This document shows positions 1 to 51,095 of a DNA stretch of 51,095 bases, in pieces (the first letter of the stretch is position 1; every line of letters starts with the position of its first letter). The DNA is from a bacterium (GTDB lineage: Bacteria > Actinomycetota > Acidimicrobiia > Spongiisociales > ZC4RG35), in contig JAPPFD010000029.1 in assembly GCA_028823995.1 (NCBI GenBank), positions 1 to 51,095 of the forward strand. The letters are read 5' to 3'. Both the position numbers and the translations under genes were made by a program. The notes under the pieces were generated by a model. It was not told the DNA's origin, made no database searches, and saw only the letters and a program-made list of their open reading frames with translations.

Positions 1-364
1 CAATTCAAATATGTCGACTCCGGAAAAGTGGGGGCGCACCTCGCTCTCCGATAAACCCGGTGCGGTTCACAATAGGAAGGCGCCGCTTGGAGATTGTCAA
101 GTTTGTGGAGAACGCTCCTGAAGCCGCTACCGCTGACAGCCATCCCTCTTGCGATGTTGAATGTGGTGAGTACCTTGGGAGCGATGTGTTCGATTTGAGC
201 ACTTTCAGTTTTGTCTTCGCACCGCAAAGCCCGCACCTGCCGTCGTCCCGGTCGTACACATATCGGAGCGCGGCACGTCTGTGCTTGGGTTCCCACTCGC
301 CTGTGGCATCTGGTTCATCCATTTCTAGGCGCCGGTGAAACTCTTCTCGATCCGCCGGGACCAC
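1..364 (-). pseudogene. HNH endonuclease remnant, frameshifted and cut by window edge
   Basis: Read on the minus strand from a GTG at 364, the protein has an HNH-type start (a zinc-knuckle CGLCG after RYVYDRDDGR). The frame is lost at about 197-200. Reading one base over from that point restores a convincing HNH core: QIEHIAPKVL, then LHKLDNLQAAPSYC, continuing off the left edge. The simplest reading is a one-base deletion between the KLKV and QIEHI segments. The first conserved His and the second half of the site are therefore out of frame with the start. The gene lies just downstream of the integrase on the same strand and looks like a decayed nuclease at the island edge. A sequencing error cannot be excluded, and the 3' end is missing. 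Confidence 0.6.
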
Positions 365-391
365 CGTCGGAAGACATGTCCAACATAGTAT

Positions 392-1546
392 TCACTGGCT
401 TATGTATTGCGACCAACGTTCCATCACCGGCCTCCGAAGTTCAAGCAGATCAGTTCGGGCGTAGCTGCCCTCAACCCCACGCACAACGTGCGCTAATGCC
501 TGCTCACACACTTCCCTGGGCACACCTGTCTCGCCAGCCCAATCCCGAAACGAGCTTCTCATTCCATGAGGCACGCAGTTGATGCGAAGCTCACGAAACA
601 ACTTCGATATTGTGCTGTCGCTGAGGCCTCGCCCGGTCACTGAAGGGAACACAAGCCCATCGGCTCCCCACAGTTGACGTGCTTCATTTAGGACGGCCAC
701 AGCCCCCATGCTGAGCGGAACCCGATGGGAGCGGCCTGACTTCGTTCGCCTACCGGGAACCGTCCATGTTCGGGTTTCCATGTCCATCTCCGGCCAGCGG
801 GCGAGTCTCGCTTCGCCGCTTCTAGTTGCTGTCAGGGTAACAAATTTCGTGGCGAGGACAGTAGCCCGGTAGGCCCCCGAGGATTCGACTATCCGGAGGG
901 CTTCAGCAACGTCAGCGTGGGGCAGAGCCCGTTGGCGCTGCTTTCCGTTGACCCTGGGCAAGGCGGACTCGATCACCGGCCCCCGGGCGGGGTTATCGAT
1001 ACGGTGGCCTGCTGCTACTGCCCAACCGAGCACGGCGCCAATCCTTTGCTTCACCCGGCGCATGGTTTCTGCTCTGTGGTGCCAGTGAGGGGTCAATATT
1101 CTGAGCACATCCGCAGAGTTGATGGCAGCCACCGACTTGTCCCCGATGTGAGGGTATACATAGCGATCCAGGGATTGTCGCCACTGTTTGGCGGATTTGC
1201 CTCCGTTGCGCCAGGTGGGAATGCGAAGTTCGATCACCGTCTCCGCCGCCTCTCTGAAGGTGGGGGCGTTCTTGCTTCTCGGGTTGCGGCCTTCTTCAAG
1301 GGTCTGGCTGTTCTTGATCGCCCGCCGACGGGCCTCGGCCAGCGTGACCGCGGGCCAGACACCCAAGCCGAGACTGGTGTATTTGCCGTCGATGCGGACA
1401 CGTTGGGTCCATCGCTTCGAGAGCCGCCCGTTCTTGCGTCGGGTAACCAGGAGGCTGAGGCCGTGTCCGCCGTGGCCGTCGCCATACCGTCCGGGTTGCC
1501 TGACGTTTTTCACGAACGTGGCTGATAGCACGTTTGGCCTATTCAC
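392..1546 (-). CDS. P4-type tyrosine recombinase / phage integrase
   Basis: This 384-residue site-specific recombinase would integrate or excise a genomic island. The N-terminal 90 residues match the arm-binding domain of P4-like integrases (LGLGVWPAVTLAEARRRA). A central SAM-like core-binding domain follows (HIGDKSVAAINSADV), then the catalytic domain. The active-site set is visible: Arg in TATRSGEAR near residue 243, His327 and Arg330 in PHGMRSSFRDW, His353 in ALAHVV and Tyr362 in GSYART. Full length and an intact active site suggest a functional enzyme. Relatives often insert at tRNA 3' ends, but no tRNA is seen in this window, so the attachment site was not located. It marks the left side of the defence cargo. 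Confidence 0.93.
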   Translation of the reverse strand: MNRPNVLSATFVKNVRQPGRYGDGHGGHGLSLLVTRRKNGRLSKRWTQRVRIDGKYTSLGLGVWPAVTLAEARRRAIKNSQTLEEGRNPRSKNAPTFREAAETVIELRIPTWRNGGKSAKQWRQSLDRYVYPHIGDKSVAAINSADVLRILTPHWHHRAETMRRVKQRIGAVLGWAVAAGHRIDNPARGPVIESALPRVNGKQRQRALPHADVAEALRIVESSGAYRATVLATKFVTLTATRSGEARLARWPEMDMETRTWTVPGRRTKSGRSHRVPLSMGAVAVLNEARQLWGADGLVFPSVTGRGLSDSTISKLFRELRINCVPHGMRSSFRDWAGETGVPREVCEQALAHVVRGVEGSYARTDLLELRRPVMERWSQYISQ

Positions 1547-2081
1547 AATTTTTACTCCGCCATTTCTTTAGTACGTTTTATGGTACTACTTTAGTGGTGG
1601 AATGTCACGATTTCAAATGAAACCATATGAGACCATGGATGGTACTGAAATGCTTAGTACTCTGGGGTTTCTTTGAGATGAGGTGGGTTCTTGTGAACCT
1701 TCCCGGAACCGCAAAATGGCGGACGTCCGCCTCCGCTGCTACTAGGGTTGTTTCTGCAGGTCAGGTCCTAAAGAAAAGCTAACAATTGAGCTATCGCATC
1801 TAGGGCGCTGTCGTGGGATTCCAACCCGACAAGGTGGTGGATCAACCTTGCCCCCTAAAGGAGCGGGCGGGCGGTATTTGCCTGTACCAAACCTGAGTGC
1901 TCGGCACAGGAAGAAGGACGGAGATCCTCAACTCATGCTGAGCGTACGAAGCAGTGGATCCCCAAAGGGCCTGGGTCCTTCGTTAATCTCTAGCGGCGGC
2001 AACGGCACGTTGCTCCCATTCCTCACAATATTTCCAGATTGGGGGGTTGTATTTCCGTTTCGCTCACCGACTATTAGGTAG
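1547..2081. other. Intergenic region between integrase and sigma-factor operon
   Basis: No convincing gene is seen in this 535-base divergent region. It holds the integrase promoter side, with two GTAC-based inverted repeats listed separately, and the promoter of the sigma-factor operon. It is AT-richer than the coding flanks near 1550-1680. No tRNA or obvious attachment repeat could be recognised. Confidence 0.5.
1569..1661. repeat. Two GTAC-box inverted repeats upstream of the integrase
   Basis: TAGTAC at 1569-1574 faces GTACTA at 1583-1588. A second pair, GGTACT at 1641-1646 and AGTACT at 1656-1661, has almost the same arm spacing. The pairs lie 23 to 115 bases upstream of the integrase start. 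They could be operator or recombinase/excisionase arm sites. This is pattern evidence only. Confidence 0.4.
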
Positions 2082-2672
2082 ATGGCTGAGAAAGGCACCG
2101 ACGAACTTGAAGCTCTGGTGGCGGAGTGGCACGCTCATGGTGACTCTGAGAAACTATTCCGGGAATTACGCGGACCGATGCGAAGGTCAGCACGGAGGGG
2201 TCTTCGGTTCATTCTTGGGGAAACGCCCGACGAGCATGATGTGGATGAGGCAGTTCTCAAAGCGTTTCGGGAAGTGCTGCGGAAGGAAAACCCGCGATCC
2301 CTGGTGGGCTACGCCTGCACTGTTGCCAAGCGTCGTGGGATGGACATTGCACGGTCTATTTACAGGAAGCGGAATCACCTCAGAGAAAACGCTTGGAAGA
2401 TCAACCAACTTCGGTGGAGTCTCGAGGATGAGGAGGCAGCAGCCCAGGACGAGTTGTTATATCGGCAGGCAGAGGATTGCCTGGCCGAGTTGACCCCAGA
2501 ACAGAGAGAGGTGATCGAATTGACAGTGAGACAACAGAAGTCACTCTCGGAGTGGGCCATGAGACGAGGCGTAAGCTATGAAGCCGCCCGCCGAATGCGG
2601 GAGCGAGGCGTCAATAGCTTGAGGCGCTGCGTTGAACGCAAATCGGCTGACGGGGATGGGGAGGTGCTGTGA
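2082..2672 (+). CDS. ECF-like RNA polymerase sigma factor
   Basis: This 196-residue protein has the two-domain layout of ECF sigma-70 factors. A sigma-2-like helical region lies at about 50-100 (DVDEAVLKAFREVL, then LVGYACTVAKRRGMDIAR). A sigma-4 helix-turn-helix lies at about 130-185 (ELTPEQREVIELTV, then YEAARRMRERGVNSLRR). The start is ATG at 2082. It heads a run of overlapping genes; its stop overlaps the GTG of the next gene by four bases, so the two are probably translationally coupled. It may direct transcription of this operon or act as a DNA-binding regulator of it. No classical membrane anti-sigma factor is adjacent; the next, unrecognised protein is the obvious candidate partner. 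The family call is good; the role in this locus is inference. Confidence 0.75.
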   Translation: MAEKGTDELEALVAEWHAHGDSEKLFRELRGPMRRSARRGLRFILGETPDEHDVDEAVLKAFREVLRKENPRSLVGYACTVAKRRGMDIARSIYRKRNHLRENAWKINQLRWSLEDEEAAAQDELLYRQAEDCLAELTPEQREVIELTVRQQKSLSEWAMRRGVSYEAARRMRERGVNSLRRCVERKSADGDGEVL

Positions 2673-3568
2673 ATCCGGAAAAGAGTGAAGAGCACCTCTC
2701 CACATTGATCGATGTCCATCTGCAATTCCTACGGGGCAGGGGCCCAGAGCCGGATCTGACAGATCTTAATGAAGAAGACCGCGCCGAGGTCGCCCAGACA
2801 TTGAAACTCATTGAGGTTTTGGCCGACTCCCTGCCCGAATCGCCTCCGATGGAGAAAGATCCCGTAGCGATTCAACTTGGCTTGGGTGAGGTCGGAGACC
2901 ACCAAGCCTTAGACATCCAGATTCCCGGTCCGGTAGTGAAGGATGTCGAAGGCCTTTGCTCAGGGTTCGGTGGGGCGGTGCGAATGGACGTATTGGCCAA
3001 TGGTATATCAAACGGCACCCGGGACAATCTTGTGTGCCACTCCTTGGCCGAAATGGTAATTGTTGCAGTCCTCGACGCTTCGGACCTCCCTCAGAATTCT
3101 CGAGATGCATTACCGATCTTCACCGACCATCCTGAGGTGACTGCGGTTGCGTTTAGTAGCCCAGATGCCTCCAGAGCAACCGTTGTCACGTACAGCCAAT
3201 CGGTTGGCCATTTGATCCCAGCGGAGGGTCAGATGACATCTAGAGAACTTGAGTGGGAGCCTCTAGAGATTGCGCTTGGCCGCTATCTGGAACGTTCGAT
3301 ACCGCGCTGGGAGGAGGTACGCCTACTGCCACCCGACGACAATCTAGATCCTCTTGTAGTTGACGTTTCTGGAGTGGTGGCATCGGAATTGACAGGGGTT
3401 GCTCGCCTTCGTCCGCGACTTCCTCACAAGCAAGAGGCACGTAACTTCGTCACCCAGATCGAGAACTCTCTGATCAGTGGATGGGTCGAGGCAGCGCGCA
3501 GCGGTGAGGTTTCTCAAGGTGCCCTCATCGCGGACATCGCTGCAAGGTGTGAAGTGTCAGAATCGTGA
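2669..3568 (+). CDS. Unrecognised protein coupled to sigma factor and Rad50-like ATPase
   Basis: I do not recognise this 299-residue protein. It starts at a GTG overlapping the sigma-factor stop and ends overlapping the GTG of the ATPase gene, so it is locked between them. The N-terminal 70 residues are acidic and helical with a proline-rich spacing (RGRGPEPDLTDLNEEDRAEV), then DPVAIQLGL. The middle looks alpha/beta (LAEMVIVAVLDASDLPQNSRD) and the C terminus is helical. No transmembrane segment, signal peptide or nuclease motif is evident. The position suggests either a regulator of the sigma factor or a partner of the ATPase, as Mre11 is to Rad50, but no phosphoesterase motif supports the latter. 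Confidence 0.75.
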   Translation: MNPEKSEEHLSTLIDVHLQFLRGRGPEPDLTDLNEEDRAEVAQTLKLIEVLADSLPESPPMEKDPVAIQLGLGEVGDHQALDIQIPGPVVKDVEGLCSGFGGAVRMDVLANGISNGTRDNLVCHSLAEMVIVAVLDASDLPQNSRDALPIFTDHPEVTAVAFSSPDASRATVVTYSQSVGHLIPAEGQMTSRELEWEPLEIALGRYLERSIPRWEEVRLLPPDDNLDPLVVDVSGVVASELTGVARLRPRLPHKQEARNFVTQIENSLISGWVEAARSGEVSQGALIADIAARCEVSES

Positions 3569-5325
3569 TACGCAGAATCACAATCCGCAACTGGCGCGCG
3601 TATCGCGACTCCACAATTGACTTGGACTCTCCAATGGTGTTTTTTGTGGCGCCAAATGGAGTCGGTAAGTCCTCGCTCTACGAAGCAGCTCGACACTGCC
3701 TGTTGGGATTCCCAAAGAGCAAAAGTGCTAGGCAGGCGATACGGGCAGGTAGCCAGAGAGCCGAAGTGTCGATGGAATTGACTGTAGTCGATGGAACGGT
3801 GGTGAGCGTCACTCGCACCCTCACACGCACCGGTCGGACATCATTCGCTGCCTCCAGAGGAGGCAAGACTCTAAGTGAGGCTTCTTTCGTTGACCTTCTG
3901 GAACGCTCATGGTCAACAGACCTGACCCTTTGTGACCGACTCGCCTTTGGTGACTTGGAAACCACACCAAGGATCAAGAAGGCGTTACCGATTAGGGAGC
4001 ATCTGGCGAACTTGCTTGGGGTTACTCCACTGATAGAGACAGCGCGGTCCCTAAAGGGAGCGCAGGCCGTTGCTTCTAAGACTGTTGCTGCTCTACGCTC
4101 CGAGGTTGCAGGATCAGAAGAGAAAGTTGCATCACTAGAGGCTGGGCTAGACCATGCCGAAACTGGTTACCAAGCACTCAACCGTGAGCTTCGAAAGTTG
4201 CGACCCCGAATGGTGGAAGCGGAAAGAGCAGCCAAACATAGCGAAGCCTGGAAGACTTACAGGTCAGCCGCAGCTAAGTACAACCAACGAGTTCAAGAGT
4301 TTCTGGCCGATGTCGGAGATCTGATCACGATTGACCCGACCAACCCAGATGTCGGGTTAGAGACCGCTCGTCAGGAGGCCGCGGATGCTGTGGGAGCGGC
4401 TCAGGAGGCTATGCAGAATGCAGATAGGGCCGCGGCTAGGGCGGCAACAGCTTCAGAACTGTTGGAGTCGTCAACCCAGATTTGCCCCACATGCCTACGG
4501 CCAATGAGCCGAGAGGAACGCTCATCCGCATTGCTCTCCCACGGCGAAACCGTTTCCCGAGCATCCTCGGTAACGGAGGCTACCAGTGCCACCAGAGCGG
4601 ACGCCAAGCGTCATCTGCAACTAATGACCGACTTATCCCGCCGATTTGATCGCCTCCAACCTCCGAATCTACCCGAAGTCAATGATCCCGGTGTCAAGGC
4701 CATCACGGAACTAGAAGCCCTGCGCGCGTCGGAGGGCCTTCTGCGGGAACGACTTGGTGAAGCACGAGCAAAGCGCGCCAATGCTCTCTCCGTGTTAGAG
4801 AGAGCGCGCTCAGATTTGTCGAAAGCTGCCATGCTGAGGCAAGCAGCCCGGGAAGAGTTATTGCTTGGTACTACAGCATCCGTATTCGAGACCGTTGCGC
4901 ATCGTTACCTAGCGGACCGAATTGAACCATTGACCCGAGACATCGCTCATAGGTGGAAACTCCTGTTCGGCTCAGAAGGACTTGCCCTTAGCCCGACTGG
5001 GGAGATCCGAATGAGGCACGGAGATAGACATCTGGATCTTCAAGACATGAGCGGAGGGGAGCGTGCCATAGCGGGGATCATTGTCAGGATGCTCGTAACT
5101 GCCTCAGCGACACGGATCCCCATGGTCTGGTTTGATGAGCCGCTTGAACACCTTGATCCAAGGCGTCGATCCGGTGTAGCACACACGCTGGTGAAAGCTG
5201 TAGCGGCCGGCACCGTTAACCAAATTCTTGTGGCGACATATGAGGAGGGCATCGCTCGACGACTCGCGCTTTCCGCACCAGATCTTGTCACCGTCGTGTG
5301 CGCCGACACGGAGCCCTTCAACTAA
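3565..5325 (+). CDS. Rad50/SMC-like zinc-hook ATPase
   Basis: This 586-residue ABC-type ATPase belongs to the Rad50/SMC group. Walker A is at residues 29-37 (APNGVGKSS). Coiled-coil-like segments run from about 165 to 440, with a CPTC zinc-hook motif near their middle (Cys307 and Cys310). The ABC signature (MSGGER) is near residue 495 and Walker B (VWFDEPLEHLD) near 519. It is much shorter than canonical Rad50, so the coil arm is short. It starts at a GTG overlapping the preceding gene. Such proteins bind DNA ends or structured DNA and often act as sensors in defence systems. No Mre11-like nuclease lies beside it. It ends 103 bases before the Ubl gene on the same strand, consistent with one transcriptional unit. 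Confidence 0.85.
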   Translation: MIRRITIRNWRAYRDSTIDLDSPMVFFVAPNGVGKSSLYEAARHCLLGFPKSKSARQAIRAGSQRAEVSMELTVVDGTVVSVTRTLTRTGRTSFAASRGGKTLSEASFVDLLERSWSTDLTLCDRLAFGDLETTPRIKKALPIREHLANLLGVTPLIETARSLKGAQAVASKTVAALRSEVAGSEEKVASLEAGLDHAETGYQALNRELRKLRPRMVEAERAAKHSEAWKTYRSAAAKYNQRVQEFLADVGDLITIDPTNPDVGLETARQEAADAVGAAQEAMQNADRAAARAATASELLESSTQICPTCLRPMSREERSSALLSHGETVSRASSVTEATSATRADAKRHLQLMTDLSRRFDRLQPPNLPEVNDPGVKAITELEALRASEGLLRERLGEARAKRANALSVLERARSDLSKAAMLRQAAREELLLGTTASVFETVAHRYLADRIEPLTRDIAHRWKLLFGSEGLALSPTGEIRMRHGDRHLDLQDMSGGERAIAGIIVRMLVTASATRIPMVWFDEPLEHLDPRRRSGVAHTLVKAVAAGTVNQILVATYEEGIARRLALSAPDLVTVVCADTEPFN

Positions 5326-5428
5326 CCACTGCTGCCGGGGGGGGGTTGTGTTTTCCAGAACTGGGACGACTTTAAGGTGAACACGCCCGAGAGGGCAAGC
5401 CATTCACAACACATGGGAGGTAGAACTC

Positions 5429-5713
5429 ATGATCACAACTACCGAAACACAACTTGCCGCTGAGTTCGACAGCGGCGGTGCCCGACCTTTAAACGCGGAG
5501 GACTTCCTCTTCGAGGTCGATGGCGTGACTTACCAATCAAAGCGACGCAAGCTCACTGGTGCGGAGATCATGGCGGTGGCCAAGATCCCTCCTTCGGACG
5601 GACTCATCCAACTCTTCCCGGACGGTACAACAGCCACAATCGCCCCAGCCGAAGAGGTCGACTTGGAACCTGATGTAAAGTTCAAGCGGCGCCCGCGGTT
5701 CAAGCGGGGCTGA
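5429..5713 (+). CDS. Ubiquitin-like modifier, multiubiquitin family
   Basis: This 94-residue protein has an N-terminal tail of about 25 residues, then one beta-grasp-like domain (FLFEVDGVTYQ, LTGAEIMAVAKIPPSDGLIQL, DLEPDVKF) that fits the multiubiquitin family found in bacterial Ubl operons. It would be the protein tag activated by the E1 and passed to the E2 encoded next. The start ATG has a strong ribosome site (GGGAGGT, seven bases upstream). The protein ends exactly in Lys-Arg-Gly rather than Gly-Gly, so a conjugatable C-terminal glycine is exposed without trimming. Only one Ubl domain is present although the family name implies repeats. The next gene starts one base after the stop. Family assignment rests on the sequence pattern plus context. 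Confidence 0.82.
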   Translation: MITTTETQLAAEFDSGGARPLNAEDFLFEVDGVTYQSKRRKLTGAEIMAVAKIPPSDGLIQLFPDGTTATIAPAEEVDLEPDVKFKRRPRFKRG

Positions 5714-5714
5714 G

Positions 5715-6125
5715 ATGTCTGATCTTGGTACCCGGCTGGACAAGCGTCTTGATCGCGAAGAAGTCACCCTGCTCCGAGACTTCCCAACCGTCCGACTGGA
5801 CCGCGAAGCTAAGACCCTCATCCTGCCTCGGTACCAGCTCCCACATGGCTGGTCCCACCAGACGACTGATGTGCTATTCGTAATCCCAGACAATTATCCT
5901 GCAGGATGCCCTGACAATGTCTGTGTACGCCCGGATCTGCGACTGGCCGGCGGGCAGATGCCAGATGGAACCCTCGGATGTGAGTCCTACGGAGGCCGAG
6001 AGTGGCTACAACTGTCCTGGCATGTCGACTCCGGGGGCTGGATGCCGACCGGCGATCCTTCCGAGGGAAGCAATCTCGGGAGCTACCTCATCGGGGCATT
6101 GGGTCGGTTCGACGACCCAAGTTGA
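5715..6125 (+). CDS. E2-like ubiquitin-conjugating enzyme (prokaryotic E2 family E type)
   Basis: This 136-residue protein shows the E2 outline: an N-terminal helix, two beta strands, then FVIPDNYPAGCPDN in the place of the proline-rich E2 segment. A conserved-looking turn follows with Cys89 (GTLGCESYGG) and then a Trp-rich stretch ending in helix SYLIGALGRF. Cys89 sits where the E2 catalytic cysteine is expected; Cys65 and Cys70 are alternatives. It would accept the Ubl from the E1 domain as a thioester and pass it to a target. The ATG lies one base after the Ubl stop, and the stop abuts the ATG of the E1 gene directly. The function is strongly supported by neighbours; the catalytic residue assignment is inference. 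Confidence 0.8.
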   Translation: MSDLGTRLDKRLDREEVTLLRDFPTVRLDREAKTLILPRYQLPHGWSHQTTDVLFVIPDNYPAGCPDNVCVRPDLRLAGGQMPDGTLGCESYGGREWLQLSWHVDSGGWMPTGDPSEGSNLGSYLIGALGRFDDPS

Positions 6126-7502
6126 ATGTCCAGCCTTAAGTTTACCGATCCACGCCATTGGGAGGCCCTTGAAAAACATCTTGCGGGAGGTGTGGGTGAG
6201 CGCTTCGCTTTCGCCCACACCCGGTATCTGCAAGAGACCAGTACAGGTCCTCTTCTTGAGGTGACCGGCATTGAGTTGATCGAGGATACCGATGTCACGG
6301 GTAACACGACCGGTTGGTATCTGAGTGACAATGCCCTTGATCGAGTCCACAATGCTGCACTCCGCGGCAGCTATGGGCTTATCGAATTCCACAATCATTC
6401 CGTCGGGCCTCCCAGATTCTCACACATCGACAAAGCCAACATCCCACCGATGGCTTCTTACGTAGCATCGCTCATACCGGATCAACCCTACGGTGCTGGC
6501 GTATATGCGGAAGGACGTGTTTACGTTGAACACTGGACTAAAGACGGCAACGACATCCATCGAGGAGAGTTCCGCTCAGTCATTGTTTGCGGCCACCAAC
6601 TCCGCCTCGTCAACGCTCCTGCCCCCACCAAACGCAGGCGCTTAGCCCGACAGGATGATCTCCTCGGGGCCTGGGGGAGTGCCACTTTAAAGGGACTGCG
6701 GGTCGCAGTTGTCGGCCTCGGTGGAACAGGATCACACGTGGCGCTTGCCCTCGCCTACCTGGGTGTGGGCGAATTGCTACTCCTAGACAGCGACTGTGTG
6801 GAGACCACCAATCTGAACCGGGTGGTGACTGCAGGAGTGGCCGATGTCGGCGCTCCTAAAACCCTGGTAGCGCGCCGTCGCCTGCGTGAAATTGATCCCG
6901 GGCTCAGATGCACCGCCCTAGCAGCCATAACTCCTGACAAACCCCACCCCGAACTCGAGGATGTCGATCTCATCGTCGGCTGTGTCGATCATGATGGGCC
7001 CCGGGACCGACTCAACCAGATAGGGGTAGATACGGCCACCCCCTATCTTGACATCGCCACTGGCATAGACCTTGATGCGGAGGTGCCCATCATAGGCGGT
7101 CGGGTGATTTTCGTACGGCCTGGTGGTCCCTGCTTGCACTGCTTTGACGAACTAGACCCTATGGAAGTCGGCCGCTGGGCAAAGGACCCCAGCCAACAAG
7201 CGTTGGACAGGCAGCACGGTTACGGAACCTTGGAACCCGATCCCGCTGTAGTCCACCTCAACGGTATCACAACTTATGCCGCCATAGGTGAACTCATCGC
7301 CTGGATTGCGGGATGGCGATCTCCAGCCCAGTTTCTCGACATAGATCTGTCAGGATTCTTGGAACAAAGCCCTGGGACGCCAGGGTCCAGAGCTACACCA
7401 CGACGACCCTCTGAACCCCTCTTCGACTGTTTGAGCTGCAGTCATCTTCGTGGTTCACCGGTAATGGGACAAGCAACCACGGCTCCACGATCTAAGGGAT
7501 AG
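6126..7502 (+). CDS. JAMM isopeptidase fused to ThiF/E1 activating enzyme
   Basis: This 458-residue fusion joins removal and activation activities of a Ubl pathway. The N-terminal 160 residues are a JAB/JAMM metalloprotease: His89-Asn-His91, seven residues, Ser99, two residues, Asp102 is a perfect JAMM zinc motif (EFHNHSVGPPRFSHID). Residues about 185-440 are an E1/ThiF domain with the nucleotide loop GLGGTGSH near 197, the LDSDCVETTNLNR adenylation segment and a C-terminal zinc site built from CLHC (336-339) and CLSC (435-438), as in MoeB/ThiF. E1 adenylates the Ubl C terminus; the JAMM domain would process it or remove it from targets. Cys972-type eukaryotic features are absent; Cys in VGCVDHDG is one possible thioester residue. 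The start abuts the E2 stop. Confidence 0.9.
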   Translation: MSSLKFTDPRHWEALEKHLAGGVGERFAFAHTRYLQETSTGPLLEVTGIELIEDTDVTGNTTGWYLSDNALDRVHNAALRGSYGLIEFHNHSVGPPRFSHIDKANIPPMASYVASLIPDQPYGAGVYAEGRVYVEHWTKDGNDIHRGEFRSVIVCGHQLRLVNAPAPTKRRRLARQDDLLGAWGSATLKGLRVAVVGLGGTGSHVALALAYLGVGELLLLDSDCVETTNLNRVVTAGVADVGAPKTLVARRRLREIDPGLRCTALAAITPDKPHPELEDVDLIVGCVDHDGPRDRLNQIGVDTATPYLDIATGIDLDAEVPIIGGRVIFVRPGGPCLHCFDELDPMEVGRWAKDPSQQALDRQHGYGTLEPDPAVVHLNGITTYAAIGELIAWIAGWRSPAQFLDIDLSGFLEQSPGTPGSRATPRRPSEPLFDCLSCSHLRGSPVMGQATTAPRSKG

Positions 7503-7507
7503 TTATT

Positions 7508-8266
7508 GTGCAACAGCCAGACCTATTAAATCCTTCGGAGTCGCCAGCCCAAGATACTACGAGAGAAGCTAGCTCGAGCTCTCTCCCTTGGATACGCAGC
7601 ACTCTCTGTAAATTGGTTCGCCTGTTTCGACGCATCGGTCATTTGTTGCAAAATGCCTACAGCGCCGTTCGACAACAAAGCCTTAAGTTTGGTGATTATA
7701 TAATACCGCGTGTGCTAAGAGGTATACTCTGGCTACAAACCAGTTGCAGAATAGCCGCTCAAGTACATAGTAGTTTAATAGATGCGTTCTTCACCTGGAC
7801 TGACAGACTAATAAGGAGAACGCTTAGGGCATTACTCGTTGTCATAATCTTGATAGCTCCAGTCTCCTATTTATCCCCCGCACAGGGTTGGTTTCTTTTC
7901 AATTGGCTCGCGATTGTTTTCCCTGGCACTTTGATTGGTGTCTGGTTTCCTACTCGGCGCGATCGGGCCACATCCTTCTTGCAAAAACATAGTGGCCGGA
8001 TTCTTGGTTTCATTTCTTTCTTGGTGACTGTAGTGTCGTTTAGATATGGCTTCGCGCTGTGGGAGTGGACTAATAGCCTGTCATCTGTGCTGGCAGTCTT
8101 ACTGTGGCCTTACCTCATTTGGACCGGTGTAGGATCCTTTCTGTTTTATGTCATGCCAGATAGTTGGCCCAGACTCCGAGGATGGATAGCTACCTTCACA
8201 TTGGTCTCAGCAGTATTGGCTGGACTATTCCTTTTTCTCCTCCTCCTGACAGCCAGCCAGTTCTAA
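7508..8266 (+). CDS. Multi-pass membrane protein ending the Ubl operon
   Basis: This 252-residue protein matches no family I recognise. The first 100 residues are basic and amphipathic, probably cytosolic. The rest carries four or five hydrophobic segments (near 107-125, 128-147, 163-182, 190-213 and 222-247). It starts at a GTG five bases after the E1 stop, so it is very likely co-transcribed with the Ubl genes. Its DNA is clearly AT-richer than its neighbours and uses many A/T-ending codons, which suggests a separate origin. In defence operons a terminal membrane protein is often the killing effector, and here it could be a target or effector of Ubl tagging. That is inference; there is no motif for pore formation or catalysis. 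Confidence 0.75.
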   Translation: MQQPDLLNPSESPAQDTTREASSSSLPWIRSTLCKLVRLFRRIGHLLQNAYSAVRQQSLKFGDYIIPRVLRGILWLQTSCRIAAQVHSSLIDAFFTWTDRLIRRTLRALLVVIILIAPVSYLSPAQGWFLFNWLAIVFPGTLIGVWFPTRRDRATSFLQKHSGRILGFISFLVTVVSFRYGFALWEWTNSLSSVLAVLLWPYLIWTGVGSFLFYVMPDSWPRLRGWIATFTLVSAVLAGLFLFLLLLTASQF

Positions 8267-8643
8267 AAGGGACCATGGGGGACCTGGCCTGGACTTGGCA
8301 TAAGCTATTGATTCCAGTTCAGGCTTCGCTGGCGCGTTGGGTTAGGTGTTGCACCTCTGTTGGAAATGTGTCCTGACGGCCATAGTGCTCTGTTGTGGTT
8401 GCTTGAGGCTGCTGGCCCATGTGGGACATGTTCCCTCCCCCCTTGGCAATTGCGGTAACATCCAAGACGACTCAAGACGCTATTGGGGTTCTGGTCCGCG
8501 AAGCATGAACGTACGTTTGGCATGTTGCAGCAGATGGAAGAGAGGATGTCGCATCTGGGATGGTGGCAGGTAAGTGGCTTGGTACAACGTGCTGATTGCT
8601 GGTGACGGGGGACACCGGGCGTGATGATTGAAGGTGAACCGTT
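8267..8643. other. Intergenic region before the restriction-like module
   Basis: No gene is supported in these 377 bases. They separate the Ubl operon from the helicase gene and probably hold the latter's promoter. A perfect 10-base palindrome (AACGTACGTT) lies at 8508-8517 within a CATG-flanked stretch and could be an operator. Reading frames here are short and uncoupled to ribosome sites. Confidence 0.45.
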
Positions 8644-11600
8644 ATGACTGTTGACTCCAAGGGCCGCGGGCTCTTTATCGTCGACAACAGCGTTTCCGGT
8701 TGGACCGGACGTCGGTACTTGGAAGAGTGGACCAGCATTGCGGAGGCGTTCGACATCGCTACCGGTTTTTTCGAGATCGGGTCCCTGCTAGCCCTTGACG
8801 GCAAGTGGCAGGGGCTCGACAAACTCCGAATCCTGATGGGTTCGGAGACTACCCATCGGACACGGAGGGCCATACTCGATGCGGTCAGGACAACAGCGGT
8901 TGACAGGCTTGATGGGAGTTTGGAGGAAGTCAAGGACACAAACCCTTTCCTGCACGGAGTTCCTGCCATCCTCGAAGGGCTTCGCTCCGGGCAGATCGAT
9001 TGCCGTGTCTACGACAAAGGTAAGTTCCACGCGAAGGCCTATATCACCCACGCACGGCTCGAAGTCGTGGGTTCTCAGGCACTGGTGGGTTCAAGCAACT
9101 TCACAAGGCCGGGTCTATCGGAGAATGTCGAACTGAACGTCCAGATACAGAGTGCGCGTGAGGTCGCGCAGCTCCAAGAGTGGTTCGAGACGCATTGGAG
9201 GGAAGCGAGAGAGGTTACCGAGGTCGTGATCGAGACGATCTCGCGCCATACGCGTCTGTTCTCGCCGTTCGATGTCTACGCGAAAGCCTTGCAGCAGTAC
9301 TTCAGGGGACACGAACTGACAGCGACCGAGTGGGACGAGACACGGTCCCGCATGTTCCGGCAACTTGATCGCTATCAGAAGGAGGCGTATTGGGCGCTCA
9401 TGAAGATCGCCCGTCGGCACAGGGGGGCGTTCCTTTGCGACGGTGTGGGTTTAGGAAAGACTTTTGTCGGGCTGATGCTGATCGAGCGGTTGATCCTTCA
9501 CGAGGGCAAGCGTGTGGCACTGTTCGCTCCCAAGGCCACCAAAGAGGGGGTATGGGAACCCCACCTGCATCGGTGGCTTCCGCACATTGGGGGTGTCGGC
9601 GGTGGCGCGGACTTCAGCAGCCTAGCCGTCTTCAGCCACACTGACTTGGGACGAAAGGGGGACTATCCGGCGCGTTTGAAGCGTGTTGCGGAACTCGCCG
9701 ACGTCGTCGTCATCGACGAAGCGCATCACTTCCGTAACCCAGGCCGGCGGGGTGACCCCGAGGCAGGAATCGAACCCTCACGGTACTACCGCCTTTTCGA
9801 CTTGCTCAGCAATACAGAACGCCCCAAGACCTTATTCATGCTGACAGCTACGCCTATCAATAACCGCCTAAGCGACTTCCGCCACATGGCCGAACTATTC
9901 ACGGGCCGCGATGAGGCATACTTTGCCGGATCGATCGGCGTGAACAACCTACGGGCGTACTTCAACCAGATGGAGAGGGAGCTTCGCAACCGGCTGGGAC
10001 AAGACGCGGTGGATGCCACGGAGCACATGACCGAAGCCCAAGAGATTCTCTTCAATGACACCTTCTTCCGAGAACTCGTCGTCCAGCGGAGCCGCGCTTA
10101 TGCGCGTGAGAGTCAAACTCGAGAGCACGGTAGAGCAGCCGCCTTTCCCGACCGGAAGGACCCTAAGGTGGCCGCGTACTCCATCCGCAAGACCTACGGC
10201 CGGATGCTCGACCTGGTTGAGAAGGCTTTCGCTAAGGAGAATCCGCTCTTCACGCTCCCCATGTACTACCCGCTTCACTGGTACCAGGGAGACGACAAGA
10301 ACGTGGACCCGTTCGAAGAGAACCGTCAGAAACAGGTGGTTGGTCTCATACGAACGAACTTTCTCAAGCGCTTCGAGAGCTCAGTCGCCGCTTTCGAGCT
10401 CTCCTGCGACCGCCTGCTCCGAAAACTGCTCTCGTTCGTTGAAGTTCACAGTAACAGCGACGCCGAAAGGAACCGCCTCGATCGGTGGAAGACGCAGAAT
10501 GCCGAAGTCTTGGGATACGTCCCCCGTCAGCGCCAGCTCTGGGGGGAACAAAGTGAAGAGGAAGACGACGAAGACATCGTTCCCCCGGAAATGCTAGAGG
10601 CGGTCGAACGTCTCGACCGTGCGGACTTCGACGTCAGCGAGATGCTGTTTGAGACGTTCCTAGACCTCGACCAAGTTGCACAGTTCTTGAACGAGGCTCG
10701 GAAGTTTGAACCTAGGCATGACGACAAGCTCCAGAAGCTCATCCGGCTGCTGAAGTCAAGAGCGTTGGCCGACCAGAAGATTCTGATCTTCACCGAGTTT
10801 GCCGACACAGCACGCTACCTCAAGCGGCATCTGGACGAAGCTGGTATCGAAGGCGTTGAACAGGTGGACAGCGCCACGAAACGCAATCGCGCCGATGTCA
10901 TCCAACGCTTCGCGCCCTACTACAACGGACTCTCGTCCCCAGAACTCGCCCACCAAGGCCGTCGGGAGATTCGCGTCCTTATCTCCACCGATGTCCTCTC
11001 GGAGGGCCTCAACCTCCAGGATGCCTCACGGATGATCAACTACGACATCCACTGGAATCCGGTGCGTCTCATGCAACGCATTGGCCGAGTGGACCGTCGC
11101 ATGAATCCTGCAGTTGAGGATCAGATCATTGCCGACCATCCCCAAGCTGCCGAGACGCGCGGTGCTGTCTGGTTCTGGAACTTCTTGCCGCCCGACGAGC
11201 TGAACGACATCCTTACCCTCTACACAAAAGTTACCCAAAAGACACTGATGATCTCAGAAACCCTGGGTATCGAAGGCAAGAAGCTTCTTACGCCGGAGGA
11301 CGACTACGAGGCTCTGAAAGAATTCCACCATGCCTACGAGGGCACACGCACAGCCGTCGAGGACATGCACCTCGAGTACCAGGCGTTGATCCAAACTCAT
11401 CCTGACCTGGAGGCGCGTCTCGCTCAGTTCCCTGGCGCGATCTTTAGCGGCCGTAAGCGTCCGGCAAAGGGTGTGCGTGGTCTGTTCCTCTGCTACGCAC
11501 TTCCAGCACTCGACAAGGAAAGGAACGAGTTCACCGAGGAGGCCGGTACCACACGCTGGTATCTCTACGACCTCGACCGCGAGACAATTGTTGATAGGCC

Positions 11601-11784
11601 AGGCGACATCGTTAACAGCATCCGATCAAAGCCCGCCACTCGCCGGCGCTGCACTATGGAAGAGAAGAGCCTCCTTGATGTTCGCGGGCAGATCGAGAAG
11701 CATATCAAGAACAGCTACCTGAAACGGGTGGATGCTCCATTGGGCATCAAACAGCGGCTTGTCTGCTGGATGGAACTGAACTAG
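8644..11784 (+). CDS. PLD nuclease-SNF2 helicase fusion (restriction-like)
   Basis: This 1046-residue protein joins an N-terminal phospholipase D-type nuclease domain to a SNF2/DEAH superfamily 2 helicase. The PLD half-site is near residues 128-150 (FHAKAYI, then GSSNFT). Helicase motif I is near 268 (DGVGLGKT), the DEAH box near 357 (VVIDEAHH), motif III near 399 (LTATPINN). The C-terminal RecA lobe covers about 710-820 (ILIFTEFADTARYL, VLSEGLNLQD, QRIGRVDRR). A charged linker separates the lobes. It would translocate on DNA and cut through a dimer of PLD sites. The gene lies ten bases before an adenine methylase gene, so the two form a restriction-modification pair. Similar helicases (DrmD) occur in DISARM, but the other DISARM genes are absent. 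Confidence 0.88.
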   Translation: MTVDSKGRGLFIVDNSVSGWTGRRYLEEWTSIAEAFDIATGFFEIGSLLALDGKWQGLDKLRILMGSETTHRTRRAILDAVRTTAVDRLDGSLEEVKDTNPFLHGVPAILEGLRSGQIDCRVYDKGKFHAKAYITHARLEVVGSQALVGSSNFTRPGLSENVELNVQIQSAREVAQLQEWFETHWREAREVTEVVIETISRHTRLFSPFDVYAKALQQYFRGHELTATEWDETRSRMFRQLDRYQKEAYWALMKIARRHRGAFLCDGVGLGKTFVGLMLIERLILHEGKRVALFAPKATKEGVWEPHLHRWLPHIGGVGGGADFSSLAVFSHTDLGRKGDYPARLKRVAELADVVVIDEAHHFRNPGRRGDPEAGIEPSRYYRLFDLLSNTERPKTLFMLTATPINNRLSDFRHMAELFTGRDEAYFAGSIGVNNLRAYFNQMERELRNRLGQDAVDATEHMTEAQEILFNDTFFRELVVQRSRAYARESQTREHGRAAAFPDRKDPKVAAYSIRKTYGRMLDLVEKAFAKENPLFTLPMYYPLHWYQGDDKNVDPFEENRQKQVVGLIRTNFLKRFESSVAAFELSCDRLLRKLLSFVEVHSNSDAERNRLDRWKTQNAEVLGYVPRQRQLWGEQSEEEDDEDIVPPEMLEAVERLDRADFDVSEMLFETFLDLDQVAQFLNEARKFEPRHDDKLQKLIRLLKSRALADQKILIFTEFADTARYLKRHLDEAGIEGVEQVDSATKRNRADVIQRFAPYYNGLSSPELAHQGRREIRVLISTDVLSEGLNLQDASRMINYDIHWNPVRLMQRIGRVDRRMNPAVEDQIIADHPQAAETRGAVWFWNFLPPDELNDILTLYTKVTQKTLMISETLGIEGKKLLTPEDDYEALKEFHHAYEGTRTAVEDMHLEYQALIQTHPDLEARLAQFPGAIFSGRKRPAKGVRGLFLCYALPALDKERNEFTEEAGTTRWYLYDLDRETIVDRPGDIVNSIRSKPATRRRCTMEEKSLLDVRGQIEKHIKNSYLKRVDAPLGIKQRLVCWMELN

Positions 11785-11793
11785 GGCTGATCG

Positions 11794-14700
11794 ATGCAGA
11801 CCGACCACCGCCAACGCCTCGCTGACATCCGCCGTTTTGACCAACTGGTCGTCTATCTCCGCGATGACCTCAGCTGGCCGATCGAATCGGATGACTTTGA
11901 GGAAATGACATTCGAGTACACGCCGGGGGAGCTTGGCATCGACGATAAGAATACGGCCAAAATCCAGGAGATCAGACGTCTGCGCCCCTTAGCGCCTAAC
12001 CAGCCATGGGGCATTTTCTTTGTCAAGTTCGAGCCGAAGCGCTTGCCTGTCGTAGCCCTGCGTCGCATCCTCGGCCAAGTCACCCTCAAGCGACGCGCCT
12101 CTGCCAACCCGTCCGAGCGGCAAGCTTGGGCCATTGATGACCTGCTCTTCGTTTCCAACTATGGGGAGGGCATGGAGCGCCGCATCGCCTTTGCGCACTT
12201 CTCGCAACCGGCGAGCGGCCGTGACCTGCCCACGCTCAAAGTGCTCGGTTGGGACAATCTGGACACGCCGCTCCACCTCGACGCCGTCGCACAAGAGCTA
12301 AATGACCACCTCACCTGGCCCGAAAACGAGGACGACCACGATGCTTGGCGCGATCGATGGCGCTCCGCCTTCACACTGCGCCACCGCGAGGTCATCACCA
12401 CCTCAAAGCAACTCTCCGAGCGCCTGGCCAGATTGGCCCGGGCGATCCGCTACCGCATTCAGACAGCATTAGCCATTGAGCCCGAGACTGGTCCGCTCAC
12501 CAAACTTATGAAAGAGTTTCAGACCGCACTCGTCCACGACCTAAACAAGACAGACTTCGCCGACATGTACGCCCAGACCATTACATACGGACTCCTCTCG
12601 GCCCGGATCGCCGGCCCGGCGGGCCGCAACGCGGACGACCTCGCTGCGCAGATGCGGACGAACCCGTTCCTGAACGAACTCATGGACACCTTTCTTCACC
12701 TGGGAGGACCCCACGAGAAATCGAGCGGACTTGGTATCGACTTCGATGAGCTGGGCATCTCCGAGGTTGTGGAACTCCTGGACCAGGCCAACATGGAAGC
12801 CGTAGTACGCGATTTCGGTGACCGCAACCCCACGGAAGATCCGGTCATTCACTTCTACGAGAGCTTTCTCGCCGACTACGACAGGGACCAGAAAGTGAGT
12901 CGAGGTGTCTTCTATACGCCGCGTCCCGTGGTCTCATACATCATACGCTCGGTGGACGAACTGCTCCGCGCGGAGTTTGGCCTCGAGGATGGCTTGGCCG
13001 ATGTCACAACCTGGGCTGAGATCACAAAACGCCTCAAAGACCTCAAGATTCCGGACGGCATCGCGCCGGACCAATCTTTTGTCCAGATCCTCGACCCGGC
13101 CACTGGCACAGGAACCTTCCTCGTGGAGGTCATAGACCTCATTCACAACACAATGAAGGAGAAGTGGCAATCGCTGGGCCACGCCGAACAGCAGATCGTA
13201 GCCCTGTGGAACGATTACGTCCCTAAACACCTCCTGCCTCGCCTACACGGCTACGAAATCCTGATGGCCCCCTACGCCATCGCACACCTCAAGATCGGCC
13301 TCAAACTACATGAAACCGGCTATCGCTTCGAAACCAACAAGCGGGCCCAGGTCTACCTGACTAACGCGCTCGAGCCACCCGGTGATAAGCAACTGAGACT
13401 CGATCTCCTCCCGGCGCTTGCACACGAGGCCGCAGCGGTTAACGAAGTCAAGCAGAACCAGCGTTTCACAGTGGTGATCGGCAATCCACCATACCTAGGG
13501 GAAGCCGGTCGAGGTGGTACCTGGATAGCAGCACTAATGCGGGGGTGGGAAGCTCAGCGTGAACGGAGCACCTTGAGCTACTTCGAAGTCGACGGAGAAT
13601 CCCTCAATGAGCGCAACCCGAAGTGGCTTAACGACCTCTACGTCCGTTTTACACGACTCTCCCACTGGCTGTTGGAGCAGGCTGGTAGTGGAGTTCACGG
13701 GTACATCACGAACCACAGCTACATCGACAACCCGACCTTCCGAGGCATGCGATGGGCCCTGCTCACATCCTTCGACAAGCTCTTTCTGCTCGACCTGCAC
13801 GGAAACCTGAAGAGGAAGGAGACAACACCCGACGGACGCAAGGACGGCAATGTCTTCGACATTGAACAGGGAGTAGCAATCGGTCTGTTCGTTAAGAAAT
13901 CTCCGGGCGCCCACATGTTCTCCGCTGCTCGTTTGCGTCATGCGGACTGCTGGGGAGCAAGGGCTGACAAGTACAAATGGCTACAAGACCACAGTGCCGC
14001 CAGTTCCAAGTGGGCCGATGTCGCTCCTTGCGCAGAGTTCTATCTGTTCAAGCCTTTTGAAGGTGTGGGGACGGATGGTTACTCAGACTGGCCCTCGATC
14101 AAGAGAATCATGCCGGTTAATTCAGCCGGAATTGTCACGGCTCGCGATCCACTCACAATCCACTTCGATTCTGAGACCGTGTGGAAAACAGTGACCGACT
14201 TCTGCAGAATTGACGATGAAGCAGCCCGCGCCAAGTACAAGCTTCGGAAAGACACTCAAGAATGGAAGATAGCGTGGGCCCAAGAAGACCTGCACCTGGC
14301 AGGGCCGTCCTGGCATGACATCAAGCCGATACTCTATCGCCCTTTCGATATCCGATTCACGTACTACACCGGGCAGTCGCGAGGGTTTCTGTGCAGGCCG
14401 CGTTCCGATGTCATGCTCCATTTGCTTGCGGGGGAGAACATAGGTCTGGTGACCTGCAGGCAACAGGCGCGGGATAGTGACCGGTGGGCGCAAGTGTTCG
14501 CCACGTCCCGGATCTCAGAGAGCTGTGCCATTTCGAACATAACCCGAGAGATCAACTATGTGTTTCCGCTCTACCTCTATCCGAGGGTAGGCAAAGCCGA
14601 CCGAACCGCACTTTTCAGCCGATGGCCTAAAGGCAAGAACGGTCGCACACCGAATCTCGACTCGGGATTTGTCAAACAGATTGCAAGTGCCACCGACCTG

Positions 14701-15303
14701 CGGCTCGATAGCGACGGCCGCGGCAACTTCGACGACACCTTCGGCCCCGAGGACGTCCTCGCGTACATGTATGCGGTGTTCCATAGTCGTGGTTACCGCA
14801 ACCGCTACGACTCACAACTCAAGCTCGACTTCCCCCGAATTCCGCTGCCAGGAGGGGCTGAGCTCTTCCGAGAGTTGGCGGAAGCTGGCCATGAGTTGCT
14901 GGCCCTACATCTACTGGAATCGCCGAAGCTCGATTGGCCAATCACCACCTACACAGGTCCCAGGAAACCCGTAGTTGGCCGCGTTGGTTGGTCGGACGGG
15001 ACCGTCTGGCTGGACGCTGGCAAAACCAACGCTCGCCAGGGCCACCGCGCCATTGTGCCCGGCACCATCGGATTTTTAGATGTGCCCGAGGAAGTTTGGG
15101 ACTTCCGAATCGGTAGTTACCAGGTGTGCCACAAGTGGCTTAAAGACCGCAGAACCCGGGTTCTCTCCGGCGAAGACATTGTCCACTACCAGAGAATCGT
15201 CATCGCTTTGGATGAAACCATCCGCATCATGTCCAAGCTCGATGAAATAGCCGTAGCCCACGGCGGCTGGCCCGACGCATTCTCGACCGGATCGCTGACA
15301 TAG
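11794..15303 (+). CDS. Type ISP-like N6-adenine DNA methyltransferase with specificity domain
   Basis: This 1169-residue protein is a gamma-type N6-adenine methylase. S-adenosylmethionine motif I (ILDPATGTGTF) is near residue 433 and catalytic motif IV (NPPY) near 562. The first 400 residues are a helical domain, and the segment FYTPRPVVSYIIRSVDE leads into the methylase. The C-terminal 200 residues (YMYAVFHSRGYRNRYDSQLK, DFPRIPLP) match the type ISP C-terminal specificity domain. In classical type ISP enzymes nuclease, helicase, methylase and specificity parts are one polypeptide; here nuclease and helicase are in the preceding gene, ten bases upstream. It probably methylates self DNA and supplies the target recognition for the pair. 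Recognition sequence unknown. Confidence 0.9.
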   Translation: MQTDHRQRLADIRRFDQLVVYLRDDLSWPIESDDFEEMTFEYTPGELGIDDKNTAKIQEIRRLRPLAPNQPWGIFFVKFEPKRLPVVALRRILGQVTLKRRASANPSERQAWAIDDLLFVSNYGEGMERRIAFAHFSQPASGRDLPTLKVLGWDNLDTPLHLDAVAQELNDHLTWPENEDDHDAWRDRWRSAFTLRHREVITTSKQLSERLARLARAIRYRIQTALAIEPETGPLTKLMKEFQTALVHDLNKTDFADMYAQTITYGLLSARIAGPAGRNADDLAAQMRTNPFLNELMDTFLHLGGPHEKSSGLGIDFDELGISEVVELLDQANMEAVVRDFGDRNPTEDPVIHFYESFLADYDRDQKVSRGVFYTPRPVVSYIIRSVDELLRAEFGLEDGLADVTTWAEITKRLKDLKIPDGIAPDQSFVQILDPATGTGTFLVEVIDLIHNTMKEKWQSLGHAEQQIVALWNDYVPKHLLPRLHGYEILMAPYAIAHLKIGLKLHETGYRFETNKRAQVYLTNALEPPGDKQLRLDLLPALAHEAAAVNEVKQNQRFTVVIGNPPYLGEAGRGGTWIAALMRGWEAQRERSTLSYFEVDGESLNERNPKWLNDLYVRFTRLSHWLLEQAGSGVHGYITNHSYIDNPTFRGMRWALLTSFDKLFLLDLHGNLKRKETTPDGRKDGNVFDIEQGVAIGLFVKKSPGAHMFSAARLRHADCWGARADKYKWLQDHSAASSKWADVAPCAEFYLFKPFEGVGTDGYSDWPSIKRIMPVNSAGIVTARDPLTIHFDSETVWKTVTDFCRIDDEAARAKYKLRKDTQEWKIAWAQEDLHLAGPSWHDIKPILYRPFDIRFTYYTGQSRGFLCRPRSDVMLHLLAGENIGLVTCRQQARDSDRWAQVFATSRISESCAISNITREINYVFPLYLYPRVGKADRTALFSRWPKGKNGRTPNLDSGFVKQIASATDLRLDSDGRGNFDDTFGPEDVLAYMYAVFHSRGYRNRYDSQLKLDFPRIPLPGGAELFRELAEAGHELLALHLLESPKLDWPITTYTGPRKPVVGRVGWSDGTVWLDAGKTNARQGHRAIVPGTIGFLDVPEEVWDFRIGSYQVCHKWLKDRRTRVLSGEDIVHYQRIVIALDETIRIMSKLDEIAVAHGGWPDAFSTGSLT

Positions 15304-15408
15304 ACTGCTCCGGGCGATGCACTTGACGGTTCCCGTCCCTGCGGTCCCGGCTACTAGCCGAGAAGCCTCGGTGAGTAATCTTCTCAATCTGCCTCCAACT
15401 ACCTAATT

Positions 15409-15441
15409 GGGCGGTGAGTGCGTGGTTCACCTTCACCGCCC
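15409..15441 (+). terminator. Strong hairpin after the methylase gene
   Basis: Arms GGGCGGTGA (15409-15417) and TCACCGCCC (15433-15441) pair perfectly over nine bases around a 15-base loop. It lies 106 bases after the methylase stop and before the protease gene. No T-tract follows, so it may be a Rho-assisted terminator or a transcript-stabilising hairpin. Confidence 0.45.
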
Positions 15442-15523
15442 CTTCTGGGCGTGAGCCGGACTTCCGGGTAAGGATCGTGAAGTACGGCCTCGCGGGCCAG
15501 CTGGCTTGCTCGGAGGTCCCTTC

Positions 15524-16243
15524 GTGATCACCTCAAATGTCATTCACCGTACGTTTCACATTCGCTACGGCGCTAAAAGCGGTACCGCCTTTGCTATCGA
15601 TCGCAGTAACCGTCAATACCTCATCACGGCCCGACATGTAGTTCCCGACATTGTTGATGACGACATCCTGCACATCTTCCACGAGAAACAGTGGAAGATG
15701 GTTGAGGTCAAAGTGGTCGGGACCGGCGAGGGCGGGATTGATGTTGCTGTCCTGGCCTGCCTTGTTCGGTTGGCACCCTCCCTTCCGCTGGAAGCGTCGG
15801 TGGCGGGCCTTACCTACGGGCAGGATGTCTACTTCCTCGGGTTTCCCTTTGGATGGGATGCCGGCGCGGAAAACATCAACCTCAACTTCCCACTGCCATT
15901 CGTGAAATCTGGGATTGCCAGTGCAATAACCTTTGACGATCCAGCTCATATCTATGTCGATGCGCACGGGAACCCGGGGTTTAGTGGCGGCCCGCTGGTC
16001 TTCAAGGATCCGCAGGGTGGCCCGACTGAATTCAGTGTGGCCGGCATTGTGTCGAATGCTCCGACACCGCTGCTCACTCCTGTCGTGAACAGCGCAGGCA
16101 AACCGGTTGACACCTTAGGAGGTTCTGGAGCGTTCCTTGCTGAGAACCAGGGTTTCGTGGTTGCGATAGGCATTCGCCACGCTACAGAGATTATTGACGC
16201 GAATCCCGTAGGGTTCGAATTGCCCGAGGACGAGGCCAAATAA
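15524..16243 (+). CDS. Trypsin-like serine peptidase, cytosolic
   Basis: This protein of about 239 residues has the chymotrypsin-fold triad: His in ITARHVV, Asp in GIDVAVL and Ser in the GNPGFSGGPLV box. No signal peptide or PDZ domain is visible, so it probably acts inside the cell. The GTG at 15524 is preferred over an upstream TTG at 15506 because a GGAGG ribosome site sits seven bases before it. It lies at the right end of the defence island, separated from the methylase by about 220 bases with a hairpin, so it may be transcribed alone. Trypsin-like peptidases occur as effectors in several conflict systems. A role in defence is inference; a housekeeping protease is possible. Confidence 0.8.
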   Translation: MITSNVIHRTFHIRYGAKSGTAFAIDRSNRQYLITARHVVPDIVDDDILHIFHEKQWKMVEVKVVGTGEGGIDVAVLACLVRLAPSLPLEASVAGLTYGQDVYFLGFPFGWDAGAENINLNFPLPFVKSGIASAITFDDPAHIYVDAHGNPGFSGGPLVFKDPQGGPTEFSVAGIVSNAPTPLLTPVVNSAGKPVDTLGGSGAFLAENQGFVVAIGIRHATEIIDANPVGFELPEDEAK

Positions 16244-16277
16244 TGACAACCCGAACGGGCTGCTCGATCAAAACCGG

Positions 16278-16580
16278 CCTCGGCGCCGACATTGCCGATC
16301 CTGATCCGCCGGTGCCCGCCGTGATCGAGTAGCTATCCCGTAACGGGGGGCGTCGAAAGCCAACTCGTTCGCCAGGTTCATGCCGACGTTCCCGGGTCGG
16401 AGATGGCGGCAAGCCCTAGAGTTTGCGCCGCCGCCCCAAGTTGCCGATCACCGGTTACCACGACCAGGTCATCAATGTCCACCGACGCCGCCGCGACGAG
16501 CAATCGCGTCATAGGCTCTCAACTCCAAATCCTCGGCCAACTGGCCGGCTCTTTCCACCCAAGTCCGCAGTGACCGCCAC
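16278..16580 (-). pseudogene. Degraded copy of PIN toxin 3' end (direct repeat with 18531-18830)
   Basis: This stretch is a diverged direct copy of 18531-18830, offset by 2253 bases. The copy covers the 3' half of the PIN gene and its downstream flank. Relative to the intact gene it has a two-base deletion near 16496-16505 (in the AYDAIQL region) and an extra C near 16558-16561, so the frame is broken more than once. No start or N-terminal half remains. It fills most of the 375-base gap between the protease and acyltransferase genes, in which no functional gene was seen. Confidence 0.75.
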
Positions 16581-16618
16581 TATTTCAACAGCCCTGCTCC
16601 CCCGCCGTGATGTCCTGA

Positions 16619-17713
16619 CTAGTCGGCCGGTTTGGGGATGGGGGGTGTCGGCGAACGTCTGGTTATCCGGTATAGGGATAGCAGGGGCCAGGTGGCTAAG
16701 GCGGGCCCGACCAGCCAGATGGGCCTGGTCAGCCACCATTGGAGAGTGGGCTCGGAGGGTGGTCGGTACCCGAAGCCGAACAGGATCGCAACCACAATCG
16801 CCATTCCGGTGGAGTGCAACAGATACAGCGGCATAGCATGCTCATTGATCCAGCCGACCACCAGTTGCTTCAGGGCTCCTCTCTCCAACCAGGCCAGCAC
16901 CCTGGGCCGGACCACCAGCACCAGCCCCACCTGCAGAATCGTCAAAGCAACGATCGCCAGGGTCGGCGGTCCCATGTTGGAGAAACGCTCACCGGGTACG
17001 CCCACCAGCGAACGCGGGTAGAAGCCCATATTGGTCAGGGCGACAAGGGCGAAAAGACCCGCCCAGAACATCGTCCAACCGGCCCGGGGAGGCGCGGTGA
17101 TCATCCGGTCGTAGAAAAAACCGAGTTGGTGGGCCAGACCCCAGATCACCAAGAAGTTGACCCAGGCAGCCCAGCCCTGACCGTGGCTGAACCGGAGCAC
17201 GTCCAACACACCGGCAAGTCCCAGCAGCCACACCGCGGCAATCTCCCCCCACCGCCGATGAGCCCGGATCGCGATCGGAGCGATAAGGACCATCACCACG
17301 TACACGACAAGGAACCAAAGCGGCGACAGCACCAGGATCACAGCCGACCAGACCCAAGCCGGATCGAGGGTGACCTCCAGCATCCAGCCGACGAACAGCC
17401 ATACCGCCACCAGACCCAGCGCCGGTGCCACCAACCTCCCCATCCGACGCTTGAGAAACCGCCGGGAGGTCCCAGGAGTGTAGTTGCGGAAGGACCGGAA
17501 GTGCGTATACCCGCCCACGAAAAAGAACACCGGCATCACCTGCAACAACCAAGTGGCCACCCACAGGCCCCGGGTGAAACCGATCGGATTGGAAGGCGAC
17601 ACCGTCTCCGGAGAAACCACCAGAATCGTGAAGACCCAATGCCACACCACCACCACAACCAACGAGAACGAACGCAGAAGGTCCACAAAACGATCCCGCT
17701 CCGACGCCACCAT
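16619..17713 (-). CDS. Acyltransferase family 3 membrane protein
   Basis: This 364-residue integral membrane protein has about ten hydrophobic helices. The start is typical of the acyltransferase-3 (OafA/NodX-like) family: RDRFVDLLRSFSLVVVVVWH, carrying the N-terminal Arg and His expected for transfer of acyl groups to a surface sugar or lipid. VFFFVGGYTHFRSF and a late MPLYLLHSTGMA segment also fit. It probably decorates an envelope glycan at the inner membrane. It stands alone on the minus strand between two copies of a PIN-gene repeat. Substrate cannot be inferred. A 323-base divergent promoter region without visible genes separates it from the VOC gene. Confidence 0.85.
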   Translation of the reverse strand: MVASERDRFVDLLRSFSLVVVVVWHWVFTILVVSPETVSPSNPIGFTRGLWVATWLLQVMPVFFFVGGYTHFRSFRNYTPGTSRRFLKRRMGRLVAPALGLVAVWLFVGWMLEVTLDPAWVWSAVILVLSPLWFLVVYVVMVLIAPIAIRAHRRWGEIAAVWLLGLAGVLDVLRFSHGQGWAAWVNFLVIWGLAHQLGFFYDRMITAPPRAGWTMFWAGLFALVALTNMGFYPRSLVGVPGERFSNMGPPTLAIVALTILQVGLVLVVRPRVLAWLERGALKQLVVGWINEHAMPLYLLHSTGMAIVVAILFGFGYRPPSEPTLQWWLTRPIWLVGPALATWPLLSLYRITRRSPTPPIPKPAD

Positions 17714-18036
17714 CCTCCCACAATCTACCGGCCCCGTCCGGAGCGCGCCCCTCCTAGGTTGTTTGTTTGGCCCTGTGTGTGATACCTGGGGCCGATCACC
17801 CGGAACGGCCGGCAGGCCTCTGCTCCCCGGGAGCCCTGCCAGGATGTGCCGGAACGCCGGGACCCGGCTAGGGGGACGGCCCCGAAGTGTTTGGCACCGG
17901 GATGCGCGGGCTGATCAAAATAACGGACCGGCAGGCCCGGGACCTCGAGCTGCGGTTGGCGGGACCGGCCGGGCCGCCCTTCACGGAGGCTCCGAAGCGC
18001 ATCCCAACTCCGTCGCCTGCTGATAGCCTCGCCCAC
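17714..18036. other. Divergent intergenic region
   Basis: These 323 bases separate the acyltransferase and VOC genes, which are transcribed away from each other, and must hold both promoters. The VOC reading frame stays open upstream to a GTG at 17887, but that part does not resemble a VOC domain. Nothing else is recognisable. Confidence 0.4.
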
Positions 18037-18492
18037 ATGACACTCATGACGCCACCCCATCCACCCGGCATAACGGCGGTCGTCGTCGACGTGACGGATC
18101 CAAACATCATGGCCGAGTTCTGGACCTTTGCCCTGGGGTATGTTCTCCAGCCTCCCCCTCAAGGATTCGAGACCTGGAAAGCATTCGCCGACGCGTTGGA
18201 CATGTCGGCAGAAGACCGGGAACGCTATACGGCCATAATGGATCCGAAAGGAGTCGGACCTCGCATCGTGTTCCAGAAGGTTCAGGAAGGCAAGACAACC
18301 AAGAACCGGTGGCACATCGACATCGATCTCATTGACCGGTCCCTGCCCGAAGACCAGCACGACCAAATCCGAAAGGCCGGGGTAGCGGCAATGATCGAGC
18401 GAGGAGCCTCGGAAGTGGAGCGCTTCGACGAGGTGGTGGGCCGCTGGGTGCTGATGACCGATCCCGAGGGGAACGAGTTCTGCGTTCTGTAG
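18037..18492 (+). CDS. VOC (glyoxalase-like) domain protein
   Basis: This protein of 151 residues matches the glyoxalase/bleomycin-resistance fold family. The start of the repeat is visible (GITAVVVDVTDPNIMAEFWT), the middle has RIVFQKVQEGK then RWHIDIDL, and the end has VLMTDPEGNEFCVL, typical of the last metal-ligand strand. His in HIDID and Glu in EGNEF are probable metal ligands. ATG at 18037 is chosen because similarity begins there. Members include dioxygenases, isomerases and resistance proteins, so the substrate is not predictable. Confidence 0.85.
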   Translation: MTLMTPPHPPGITAVVVDVTDPNIMAEFWTFALGYVLQPPPQGFETWKAFADALDMSAEDRERYTAIMDPKGVGPRIVFQKVQEGKTTKNRWHIDIDLIDRSLPEDQHDQIRKAGVAAMIERGASEVERFDEVVGRWVLMTDPEGNEFCVL

Positions 18493-18530
18493 GTCGCTCC
18501 GCTTCAGCCGGGATCCCGTGCTGTAGCCCA

Positions 18531-18830
18531 CCTCGGCGGCGACATTGCCGATCCTGACCCGCCCGCGCCCGCCGTGCTTGAGAAGCCACCCGGAAAAGCC
18601 CCAAGAGCCAACTCATTCGCCGGGTTCATGTCGAGGTTCCCGGGTCGGAGATGGAGGCAAGCCCCAGAGTTTGCGCCGCCGCCGCAAGTTGGCGATCACC
18701 GGTTACCACGATCAGGTCATCAACGTCCAGGGATGCCGCTGCGGCGAGTTGGATCGCGTCATAGGCTCTCAATGCCAACTCCTCGGCCAACTGGCCGGCT
18801 CTTTCCACCAAGTCTGCGGTGATCTCCACC
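18531..18830. repeat. Right copy of the PIN-gene direct repeat
   Basis: This segment covers the 3' half of the intact PIN gene plus about 95 bases of its downstream flank. It is the intact partner of the degraded copy at 16278-16580. Long identical blocks (for example around CGATCACCGGTTACCACGA) make common origin clear. The two copies bracket the acyltransferase and VOC genes. Confidence 0.75.
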
Positions 18831-19060
18831 TGATGCATCTGACGGTGGAGTGTTTCCAGACCTTCTACAGCTTCCCTCAACTCAGGCGGCGAGATGCGTT
18901 CCATCCGGCAAGCTCGAGCCAAGCCGGCACGAGCCTCAACGTAGGAGACGCGGGAACTCGCCACCCATGACGCTTGCTGCCAAACCCGTTCCGCAATCTT
19001 GGACAAAGGCTCTTCAACGAGAAGTGGGATCATCGCCGAGGTATCGAAGTAGGCGATCAC
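18626..19060 (-). CDS. vapC: PIN-domain toxin (VapC-like ribonuclease)
   Basis: This 144-residue protein is a PIN-domain endoribonuclease toxin. The acidic site is visible: Asp in MIAYFDTSAMIP, Glu in SYVEARAGLARA and Asp in LRAYDAIQLAAA, with the closing ILVVTGD-like strand as LIVVTGDRQL. It would cleave RNA when not bound by its antitoxin. Its start overlaps the antitoxin stop by four bases, the usual VapBC arrangement. All catalytic residues are present, so it looks active. A degraded copy of its 3' half is found 2.25 kb to the left. Confidence 0.88.
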   Translation of the reverse strand: MIAYFDTSAMIPLLVEEPLSKIAERVWQQASWVASSRVSYVEARAGLARACRMERISPPELREAVEGLETLHRQMHQVEITADLVERAGQLAEELALRAYDAIQLAAAASLDVDDLIVVTGDRQLAAAAQTLGLASISDPGTST

Positions 19061-19317
19061 CGCCGGTCTTCGATAATCAGGGGGGAGACGGGTGCTGCTG
19101 GTCTAACCCGCTTGCCGGGCGAGGTACGTTCTCTGTCAAGTGGGGACGTAACCACCCCCTCGGATATGAGTCGCTCCAGCAGGTCCGGCCGGTCGAGGGG
19201 CGCGATTCGGGCCACCGGCTTGCCGTGGTCGGTCACGATCACCTCCTCACCCTCCCTTACCCTGCTGATATAGCGGCTCAGATTGTCTCGCAGGACTCTG
19301 ATTCCGACTTCCGGCAT
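19057..19317 (-). CDS. Phd/YefM-type antitoxin
   Basis: This 86-residue antitoxin has the Phd/YefM start (VGIRVLRDNLSRYISRVREG, then EEVIVTDHGKPVARIAP), an N-terminal DNA-binding and dimerisation domain. The basic C-terminal tail would block the PIN toxin. It is the first gene of the toxin-antitoxin operon, with a ribosome site (AAGGA) about eight bases before the ATG. An inverted repeat 20 bases upstream probably serves for autorepression by the complex. Confidence 0.9.
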   Translation of the reverse strand: MPEVGIRVLRDNLSRYISRVREGEEVIVTDHGKPVARIAPLDRPDLLERLISEGVVTSPLDRERTSPGKRVRPAAPVSPLIIEDRR

Positions 19318-19336
19318 CTCATCTTTCCTTAGATCG

Positions 19337-19370
19337 TGTGGCTAGATTAGTCAGACCTATTATAGCCACA
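19337..19370. promoter_or_regulatory. Inverted-repeat operator of the toxin-antitoxin operon
   Basis: TGTGGCTA (19337-19344) and TAGCCACA (19363-19370) form perfect eight-base arms around an AT-rich 18-base centre. The repeat lies 20 bases upstream of the antitoxin start, where antitoxins of this type bind to repress their own promoter. Confidence 0.6.
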
Positions 19371-19408
19371 GTACAGACTGCCCTTACGTAGCATGAACGG
19401 AATTCAAG

Positions 19409-19909
19409 ATGACACTATTGGAAGAGATTGCCTCCTGGGATGGCAAGTCCGCCACCGCGTTGCAGTCGACACATGAGCGCCACAGCGATGACGAAGACTT
19501 CCTTGCGACGATCTTGGAGCACATTGCAGATGTCGAATTGCAACGGGCGGCGACCTGGCTGCTGAAGAGACATCTTGAAGCAGGGAATTCTCTTTCTCCT
19601 GGGGATTCTCGGGCGATTCTGGGCGTGCTCTCTGATCAGGAGCATTGGGAGAGCAGGCTGCATCTTCTCCAGTGCCTTCCTTATCTCGATATTCCTGAGG
19701 ACCAGAGCACTGATCTTGAGCGGTTTCTGGACTCGTGTCTCGAAAGCGACAACAAGTTCCTCAGGGCGTGGGCCTATAACGGATTCAACGAACTGTCGCT
19801 TCGCTTACCGCGATACCGGGAAGAGGTGAACCTCATGCTGGCCAGGGCCGTCGAATCGGAGGCTGCTTCGGTTCGGGCAAGGATTCGCAACATACTGAAG
19901 AGTCGCTGA
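19409..19909 (+). CDS. Small HEAT-repeat-like helical protein
   Basis: This 166-residue protein is predicted all-helical, with a pattern like HEAT or armadillo repeats: ILEHIADVELQRAATWLLKR, then LHLLQCLPYL, then LRAWAYNGFNEL and ASVRARIRNILKS. No catalytic motif is visible. Such proteins act as protein-binding scaffolds or, in the AlkD group, DNA glycosylases; nothing here supports the latter. It is transcribed away from the toxin-antitoxin operon, with 91 bases shared as promoter region, and converges on the nitroreductase gene. Confidence 0.65.
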   Translation: MTLLEEIASWDGKSATALQSTHERHSDDEDFLATILEHIADVELQRAATWLLKRHLEAGNSLSPGDSRAILGVLSDQEHWESRLHLLQCLPYLDIPEDQSTDLERFLDSCLESDNKFLRAWAYNGFNELSLRLPRYREEVNLMLARAVESEAASVRARIRNILKSR

Positions 19910-19928
19910 ACCGACCTTCAGCGTTTGG

Positions 19929-20429
19929 TCACTGGCCGAAGGAGTTCTGGTGGGTGATCTCCTCGATGGGCTTTCGGCCTCCGAAGTTCTTGGGGCGGGC
20001 GGTAGGGGCCGGGTAGCCGAGGGCGACGGCGTAGCGGCAACGCCAGCCGGGCGGGAGGCCTAGGACCCCGGCCGCGTCTCCGTCCTGGTGGAGGGTGATG
20101 GGGCAGGTGGCCATGCCCAGGGAATCTGCCGCCAGCATGATGTTCTGTGACATCCGTCCGGTGTCCAACTCGTACGCCCCCGGTTCTTGGACGAGGACCA
20201 GGGTCACCGGTGCGGCCAGGAGCGGCCCGGTGCCGTTGCCGCAGGCGGCCACCCGCTCGATCTGGTCCCGGTCGCGGACGATGATCACCGCCCAGTTCTG
20301 GAGGTTTTTGGCGCTGCCTGTCCACCTGGCCGCCTCAAGCACCCGGTCGAGGTCTTCCTCCTCCAAGGGACGGTCCTGAAACTCCCGGATGGCGCGGAGG
20401 CCCAGGATGGTTCGGTAGGTCTCATTCAT
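19929..20429 (-). CDS. Nitroreductase-family flavoprotein
   Basis: This protein of about 166 residues has the nitroreductase FMN fold: an opening YRTILGLRAIREFQDRPLEE, the FMN-contacting AARWTGSAKNLQNW, then SQNIMLAADSLGMATCPI and a short C terminus RPKNFGGRKPIEE. Family members reduce nitro compounds, quinones or flavin-like substrates with NAD(P)H. ATG at 20429 fits the family start; a GTG at 20438 with a nearby GAAGG is an alternative. It is convergent with the HEAT-like gene and divergent from the oxoamine synthase. Confidence 0.85.
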   Translation of the reverse strand: MNETYRTILGLRAIREFQDRPLEEEDLDRVLEAARWTGSAKNLQNWAVIIVRDRDQIERVAACGNGTGPLLAAPVTLVLVQEPGAYELDTGRMSQNIMLAADSLGMATCPITLHQDGDAAGVLGLPPGWRCRYAVALGYPAPTARPKNFGGRKPIEEITHQNSFGQ

Positions 20430-20499
20430 GAACAGCACAATACCTTCGGGCGGATGACGGCACCGACCAAGGAGTGTCTGTGATCACAGATATCCTTCG

Positions 20500-21753
20500 A
20501 TGAGGAGTCGCGATGACGAAGACTGCATGCCGCTGGACCGATTGATCCCCCAACTCGACCGCCACGTCGCCCTGCTCGGTGACCAGGGGACGGCCAAAGG
20601 CAGCGAACTCGTCATACGGGAGGTGATCCCTCCCGAAGGGGGGCGAGGCCCGAGATACCTGCTGGAGGGGTACGGGAACCGTTCCTTCATCCGCATGAAC
20701 TCGAACTCCTACCTGGGGCTTGCGTTGCATCCCGAAGTGATCCGGGCTGAAGAGGAAACCTCCCGGGCAATGGGGACCGGGCCCGGCGCGGTGCGGTTCA
20801 TAACGGGCACCCACACTCCCCATGTGCAACTGGAGCGCGCCTTGGCCGCGTTCCACCGCCGGGAGACGGGAATGATCTTCTCCTCGGCCTACGCGGCGGT
20901 GATGGGAACCCTGGTACCGCTGATCGATTCGACCACCGCGGTGATCTCCGACGAACTCAATCACAACTCGATCATCAACGCCCTCCGCCTCTCCCGGCCT
21001 CTGAGCAAGTCCGTGTATCCGCATCTGGACATGGCGGCGCTCGACCGTCAACTCGCCGAGGTAACCGGCCGGGCGAGACGGGCAATCGTCGTGACCGACG
21101 GCATCTTCTCAATGCGCGGCGACCACGCTCCCCTTGACGAGATCATGAACATCGCCCGCCGACACGATCATGACTTCCCCGACAACGTGGTGGTGGTCGT
21201 GGACGACTCCCACGGAGTGGGCGCCTTCGGACCCACGGGCCGGGGCACCGAGGAGTACACCGCGAGCCCACCGGCGGATGTGCTGATCGGCACCCTGGGA
21301 AAGGCGCTGGCGGTCAACGGGGGATACGTGGTTTCCGAAAGTTCGGTGATCGGCTACCTCCGGGAGACCTCTCCCTTCTACATCTACTCCAATCCGATCA
21401 CCGCATCCGAGGCTGCCGCGGCTCTCGCCGCCCTGAGGATCCTGGACAGTCCCGAAGGGGTGAGTCTCCTGGACCGCCTGAAGGACCTGACCTATCGGAT
21501 GGAGGCCAACCTGGGGGCGCTGGGTTACGAGATCATTCCCGGTGAGCACCCGATCGTGCCCCTGATGCTCCGCGACACCGAAGCGACCCGTCGCCTGGTG
21601 GCGGCGCTCTTCGAGGGTGGAGTCCTGGCAACCGGCCTCGCCTACCCGGTGGTTCCCAGGGGCGACGAGGAGATCCGCCTTCAGGTGAACGCCGATCACA
21701 CCGTCGCCGACATCGACCATGTCCTGTCCGTTCTGGCCGCTGTAGGCCGCTGA
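20500..21753 (+). CDS. Alpha-oxoamine synthase (KBL/BioF-type PLP enzyme)
   Basis: This 417-residue enzyme of the class II aminotransferase fold condenses an amino acid with an acyl-CoA and loses CO2. Visible features are NSNSYLGLALHP near the start, TGTHTPHVQLERALAAFH, the cofactor-binding DDSHGVGAFG, and the PLP lysine in GTLGKALAVNGGY. The length fits 2-amino-3-ketobutyrate CoA ligase (kbl) or 8-amino-7-oxononanoate synthase (bioF). No threonine dehydrogenase or biotin gene is adjacent, so the substrate is open. The start may instead be the ATG at 20527. Its last 15 residues (from ADIDHVLSVLA) reappear as a remnant at 24239-24286. Confidence 0.87.
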   Translation: MRSRDDEDCMPLDRLIPQLDRHVALLGDQGTAKGSELVIREVIPPEGGRGPRYLLEGYGNRSFIRMNSNSYLGLALHPEVIRAEEETSRAMGTGPGAVRFITGTHTPHVQLERALAAFHRRETGMIFSSAYAAVMGTLVPLIDSTTAVISDELNHNSIINALRLSRPLSKSVYPHLDMAALDRQLAEVTGRARRAIVVTDGIFSMRGDHAPLDEIMNIARRHDHDFPDNVVVVVDDSHGVGAFGPTGRGTEEYTASPPADVLIGTLGKALAVNGGYVVSESSVIGYLRETSPFYIYSNPITASEAAAALAALRILDSPEGVSLLDRLKDLTYRMEANLGALGYEIIPGEHPIVPLMLRDTEATRRLVAALFEGGVLATGLAYPVVPRGDEEIRLQVNADHTVADIDHVLSVLAAVGR

Positions 21754-21825
21754 GTCCCTGTGGGAGCCCCTCCCCTATGGCAACGGTCTTATGTGCGGCC
21801 GGTGCCGTTACACTTGGCTCATCTA

Positions 21826-21936
21826 ACCGGATATTCCGGTAGTGGGGTTCGCAGCTAAGTCTTCGGCACTGATCCTGTGTAGACCACCCCGGCACAGCGT
21901 TGTTGTATTGCCGACTTTCCAGACATCAGCGAACCC
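21826..21936 (+). promoter_or_regulatory. Candidate structured 5' leader RNA of the DEAD-box helicase gene
   Basis: Nested perfect pairings are visible upstream of the helicase ATG. An outer stem GGGTTCGC (21845-21852) pairs with GCGAACCC (21929-21936). Inside it TCGGCA (21863-21868) pairs with TGCCGA (21909-21914), and within that CTGTG (21875-21879) pairs with CACAG (21893-21897). A small hairpin ACCGGA/TCCGGT (21826-21840) precedes them. A TACACT element at 21809-21814 could be the -10 box. The structure ends about 40 bases before the start codon. No known RNA family was recognised. Confidence 0.5.
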
Positions 21937-21975
21937 TAGGTCTCGCCACGCGCGAGGGAGGAGCCCCCAGCACTA

Positions 21976-23286
21976 ATGTCACCCACTTTCGCCCGCTTGG
22001 GCGTGCCTGAATCCGTTTGTCGTGCGCTTGCACGCAGCGGCATCCACAAACCGTTCGAAATCCAAGCCGCCGTCCTCGCTGACGCCCTTGCGGGCCGGGA
22101 CATCTGCGGACGAGCACCCACGGGGTCGGGAAAGACCCTCGCCTTCGGCATACCCCTGGTCGTCAATGCCCACCGCGCCAAGTCCAGACGGCCCCGAGCC
22201 CTGGTTCTGTCCCCAACCCGAGAGTTGGCCGATCAGATCGCGTCGGAACTGCGCACCTTTTCCGGCCAGGTCCGCGTGGGGGTCGTGTACGGCGGCGTCG
22301 GCTACGGCGCCCAACTGAAGAAGCTGCAGAGAGGCGTCGAGATTCTCGTCGCATGCCCCGGGAGGCTCGAAGATCTGATCGACCGGAGGGCGGTGAGCCT
22401 GCATGAGGTGGACCAGGTGGTCATCGACGAAGCCGACCGCATGGCCGACATGGGGTTTCTTCCCGCCGTTCGACGCCTCCTCGATCAAACCGACACCCGA
22501 CGTCAGACCCTCATGTTCTCGGCGACTCTCGACCGCGACGTGGCCAAGCTAACCCGCGACTATCAACATCACCCGGTCACCCATGAGGTCGGGGAGATGA
22601 AACCCGACATAGCCGCGGCCGACCACCGATTCTGGACTGTGGACAAGAACCGGCGGATCGCCACCTGTGTTGACTTGATCAGCGCCACGGGGTCGACGAT
22701 CGTGTTCTGCCGGACCCGGCATGGCTCAGACCGGCTGGCCCGCCAACTCGCCAAGCGTGGGGTCAAGGCCGCCGCTTTACACGGAGGCCACACCCAGAGC
22801 CGACGCACCCGCACCCTCAAGGAATTCACCACCGGCCGGGTCGAGGCCCTGGTGGCGACCGACGTCGCCGCACGGGGGATCCACGTGGAGGGCGTGGCGT
22901 CGGTCATCCACTTTGACCCGCCGGAGGACCAGAAGGCATACCTGCACCGCTCGGGGCGCACGGCCCGGGCCGGGCGGAGCGGACTGGTGGTGTCGCTGAT
23001 CCAGCCCGACCAGGTTGGGGGAGCGAAGAGGATCCAGCGCCAGCTCGGCCTGAAACAACCCATCACCAGCCCCGACCGCCTCGACGCCGACCCAACGCCG
23101 GCCAAGCGCCGCCCCCGGCCCGATTACCCGAACGCGGGTCGTAATGGTCGGGCCCAGGGCAGGCCTGGCGGTCACCGACCGAAGCCCGGCTCCGCAAGGA
23201 CGGCTCGTAACCGTCGGAGGGTGTATCAGACCAACCCCAAACGGCACAACCGGAACAGACCGAGAAGTCGAGTTTCTTCCCGCTAG
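21976..23286 (+). CDS. DEAD-box ATP-dependent RNA helicase (RhlE/DeaD-like)
   Basis: This 436-residue RNA helicase has the full DEAD-box motif set: Q motif (KPFEIQAAVLADAL), motif I APTGSGKT, motif Ia SPTRELADQ, DEAD (VIDEADRMADMGF), SAT (MFSATL), motif IV (VFCRTRHGSD) and motif VI (HRSGRTARAG). The last 90 residues are a low-complexity Arg/Pro/Asn-rich basic tail, as in RNA-binding extensions of RhlE-type enzymes. It would remodel ribosome-assembly or mRNA structures. ATG at 21976 follows a GGAGGAG about a dozen bases upstream. A structured leader precedes it and may allow feedback by the helicase on its own mRNA. Confidence 0.93.
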   Translation: MSPTFARLGVPESVCRALARSGIHKPFEIQAAVLADALAGRDICGRAPTGSGKTLAFGIPLVVNAHRAKSRRPRALVLSPTRELADQIASELRTFSGQVRVGVVYGGVGYGAQLKKLQRGVEILVACPGRLEDLIDRRAVSLHEVDQVVIDEADRMADMGFLPAVRRLLDQTDTRRQTLMFSATLDRDVAKLTRDYQHHPVTHEVGEMKPDIAAADHRFWTVDKNRRIATCVDLISATGSTIVFCRTRHGSDRLARQLAKRGVKAAALHGGHTQSRRTRTLKEFTTGRVEALVATDVAARGIHVEGVASVIHFDPPEDQKAYLHRSGRTARAGRSGLVVSLIQPDQVGGAKRIQRQLGLKQPITSPDRLDADPTPAKRRPRPDYPNAGRNGRAQGRPGGHRPKPGSARTARNRRRVYQTNPKRHNRNRPRSRVSSR

Positions 23287-23499
23287 CCGGCCACGGAGGA
23301 TTGGAAACCAGGGTTCTTCAATAGTCTCCTGTACAAGGAGTCGCTCATCGGCGCAACAGGACCTGTGTCTTCCCCTGGTGGTCGAGGGGCATCATGGGCG
23401 CCGGGATGGATGTCAACCGTCCCGAGCACAGTTGGCAATACCAAGAGTGACAATCTTTAAAGAGCCGACCCTGCGGCGGCGAGCCGTGTCTCTGTTACC

Positions 23500-23784
23500 A
23501 TGGTTGGTGTGACCGCCGCGACCATTCATGATGCTACATATCGCACGTTTGACACGCTTTCCGCTGTTCAACGGTTGGAGTCGAGGGAGTTCACCAGACC
23601 GCAAGCCGAGGCTGTGGTAGAAACCTTGGCCGAAAGCCAAGTTGCTCTAGTCACTAAAGAACACCTGAGCGTCGCTCTCGCGAAACAAACCGTCACAATG
23701 ATCCGCTGGCAGGTTGGGGTTGGTGTTTTTGTCGTCGGCACTGTGATTGCGCTTGGTAGTACGGTGTTAGCAAACCTGCCGTAG
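23500..23784 (+). CDS. DUF1640-like coiled-coil membrane protein
   Basis: This 94-residue protein resembles the DUF1640/CCDC90 pattern: a short helix LESREFTRPQAEAVVETLAE, a segment VTKEHLSVALAKQ, and one C-terminal transmembrane helix with few residues after it (IRWQVGVGVFVVGTVIALGS). Relatives are tail-anchored coiled-coil proteins of unknown role. A GTG at 23509, seven bases after a TACCAT element, is an alternative leaderless start. It precedes another small gene by two bases, so the two are probably one operon. Confidence 0.7.
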   Translation: MVGVTAATIHDATYRTFDTLSAVQRLESREFTRPQAEAVVETLAESQVALVTKEHLSVALAKQTVTMIRWQVGVGVFVVGTVIALGSTVLANLP

Positions 23785-23786
23785 AG

Positions 23787-24161
23787 ATGGATGCGGAGAC
23801 AGCGGTTGCTGTCCTCGGGGGATATGTAGCGGGTGTCGCCACCCTGCTCACGGTGGAATGGTTCAGAAATAGCCTTCATCAGCGGAGGGTGCGACGCATC
23901 ACGAAAGCATGGTTTGACCATCGCGGCTACGTGTCGGTCAGTCACCTGGTACGAGACATGGGGATAGTCACCTATGATCCCGATCTTCTTTTCAAGGCGA
24001 CTCTGCTCCACACTCTTGAGCAACAACACCCCACGAGAGCCGAACGAAGACCAAGCCATATGGGTCTGACTCCTGACGTGATCAAGGATCTGGAAGGTTT
24101 ACGGCCAAGTTTCAGCTTTACCTCTTTTGGGAAAAAGATAGGGCGACGACAAGACGGGTGA
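23787..24161 (+). CDS. Small protein with N-terminal membrane anchor, unrecognised
   Basis: I do not recognise this 124-residue protein. The first 25 residues form one hydrophobic helix (AVAVLGGYVAGVATLLTVEW); the rest is soluble and basic, with a compact segment RRITKAWFDHRGYVSVSHLV that might be a winged-helix-like fold. It starts two bases after the DUF1640-like gene, so the two are co-transcribed and may act together at the membrane. Coding is supported by spacing and composition only. Confidence 0.55.
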   Translation: MDAETAVAVLGGYVAGVATLLTVEWFRNSLHQRRVRRITKAWFDHRGYVSVSHLVRDMGIVTYDPDLLFKATLLHTLEQQHPTRAERRPSHMGLTPDVIKDLEGLRPSFSFTSFGKKIGRRQDG

Positions 24162-24238
24162 TCCAACCGGACTGGCCACCATGTCCGTAGAGTTCACGGA
24201 CTTTCGTCGCCCATTGACAAGTGGCCCCCAGAAGATCG

Positions 24239-24286
24239 TCCGACATCGACCATGTCCTATCTGTCCTAGCCACCTCACGTCGCTGA
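24239..24286 (+). pseudogene. Remnant of an alpha-oxoamine synthase C terminus
   Basis: Read in frame, these 48 bases encode SDIDHVLSVLATSRR and a stop. The intact synthase at 20500-21753 ends ADIDHVLSVLAAVGR and a stop at the same alignment position. At DNA level a 19-base block is identical (from CCGACATCGACC). No more of the gene is visible upstream. It may be debris from a duplication or the footprint of an insertion at the 3' end of the synthase gene. Confidence 0.55.
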
Positions 24287-24307
24287 GCCTGCCCGCACCG
24301 AACTTTG

Positions 24308-24901
24308 TTAGGGACGGAGCAAGGCCGCCAGGGCTCGCAGGGCCCGGCTCCGGTGGGAGATCCGGTTCTTCTCGGCGGGTGTGATCTCGGCGAGGGTCCG
24401 GTCGCCGACTTCGAATACCGAGTCATATCCGAACCCGCCCCCTCCCCTGGCGGCGGTGGTGATCCTGCCCTCCAGGGCGCCGTCGGCCACCAGGACTTGG
24501 CCAGACGGCCACACCAGCGCCGTCACGGTGCGAAACCGCGCCGATCTGTCCCTTCGGCCCTCCATCTCGGTGAGCAGCAGGGCGACGTTGTCCTGGTAGG
24601 TGGCGTTCTCCCCAGCGTAACGGGCCGACCACACGCCCGGGCGGCCCCCCAAGGCATCGACCTCCAAGCCGGTGTCATCCGCCAGAGATGGCAATCCCGT
24701 GGCGGCGGCCACCGCCCTCGCCTTTAGCAAGGCATTGTCCTCCAGGGTCTCGCCGGTCTCTTCCACGTCCTCCCAGCTCAGGCCTCTCACGATCTGGCTC
24801 CCCACCCCGAGTTCCTCCCAGATCTTCTCGACCTCGGCGATCTTGTCGGGATTGGCCGACGCCACCACCAGCCGGTCCGGTCTCTTGTCCACTCTCGTCA
24901 A
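24308..24901 (-). CDS. rdgB: RdgB/HAM1 non-canonical purine NTP pyrophosphatase
   Basis: This enzyme of about 197 residues hydrolyses dITP, ITP and XTP to monophosphates and keeps them out of nucleic acids. Family features are VVASANPDKIAEVEKI at the start, ETGETLEDNALLKARA, the SLADDTGLEVDALGGRPGVWS signature, FGYDSVF and SHRSRALRAL near the end. The open frame continues far upstream inside the RNase PH gene, but the family start is near VDKRPDRLVV. TTG at 24901 or GTG at 24892 are the likely starts, just after the RNase PH stop. The two genes are an actinobacterial operon pair. Confidence 0.92.
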   Translation of the reverse strand: MTRVDKRPDRLVVASANPDKIAEVEKIWEELGVGSQIVRGLSWEDVEETGETLEDNALLKARAVAAATGLPSLADDTGLEVDALGGRPGVWSARYAGENATYQDNVALLLTEMEGRRDRSARFRTVTALVWPSGQVLVADGALEGRITTAARGGGGFGYDSVFEVGDRTLAEITPAEKNRISHRSRALRALAALLRP

Positions 24902-24909
24902 GACGTTGG

Positions 24910-25611
24910 TTAGCCCAGCGCCTGCCTCTGGACGGATAGCAACTCGGAGATCCCCGCCTCGGCGAGGTCGAGCATCTGATCGAGGTCGGCCCGGTCGAAG
25001 AGCGCTCCCTCGGCGGTGCCCTGCACCTCCACCAGAAGACCCCTTCCCGACATCACCACGTTGAAGTCCACATCTGCGGAGCTGTCGTCCCGGTAGTCGA
25101 GATCCAATAGCGCCTCCCCTTCCACCATCCCCACCGAGATGGCCGCCACCTGGTCGAAGCCCGCCTCGGCGTTGGCGATCCCCTGGGAGGCGGCCCATCG
25201 AAGCGCCTCGGTCATGGCCAGCCAGGCTCCGGTCACCGCCGCCGTCCGGGTCCCTCCATCGGCTTGGATCACGTCGCAGTCGACCCGGATGGCGCACTCC
25301 CCCATGGTCCTCAGGTTCACCACCGACCGGAGCGATCGGCCTATCAACCGGGAGATCTCCAGCGCCCTTCCCTTCTGGTAGTGATCGCGGCGGACCCTCT
25401 GGTCCGACGACCCGGGGAGCATGGCGTATTCGGCGGTCACCCACCCGTGGTCCCGTCCGGTGATCCACGGAGGTCGTCTCTCCTCCACCGCCGCGGTGCA
25501 CAGCACCTTGGTGGCGCCCATCTCGATCAGCACCGACCCGGGCGTGGCGTCGGTGAAGCCCATGTGCAGGCGGACGGGCCGCAGTTCGTTAGAGGGTCGA
25601 GTTCGCGCCAT
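24910..25611 (-). CDS. rph: Ribonuclease PH
   Basis: This 233-residue phosphorolytic 3'-5' exoribonuclease trims tRNA 3' ends. Family landmarks are RPVRLHMGFTDATPGSVLIE, EYAMLPGSSDQRVRRDHYQK, the GRALEISRLIGRSLRSVV phosphate-site Arg run, IRVDCDVIQADGGTRTAAVT and LLDLDYRDDSSADVDFNVVM. Length and motifs are complete. It sits between the metallo-hydrolase gene upstream and rdgB downstream on the same strand, the same order as Rv1339-Rv1341 in Mycobacterium tuberculosis. Confidence 0.95.
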   Translation of the reverse strand: MARTRPSNELRPVRLHMGFTDATPGSVLIEMGATKVLCTAAVEERRPPWITGRDHGWVTAEYAMLPGSSDQRVRRDHYQKGRALEISRLIGRSLRSVVNLRTMGECAIRVDCDVIQADGGTRTAAVTGAWLAMTEALRWAASQGIANAEAGFDQVAAISVGMVEGEALLDLDYRDDSSADVDFNVVMSGRGLLVEVQGTAEGALFDRADLDQMLDLAEAGISELLSVQRQALG

Positions 25612-25633
25612 CAGCTACAGGGTATAGCGATGG

Positions 25634-26383
25634 TCATATCCGATGAGCCGCCCCGGGAACCGCCAGGGCCACCGGCCGGTCGAAAGTCCGCTCCGCCGCC
25701 GACACCGCCAGCCGTACATCGATGTGGGGCGGGATGTGGGTGAGCATCAGGCGACGGGCTCCCTGCTCCCGGGCGATCCGCCCCGCTTCCCCGGCGTCCA
25801 GGTGATGGGGCGCCGCTCCGGGGGGAGGGTCGGCGCCGAGCGAGGCCTCGCACAGAAACAGGTGCGCATCCCTCACCAGGCGGCGCCAGTCTCGCTTCGG
25901 CCCGGTGTCCGCCGAGTAGGCCAGGACCCGGCGCCCGTCGCTCCACCGGGAGGCGACCGTGGGAACCGGATGGTCGGCCTCGGCGAAGGAGACCTCCAAC
26001 TCCCCCAGGGTGACCTCGTCGCCGTCCGAAACGGTGTGAAGATCGAACACCCGGGCGAATCGGCCCCCTGTGTCCTGGCCGAGAAGTGACAGCAAGGCTG
26101 CGAACACCTGGTCGGGGGCATACAGCGGAATCCCCCGACGAGGGTAGGGTCCGTAGGCGAAGGCGTGGTAGGCGGAGACCAGGTCCATGCAATGGTCTGG
26201 ATGGCGATGGGAGACCACCACCGCGTCGACCAGGTCCCAATCCAGAAACCGGGTCAGCGCCGCGAAAGTGCCCGGACCAGCCTCGCACCAAACCCTGGTG
26301 CTCCCGGCCTCGACCAGGTAGCCGGAGGCGGGATTGGAGGGTGCGGGGTAGGTGCCGCTCGACCCGAGAACGGTCAGTCGCAT
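25634..26383 (-). CDS. Metallo-beta-lactamase-fold hydrolase (Rv1339-like)
   Basis: This 249-residue protein has the RNase Z-like metallo-hydrolase fold. It starts MRLTVLGSSGTYPAPSNPAS and carries the metal motif VVSHRHPDHCMDL, then AEADHPVPTVASRW, LAYSADTG and RLMLTHIPPH. Position next to rph matches Rv1339, which has been described as a cyclic-nucleotide phosphodiesterase. A nuclease or other phosphodiester role is equally possible here. It lies 22 bases upstream of rph, so the genes are probably co-transcribed. Confidence 0.88.
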   Translation of the reverse strand: MRLTVLGSSGTYPAPSNPASGYLVEAGSTRVWCEAGPGTFAALTRFLDWDLVDAVVVSHRHPDHCMDLVSAYHAFAYGPYPRRGIPLYAPDQVFAALLSLLGQDTGGRFARVFDLHTVSDGDEVTLGELEVSFAEADHPVPTVASRWSDGRRVLAYSADTGPKRDWRRLVRDAHLFLCEASLGADPPPGAAPHHLDAGEAGRIAREQGARRLMLTHIPPHIDVRLAVSAAERTFDRPVALAVPGAAHRI

Positions 26384-26405
26384 TACGCCTCCGGCCCCCG
26401 GGCGG

Positions 26406-27050
26406 TCAGGGCGCCAGCCGTTCGGTCACCCACGCCCCGTCGCGCAGGCGGTACTCGAAGCGGTCGTGCAGGCGGCTGGGACGGCCCCGCCAGAACTCGT
26501 AGTAGTCGGGCATCAACCGGTAACCCCCCCACTCCTCGGGTCGAGGGAGGTCCCCCTCCGGGTACCGGCGCCGGAGTTCCTCGGTGCGCTCCTCCAGCCA
26601 GGCCCGGCTGGGGACCGGCTCGCTCTGGGGAGAGGCTGCCGCGCTGAGCCGGGACCCCGGCGGGCGGCCGCTGAAATAGGCGTCCGACTGGGTGCCGGCC
26701 ACCTTCACCACCGTCCCCTCGATCCGCACCTGGCGATGCAGCGGCATCCACAGGAACACCGCCGAGGCGCGGGGGTTCTCGGCCAACTCGGCGCCCTTGC
26801 GGCTCTGATAGTTGGTGTAGAACACGATCCCCCGGGAGTCCATCTCCCTCACCAGGACGGTCCGCGCCGAGGGCCGGCCCCCCCGGTCGGCCGTCGCCAG
26901 GATGAAGGCGTGCGGCTCCACCAGGCCCGACTCCAAGGCATCCGAGAACCATCCGGAGAACAAATCGAAGGGTTCGGGGGTCAAATCGGAACGCGACAGC
27001 CCCGCACTCTTATAGTCGGTACGCAGGTTCAGGAGGCGATCGGGGTCCAT
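26406..27050 (-). CDS. pdxH: Pyridoxamine 5'-phosphate oxidase
   Basis: This 214-residue FMN enzyme oxidises pyridoxamine or pyridoxine phosphate to pyridoxal phosphate. The family pattern is complete: ARTVLVREMDSRGIVFYTNY, SRKGAELAENPRASAVFLWM, RQVRIEGTV and the C-terminal dimerisation segment EEWGGYRLMPDYYEFW followed by RLHDRFEYR. ATG at 27050 fits the usual start. It lies between the acyl-CoA dehydrogenase and the metallo-hydrolase, each about 20 bases away. Confidence 0.94.
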   Translation of the reverse strand: MDPDRLLNLRTDYKSAGLSRSDLTPEPFDLFSGWFSDALESGLVEPHAFILATADRGGRPSARTVLVREMDSRGIVFYTNYQSRKGAELAENPRASAVFLWMPLHRQVRIEGTVVKVAGTQSDAYFSGRPPGSRLSAAASPQSEPVPSRAWLEERTEELRRRYPEGDLPRPEEWGGYRLMPDYYEFWRGRPSRLHDRFEYRLRDGAWVTERLAP

Positions 27051-27069
27051 GGCGTCTACGGTAGGCCGA

Positions 27070-28218
27070 TCACATCTTCTTGGCGATCTCTTCCAGCATC
27101 ACTTCGGTGGCCCCGCCGCCGATGGGGTGCAGCCGGGCGTCCCGGGACATCCTCTCGATCGGCGACTCCCGCATGTAGCCCATCCCGCCGTGGAACTGCA
27201 CGCAACTGTAGAGCACCCGGTTGACCAACTCGCTCATGAAGGCCTTGACCATGGAGATCTCCCGGACCGCCCCCTGTCCCTGGTCGAGCAGCCAGGCCGA
27301 GTGATAGAGGAGTTGCGCCCCGGCCTCCACCGACGCCGCCAACTCGGCGAGCTTCAGACGGATGGCCTGCTTGGCCCACAGCACCTTCCCGAAGGCGCGG
27401 CGGCTCTTGACGTAGGCGACCGTCATCTCGAGGGCCTTCTTGGCCTCCCCCAGCGCGGCCGCCGCCAGGACCAAACGCTCGTTCTGGAAGTTGCGCATGA
27501 TGGCGTAGAAGCCCCGTTCGGGCTCGCCGATCAGGTTTTCCGCCGGCACCCGGCAGTCCTCGAAGACCAACTCGGCCGTGTCGGAGGAGCGCCACCCGTG
27601 CTTGTCCAGGGTGCGGCTGACCGAGAATCCCCTGGTCCCCTTCTCCACCAGGAACAGGCTGATCCCCCGGTGCGGGGCCACCGAGAGATCGGTCTTGGCC
27701 GACAGCACCACCACGTCGCTGCTGGCTCCGTTGGAGATGAACATCTTGGTGCCGTTCACCACGAACTCGTCGCCGTCGCGCACCGCCCGGGTCTTCATGG
27801 CCGCCACATCGGAGCCCGCGTCGGGCTCGGACACCGCCAGGGCGCCGATCAACTCCCCGCTCATCATCCCCGGCAGGTAGCGGTCCTGGAGGTCGGGTGA
27901 CCCGTAGCGGTAGACATAGGGCATGGCGAGTTCGGAGTGAACCGCCACGCTGGCCATCACCCCTCCGAAGGTGCTCTTGCCGAATTCCTCCGCCACCGTC
28001 GCCGAGGCCAGGTGGCCCATACCCACCCCGCCGCGGGACTCGGGGATCCGCAGCCCGAACAGGCCGATCTCTCCCAGCTTGGTGAACAGTTCCCGGGGAA
28101 CCCGGCCGTTTGCTTCCCACTCCTCGCCGTAGGGAACGACCTCATTCTCAACGAACCGCCTGGTCTCGGCGCGGATCGCCGCCAGGTCCTCGGTCTCGTA
28201 GATGCTGTGGGGCTCCAA
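27070..28218 (-). CDS. Acyl-CoA dehydrogenase
   Basis: This FAD enzyme introduces the alpha-beta double bond in an acyl-CoA. Visible are the signature ALAVSEPDAGSDVAAMKT, MFISNGA, WRSSDTAELVFEDCRVP, and the C-terminal FHGGMGYMRESPIERMSRD. The usual catalytic Glu position near the end reads PIGGGATEVM instead of YEGT. This fits the subgroup with the base placed elsewhere, as in isovaleryl-CoA dehydrogenase. The frame is open to an ATG at 28293, but that codon lies inside a LexA box. TTG at 28218 with AAAGG seven bases upstream gives the family length of 382 residues and is preferred. Confidence 0.9.
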   Translation of the reverse strand: MEPHSIYETEDLAAIRAETRRFVENEVVPYGEEWEANGRVPRELFTKLGEIGLFGLRIPESRGGVGMGHLASATVAEEFGKSTFGGVMASVAVHSELAMPYVYRYGSPDLQDRYLPGMMSGELIGALAVSEPDAGSDVAAMKTRAVRDGDEFVVNGTKMFISNGASSDVVVLSAKTDLSVAPHRGISLFLVEKGTRGFSVSRTLDKHGWRSSDTAELVFEDCRVPAENLIGEPERGFYAIMRNFQNERLVLAAAALGEAKKALEMTVAYVKSRRAFGKVLWAKQAIRLKLAELAASVEAGAQLLYHSAWLLDQGQGAVREISMVKAFMSELVNRVLYSCVQFHGGMGYMRESPIERMSRDARLHPIGGGATEVMLEEIAKKM

Positions 28219-28285
28219 CCGGTTCCCTTTCGATGCCAATGTCAATTTTACGCCTTGGCCGCCGCTCGGAGTGCCTGTTTGGAGA

Positions 28286-28301
28286 TCGAACATATGTTCG
28301 A
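28286..28301. promoter_or_regulatory. Perfect LexA SOS box
   Basis: TCGAACATATGTTCGA is a 16-base perfect palindrome that matches the mycobacterial/actinobacterial SOS box TCGAAC-N4-GTTCGA at every fixed position. It lies 16 bases before the preferred start of the radical SAM gene and 68 bases before that of the acyl-CoA dehydrogenase, in the divergent promoter region. Confidence 0.85.
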
Positions 28302-28317
28302 TAACATAAGGCGTCCC

Positions 28318-29289
28318 ATGGCTGCCTCCAACCTGCGCTGGACCCTGGCCGGGGACAAACCGGCCGAACTCTTCGAGGGTTGCCGCCGGGTGGCCGGCAA
28401 GGGTCAGTACCGGGGCCTCACCTTCCTCGAGGTCGAGGCCAAGTCGATCATCAACCGGGTCCCCTACACGAACTTCTTTCCCTTCGAGTACACCATCAAC
28501 TGCTACCGGGGATGCTCACACGCCTGCGTGTATTGCTTCGCCCGCACCTCCCATGACTACCTGGGGCTGGGCATCGGAGAGGACTTCGACCGAAGGATCG
28601 TGGTCAAGGTCAACGCCGTGGAGCTGACCAGGGCCCAGACCGAGCCGAGGAACTGGGCGGGACATCCCATCGCCATGGGCACCAATACCGACCCCTACCA
28701 GCCGGCCGAGGGGAAGTACCGCCTGACCAGGGGCGTCGTGGAGGTGCTCACCGAACGCGCCAACCCCTTCTCGGTCCTCACCAAGTCGCCCCTGGCGCTC
28801 CGGGACCGGAACCTCTTAGCGGAGGCGGCGAAGCGAGCGGAAGTCACGGTCAGCTTCTCGGTAGGAACCCTCGACACCGACGTGTGGAGGAAGACCGAGC
28901 CCGGAACGCCCCATCCCCGGAAGCGACTGGAAGCCGTCTCGAGGCTGAAAGAACTGGGCGTCCCCTCCGGGGTGCTGGTGGCGCCGCTCCTCCCCGGCAT
29001 CTCCGACTCGCCCCGCCAGGTGGGCGAGGTGATGCGAGCCTGCCGTGACGCTGGCGCGGACTTCGCGGCGCCCATCCGCCTGCATCTGCGGCCCGGCGTC
29101 AAGGAACACTTCATGGAATGGCTGGAGGGGGAATTCCCGGACCTGGTGGGCGCCTACCGGGATCTCTACCGGAACCGCTCCTACCTCCCCCGTCGCACCC
29201 GCTCACGCCGGAACTCCAATCCGGCCCGCCGGCCCGCCGGGGCGAAAACGCCCGCGCCTAAGAAACCACGCCAAGGTCGACTGCTTTAG
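28318..29289 (+). CDS. Radical SAM protein, SplB/Rv2578c-like
   Basis: This protein of about 323 residues has the radical SAM cluster motif CSHACVYC (CxxxCxxC) in INCYRGCSHACVYCFAR, preceded by SIINRVPYTNFFPFEYTIN. MGTNTDPYQPAEGKYRLTRG and VLTKSPLALRD are typical of the Rv2578c-like group related to spore photoproduct lyase. The tail is basic and proline-rich. The open frame extends upstream across the promoter, but ATG at 28318 with AAGG eight bases before it is the likely start, since the ATG at 28294 is inside the SOS box. The box predicts induction by DNA damage and a role in DNA repair. Confidence 0.88.
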   Translation: MAASNLRWTLAGDKPAELFEGCRRVAGKGQYRGLTFLEVEAKSIINRVPYTNFFPFEYTINCYRGCSHACVYCFARTSHDYLGLGIGEDFDRRIVVKVNAVELTRAQTEPRNWAGHPIAMGTNTDPYQPAEGKYRLTRGVVEVLTERANPFSVLTKSPLALRDRNLLAEAAKRAEVTVSFSVGTLDTDVWRKTEPGTPHPRKRLEAVSRLKELGVPSGVLVAPLLPGISDSPRQVGEVMRACRDAGADFAAPIRLHLRPGVKEHFMEWLEGEFPDLVGAYRDLYRNRSYLPRRTRSRRNSNPARRPAGAKTPAPKKPRQGRLL

Positions 29290-29331
29290 GGCGGCGCGGA
29301 GGTCAGGAACCGGTGACCCCCGTGGGGATCT

Positions 29332-29703
29332 CTACGGCGCCTTGTCCGCGTGCTGGGGACAGTAGGCGGCGAGGCCCAGCCCGGCGGCGGTGCGCATGCC
29401 GCTCAACTCGATGGGACTCAGGGTCCTGCCTCCCTCCGAGAGGGCGGCGATCTCCGCGTCCTCGACCTCCTGCCAAGTGGCCCCGTCCTGGAAGGATGCA
29501 CAGGCTCGCCAAATCATGTCCTTGCTCTGTTCCCTCTGCGCCTCGGTGATGAACGGCTGTCCCATGAAGTTCTCAAGAGCCTGTTGAGCTTCCTCGGTAC
29601 CGGTGGGGGTCCTCGAAGCGATGGCCTCCTCTTCCGCCGAGGTTCCGTCGCCGCAACCCGCCCAAAGCAGCACCGCCACCAACATCAAGATCAGCCTTCT
29701 CAT
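29332..29703 (-). CDS. Secreted lipoprotein, DUF732-like
   Basis: This 123-residue protein has a lipoprotein signal: MRRLILMLVAVLLWAGC with the lipobox Cys near residue 17. After a Ser/Thr/Glu linker there is a small helical domain with two cysteines (RACASF and LAAYCPQHA) that may form a disulfide, as in the DUF732 family of actinobacterial exported proteins. ATG at 29703 has GGAGG eight bases upstream. Function is unknown. It converges on the radical SAM gene. Confidence 0.75.
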   Translation of the reverse strand: MRRLILMLVAVLLWAGCGDGTSAEEEAIASRTPTGTEEAQQALENFMGQPFITEAQREQSKDMIWRACASFQDGATWQEVEDAEIAALSEGGRTLSPIELSGMRTAAGLGLAAYCPQHADKAP

Positions 29704-29874
29704 ATCCAAAGCCTCCGTAGTGCCATTCTCACTCCGATTCCTCCGATGCCAGACACTGTTTCAGGGTACTTACGCCAGATGGGGGTTGCCAAGGATTCGG
29801 CCATCTAATTCCCGGCCGGACGCTCCCGCTCAGCGCCAGCAGACCTGATACGCTGGGCCGTAGGTGGTTTTCAA

Positions 29875-30348
29875 GTGGCAGTGACGTGGGCCCGCTTCCA
29901 AGAAGCCGAGCCGGGCTTGGCGGCATCAGTGCGCGAGAGATTCGAGAGTCACCGCCACGCGGTGATGGCGACGCTTCGACGGGACGGGGCGCCGCGGCTG
30001 TCGGGGATGGAGGCCCCCATCCGGGACGGTCACCTGTGGCTGGCCATGGAACACACCTCCCGGAAGACAAACGACCTGCGCCGGGACGCCCGGCTCTCGA
30101 TCCACAGCGCACCCGACGACGAGCGGTTGACCCTCGGCGACGCCCGCGTGGACGGCCGGGCGGTCCCGGCGCTCCCACCCGAGGTGTCGCTGTTCGTGAA
30201 GGGCCATCGGTTTCCCATCAACGACACCTCGGGTATGGCGCTGTTCTGGGTCGACATCACCGGGGTGGTGCTGGCGCGGGTGGTGGACCGCGGTCTGCTG
30301 GTTTCCTCGTGGACGCCGGAGGGCGGGCTCCGCGAGACTCGCGTGTGA
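29875..30348 (+). CDS. Split-barrel flavin/F420-binding protein (PPOX family)
   Basis: This 157-residue protein has the pyridoxamine-oxidase-like split barrel: ESHRHAVMATLRRDGAPRLS, then HLWLAMEHTSRKTNDLRRD, which supplies cofactor contacts. Actinobacterial members bind FMN or F420 and reduce various substrates. It starts at a GTG. A second, unrelated split-barrel gene follows 131 bases downstream on the same strand. Confidence 0.82.
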   Translation: MAVTWARFQEAEPGLAASVRERFESHRHAVMATLRRDGAPRLSGMEAPIRDGHLWLAMEHTSRKTNDLRRDARLSIHSAPDDERLTLGDARVDGRAVPALPPEVSLFVKGHRFPINDTSGMALFWVDITGVVLARVVDRGLLVSSWTPEGGLRETRV

Positions 30349-30479
30349 GCTCTATCGGCAGGTCCTCCGGCTGACCTCACGGCCCTCCCTTCGGTCAGGG
30401 GTTTGGAGAACCGACCCGGGGATCTCGGTCGGCGAAATCACCCCTTTCGGTGCGACGTCCTTCCCTAGCCTTTCCTCCC

Positions 30480-31178
30480 ATGTCCGAAAGCCCGCCCCCG
30501 GAGGAAGCCGGACCGCCTTCGGAGCGGGTCCGGGTGCGTCGTCTGGCCGCCCGGGCCCGGTATGAGCGTTCCGACGTCCTCGGAATCCTCGACGCCGGAT
30601 TGATAGCCCATGTCGGCGTCTCCACCCCCGACGGCCCGGTGGTGCTCCCCATGGCCTACGGTCGCGACGACGAGCACCTCTACCTCCACGGCGCGGTGGG
30701 CAACCACCTTCTCCGCACGAGCGACGGACAGGAAGTCTGCGTCACCGTCACCCACCTGGACGGACTGGTCATGGCCCGGACCCCCTTCCACAACTCCATG
30801 AACTACCGATCGGTGGTGGTGAGGGGCAACGCACGGAAAATTGTCGACGGCGACAGGAAACTGAGGGCCCTGAGGATCATCACCGACCATGTGGTCGCCA
30901 ACTGGGACAACACCCGCCTGCCGTCGGCGTCGGACCTCCGCAGCACGCTGGTGCTGGAACTCCCGCTGGCCGAGGCATCCGCCAAGGTCCGCTACGGGGA
31001 TCCCGTGGACGAACCCGAGGACCTGGCCGGTCCCTGGTGGGCGGGCGTGGTGCCCATCAGCACCCGCTTCGAGCCGGCCGTCCCTTCCTCCGACCTGGCA
31101 GGTGATCGGGAACCGCCCGCCTCGATTCAATCCCTGTCGGGGCTCACCCCCGACGAGCGAATCCGCGGAGACGACTGA
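30480..31178 (+). CDS. Split-barrel flavoenzyme-like protein (pyridox_ox_2 type)
   Basis: This 232-residue protein belongs to the pyridoxamine oxidase-like group: RYERSDVLGILDAGLIAHVG, VVLPMAYGRDDEHLYLHGAVGN, CVTVTHLDGLVMARTPFHNSMNYRS and RIITDHVVANW. Such proteins bind FMN, F420 or heme-like cofactors. The ATG at 30480 is chosen because the upstream part is not conserved-looking. It is transcribed with, but only loosely linked to, the preceding split-barrel gene. Confidence 0.85.
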   Translation: MSESPPPEEAGPPSERVRVRRLAARARYERSDVLGILDAGLIAHVGVSTPDGPVVLPMAYGRDDEHLYLHGAVGNHLLRTSDGQEVCVTVTHLDGLVMARTPFHNSMNYRSVVVRGNARKIVDGDRKLRALRIITDHVVANWDNTRLPSASDLRSTLVLELPLAEASAKVRYGDPVDEPEDLAGPWWAGVVPISTRFEPAVPSSDLAGDREPPASIQSLSGLTPDERIRGDD

Positions 31179-31245
31179 TACGACTAGCGAATTGAGTCCC
31201 GCGCCGCAACCCAGTCCTTAAAGGGCGTGTCCGGCGGAGTCGACC

Positions 31246-31890
31246 CTAACCAGGACCAAAGCCCGCCATTTTCTCCACGTCCACCACCGAGACCTGTTTC
31301 CTCTCCTCCAACCCGGCGAAAAAGACGGTGGCCAAGGCATCCGAGTCCCCACTGGTTATGGCAAGCACGCGGCCAACCCCCAAACCAGGGTGGCGCACCC
31401 GATCGCCAACCTGGAACTGGTGAGATGGGACAAGCGCTCTTCCCAGTGCGGTGGCGCCTCCCTGGAGACTTTTCCGGGAGACCCCGTCTTCAAATGACCA
31501 GAGAAACCCCACGGGGGTAGTCCTGGAGACCTCCGCTATCGCGCCATTGCCCGCGTATTCGAACAGATCCTGGTTCGAGTATCGCCAGAAGATGTGTGCT
31601 CGCCCGGCGTCCAGGAGCTTGCGGACACTGGGCCACTCCACATGGGAATTCTTCTTGTGATACCAGCGAAGGCAACCTCCTTCCCACCGATTGCCAAAGT
31701 CGTCGCCAATGGTCCCCTTAGTCCCCACATTTGTGAAGATGATGAACTCGCCCTCGCCTTCCCTTATCCCCGAAACCCAGATCCCGCCCTTGGCTTTCTT
31801 GCCCAGGCCCAGCAACTCGCTGACATCGGATCGGGAGTACTTCCTAGCGGGCTCAAAGATCAAGCCCACCCGGAACCGCCCACCTGGCAA
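31246..31890 (-). CDS. SRA-like/DUF3427-type domain fused to PcrA-like Tudor domain
   Basis: This protein of about 214 residues has two parts. Residues 15-125 (YSRSDVSELLGLG, GGIWVSGI, FIIFTNVGTKGT, WEGGCLRWYHKKNSH, HIFWRYS) resemble the modified-base-binding SRA-like or DUF3427 domains found in restriction and helicase proteins. Residues 155-212 (FQVGDRVRHPGLGVGRVLAI) resemble the C-terminal Tudor-like domain of UvrD/PcrA helicases, which contacts RNA polymerase. No helicase or nuclease domain is present. The TTG at 31890 is a weak start and a GTG further in is possible. It may read modified DNA and recruit to transcription or repair. Domain calls are from memory of patterns. Confidence 0.6.
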   Translation of the reverse strand: MPGGRFRVGLIFEPARKYSRSDVSELLGLGKKAKGGIWVSGIREGEGEFIIFTNVGTKGTIGDDFGNRWEGGCLRWYHKKNSHVEWPSVRKLLDAGRAHIFWRYSNQDLFEYAGNGAIAEVSRTTPVGFLWSFEDGVSRKSLQGGATALGRALVPSHQFQVGDRVRHPGLGVGRVLAITSGDSDALATVFFAGLEERKQVSVVDVEKMAGFGPG

Positions 31891-32091
31891 CTCCTGCCAA
31901 GAGCTCCGACCCGGGGTACGGCCCCGGTTTGTCGGGCGGCAATAATCATGTTGGGAACACCTGCGATGTTCTATAGCCTAGGACGGCGCCTTGCCGTATG
32001 AGGTCCCACGTGGGCAGCAGTGTCGACATCCGGCAAAAACCCTGGGGGAACGTTGGTGCTGTCCAGGGCTGTGGAGACGGGGCGGCCCGCC

Positions 32092-33153
32092 TCATCGAGG
32101 ATGCTTCGCTCTGCCGACGATCCAGTCCCCAATCCCGCCGGACAGCACGTTTGCCACGATGACAACCAGCGCACCCACCAGGACCAGAGTCGGGTTGCCC
32201 ACCTCGATGGTGGTGAACATCCACAGCCACAACAGCGAGAACACCGTCTGGACGTAGACCAGATTGTTGACCGACAGTTGTTCGGTGAACAGATTGGACC
32301 TGATGAACAGCGCATTGCCGGGAAGCATGATGAAGAGCCCGCAAAACACCGCGGTCGCCATGCCGGTGGTGGACATCCGCCATCCGCCCATCGCCGCCGC
32401 CCCCGCCAGAAAGGGCAGCGACAGCAGGTTTCCGACTCCATAGGCAACTATCACCATCGCCGACTCCGGTCGCGGTCCCCTGTCGCCCGTCTCCGCGGCC
32501 ATCTCGACACCCCACCTGAAGCTCTTGGCCGTCAGCACCCCGCCGGTGGTGATGGCGGCCGCCAGGCCGACGCCCAGCAGCGTCCGCGCCATCGAACCTT
32601 CCAGGTTGACCCCACCGGCGCCTCCCCAGGTGACCGCCCCCATCCCGCCGAAGGCCAACGCCAGCGCCGCTCCATCCACCAGGGTCAGCCTCCGGTACCG
32701 GTCCCCGCTTCCGATGGCTCGGTCCTGGCGGCCCATCACCAGGACGAACAGCGCGGGGAAGGCTCCGACGATGATCGTGGACACGGCGGTGTCCACGAAC
32801 TGAATGGACAGCACGAAGAACACGATGCTGAAATGGGAGTACGTCGACGCCAGTATCCCCACCGCCGATCGCCGCTGCCTCCTGCTCTCCACCGGGTCGC
32901 CCGCATATCGCCACCACGCCATCCATCCGAATGAGCGCCTCAAGACCAGTGCCGCCACATCCCGCTGCAACAGTTCAGGGTGGAACAGCAGCAGGTAGAG
33001 CACCGTCGCCGCGAACTTGCCGGAAAGGGCGCCGAACTGGAACGCCCAGGGGTCATCCCCGGTGGCCAGGCCCAGATCCACCCACAACGGATAGGTGGAT
33101 GATATGAGCACGTTGCCCAACATCATTTTCGTGGAGCCCGGCAAGGTCTTCAT
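32092..33153 (-). CDS. Ten-helix permease, DMT/EamA-like, second of tandem pair
   Basis: This 353-residue protein has about ten hydrophobic helices in two similar halves, like drug/metabolite transporters. Landmarks are MMLGNVLISSTYPLWVDLG, FVDTAVSTIIVGAFPALFVL and NLVYVQTVFSLLWLWMFTTI. It is clearly paralogous to the upstream gene along its whole length, including the MGRQDRAIG loop. Its ATG overlaps the stop of that gene by four bases, so both are translationally coupled and may form a heterodimer. Substrate unknown. Confidence 0.8.
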   Translation of the reverse strand: MKTLPGSTKMMLGNVLISSTYPLWVDLGLATGDDPWAFQFGALSGKFAATVLYLLLFHPELLQRDVAALVLRRSFGWMAWWRYAGDPVESRRQRRSAVGILASTYSHFSIVFFVLSIQFVDTAVSTIIVGAFPALFVLVMGRQDRAIGSGDRYRRLTLVDGAALALAFGGMGAVTWGGAGGVNLEGSMARTLLGVGLAAAITTGGVLTAKSFRWGVEMAAETGDRGPRPESAMVIVAYGVGNLLSLPFLAGAAAMGGWRMSTTGMATAVFCGLFIMLPGNALFIRSNLFTEQLSVNNLVYVQTVFSLLWLWMFTTIEVGNPTLVLVGALVVIVANVLSGGIGDWIVGRAKHPR

Positions 33154-34241
33154 CGATGTACCGGATCACCCCGCCGCCGGTGATTGGCCTTACCGATCAT
33201 CCACTCCCCCACCCCCGCGGAGAGAACGTTGGCCACGATGACCGTCACCGCGCCCGCAAAGACCAGTGTCGGGTTGCCCACGTCGATGGTGGTGAACATC
33301 CACAGCCACAGGAGCGAGAACAACATCTCCGCGTATATCAGGTTGTTGACCGACAGGCGCCGGGTGGACAGATTGGCCCGGATGAACAGGATGTTGGCGG
33401 GGAACATGACCACCAGGCCGCAGACCAGCGCCATGGCGAAACCGGCGTTCGACATCCGCCATCCGGTGGTGACCGCCATGCCCGCAATCAGGGGAAGGGC
33501 CAGCAGGGTTCCCGCCGCGTAGGAGATCAGCACCAATGCAGACTCCGAACCCAGTCCTGTGACGCCCGTCTCCCTGGCGCGGTACACGCCCCACTTGAAA
33601 CTCTTGGCCGACAGCAACCCCCCGGTGGTGGCGGCTGCTGCCAGGAACACCCCCACCAGCGTCCGCCACAACGCACCCTCCAGATCGACCACGGCTGCGG
33701 CGCCCCACGCCACGGTGGCCATCCCGCCGAACGCCAACGTCATCGTGACGCCGTCCACCTTGGTCAGGCGCCGGTAGCGGCCGCCGCCTCCCAGAGCGCG
33801 GTCCTGGCGTCCCATGAGCATCACGAACAGGGCGGGAAACGCTCCCACGACGATCGCCGACACCGCGGTGTCCACGAAGCGGGTCGACCAAACGAAGCAG
33901 GTGATGCTGAACTGGGAGTAGCCGGACGCCAGAATCCACACCGCGGATCTTCGCTGCTTCCTCCTCTCCGGTGAATCGCCGGCAAGTCGCCAGAACGCCA
34001 GCCATCCGAACGCCCGTCTCAGCAACAGAGTGGCGACATGCCGTTGCCGGAACTCGGGATGGGCCAGCGCCAGGTAGAGGAGTATCGATATGAGCTTGCC
34101 GGACATGGCGCCGACCTGGAACACCCACGGGTCGCCATCGGTCCCCAGGCCCACATCCACCACCAGGGAGTAGGTTGACGCTATCAGCACCGAGCCGAGC
34201 ATCAGCTTGCTGGGGCCGTCAAGGACCCATCGAGCCGCCAC
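33150..34241 (-). CDS. Ten-helix permease, DMT/EamA-like, first of tandem pair
   Basis: This paralogue of the next gene has the same helix layout and shared loops (FVDTAVSAIVVGAFPALFVM, MGRQDRALG, NNLIYAEMLFSLLWLWMF). The open frame reaches a GTG at 34328, but the first 30 residues are not shared with the paralogue. GTG at 34241 gives a matching N terminus and is preferred with modest confidence. A recent tandem duplication is likely. Transport of a small metabolite across the inner membrane is a guess from the fold. Confidence 0.78.
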   Translation of the reverse strand: MAARWVLDGPSKLMLGSVLIASTYSLVVDVGLGTDGDPWVFQVGAMSGKLISILLYLALAHPEFRQRHVATLLLRRAFGWLAFWRLAGDSPERRKQRRSAVWILASGYSQFSITCFVWSTRFVDTAVSAIVVGAFPALFVMLMGRQDRALGGGGRYRRLTKVDGVTMTLAFGGMATVAWGAAAVVDLEGALWRTLVGVFLAAAATTGGLLSAKSFKWGVYRARETGVTGLGSESALVLISYAAGTLLALPLIAGMAVTTGWRMSNAGFAMALVCGLVVMFPANILFIRANLSTRRLSVNNLIYAEMLFSLLWLWMFTTIDVGNPTLVFAGAVTVIVANVLSAGVGEWMIGKANHRRRGDPVHR

Positions 34242-34328
34242 TACCGGGACACTCTGCAGAGGGTTGTCAGCGGGTCGCGCCGCGGGGAGATCGCCGGTCC
34301 ATCCACCCCGATCACAGACCATCCGCAC

Positions 34329-34724
34329 GGTCGGCGGGGGTGTTCACATCCTGTTGTTCGCGCACTTCCTGGCGGCCAGGCTATCCGCTGTCGCATCCTC
34401 GTTCTCCGGACAGGACCCCGTCCGGGAGCCGCCGGGCAGGAGCCGCGCGCGGGACACCCTGGACCCGGTCTCGTATTTCCATCCAGATTAGGGTCCGTCC
34501 CTCCCCCGCCCCCACCAATCTGTCTCGCTTTTTCCCTCTCCCGGCGGCCCGGTTGAAGCACGGGAACGGGACATGGCGTGTATTGTGGGTTCCTAGCCCC
34601 ATGCCTTCTGGTTGGACCACTACGAGGACCGGTCTTCTTCGATGAAGCTGCGACTCTCGAAACCCCCCAAGTCAAAGCCACCCGGTTCCACCGAGCGTTC
34701 GATGCATCCCGATCGGCTGTCGAC
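34329..34724. other. Divergent intergenic region before CoA transferase genes
   Basis: No gene is supported in these roughly 400 bases between the permease pair and the CoA transferase operon. The CoA transferase frame is open upstream to 34578, but similarity to the family begins only at 34725. Promoters for both directions must lie here; I could not identify a clear operator. Confidence 0.4.
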
Positions 34725-35435
34725 ATGATCGACAAACGGGTCGGGAGCCCCGGAGAAGCCGTGGCCGGAATCGGCGACGGCGACACCGTGATGATCGGCG
34801 GGTTCGGCGAGGCGGGCAGCCCGATCGAACTGATCCACGCCCTGATCGACCACGGCGCCGCCAACCTCACCGTGATCAGCAACAACTCCGGCAGCGGGGA
34901 GATAGGACTGGCCGCTCTCATCCGGGCCGGCCAGGTCGCCAAGATCGTGTGCTCCTTCCCCCGCAGCACCAACTCCACCGTGTTCCCGGACCTCTTCAAC
35001 GCCGGCCGGATCCAACTGGAACTGGTCCCCCAGGGCACCCTGGCGGAGCGGATCAGAGCCGGAGGGGCGGGCATTCCGGCCTTCTACACTCCCACCGCCG
35101 CCGGCACCGACCTGGAAGCCGGGAAGGAACGGCGGGAGTTCGACGGGCGCCCCTGTCTCCTGGAGCATGCCCTGGTGGCGGACTGGTCCCTGATCAAAGC
35201 CCGGACCGCCGATTCCCACGGCAACCTGGTGTACAACAAGACCGCCCGCAATTTCTCCCCTCTCATGGCCATGGCCGGCCGGACCACGGTGGTCCAGGCC
35301 TCCGCGGTCGTCGAGCCGGGATGCCTGGACCCCGAAGCGGTGATCACGCCGGGCATCTTCGTCGATCACGTGGTGCACGTGCCGAACCCTGAGCACGAGT
35401 CGGAGTTGGTCGCCCGGGGGGCCCGCTACCCATGA
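34725..35435 (+). CDS. 3-oxoacid CoA-transferase subunit A
   Basis: This 236-residue subunit begins at the family position MIDKRVGSPGEAVAGIGDGD with the CoA-binding loop VMIGGFGEAGSP, followed by LTVISNNSGSGE and the segment PAFYTPTAAGTDLEAGKE. It pairs with subunit B in the next gene, whose ATG overlaps this stop by four bases. Members act on acetoacetate or 3-oxoadipate. The nearby genes do not settle which; no pca genes are seen. Confidence 0.92.
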   Translation: MIDKRVGSPGEAVAGIGDGDTVMIGGFGEAGSPIELIHALIDHGAANLTVISNNSGSGEIGLAALIRAGQVAKIVCSFPRSTNSTVFPDLFNAGRIQLELVPQGTLAERIRAGGAGIPAFYTPTAAGTDLEAGKERREFDGRPCLLEHALVADWSLIKARTADSHGNLVYNKTARNFSPLMAMAGRTTVVQASAVVEPGCLDPEAVITPGIFVDHVVHVPNPEHESELVARGARYP

Positions 35436-36091
35436 GCCCCACCGCCATGGGCCTGACGACCCGCCAGATGGCCCGGCGGGCCGCGCAGGACATCTCCGAC
35501 GGCTCCTATGTCAACCTGGGCATCGGACTGCCCGAGTTGATCGCCCTCTTCATCCCCGACGACCGGGAGATCGTGCTGCACATCGAGAACGGGCTGTTGG
35601 GAATGGGCCCGTCGCCCGAGCCCGGCAAGGGAGATCCCGAACTGATCAACGCCGGCAAGAAACAGGTCACCACCCGGCCGGGCGCCTCCTATTTCCATCA
35701 GGCCGACAGCTTCGCCATGATCCGCGGCGGTCACCTCGATCTCAGCGTGCTGGGCGCCCTGGAGGTGGCGGCCAACGGCGACCTGGCCAACTGGTCGACC
35801 GGTGGGGAGCACGCCATCCCGGCGGTGGGCGGAGCGATGGACCTGGTGTCCGGCGTGAAGGCCGTGTACGTAATCTCAAGACACTGCACCCGGGACGGGA
35901 CGCCCAAGCTCGTCGAGCGCTGCTCCTATCCCCTCACAGGCGCCGGCGTGGTGGACCGCGTCTACACCGACCTGGCCGTGATCGACATCACCGCCAAGGG
36001 ATTCGAGGTCGTCGAACTGTCTCCCGGCGTGTCCTTCGACCATGTTGCGGCCCGCACGGCGGCACCGCTTCGGGACGCGCGACCCGCCTAG
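35432..36091 (+). CDS. 3-oxoacid CoA-transferase subunit B
   Basis: This 219-residue subunit carries the catalytic glutamate in LHIENGLLGMGPSP, the residue that forms the CoA thioester intermediate. Other marks are RAAQDISDGSYVNLGIGLPE, GGHLDLSVLGALEVAANGDL and the late CSYPLTGAGVVDRVYTDLAV. It is coupled to subunit A and ends convergent with the M20 peptidase gene. The enzyme would move CoA from succinyl-CoA to a 3-oxoacid. Confidence 0.93.
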   Translation: MSPTAMGLTTRQMARRAAQDISDGSYVNLGIGLPELIALFIPDDREIVLHIENGLLGMGPSPEPGKGDPELINAGKKQVTTRPGASYFHQADSFAMIRGGHLDLSVLGALEVAANGDLANWSTGGEHAIPAVGGAMDLVSGVKAVYVISRHCTRDGTPKLVERCSYPLTGAGVVDRVYTDLAVIDITAKGFEVVELSPGVSFDHVAARTAAPLRDARPA

Positions 36092-36166
36092 TCGACCGCC
36101 CGGCAGCACACTCCTCCCGGTGGCGGGGGCGGCGCCGTCTCCGGAGTCGAAGGGCTGGGCGGATCC

Positions 36167-37357
36167 TCACTGCGGAGAATGCAGTCCATCCGCCTCCACT
36201 GCCGCTTCATACCCGGCGGCCACGCCGCAGCAGTAGGCGGCGGCCGCCAGGAGGACGGCCTCGTCGTGGGGCACGTAGTCGGGGCTGTGCAGGTGGGCCT
36301 CGCCGAACTGGGAGGGCGCCCCGGCGAACACCATCAGGGTGGGGGCGATCTCTCCGAAGAAGGAGAAGTCGTCGGCGCCCATCGACCTGAACTGGGCGAC
36401 GGTCGGAAGGGACGCCTCCGGGGCCCAGCGCCTGAAGGCCTCCACCAGGGCCGGGGCGTTGACCAGCGGGGGCTCGCCCCGTTCCAGGCGCACCGAGGCG
36501 CGACACCCGTGGGCGGCGGCCGTGGCGGCGGCGGTCTCCTCCACCAACTCCTGCAGCGCCGTTCGGCTTCGAGCGGTCATGGCTCGAAAGGTCCCGGTGC
36601 AGGTTGCGGAACCGGGGAGGACGTTGGGCGCGGTCCCGCTGTGGACCGATCCGACCGAGACCACCACCGGCTCCAGCGGGTCGACTCTCCGGCCGGGGAT
36701 CTGTTGGAGAGCCATGATCGTGGCGCTCATGGCTCCGATGACATCGTCTGATTCATGGGGGTAACCGCCGTGCCCACCCCTGCCCTCGATGGTGATCTCG
36801 AACGCGTCCGAGGAGGCGTTGATCGTGCCCTCTCCCACCGCCACGTGGTTGACCGGCACTCGCGGATGGGTATGGACGGCGATGGCGGCGACGGGGTTGG
36901 CAAACAGCCTCTCCGCATCGTTCACCAGGCGTCGGGCTCCCGACGGGTACGTCTCCTCGGACGGCTGAAAGACGGCGGTGACGCCCACCGGTAGCCGGTC
37001 TTCCACCTCGCGGAGGGCGGTGACGGTCCCCGCCAGAGCCGCCATGTTGACGTCGTGGCCGCAGGCGTGCATCCAACCGTTGGTCGAGGCGTAGTCCCGG
37101 CGCGGGGGTTCGGCAACCTCGAGACCGTCGAGTTCGGCTCTCAGGATCACCGCGCCTTTCTCCACCGGCCCGATGTGCACCACCGTTGCGGTGTCGATCT
37201 CATGGTAGGTCGACCCCAGGTACCGGCGGATCAACTCGGCGGTCTCCCACTCCTGGTTGCCCGGCTCGGGGACCGCGTGGAGAGCGTGTCTGAGTTTGAC
37301 AAGCCGCGCCGAATCCTCCCGGATTTGGCCGAGAAGGCTCTTCAGAAGCGACTTCAC
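36167..37357 (-). CDS. M20-family amidohydrolase / metallopeptidase
   Basis: This 396-residue zinc amidohydrolase belongs to the hippurate hydrolase/AmhX-like branch of M20. Metal-site motifs are MHACGHDVNMAAL, PSEETYPSGAR, HTHPRVPVNHV, GRGGHGGYPHES and the closing MGADDFSFFGE. A dimerisation insert is present (VSVGSVHSGTAPNVLPGSA). It would remove an acyl or aminoacyl group from an amide. Its GTG overlaps the stop of the upstream amidohydrolase by four bases, placing it third in a three-gene operon. Confidence 0.9.
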   Translation of the reverse strand: MKSLLKSLLGQIREDSARLVKLRHALHAVPEPGNQEWETAELIRRYLGSTYHEIDTATVVHIGPVEKGAVILRAELDGLEVAEPPRRDYASTNGWMHACGHDVNMAALAGTVTALREVEDRLPVGVTAVFQPSEETYPSGARRLVNDAERLFANPVAAIAVHTHPRVPVNHVAVGEGTINASSDAFEITIEGRGGHGGYPHESDDVIGAMSATIMALQQIPGRRVDPLEPVVVSVGSVHSGTAPNVLPGSATCTGTFRAMTARSRTALQELVEETAAATAAAHGCRASVRLERGEPPLVNAPALVEAFRRWAPEASLPTVAQFRSMGADDFSFFGEIAPTLMVFAGAPSQFGEAHLHSPDYVPHDEAVLLAAAAYCCGVAAGYEAAVEADGLHSPQ

Positions 37358-38493
37358 CGGCCCAACCGGTAGAGCTTCTCGGCGTTGGAGCGTCCGATGG
37401 CGGTGGCGATCTCGGCCGCGTCGGAAGGAGAGCAGAAGCCGCGTCTCTGCCAGTCCTCAAGCAACGAGGAGAGGGCGCTCCGGAACCGCATGGACCCGAT
37501 GTAGTAAAGCTCGGGGAGGCCGAAGGCGTCGCTGGAGTACAGCACCTTCTCGAAGGGCGCCACCTCGAGAGCCTCGGCGAGTATGCGGTCATACCCGAGG
37601 GCGGCATGGGTGTTGACCTCCCCGGTGTCAAAGTAGACATTGGGATAGGTGGCGGCCAGGTAGGCGGCTTGGCGGTGGTAGGGCCAGCAGTGAAGTAAGC
37701 AGATGTTCACCGACGATGGGATCCGCCTGAGCCAGGGGGTGAAACGAGTCGGGTCCGCACGCCACAGTTCGAGGTCCCGGTCGCCGAAGCCGCTGTGCAG
37801 TTGGAGCGGGATTCCCAGGTCCTCCGCCACCTCCACGGCGACCCACAGGCAGTGGCGGAGGAGAACCACATCCTCCAGGCGGCGGCCGGGACTCCATCCG
37901 GCCAGCGCCGCCGAGACGGCCGCCACAGACGGGCGGTCGGGATCGATGTCGAGACCGGCCCGGTAGGCGATGATCGACTTGAGCCCCACCGCACACCCGG
38001 CCCGGCTCGCCAGCCGGCGGGCGAACTCATCGATGAAGCCTTCGCCGCCGACCGAGGCGAAGACCTCCTCGGCCACGGCCTCGACACGGACGATCTCGTG
38101 GGTCTCGAAGTCGCCCACCTTCTTCATGCCGTCGGGGGTGAGCACCTCACCGGAGAGGTGACCGGTGTCGATGAGGAGGTCGCTGAGTCCGGCGCCGGCC
38201 AGCATCCGCCGGGCCACCGCCGGTTCCCCGAGCAAAGACCGGCGCCGCAGGTACTCGGTGATCGGAGTGTGCGGGTCGACATCGAGAAGCGGCGCGCAGA
38301 GTGAACGTATCGCCAGGCCCAGAGGGGATGCAACCGGGTCGATGGCCGAACACATCTCCCGGCCGCCCTCGGTCAGGAGGGAGGCGAAGTCCTCGTGGCT
38401 CAACGGCGCGGAACTGACGCCGTGACAGTGGTGGTCCACCAACTCCAGATCGGCGATGGCCGAGGCCGTCTCCGAGTGGCGGCTAGTAGGCAT
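37354..38493 (-). CDS. Amidohydrolase-2 family protein, FluG N-terminal-like
   Basis: This 379-residue protein is a TIM-barrel amidohydrolase. The metal-binding HxH is in LELVDHHCHGVSS; LQLHSGFGDRDLELWRADP, NICLLHCWPYHRQAAYLA and KVLYSSDAFGLPELYYIGS mark later strands. It resembles the N-terminal half of fungal FluG and plant NodGS, in which it is fused to a glutamine synthetase domain. Here the synthetase is the adjacent upstream gene and overlaps this one by 11 bases if ATG 38493 is used (TTG 38508 is an alternative). It probably hydrolyses or forms an amide related to the ligase product. Confidence 0.85.
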   Translation of the reverse strand: MPTSRHSETASAIADLELVDHHCHGVSSAPLSHEDFASLLTEGGREMCSAIDPVASPLGLAIRSLCAPLLDVDPHTPITEYLRRRSLLGEPAVARRMLAGAGLSDLLIDTGHLSGEVLTPDGMKKVGDFETHEIVRVEAVAEEVFASVGGEGFIDEFARRLASRAGCAVGLKSIIAYRAGLDIDPDRPSVAAVSAALAGWSPGRRLEDVVLLRHCLWVAVEVAEDLGIPLQLHSGFGDRDLELWRADPTRFTPWLRRIPSSVNICLLHCWPYHRQAAYLAATYPNVYFDTGEVNTHAALGYDRILAEALEVAPFEKVLYSSDAFGLPELYYIGSMRFRSALSSLLEDWQRRGFCSPSDAAEIATAIGRSNAEKLYRLGR

Positions 38494-39778
38494 CGACGTA
38501 CTTGGCAATCAGCTCAGCCTCGTCGACCCCGGCGAATGTGGCCACCTCGTTTCTCTTCATGGTCAGGTAGCACTCCAGGAGGTCCGAGTCGAGGGCCTCC
38601 GCGATCACCGAGTCCCGCTCTAGGCAGTCGAGCGCCTCACCCAGGGATTGGGGCAACCGGGCGATGCCCCTCTCCTTCAACTCTGCCTCCGAGAGCACGG
38701 ACGGGTCGAACTCGACAGACTCCGGACACGGGAGTTCTCTCTCCAAGCCATCCATGCCGGCGATCAGGATGCCCGCCAGCGCAAGGTACGGGTTGGCGGT
38801 TGCGTCGGATGGCCGGTACTCGAGGTTGGCCCGTTCGTGATCGTGATCGCCGTCCACTCTCGACCTGGGGGCGACCCGGACCGCGGCCTCGCGATTCTGG
38901 TTTCCGAACACCACGTAGGCCGCACTCCAGGAGTGCGGGCGGAGCCGGAGGTAGGACGCCACCGTGGGGGCGGTGAGCGCGGTGAGCGCCGGGAGGTGGG
39001 CGACAATTCCGGCCGTGAACTGCTGGGCAGCCCGGGAGAGGCCGTGGTCGCCGCCGGGATCGTGGGTTACGGGCCGGCCCTGGCGGTCGAGGAGGCTGAA
39101 GTGGATGTGCACGCCGTTGGTTCCCGCACCCGGGCCGATGACCGGGGCGAAGGTGACGCGTTGCCCCTTTCGGCGGGCGATCTCTCGGACCACCGTCCGG
39201 GTTATCACCGCCCTGTCCGCGGCCCCGACGCCCACTGCGGGACGGGTCGTGACTTCGAACTGGTGCTGGCCGAACTCCGGGAGGATGTTCTCCGGCTCGA
39301 CGCCCGCCTCATCCAGCGCGCTAAAGATATCCTCCAGCAACGGCTCGACAACCCGGGCGGCCTCGAGCGAGAAGGGTGCGGGGGGCGCCGCATCGGTCAC
39401 GTGCGAGAATTCCTGTTCGAAGGCGGCAAACAACCGTAGGCCGAAGTCCTTCTCGAGCTGCGCGGCCTGAGACAAGAGCGCCGCGCGCGGACAGGATCGC
39501 CAGGGCTTTCCTTCCAGGTCCGTGGCCGTGCAGAGCACGAAGTTCATCTCCGAGGCGGTCGGCGTCCCCGGGATGTGGACCAGCGTGGCGGGATCGGGCA
39601 CCAATCGCAGGTCACCGACCGGTCCCCAGGGATTGTCCACCAACCCGCCGAACGGGTCGAGGGCCAGGTCCGCCGGGACCCAGCCAACCGACTGGGATCC
39701 CTCCGGGTCATAGTCGGGGATCGCCCGGCCGCGGCTGATCGCCGCCAGGTCGGTGTGCGCCAGCCACGTCAAAGCCAT
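38483..39778 (-). CDS. Glutamine synthetase-like gamma-glutamyl ligase
   Basis: This 431-residue enzyme has a glutamine synthetase catalytic domain: AAFEQEFSHV (metal ligands), NILPEFGQHQFEVTTRP, GTNGVHIHFSLLD, RLRPHSWSAAYVVFGNQNRE and LEYRPSDATANPYLALAGIL. The adenylylation Tyr loop of GlnA is absent, so it is more like PuuA/GlnA3/GlnA4-type gamma-glutamyl-amine ligases or FluG C-terminal domains. ATG at 39778 with GAGGAGG upstream is chosen over an upstream start. It leads an operon with two amidohydrolases, pointing to gamma-glutamylation and later hydrolysis of an amine or amino compound. Confidence 0.88.
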   Translation of the reverse strand: MALTWLAHTDLAAISRGRAIPDYDPEGSQSVGWVPADLALDPFGGLVDNPWGPVGDLRLVPDPATLVHIPGTPTASEMNFVLCTATDLEGKPWRSCPRAALLSQAAQLEKDFGLRLFAAFEQEFSHVTDAAPPAPFSLEAARVVEPLLEDIFSALDEAGVEPENILPEFGQHQFEVTTRPAVGVGAADRAVITRTVVREIARRKGQRVTFAPVIGPGAGTNGVHIHFSLLDRQGRPVTHDPGGDHGLSRAAQQFTAGIVAHLPALTALTAPTVASYLRLRPHSWSAAYVVFGNQNREAAVRVAPRSRVDGDHDHERANLEYRPSDATANPYLALAGILIAGMDGLERELPCPESVEFDPSVLSEAELKERGIARLPQSLGEALDCLERDSVIAEALDSDLLECYLTMKRNEVATFAGVDEAELIAKYVDAY

Positions 39779-39865
39779 GCCCGAACCACCTCCTCGGTCT
39801 CTCTGGGAATGTTGGCGGGGTTGTACCGGGTCACCTGCTGTGTGTGCAGGGTTCACCTTCAAAGC

Positions 39866-40717
39866 CTAGGTTTCGAGAAGGGATTCCCGGCGTCCACCTC
39901 GGGATGTCTGCTCCTGGACCCAGGCGACTATGTCATCAACCATCCCCATCCCCTGGGGCTCGATGATCGATCCGTGCCTGGCCCCGGGATAGACCTTGCG
40001 GTCAACCAGAGGGAGGTATCCCATCGCCTCGGTGGCGGACAGGGGCACGAGGTGGTCAGCGGCGCCGTGAAGCACCAGCGTGCGGGCGTTGTACTGATCG
40101 ACTGAGCGTCCGGCCCGCTCCATGTGCTCCAGCAGCAGCGCTCCCAGGCGCGCTGTAGTGCGGGTCGTCCTCAGCGGGTCGGCTCTGTGGAGATCGACCG
40201 TCGCCGGGTCGGTGAACACCCGGTTGAGATCGATCCAGTTGGGGAAAGTCATCCGAGGCGCAAGCCTGGCCAACAGCGGCGCCAGGCGGCGCTGCCAGGC
40301 CGAGGCGAGTTTCCCGACCGCAGGTGCGTGGAGGACCACCAAGTCCGGTTGGGGATGGTCCGACAGGGTGTACTCAACCGCTATCAGACCTCCGAGAGAG
40401 TGACCAAGTAGCACGACCGGCAGGTCGGTGGACAGGAGTGGGACCAGATTGTCGCGAACCTGGCGGAGGAAGTCAGACCAATCTTCGATGTCTGCACGGC
40501 GCCCGCCGGAGGCGCCACACCCCCGCAGGTCGAACCCGTGGGTGTCTATTCCCGCCGACGACAACCGGGCGCCGACCAGTTCCCAGCAGCCCGAGTGTTC
40601 GGCTGCGCCGTGAATCAGGAGGGCCGCCGCCCATGGATCCCGACATCGCCATCGTCTGCGCAGTTCCCTGATACCATCGCCGCCTGCAACGATCTCACTT
40701 GTGCTGGTCGGGTTCAA
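39866..40717 (-). CDS. Alpha/beta hydrolase (monoacylglycerol lipase-like)
   Basis: This protein of about 283 residues is a serine hydrolase: nucleophile elbow GHSLGGL, acid in LVLHGAADHLVPLS, His in YPGARHGSII, and oxyanion strand ALLIHGAAEHSGCW. RGCGASGGRRADIEDWSDFL matches the lysophospholipase/monoacylglycerol lipase group. The TTG at 40717 is the only plausible start in frame near the domain. It is upstream of the ligase operon by 87 bases and may be part of it. Confidence 0.85.
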   Translation of the reverse strand: MNPTSTSEIVAGGDGIRELRRRWRCRDPWAAALLIHGAAEHSGCWELVGARLSSAGIDTHGFDLRGCGASGGRRADIEDWSDFLRQVRDNLVPLLSTDLPVVLLGHSLGGLIAVEYTLSDHPQPDLVVLHAPAVGKLASAWQRRLAPLLARLAPRMTFPNWIDLNRVFTDPATVDLHRADPLRTTRTTARLGALLLEHMERAGRSVDQYNARTLVLHGAADHLVPLSATEAMGYLPLVDRKVYPGARHGSIIEPQGMGMVDDIVAWVQEQTSRGGRRESLLET

Positions 40718-40743
40718 GATCTATTCAGGATATTGACTCCCGT

Positions 40744-41721
40744 TCACAAGCCGGGTTTGGGGGCTTCCAGGCGCGAGACTTCAGCATTCAGCAGACGGAC
40801 CGGGTCATCCGGATCATCGATGGTCACCGCGAAAACCTTGCCATCCCGAAGATCCAGGCGAATCCCGGGACCTGCACGCAGAACCACGGCGGCCCGCCTC
40901 ATGATTGCCAGGCTGCCTCGGTATCCCCATCCGCCCCATTCGGTTGGCCGGATGTCCACGGCCCGAGCCACGGCGATGCGCCGGATGGGTATCGATCTGC
41001 GCGGCCAACCAAAGAACCCGTACCGCACCGCAAGCCCCGTCTGGTCTGCGGTGACCCGTATCCGCCCGAAGAAGGTCATGAGAATCGAGATGCCCAGCAT
41101 GACCAGCCCGATCCACATCTCCGTGATCAGCAGCAGAGCCAGACCGACCAGCAGGATGGCCAGGCCCAACACCAGCGGCCACCTGGCGGACAGGGTGGCG
41201 CTCCAGAACACCCGCTCCCCCGCTACAAGCTCCATCGCCTGGGGAGTTGCCTCCATCTCTCCCCCGTCTTCAAACGGGAGCGACGAAGCGACCCATGCCG
41301 CTAAACCGGCCACGGCCAGACTCCCACCGATCCATAAGATCACTGCTCCAGGGGAGATCGTGGCGTCCTGCCACTGTTCCAACCCCCGCTGACCGATGGC
41401 GGTGATGGAGAGGATCCCCGCCGACATGCTTGCTAAGAAGGCGCCCACTGACGATACGCTCGGCGCCACCATTGGCTGAAGCCTCCGCCGGATCAGGGCG
41501 ATGGTCACGCAGCCTCCAAGGCCCACCACCATCAATGCCCCGAAGATCATCAAGAACACCTCGGGCGTCATCGAGCCGTCCGCTCTCCCGGAGACGCCGA
41601 AGTGACTGGCTATCCGATCGGGCAGATCGGATCGATAGGCCCGGTAGGGGACCAAACCGATGGCCGCCACGGCCACCGGAATGAGGACACCAAGGACTGT
41701 GCGGCTTGTCTTTTCTCTCAC
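40744..41721 (-). CDS. DUF1648-containing membrane protein
   Basis: This 325-residue protein has an N-terminal DUF1648-like stretch (VPYRAYRSDLPDRIASHFGV followed by GRADG) between hydrophobic helices. About six membrane segments are predicted overall, and a soluble C-terminal domain of beta-rich PH-like character follows (TADQTGLAVRYGFFGWPRRS). It is coupled to the upstream GntR regulator by a four-base overlap, a pairing known from actinobacteria and Bacillus SdpI-like loci. The role is probably in envelope stress or signal sensing; this is inference. Confidence 0.78.
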   Translation of the reverse strand: MREKTSRTVLGVLIPVAVAAIGLVPYRAYRSDLPDRIASHFGVSGRADGSMTPEVFLMIFGALMVVGLGGCVTIALIRRRLQPMVAPSVSSVGAFLASMSAGILSITAIGQRGLEQWQDATISPGAVILWIGGSLAVAGLAAWVASSLPFEDGGEMEATPQAMELVAGERVFWSATLSARWPLVLGLAILLVGLALLLITEMWIGLVMLGISILMTFFGRIRVTADQTGLAVRYGFFGWPRRSIPIRRIAVARAVDIRPTEWGGWGYRGSLAIMRRAAVVLRAGPGIRLDLRDGKVFAVTIDDPDDPVRLLNAEVSRLEAPKPGL

Positions 41722-42065
41722 AATTGCACCTCCACGAGTTGCAGAATTTCACGATCTTCGAGCCCGGCTCGGCGGGCTTCGCTCACCAGAGTGCGGGCCA
41801 GTTCAACGTGGCGGGTCACCGGCTGGGCGTTGGCAACCACGGAGGTGCCCCGGCCTCTGCGGACCTCCAACAGTCCCTCGTCCCGGAGGGTCTGGAACGC
41901 CCGTAGGACCGTGTGCATGTTCACTCCCAGCCCCCTGGCCACTTCCCGCGCCGGAGGCAACTTCTCGCCTTCCACCAATGCCCGGGTTGCTATGGCCCGC
42001 CTCACCTGGCCGGCCAGTTGCTCATGAAGGGGCTGCGAAGACTGTGTATCGATCTTCCAGAGCAT
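41718..42065 (-). CDS. GntR-family regulator, YtrA type
   Basis: This 115-residue regulator has the GntR winged helix (LHEQLAGQVRRAIATRALVE, LPPAREVARGLGVNMHTVLR, LLEVRRGRGTSVV) and only a short helical tail, as in the YtrA subgroup. ATG at 42065 is chosen: a TATAAT box ends six bases before it, so the message is probably leaderless. An inverted repeat spans the same promoter, suggesting autorepression. It controls at least itself and the coupled DUF1648 gene. Confidence 0.88.
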   Translation of the reverse strand: MLWKIDTQSSQPLHEQLAGQVRRAIATRALVEGEKLPPAREVARGLGVNMHTVLRAFQTLRDEGLLEVRRGRGTSVVANAQPVTRHVELARTLVSEARRAGLEDREILQLVEVQL

Positions 42066-42101
42066 AGTTCTATTATAACTAGAACTAATCCAGTTATACA
42101 A
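42065..42101 (-). promoter_or_regulatory. Leaderless promoter with overlapping GntR operator
   Basis: On the minus strand TTGTAT (42101-42096), 18 bases, then TATAAT (42077-42072) gives a good -35/-10 pair whose start point would coincide with the GntR ATG. TAGTTCTA (42065-42072) and TAGAACTA (42080-42087) are perfect inverted arms over the -10 box, a likely operator for the YtrA-type repressor. Confidence 0.65.
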
Positions 42102-42316
42102 ATGGGAGGCGACGCTCGGGCGTCAGGACCTCCTCAGGTTGGGCCTCAGTCGGTAACCGTCGGCGACTTGGTTCCCGATCCCGGTACGATCTTGGGATAT
42201 TCGATGCCTCTACAGGACTGTCATTAGCCACCCCCGGTGGACAGGCATAGCAGGTGTCTCCGATGGACGGTTCCCTTGGTAAGACCGCCGACTCTTGAAG
42301 CCGCTGACGTTGCATA

Positions 42317-42336
42317 GACGGCGTGATTCAGCCGTC
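42317..42336. promoter_or_regulatory. Inverted repeat upstream of the MMPL transporter gene
   Basis: GACGGC (42317-42322) and GCCGTC (42331-42336) form perfect six-base arms 30 bases before the transporter ATG. It may be an operator or a short mRNA hairpin. The rest of the 264-base gap between the GntR and MMPL genes shows nothing else recognisable. Confidence 0.35.
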
Positions 42337-42365
42337 GGCTTCATCGCCCGGAACGGAAGTGGACG

Positions 42366-44646
42366 ATGCTCGGCCGTCTGACCGACTTTGCATCCAGTCC
42401 CCGCGGTAAGTGGGTAACCCTCATCGCCTGGCTCTTCGCCGCTGGTCTATTGATCTCACAACTCCCCATGTTGAACGAGGCCACCGAGAACGAGCAGGCC
42501 CTGTTCCTACCCGGCGACGCCGAGGCAACCCGGGCATTCGAGTTCGCGCAGGAACGTTTCCCGTCGGCCGGCACGCCCGTTTTGATCGTTTTGCGTGACC
42601 CGGCCGGCCTCGGCCCCGCCTCCTACGAGGCTGCGGCGCGGATCGCCGACTGGTTGTCCGGTCCCGACGCACCCGGCAACGTGGGCCGGGTTTTGAGTCC
42701 CGACCCGGCCATGGGGCAACGGTCCGGCCTGGTTTCTCCGGACGGCACCACCATGTATGTCTTTGCGGAGGTGTTGGGCGAGCCTGCCGAAGATCCGTTC
42801 ACCGACACGGTGAAAAGCATCCGCGACCGCTCGGCCTCCCTGGGTCCGGCCGGCGTGGAGATCGCCGTGGGAGGACCCGGCGGGCTGGTGGTGGACCTGG
42901 TCGGGGTGTTCGCCGACATCGACGCACTGCTGCTCTTGGTGACGGTCCTCCTCGTCCTGGTGCTGCTGATCATCATCTACCGCTCCCCCATCATGGCGGC
43001 GATCCCGCTCCTCGGCGTGGGCCTGGTCTTTCAGGTCGCCGGAGCCATCGCCGCCTGGTTCGCCCTCAATCTCGATCTCCCGGTCTCCGGGCAGACCACC
43101 GGGATCATGACCGTCGTGCTGTTCGGCACCGGAACCGACTACGTGCTGTTTGTCTCGGCGCGCTTTCGGGAGGAACTGACCAGGCACAGCGACCGCCACG
43201 AGGCCATGAGACGCACGATGCGGGGCGTCGGCGGAGCGGTGGCCTCGGCGGGCGCCACCATCCTGGTGGCCTGCGCCGCTCTCGGACTGGCGAGCTTGCG
43301 TTCCTACCAGGCGCTCGGCCCGGTGATCGCCATCGCCGTGGCCCTGACGATGCTGGCCGCGCTCACCCTCATCCCGGCATTGCTGACCATCTTCGGAAGG
43401 CGCGCCTTCTGGCCGGTGCAGCCCCGCCTGGACGCCGAGACCGGAAGACGACTCGACTGGCGGCGCAGCGTGTACGGGAGGGTGGGAGCGGTGGTCCTGC
43501 GGCGACCAGGCCTGTCCCTCACCGTCACGGTGTTGGGCCTCGGCGTGCTGCTGGCAGGCCTGGTCCCCTACCGGGCCAACTACGACCAACTCGAGAGCCT
43601 GCCCGAGAATGCCGAGTCGGTCCGCAGCTTCGAGTTGCTGCGGAGCGGGTTTCCGGCAGGTGAACTCTCCCCCACCCGGCTCTACGTCTCCCTGCCCCCG
43701 GGCGCCAACGCGCTCGATCCGGCCTCCCTCCGGCAACTGGACACCCTCACGCTGGAACTCGCCGCTCACCCGGCCGTCGCCGACGCCTCCGGCCCCAGCA
43801 GGCCCCTCGGCACCGACGGGTCTCCCGCCTCGGTGCTACCGGAAGCTGTGGCACAGCGGTTCGTCCTCCCCTGACGGGAGCGCCGGCCGCATCGACCTGG
43901 TGCTGGAGGCGAGTCCCTTCTCCCCAGAAGCCCTCGACGCAGTGCCCGGCCTGCGCAGCCTTGCCCGCCAGACGGGGGCGTCGCTGGGCCTGTCCCCCGG
44001 TAGCCTGCTGATCGGAGGGGACACGGCGGAGGCCTACGACACCCGCACCGCGGCAGACCGCGACTCGATGGTCGTGCTCCCTCTGATCCTCCTGGCCATC
44101 GGCCTGATATTGGCGCTGTTGCTGCGCTCTCTGATCGCCCCCCTCTACCTGATGGCCACCATCGCCTTCACCTACTTCGCAACCCTCGGCCTGGCGGTGG
44201 CGGTGTTCATCCTGGTATTCGGTCATGCCGGCATCGGGTATGCAGTCCCGTTCTTCCTATTCGTGTTCCTGAACGCCCTGAGCGTCGACTACAACATCTA
44301 CCTGATGTCGCGGATCCGCGAGGAGGCGCGCAGGTCCCCGCTCAAGCAGGCCACCCGCTACGCCCTGGCGCGCACCGGCCCGGTCATCACCTCGGCGGGG
44401 ATCATCCTGGCCGGCACCTTCTCCGCGCTGATGACCCTGCCGCTCCAGGATCTCCTGCAACTCGGGTTCGCCGTTGCGGTGGGAGTGCTGATCGACACGT
44501 TCATAACCCGCACGTTGATAGTGCCGGCGCTGGTCGCCCTGCTGGGCCGTTGGAACTGGTGGCCCTCCCGTAACGCTCCCGCCGGTCTCCGAGGCCAGGA
44601 CGCGGATGAACACGCCCCGGCCCCAGGACTCAGGGGACAGAGATAG
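42366..44646 (+). pseudogene. MMPL/RND-family transporter, interrupted by one-base frameshift
   Basis: This transporter would be about 759 residues with the duplicated RND layout. Each half has one helix, an extracytoplasmic loop and five helices, with conserved GTGTDYVLFVSARFREEL in the first half and ALSVDYNIYLMSRIREEA in the second. The first frame stops at 43874. Removing one C from the CCCC run at 43868-43871 joins VAQRFVLP directly to DGSAGRIDLVLEASP and the remaining half is intact to 44646. The gene is therefore either recently broken or affected by a sequencing error. MMPL proteins export lipids or drugs. Type is listed as pseudogene because of the break. Confidence 0.85.
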
Positions 44647-44648
44647 AT

Positions 44649-44674
44649 CCCCCGGTCAGGGAGCCGACCGGGGG
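44649..44674 (+). terminator. Terminator-like hairpin after the MMPL gene
   Basis: CCCCCGGTC (44649-44657) pairs perfectly with GACCGGGGG (44666-44674) around an eight-base loop, immediately after the transporter stop. It lies between convergent genes and may stop transcription from both sides. There is no T-tract. Confidence 0.55.
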
Positions 44675-44764
44675 GGGTCCCGAACGGAACCCCTAGTCGG
44701 CCACGGCTTGGTTGATGATCTCGCCGAGAGCCCGTCGGGCCATGGTGGTTTCTCCCCCGCCGTC

Positions 44765-45517
44765 CTACACCAGGCCCCCGCCGTCGATCTTGATAGCGGC
44801 TCCACTTATGTAGGAAGACTCGTCGGAGGCCAGGAACAGCATGAGGCTGGCGATGTCCTGGGGAGTGCCGATGCGCCCAACGGCGATGCGGGAGGGAATC
44901 CGGTCGAACTGCTCGGCGCTACCGGAGGTGCCCCGGGCCTGGGGAGTGTCGACCGACCCCGGGACGATTACGTTGCAACGAACCCCCTGGGGGGCGTACT
45001 GGGCGCTGGTGGTGAGGGTGAGTTGGATGACTCCGGCCTTGCTGACGCCGTAGGGGACGGATTGGGGAGTGGGACTGAGCCCGGCGCCCGAGGAGACGTT
45101 GATGATCGAGGCCCGGCGGCCGATCATGTGAGAGACGGCGTACTTGGTGCAGAGAAACACTCCCCGGAGATTGGTGTCGAGGGTCAGGTCCCACAGCAAT
45201 TCCGGGACCTCCGCCAGGGGCGGGGTCTTGATCGCTACGCCGGCGTTGTTAACCAGCACGTCCAGCGTCCCGAAGTGTCGGACCGTCTGCTCCACCATGT
45301 TGCTGACCTGGTCCGCCTTGGAGACGTCTGTCTCGATGAACAGGCCCTCACCGCCGACGTCCCCCACCATCCCTACCGTCTTTCGGCCATCCGGGACGTT
45401 GCGATCGGCCACGGTCACCCTGGCGCCTTCTCGGGCGAAGAGCACCGAGGCGGCACGGCCCATTCCGGTGGCCCCGCCGGTGATAATGGCTACTTTGTCC
45501 TCGAGCCGGCCCGGCAT
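44765..45517 (-). CDS. Short-chain dehydrogenase/reductase (SDR)
   Basis: This 250-residue oxidoreductase has the classical SDR set: nucleotide motif TGGATGMGRA, NNAGVAIKT, catalytic Ser in INVSSGAGLS and YxxxK in VPYGVSKAGV. It would oxidise or reduce an alcohol/ketone with NAD(P). ATG at 45517 is preferred over upstream starts because GGAGG lies six bases before it and the family start MPGRLEDKVAIITG begins there. Substrate unknown. It is divergent from mycothione reductase. Confidence 0.92.
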   Translation of the reverse strand: MPGRLEDKVAIITGGATGMGRAASVLFAREGARVTVADRNVPDGRKTVGMVGDVGGEGLFIETDVSKADQVSNMVEQTVRHFGTLDVLVNNAGVAIKTPPLAEVPELLWDLTLDTNLRGVFLCTKYAVSHMIGRRASIINVSSGAGLSPTPQSVPYGVSKAGVIQLTLTTSAQYAPQGVRCNVIVPGSVDTPQARGTSGSAEQFDRIPSRIAVGRIGTPQDIASLMLFLASDESSYISGAAIKIDGGGLV

Positions 45518-45726
45518 CGCTCCTCCGTCTGTCCACTTGCGGGGAAGGGGAGCTCTCGGCCGCCTCCTTCCCCCAAGGCCCTCCGAAATATACCCGTTGG
45601 CCCGCACACCGCTCCCTGGCTTCCCACCCACCATGGAGGCGCCCGGCGAAGAAAGTCCCCGGCAAACCTACAATTTGGCCTGGACCGGCCTACCAGCGTG
45701 GCCCAACCCTCGGAATAGGACACAGA

Positions 45727-47088
45727 ATGCGCAACTTCGACCTGATGATCATCGGCACCGGGTCCGGCAACTCGGTGATCGGGCCCGAGCATGACGGCTG
45801 GGAGATCGCCGTGGTGGAGCGGGGCCCATTCGGCGGCACCTGCCTCAACGTCGGCTGCATACCGTCGAAGATGTTCGTGTACGCCGCCGAGATGGCCGAG
45901 TTGGCGTCAGACAGCGACCGCCTGGGAGTCCACACCCGCTTCGACGGCGCCGACTGGCCCGCCATCCGGGACCGGATATTCGGCCGGATCGACCCGATCG
46001 CCGAGGGTGGCCGCTCCTACCGGGAAGGCCTGCCCAATGTCACCGTCTATGCGGGCTCGGGCCGGTTCACCGGACACAAGCAGGTGGCCGTCGGTGACGA
46101 GGTGATCACCGCCGACCGGATCGTGATCGCGGCGGGCGGGCGGCCCACCCTGCCCCCGGTGCCGGGCCTGGCGGACTGTGGCTACCACACCTCGGACACC
46201 GTCATGCGTCTCGACGACTTGCCCGAGCGGTTGCTGGTGATCGGCGCCGGCTACATAGCGGCCGAACTGGGGGGCGTGATGGGAGCGTTCGGATCGAAGG
46301 TGACCTTCCTCCTGCGGGGCGACACGTTCCTGCGCCGGGAGGACCACGACATCAGCAGCAGGTTCACGGCCGCCTACTCGCGCCGCTTCGACGTGCGCAC
46401 CCACACCCGGCTCCTCGGGGCCCGCCGGGAGGACGGCGAGGTGGTGATCAGCCTGGAGGGTCCGGACGGCCAGCCTGCGGAACTGAGGGGCGACGAGTTG
46501 TTGGTGGCGACCGGGCGAAGGCCGAACACCGACCAACTCGAGGTGGAGGCGGGAGGGATTGCGGTCGACAACCGGGGATTCGTGGTAACCGACGAGCAAC
46601 TGCGGACCAACGTAGAGGGCGTGTGGGCGCTTGGAGACATCACCAACCCGGTGCAGTTGAAGCACGTCGCCAACCACGAGGCCAAGGTGGTGCGACACAA
46701 TCTCACCGACCCGGACGATCCCGCCACCGTCGACCACCGGTTCATCCCCCACGCGGTGTTCGGATATCCCCAGATCGCCAGCGTCGGCCTCACCGAGCAG
46801 GACTGCCGCCGCCGGGACATCCCGTACATCAGCCACGTCCAGCCCTACGCGGCCGCCGCCTACGGGTGGGCGATGGAGGACGCCGACAGCGTCGCCAAGG
46901 TCATCGCCCATGCCGAGACCCGCCGCCTTATCGGCGCCCACATCATCGGCCCGCAGGCGCCCACCCTCATCCAGCAACTCATCCAGGGCATGCACTTCGA
47001 CCTGACCGTCGACCAGATGGCCCGCGGCCAGTACTACATCCATCCCGCCCTGCCGGAGGTCGTCGAGCAAGCCCTCCTGGAACTCTGA
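45727..47088 (+). CDS. mtr: Mycothione reductase
   Basis: This 453-residue FAD flavoprotein disulfide reductase resembles mycothione reductase. It has FAD motif IIGTGSGNSV, the redox pair in GGTCLNVGCIPSK, NAD(P) motif VIGAGYIAAELG, and the C-terminal dimer-interface HPALPEVVEQ. The start MRNFDLMIIGTGSGN and the GTGSGNS variation are typical of Mtr rather than lipoamide dehydrogenase. It reduces the disulfide of mycothiol, the actinobacterial thiol buffer, in the cytosol. It supports assignment of the window to Actinomycetota. Confidence 0.9.
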   Translation: MRNFDLMIIGTGSGNSVIGPEHDGWEIAVVERGPFGGTCLNVGCIPSKMFVYAAEMAELASDSDRLGVHTRFDGADWPAIRDRIFGRIDPIAEGGRSYREGLPNVTVYAGSGRFTGHKQVAVGDEVITADRIVIAAGGRPTLPPVPGLADCGYHTSDTVMRLDDLPERLLVIGAGYIAAELGGVMGAFGSKVTFLLRGDTFLRREDHDISSRFTAAYSRRFDVRTHTRLLGARREDGEVVISLEGPDGQPAELRGDELLVATGRRPNTDQLEVEAGGIAVDNRGFVVTDEQLRTNVEGVWALGDITNPVQLKHVANHEAKVVRHNLTDPDDPATVDHRFIPHAVFGYPQIASVGLTEQDCRRRDIPYISHVQPYAAAAYGWAMEDADSVAKVIAHAETRRLIGAHIIGPQAPTLIQQLIQGMHFDLTVDQMARGQYYIHPALPEVVEQALLEL

Positions 47089-47152
47089 GACAGTTCCAAA
47101 AACCACCTTGACCTGGTAGGCAAGTGTTTGTTTAGCATCCGCTTCCATGGTC

Positions 47153-47181
47153 TACAACATCCTGTGTGCAGTGGTGTTGTA
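47153..47181. promoter_or_regulatory. Inverted repeat upstream of the ABC importer
   Basis: TACAACA (47153-47159) and TGTTGTA (47175-47181) are perfect seven-base arms about 170 bases before the binding-protein start. The spacing of about two helical turns between arm centres fits a dimeric repressor or activator site for the transport operon. No regulator gene is adjacent. Confidence 0.4.
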
Positions 47182-47189
47182 TCAGAGAA

Positions 47190-47217
47190 CAGCTTCGGAA
47201 TCTGCTGGCATTTTTTT
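47190..47217 (+). terminator. Possible intrinsic terminator or attenuator
   Basis: A short stem CAGC (47190-47193) with GCTG (47204-47207) is followed after three bases by seven Ts (47211-47217). It could end the mycothione reductase transcript or attenuate the importer message. The stem is weak. Confidence 0.3.
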
Positions 47218-47352
47218 CGCATGAGCTCCCAGTCGTGGGAAAGCAGTAGGTACTACTATGATCCTCCCAGTGGGCGAAGACCGTGCACTCCTGTCCATCG
47301 CAGGGTCCCGGTGAAGAGACCCCTGGACCCCAATGACGAGGAAGGACGATCA

Positions 47353-48354
47353 ATGAAGAGACTGCTAGCACTGTTCATGGTGATCGGGCTGGTCGCGGCA
47401 GCCTGCGGCGATGACGAGTCCGAGATCACCCTGGACGAATTGAATGTCGCCTTCTTCCTGGAGTGGCCCACCGCCAACCAGGTTGCCCAGGCGGAAAAGA
47501 CCTATGACGAGGAACTCGGGTTGACCGTGAACTGGATTCCCTTCGCCAGCGGCGGAGACATGGCCCAGGCCATGGAAGCAGGAGACATCGACATCTCCTA
47601 TTCACAAGGCCTGACTCCCTTCGCCAACTTCGTAACCGGAGGCTCGGACCTGCTGCTGGTGGGTGTGGCCGTGGCCTATGCGGATGCGGACAACTGCGTG
47701 GCGCACCCCGACTACGGAGTCACCAAGGAGAATGCAGCGCAGACCCTGGCCGGACAGAGCATCTACACCCCCTTGGGCAATGTGACCCACTTCAAGCTTC
47801 TCAAGATGCTTGAGCACCTGGGAGTTGACACCAGCACAGTCGAGTTGATCCAGTCCGAAGGCGGACCGGCCGCCGTGGCGGCCCTGGACACCGGCAACGT
47901 GGCCATGGCCTGTGCGTTCGGCGGCGCCGTCAACCAGATGATCGCCAACGGGGGCAACCTGGTGATGACGGGATCCGAGCAGGAAGCGATCGGTATCCGG
48001 GTGTTCGACATCATCTCGACCACCGGCACGTTCGCCGAGGAGCATCCCGCGGCGATCACCGCGTTCCTGCAGGTGACCGAGGACGCCAATCGCGCGTACA
48101 ACGAAGACAGGGAACCGTTCATCGACACCATCGCGGGCGCGGCGGGTATGGACCGCCCCGCCACCATCGCTCTGTTGGACGCCTTCTCCTTCCCCGAGAA
48201 GGATGCACAGCTTTCCGATGCCTGGCTCGGCGGGACCGTTCAGTCTGTGATGAAGGAGCAGATGGACTTCTTCGTTGAACAGGGTGAGATCGATTCGGCT
48301 CTGCCCAGCTATGACGACTTCGTGGACACCAGTTTCCTGGAAGCCGTCAACTAA
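47353..48354 (+). CDS. ABC transporter substrate-binding lipoprotein, taurine/sulfonate type
   Basis: This 333-residue protein has a lipoprotein signal (LALFMVIGLVAAACGDDES, lipobox Cys) and a TauA/SsuA/NMT1-like binding domain: LNVAFFLEWPTANQVAQAEK, GGDMAQAMEAGDIDISYSQG, TPLGNVTHFKLLKMLEHLGV, EGGPAAVAALDTGNVAMACA. It would capture taurine or a related small amine or sulfonate outside the membrane. ATG at 47353 has GAGGAAGGA upstream; the open frame further 5' is untranslated leader. A hairpin GGGTCC/GGACCC (47303-47330) precedes the ribosome site. The ATPase and permease genes follow. Confidence 0.88.
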   Translation: MKRLLALFMVIGLVAAACGDDESEITLDELNVAFFLEWPTANQVAQAEKTYDEELGLTVNWIPFASGGDMAQAMEAGDIDISYSQGLTPFANFVTGGSDLLLVGVAVAYADADNCVAHPDYGVTKENAAQTLAGQSIYTPLGNVTHFKLLKMLEHLGVDTSTVELIQSEGGPAAVAALDTGNVAMACAFGGAVNQMIANGGNLVMTGSEQEAIGIRVFDIISTTGTFAEEHPAAITAFLQVTEDANRAYNEDREPFIDTIAGAAGMDRPATIALLDAFSFPEKDAQLSDAWLGGTVQSVMKEQMDFFVEQGEIDSALPSYDDFVDTSFLEAVN

Positions 48355-48376
48355 CAAGCCCGAGTTCGGACTGAGG

Positions 48377-48431
48377 CCGGTGAGCCAGGGAAGTGGCCTG
48401 ATCCAGGATTGGACACCCCCTGACTCACCGG
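48377..48431 (+). promoter_or_regulatory. Intergenic hairpin between binding-protein and ATPase genes
   Basis: CCGGTGAG (48377-48384) pairs with CTCACCGG (48424-48431), with an inner CAGG/CCTG pair, in the 98-base gap after the binding-protein stop. Such hairpins often protect the upstream message so that the binding protein is made in excess over the membrane parts. Confidence 0.5.
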
Positions 48432-48452
48432 TAACCACTCGAAGGAGTCTTT

Positions 48453-49826
48453 GTGCAATCAGTTGTTGACGCCCTGGCAAAGGCCTTCGGCGGCCTGACG
48501 GCTGCCGTGGCGGAGGCGGCGAGCGTGTTTGCTTGGGTTGTTCTGGTGACGGCGGCAGCAGCCACGGCGTGGATGATCGTCGATCTCCTGAGGACCCCCT
48601 CCCGACGTTTTGCGACTGCCGACCGGGCGGCGCAGCCCAACGACGGCATCTTGCTGATGGGACAAATCATGGCGGTGGCGGCTCTTGTTGCCGGGGTGGT
48701 GCTGGCGTTGCAGAGTGACTCATCGTGGTGGCAACCCCTGGCCGGCTTGCTGGGAGGCGCCGCCCTCCTGACCTTGATAGTCACCTACCGCCGTTCGGAT
48801 GAAGACAAACAGGCCCGGATGGCCCCTACCCTCTGGCTGGCCCTGGCCGTGGCGATGGCCGCGTCGACGCTCCTTGCTTACTTCCTGCGCTCGGGCTCGG
48901 CAATTGTCTACCTCACGTTGCTCGGTCTGACCCTGCTGATAGCCCGGGCCTGGTTCTTCCTCAGCCGACCCGAGATCCGTTTCGATCCCTCCCAACTGGG
49001 GGTGGCGATCGATTCCCGTACGGATCATCCCCTGGTGGTGGAAAAGGTGGGGATGATCTACGAACTTCCCGACGGTGGCCAGGTGGAGGCACTTGCCGAT
49101 GTGAGCTTTACGCTGGAACCGGGACGACTGCTGACCCTGCTGGGTCCCTCGGGGTGCGGTAAAACCACCCTTCTGAACATAGCTGCGGGATTCCTGGCCC
49201 CCACCTCCGGGGAGGTGAGGCTCGGGACCGAGCCGATCACCGGACCCGGACAGGATCGCGGCATGGTGTTCCAGCAGGGAGCACTGTTCGAGTGGCTGAG
49301 CGTCAACGACAACGTCGGCTTCGGCGCCCGCATGAACGGCAGGTCCAGGCCGGCGTCCCGGGAGGCTGTGCAGGACTTGCTGCGCACCGTCGGACTGCAG
49401 GGATTCGGCGACAAGGCCGTCTATGAGTTGTCCGGAGGAATGCAGCAGAGAGTGGCCCTGGCCCGGTGCCTGGCCAACGACCCCGAGATCATTCTCATGG
49501 ATGAGCCGCTGGGCGCCCTGGACGCTCTGACCCGTGAGAAGATGCAGGGTCTGGTGCTGGATCTGTGGAACAAGACGGGCAAGACCATCATCCTGGTGAC
49601 CCACAGCGTGGAGGAGGCCCTGTACCTGGGCGATCAACTGTTCGTGATGGCCCCCCGTCCGGGCCGGATCGAGCGCAGATACGACCTGCCCTTCGCCCAG
49701 CAGGCACTCACCACCGAGGCGCGGGAGTTGAAGACCTCAACGGAGTTCATCCAGACCCGCGAGGAGATCCTCACGATGATCTGGGAGATGGAGGAACAGA
49801 TAATGGGAACCGAGGGAGGCGCCTGA
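48453..49826 (+). CDS. ABC importer ATPase with N-terminal membrane domain
   Basis: This 457-residue protein ends in a complete nitrate/taurine-class ATPase: Walker A GPSGCGKTT, Q-loop VFQQGALFEW, signature LSGGMQQR, Walker B IILMDEPLGALD and switch His in THSVEEAL. Unusually, it begins with about 185 residues carrying five hydrophobic helices (for example FAWVVLVTAAAATAWMIVDL and LWLALAVAMAASTLLAYFL). ATPases of this class are normally soluble and about 260 residues. The fused part may be an extra membrane anchor or regulatory domain. GTG at 48453 has GGAG seven bases upstream. Its stop overlaps the permease ATG by one base. Confidence 0.88.
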   Translation: MQSVVDALAKAFGGLTAAVAEAASVFAWVVLVTAAAATAWMIVDLLRTPSRRFATADRAAQPNDGILLMGQIMAVAALVAGVVLALQSDSSWWQPLAGLLGGAALLTLIVTYRRSDEDKQARMAPTLWLALAVAMAASTLLAYFLRSGSAIVYLTLLGLTLLIARAWFFLSRPEIRFDPSQLGVAIDSRTDHPLVVEKVGMIYELPDGGQVEALADVSFTLEPGRLLTLLGPSGCGKTTLLNIAAGFLAPTSGEVRLGTEPITGPGQDRGMVFQQGALFEWLSVNDNVGFGARMNGRSRPASREAVQDLLRTVGLQGFGDKAVYELSGGMQQRVALARCLANDPEIILMDEPLGALDALTREKMQGLVLDLWNKTGKTIILVTHSVEEALYLGDQLFVMAPRPGRIERRYDLPFAQQALTTEARELKTSTEFIQTREEILTMIWEMEEQIMGTEGGA

Positions 49827-50902
49827 TGGCCTCACAAGCGGAGCGTCCTGACAACGGCGGCGCCACCGGAAGCGGTGGAGTGGGCACCATAAGGGGTGTC
49901 CTGGGTGGATTGATGGGTCGACTGGGATACCGGAGAACCGCCAGCGCCGGAAAGACCGTCACCTTCGGCGACGCGGCCGAAGTCAAGGGCTCGCTGGCAT
50001 GGACGATCCCCAGCCTTCTGGTCATCCTGGCGGTGTGGTTCGTGGCCACCAACGTCTGGGGGCTGCCCGAGGAGTGGAGAGACTACGGAGAGCAGGTGCA
50101 GGCCAACCTGGCGGCTGACGAGAGCTACGCACAACGGGACCTCCTCCGGGACTGCGAGGCTTCCCAGACGAGCCCGGGCGACTACCCGGGTCTCCCACCC
50201 TGCTCCTACACCCAATGGGTGAGCGAGCGCGTGCTCCCCAGCCCGGGACAACTCTGGGACGCCTCGTGGGGCTTCGCGCGCGACGGCTACAGCGGGTTCA
50301 CGATGTGGGACCATCTCTGGTTGAGCTTCAGCCGGCTGGCCAAGGGACTGTTCTGGGGGGTGGTGCTCGGCGTGCCGATCGGCTTGGCGATGGGGCTCTC
50401 CAACCGTTGGCGGGGCGTCTTCGACCCGATCGTCGAGTTGCTGCGGCCGATCCCTCCCCTGGCGTTGATCCCCCTCTTCATCGTGTGGTTCGGCATAGGC
50501 GAGGAAGGTAAGGTGAACCTGCTCCTGTTCGCCTCGATTTGGATCATGGTGATCGCCGCACGCTCGGGTGTGCTGGCAGTGAACATCAGCAAGGTTCACG
50601 CCGCGTACTCCTTGGGGGCGTCCAAGTCACAGGTGTTGCGGCATGTCATCCTTCCCAATGCCCTGCCCGAAATCATGACCGGACTGCGGGTGGCGATAGG
50701 AGTGTGCTGGGGCACCCTGGTGGCGGCCGAGTTGCTGGGAGCCAGCGCCGGCCTGGGATTCACCATCTTCAAGGCTCGCCAGTTCTTCCTGTTGGATCTG
50801 ATGCTGTCGGCCGTGATCCTCATCAGCATTCTCGGCGTGACCATGGACATCGTAATGCGCATGAGCGAGAAGCGTCTCATTCCCTGGAGAGGGAGAGGCT
50901 GA
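49826..50902 (+). CDS. ABC importer permease, TauC/SsuC type
   Basis: This 358-residue inner-membrane permease has a basic N-terminal segment, one early helix (WTIPSLLVILAVWFVATNVW), an extracytoplasmic insert of about 80 residues with two cysteines (DCEASQ, PPCSY) and then the usual five-helix core with the ATPase-contact loop AYSLGASKSQVLRHVILPNA. The start overlaps the ATPase stop. The extra helix and insert are not found in ordinary TauC proteins and may bind the lipoprotein. It ends 193 bases before the window edge. Confidence 0.88.
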   Translation: MASQAERPDNGGATGSGGVGTIRGVLGGLMGRLGYRRTASAGKTVTFGDAAEVKGSLAWTIPSLLVILAVWFVATNVWGLPEEWRDYGEQVQANLAADESYAQRDLLRDCEASQTSPGDYPGLPPCSYTQWVSERVLPSPGQLWDASWGFARDGYSGFTMWDHLWLSFSRLAKGLFWGVVLGVPIGLAMGLSNRWRGVFDPIVELLRPIPPLALIPLFIVWFGIGEEGKVNLLLFASIWIMVIAARSGVLAVNISKVHAAYSLGASKSQVLRHVILPNALPEIMTGLRVAIGVCWGTLVAAELLGASAGLGFTIFKARQFFLLDLMLSAVILISILGVTMDIVMRMSEKRLIPWRGRG

Positions 50903-51095
50903 GCCGACCCCGAACGGGAAGCCAGCCGCGTACGTGCCGACGACATCAACCCCGTGGAGTCGCCCGCGTCAAGTATCGGGCCCTCCCGGCGTCCACCGAG
51001 AGGTCTGCGCCGCCTGTTGAATCAGTGGGTTGGGTGAAGTAATCGCCTCTTACTGACGGAAAACAGGTCCTGAACCGGGATTGCCTCTGGTGGTG
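50903..51095. other. Right edge, no gene assigned
   Basis: The last 193 bases after the permease show no convincing gene start or hairpin. A further operon gene may begin beyond the edge. Confidence 0.3.

Follow-up and report, generated by a model that had tools for sequence, protein, structure and literature searches.

What turns on bacterial operons for ubiquitin-like (Ubl) conjugation and for CBASS is an open question in the field. CapW, CapH+CapP and CapK+CapS are regulators of immune operons, Bub and CBASS among them (PMC13373217); CapS, the best described in the literature consulted, is a repressor. Regulators have been reported in front of Bub genes, and the contig described here instead carries genes for a sigma factor, a protein that we call ORF2 and a Rad50-like ATPase (together, the triad) ahead of a Bub-type set, which raises the question of what such a front half does. 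The contig (JAPPFD010000029.1, 51,095 nucleotides, from a member of the Acidimicrobiia) was analysed at its full length and is referred to below as the window. We consider it rather probable, judging from the sequence, that six genes make up an immune-type operon whose dedicated sigma factor is predicted to activate both its own sensor genes and the Bub-type set from two promoter-like sites.

Seven open reading frames lie on the forward strand at the positions given in the preliminary description: an ECF-like factor of the sigma-70 family (196 aa; 2082..2672), ORF2 (299 aa; 2669..3568), the Rad50/SMC-like ATPase (586 aa; 3565..5325), a single-domain Ubl with the tail FKRRPRFKRG (5429..5713), an E2-like protein of the BubB type (5715..6125), a JAMM-E1 fusion of the BubCD type (6126..7502) and an orphan membrane protein (7508..8266). 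The first three genes overlap by 4 and 4 bases, and the gaps that follow measure 103, 1, 0 and 5 bases, again as read before.

A scan for ORF2 across one genome per species found seven loci besides the window, and the six-gene set is present in the window and in six of these seven. The complete order sigma-ORF2-ATPase-Ubl-E2-E1 was found in five of them, belonging to a MAG titled Acidobacteria (which seems to come from the window's own phylum, given near-identical match coordinates in two phylum searches), two Streptomyces, Mycobacterium gordonae and an Amycolatopsis; in a member of the Pseudonocardiales the same order is split across two contigs (L008 and L038). In the seventh locus (L004, Acidimicrobiia SB0677_bin_11) the triad is followed by genes for a TIR-SAVED protein and a CD-NTase, so that CBASS genes stand where the Ubl genes stand elsewhere. 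The first six genes keep their order in other genomes, so this is not a chance arrangement, and the earlier view that the front and the back of the operon belong together is upheld by their co-occurrence.

The seventh gene, which had been included in the order expected to recur, does not share in it. Its product is indeed a multi-pass protein, with about five membrane segments by hydropathy and no Pfam family, and a word-based search of 5.8 billion proteins returned, at that search's sensitivity, only the protein itself. The gene is co-oriented with the others and is missing from all other loci; it lies outside the conserved unit, and we reject it, relative-less as it is in that search, as a component of the operon. 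Its proposed role as a target of tagging likewise lacks support. In L002 a 414-aa protein beginning VDSRNIRG and matching no Pfam family above cut-off is encoded 3' of E1 (6794-8038).

The main indication of how the six genes may be regulated is a pair of promoter-like sites on the forward strand of the window. The first, of the form GGKTG-N18-CGAC, occupies 2045..2071 and ends 10 bases 5' of the sigma start codon; the second, with identical motif and spacing, lies at 5344..5370 inside the 103-base gap 5' of the Ubl gene. The motif is found at 16 of 16 sites, eight of eight before the sigma gene (window, L002-L008) and eight of eight at the gap (window, L002-L007, L038), always with the 18-base spacing; motif and register were derived from these very sequences, so the counts are more a description than a test. 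The L004 gap, which precedes CBASS genes, carries the motif as well, and in L007 the gap site falls within the 3' end of the ATPase gene. Four matches occur in the whole window against 2.1 expected from shuffles, an expectation of about 0.002 for a 100-base gap read on one strand. A weight matrix built from the before-sigma sites of the remaining loci placed the gap site first in five of eight loci and second in three, the sole better-ranked site being the locus's own before-sigma site in L002 and L005 and a site at 41852 in the window. Across the 2.94-Mb genome there are three matches to a stricter form, GGGGKTGYN17CGAC, and the sites described here account for two of them; the reversed control pattern occurs once.

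A separate branch, in which the Ubl set is divergent from the triad, points the same way, as an inverted repeat is expected for one promoter type facing in both directions. The divergent intergenic regions of L045 and L066 hold inverted repeats of 26 nt (85%) and 30 nt (83%), respectively, each equalled by none of 60 shuffles; L075, which is also divergent, does not show one, as 24 of 60 shuffles did equally well. A shared promoter in L048 was checked by eye alone, and a match to TGTCGACA at a different spacing was left uncounted. The duplicated sites give the transcriptional switch by the sigma factor, suggested in the preliminary description, its backing in sequence evidence.

The assignment of the first gene is supported by Pfam and NCBIfam profiles together with an orthologue alignment. 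Its product matches sigma-70 region 4 at 24.6 bits (Pfam cut-off 24.1) and scores 41.9 bits with TIGR02937, the sigma70-ECF superfamily model, slightly below the cut-off of 42.9. BLAST or profiles, often weakly, identify the first triad gene as a sigma factor in the window, L002-L008, L033, L035, L036, L045, L048, L066, L075 and L089; no library recognised one in L085, L086, L087 or L090, and the remaining ATPase loci, some of them cut off, are not part of this list. ORF2, which has 50 relatives among 5.8 billion proteins, matches no Pfam family and no anti-sigma family in Pfam or NCBIfam. It is likely to be an anti-sigma-type partner that would inhibit the sigma factor. In four of five loci of a diverged branch the second gene weakly matches zf-HC2, the anti-sigma zinc family, and in that branch no library identifies the first gene as a sigma factor. 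Four matches of Streptomyces plasmids to the ORF2 N-terminus were dropped; in the three inspected, neither a sigma factor nor an SMC-type ATPase is annotated. In two further loci a sigma gene and an ORF2 N-terminal domain are followed by an M78 (IrrE-like) peptidase in place of the ATPase (L034, 7645-9886; L044, 6935-8880), which is another sensor on a front of the sigma-ORF2 type.

The middle domain of ORF2 may have a restriction-endonuclease-like fold, and this bears on a different reading, in which the effector would be the ATPase together with ORF2, the former targeting DNA and the latter acting as its partner of nuclease fold, comparable to Gabija- or PARIS-type systems; the sigma factor would do no more than control expression, and the Ubl set would form a second, co-regulated system. 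We regard that reading as possible but doubtful. We reject ORF2 as an active PD-(D/E)XK nuclease, as the D and E-x-K expected in core strands 2-3 are not conserved; positions 105-134 contain no D, E or K in invariant or nearly invariant columns.

The ATPase matches SMC_N (Pfam, 3e-15) and shares with Rad50/SbcC a P-loop, an SGGE signature, a DEPLEHLD motif and a CPTC hook; it differs in being 586 residues long and in that the scan of neighbouring genes found none of the Mre11/SbcD type. On the basis of this family resemblance it would sense damaged or foreign DNA. Its best PADLOC match is MAD3 of the MADS system (7e-22), but it scores 16.4 bits against a cut-off of 420 for the NCBIfam MAD3 equivalog and so falls outside that family. 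A search of viral contigs gave 74 pattern matches, none of them a relative of the ATPase.

The back half of the operon belongs to a known pathway, Bub, with conjugation itself predicted from sequence. The Ubl matches Multi_ubiq (PF14452) at 26.4 bits (cut-off 24.5; 8e-6), which confirms the multiubiquitin family named earlier but not its tandem character, as one domain is present here; the E2-like protein matches Prok-E2_E (1e-11), and E1 matches ThiF (2e-30), its JAB half being seen by Pfam at just 0.077. A profile of six E1 orthologues aligns with Citrobacter BubCD over positions 13-393 (1.2e-23), and the window protein has an intact HxHx7SxxD JAMM motif, which is present in 11 of the 13 E1s linked to a triad (the window's among them), so the described JAMM-E1 fusion stands. 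The best solved-structure matches are BubCD for E1 and BubB for the E2-like protein. ThiF and MoeB models both match the E1 half, as a metabolic sulfur-carrier set would also allow, but the BubCD and BubB matches identify a conjugation set, as first proposed, and the metabolic reading is very improbable.

According to Iyer et al. 2006 (PMC1779556), class 6e, like the Bub pathway and the window, has a single operon for a Ubl, an E2-like protein and a JAB domain fused to E1; it usually has two or three Ubl domains, with one solo case, compared with the one domain here, and its E2s are described there as inactive. C70 of the window E2, considered as a candidate for the canonical E2 cysteine, is invariant in seven close E2s and missing from six others aligned. 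In PDPAVVHLN the window E1 has Ala, at a position occupied by Ser in Citrobacter BubCD and in its five other aligned orthologues. The Ubls of L045 (9529-9783), L048 (1001-1240) and L075 (5523-5792) end in ADVA, without a terminal glycine. A separate operon encoding Ubl, E2, E1 and a protein of ~440 aa, without the triad, occurs in L030 (566-4230), L031 (5443-9015) and L032 (7325-10608), and the Ubl-like protein of L030 and L031 terminates in Tyr-Gly.

Searches with ORF2 matched 5 of 396, 4 of 24, 1 of 35 and 5 of 296 genomes, and those with the ATPase, in overlapping sets, matched 8 of 198, 4 of 394, 1 of 22 and 7 of 298 genomes plus one plasmid. Together with the scan of one genome per species, these yielded 25 distinct ATPase loci, window included, some of them cut by contig ends; L076 and L077, in which the ATPase is present and the preceding gene is not sigma-like, were left out, and L046 (G872) was dropped as apparently spurious, a TetR-like ORF by eye. 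Ubl/E1 genes adjoin the ATPase in 13 of the 25, namely the seven with the six-gene set, a Mycobacterium avium plasmid with the Ubl set upstream of the triad (L048, whose Ubl and E2, lacking Pfam matches, were identified by eye), the divergent L045, L066 and L075, and L069 and L090, with Ubl and E1 immediately 3' of the ATPase. CBASS genes adjoin it in one, L004, the single locus on which that link is based. In the other 11 (L033/L070, L035, L036, L037, L065, L067/L068, L085-L089), our own profiles of E1, E2, Ubl and ORF2 detected no Ubl gene within the sequence retrieved. A reverse search with E2 matched 6 of 297 genomes of one family, one of them with the triad; the other five showed neither ORF2 nor the ATPase within the sequence retrieved (3 kb in one case). 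With the triad found without Ubl genes and the Ubl set without the triad, the two are separable modules that are often combined.

This separability also weighs on the idea that the triad is the substrate of the Ubl set, with conjugation to ORF2, sigma factor or ATPase as the signal, by analogy with the modification of the CD-NTase by Cap2 in type II CBASS. All six genes are tightly linked in the main branch, as this would predict, but a triad that lacks Ubl genes nearby in 11 of 25 loci, and that stands beside CBASS genes in one, needs no conjugation, and we judge the idea improbable.

We favour instead, with moderate confidence, the view that the triad is a self-amplifying DNA-sensing switch plugged into Bub and CBASS operons, a fourth kind of regulator with a nearly private promoter. 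CapW, CapH+CapP and CapK+CapS are cassettes ahead of differing immune operons, and the triad likewise precedes Bub and, in one locus, CBASS genes; they are not sigma factors, in contrast to the triad with its sigma factor and Rad50-like ATPase. Pfam and NCBIfam found no match in the window's triad to the WYL, HTH plus peptidase or GHKL/STAS families, so the triad would work like these regulators without being one of them. We found no description of a sigma-ATPase-Bub arrangement in the literature, including the accessible parts of PMC7159879 and PMC11354881; the Bub literature was incompletely covered, so one may exist.

In the mechanism that we propose, ORF2 would hold the sigma factor in the resting state. 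Engagement of abnormal DNA by the ATPase, such as phage replication intermediates or breaks, would lead ORF2 to release it, and the freed factor would transcribe the triad (positive feedback) and the downstream immune operon through the matched promoters, a step suggested by the sequence alone. The E1 half would then activate the C-terminal glycine of the Ubl, the E2-like protein would take part in transfer, and the JAMM half would remove the tag; a phage or host protein would be a likelier target than the orphan membrane protein. We infer an antiphage function for the operon. If true, this would be an activating, self-amplifying switch operated by a dedicated sigma factor, with a strict promoter almost confined to its own locus. 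Altering a single promoter would put such regulation to a direct test, and the motif and triad together offer a sequence handle for finding immune operons under triad control.

The operon region looks like a mobile island. The G+C content is 0.55-0.58 over the first 15 kb of the window and 0.61-0.68 beyond, and ORF2 is matched in none of the five other same-genus genomes in the set searched. A tyrosine integrase gene (392-1546, reverse strand) adjoins the operon within the low-G+C part; no tRNA gene was found, and the window starts at a contig end, on the side of the island's left border. In L048 the Ubl set, triad and a helicase adjoin Tn7-like transposase genes (1001-12792). Downstream of the operon in the window, 8644-16243 encodes a PLD-SNF2 helicase, for which PADLOC gives C3a139 HKD+Snf2 as the best match, together with a restriction-modification protein of type ISP/IIG and a trypsin-like protease. 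The island thus has a second, restriction-type defence set.
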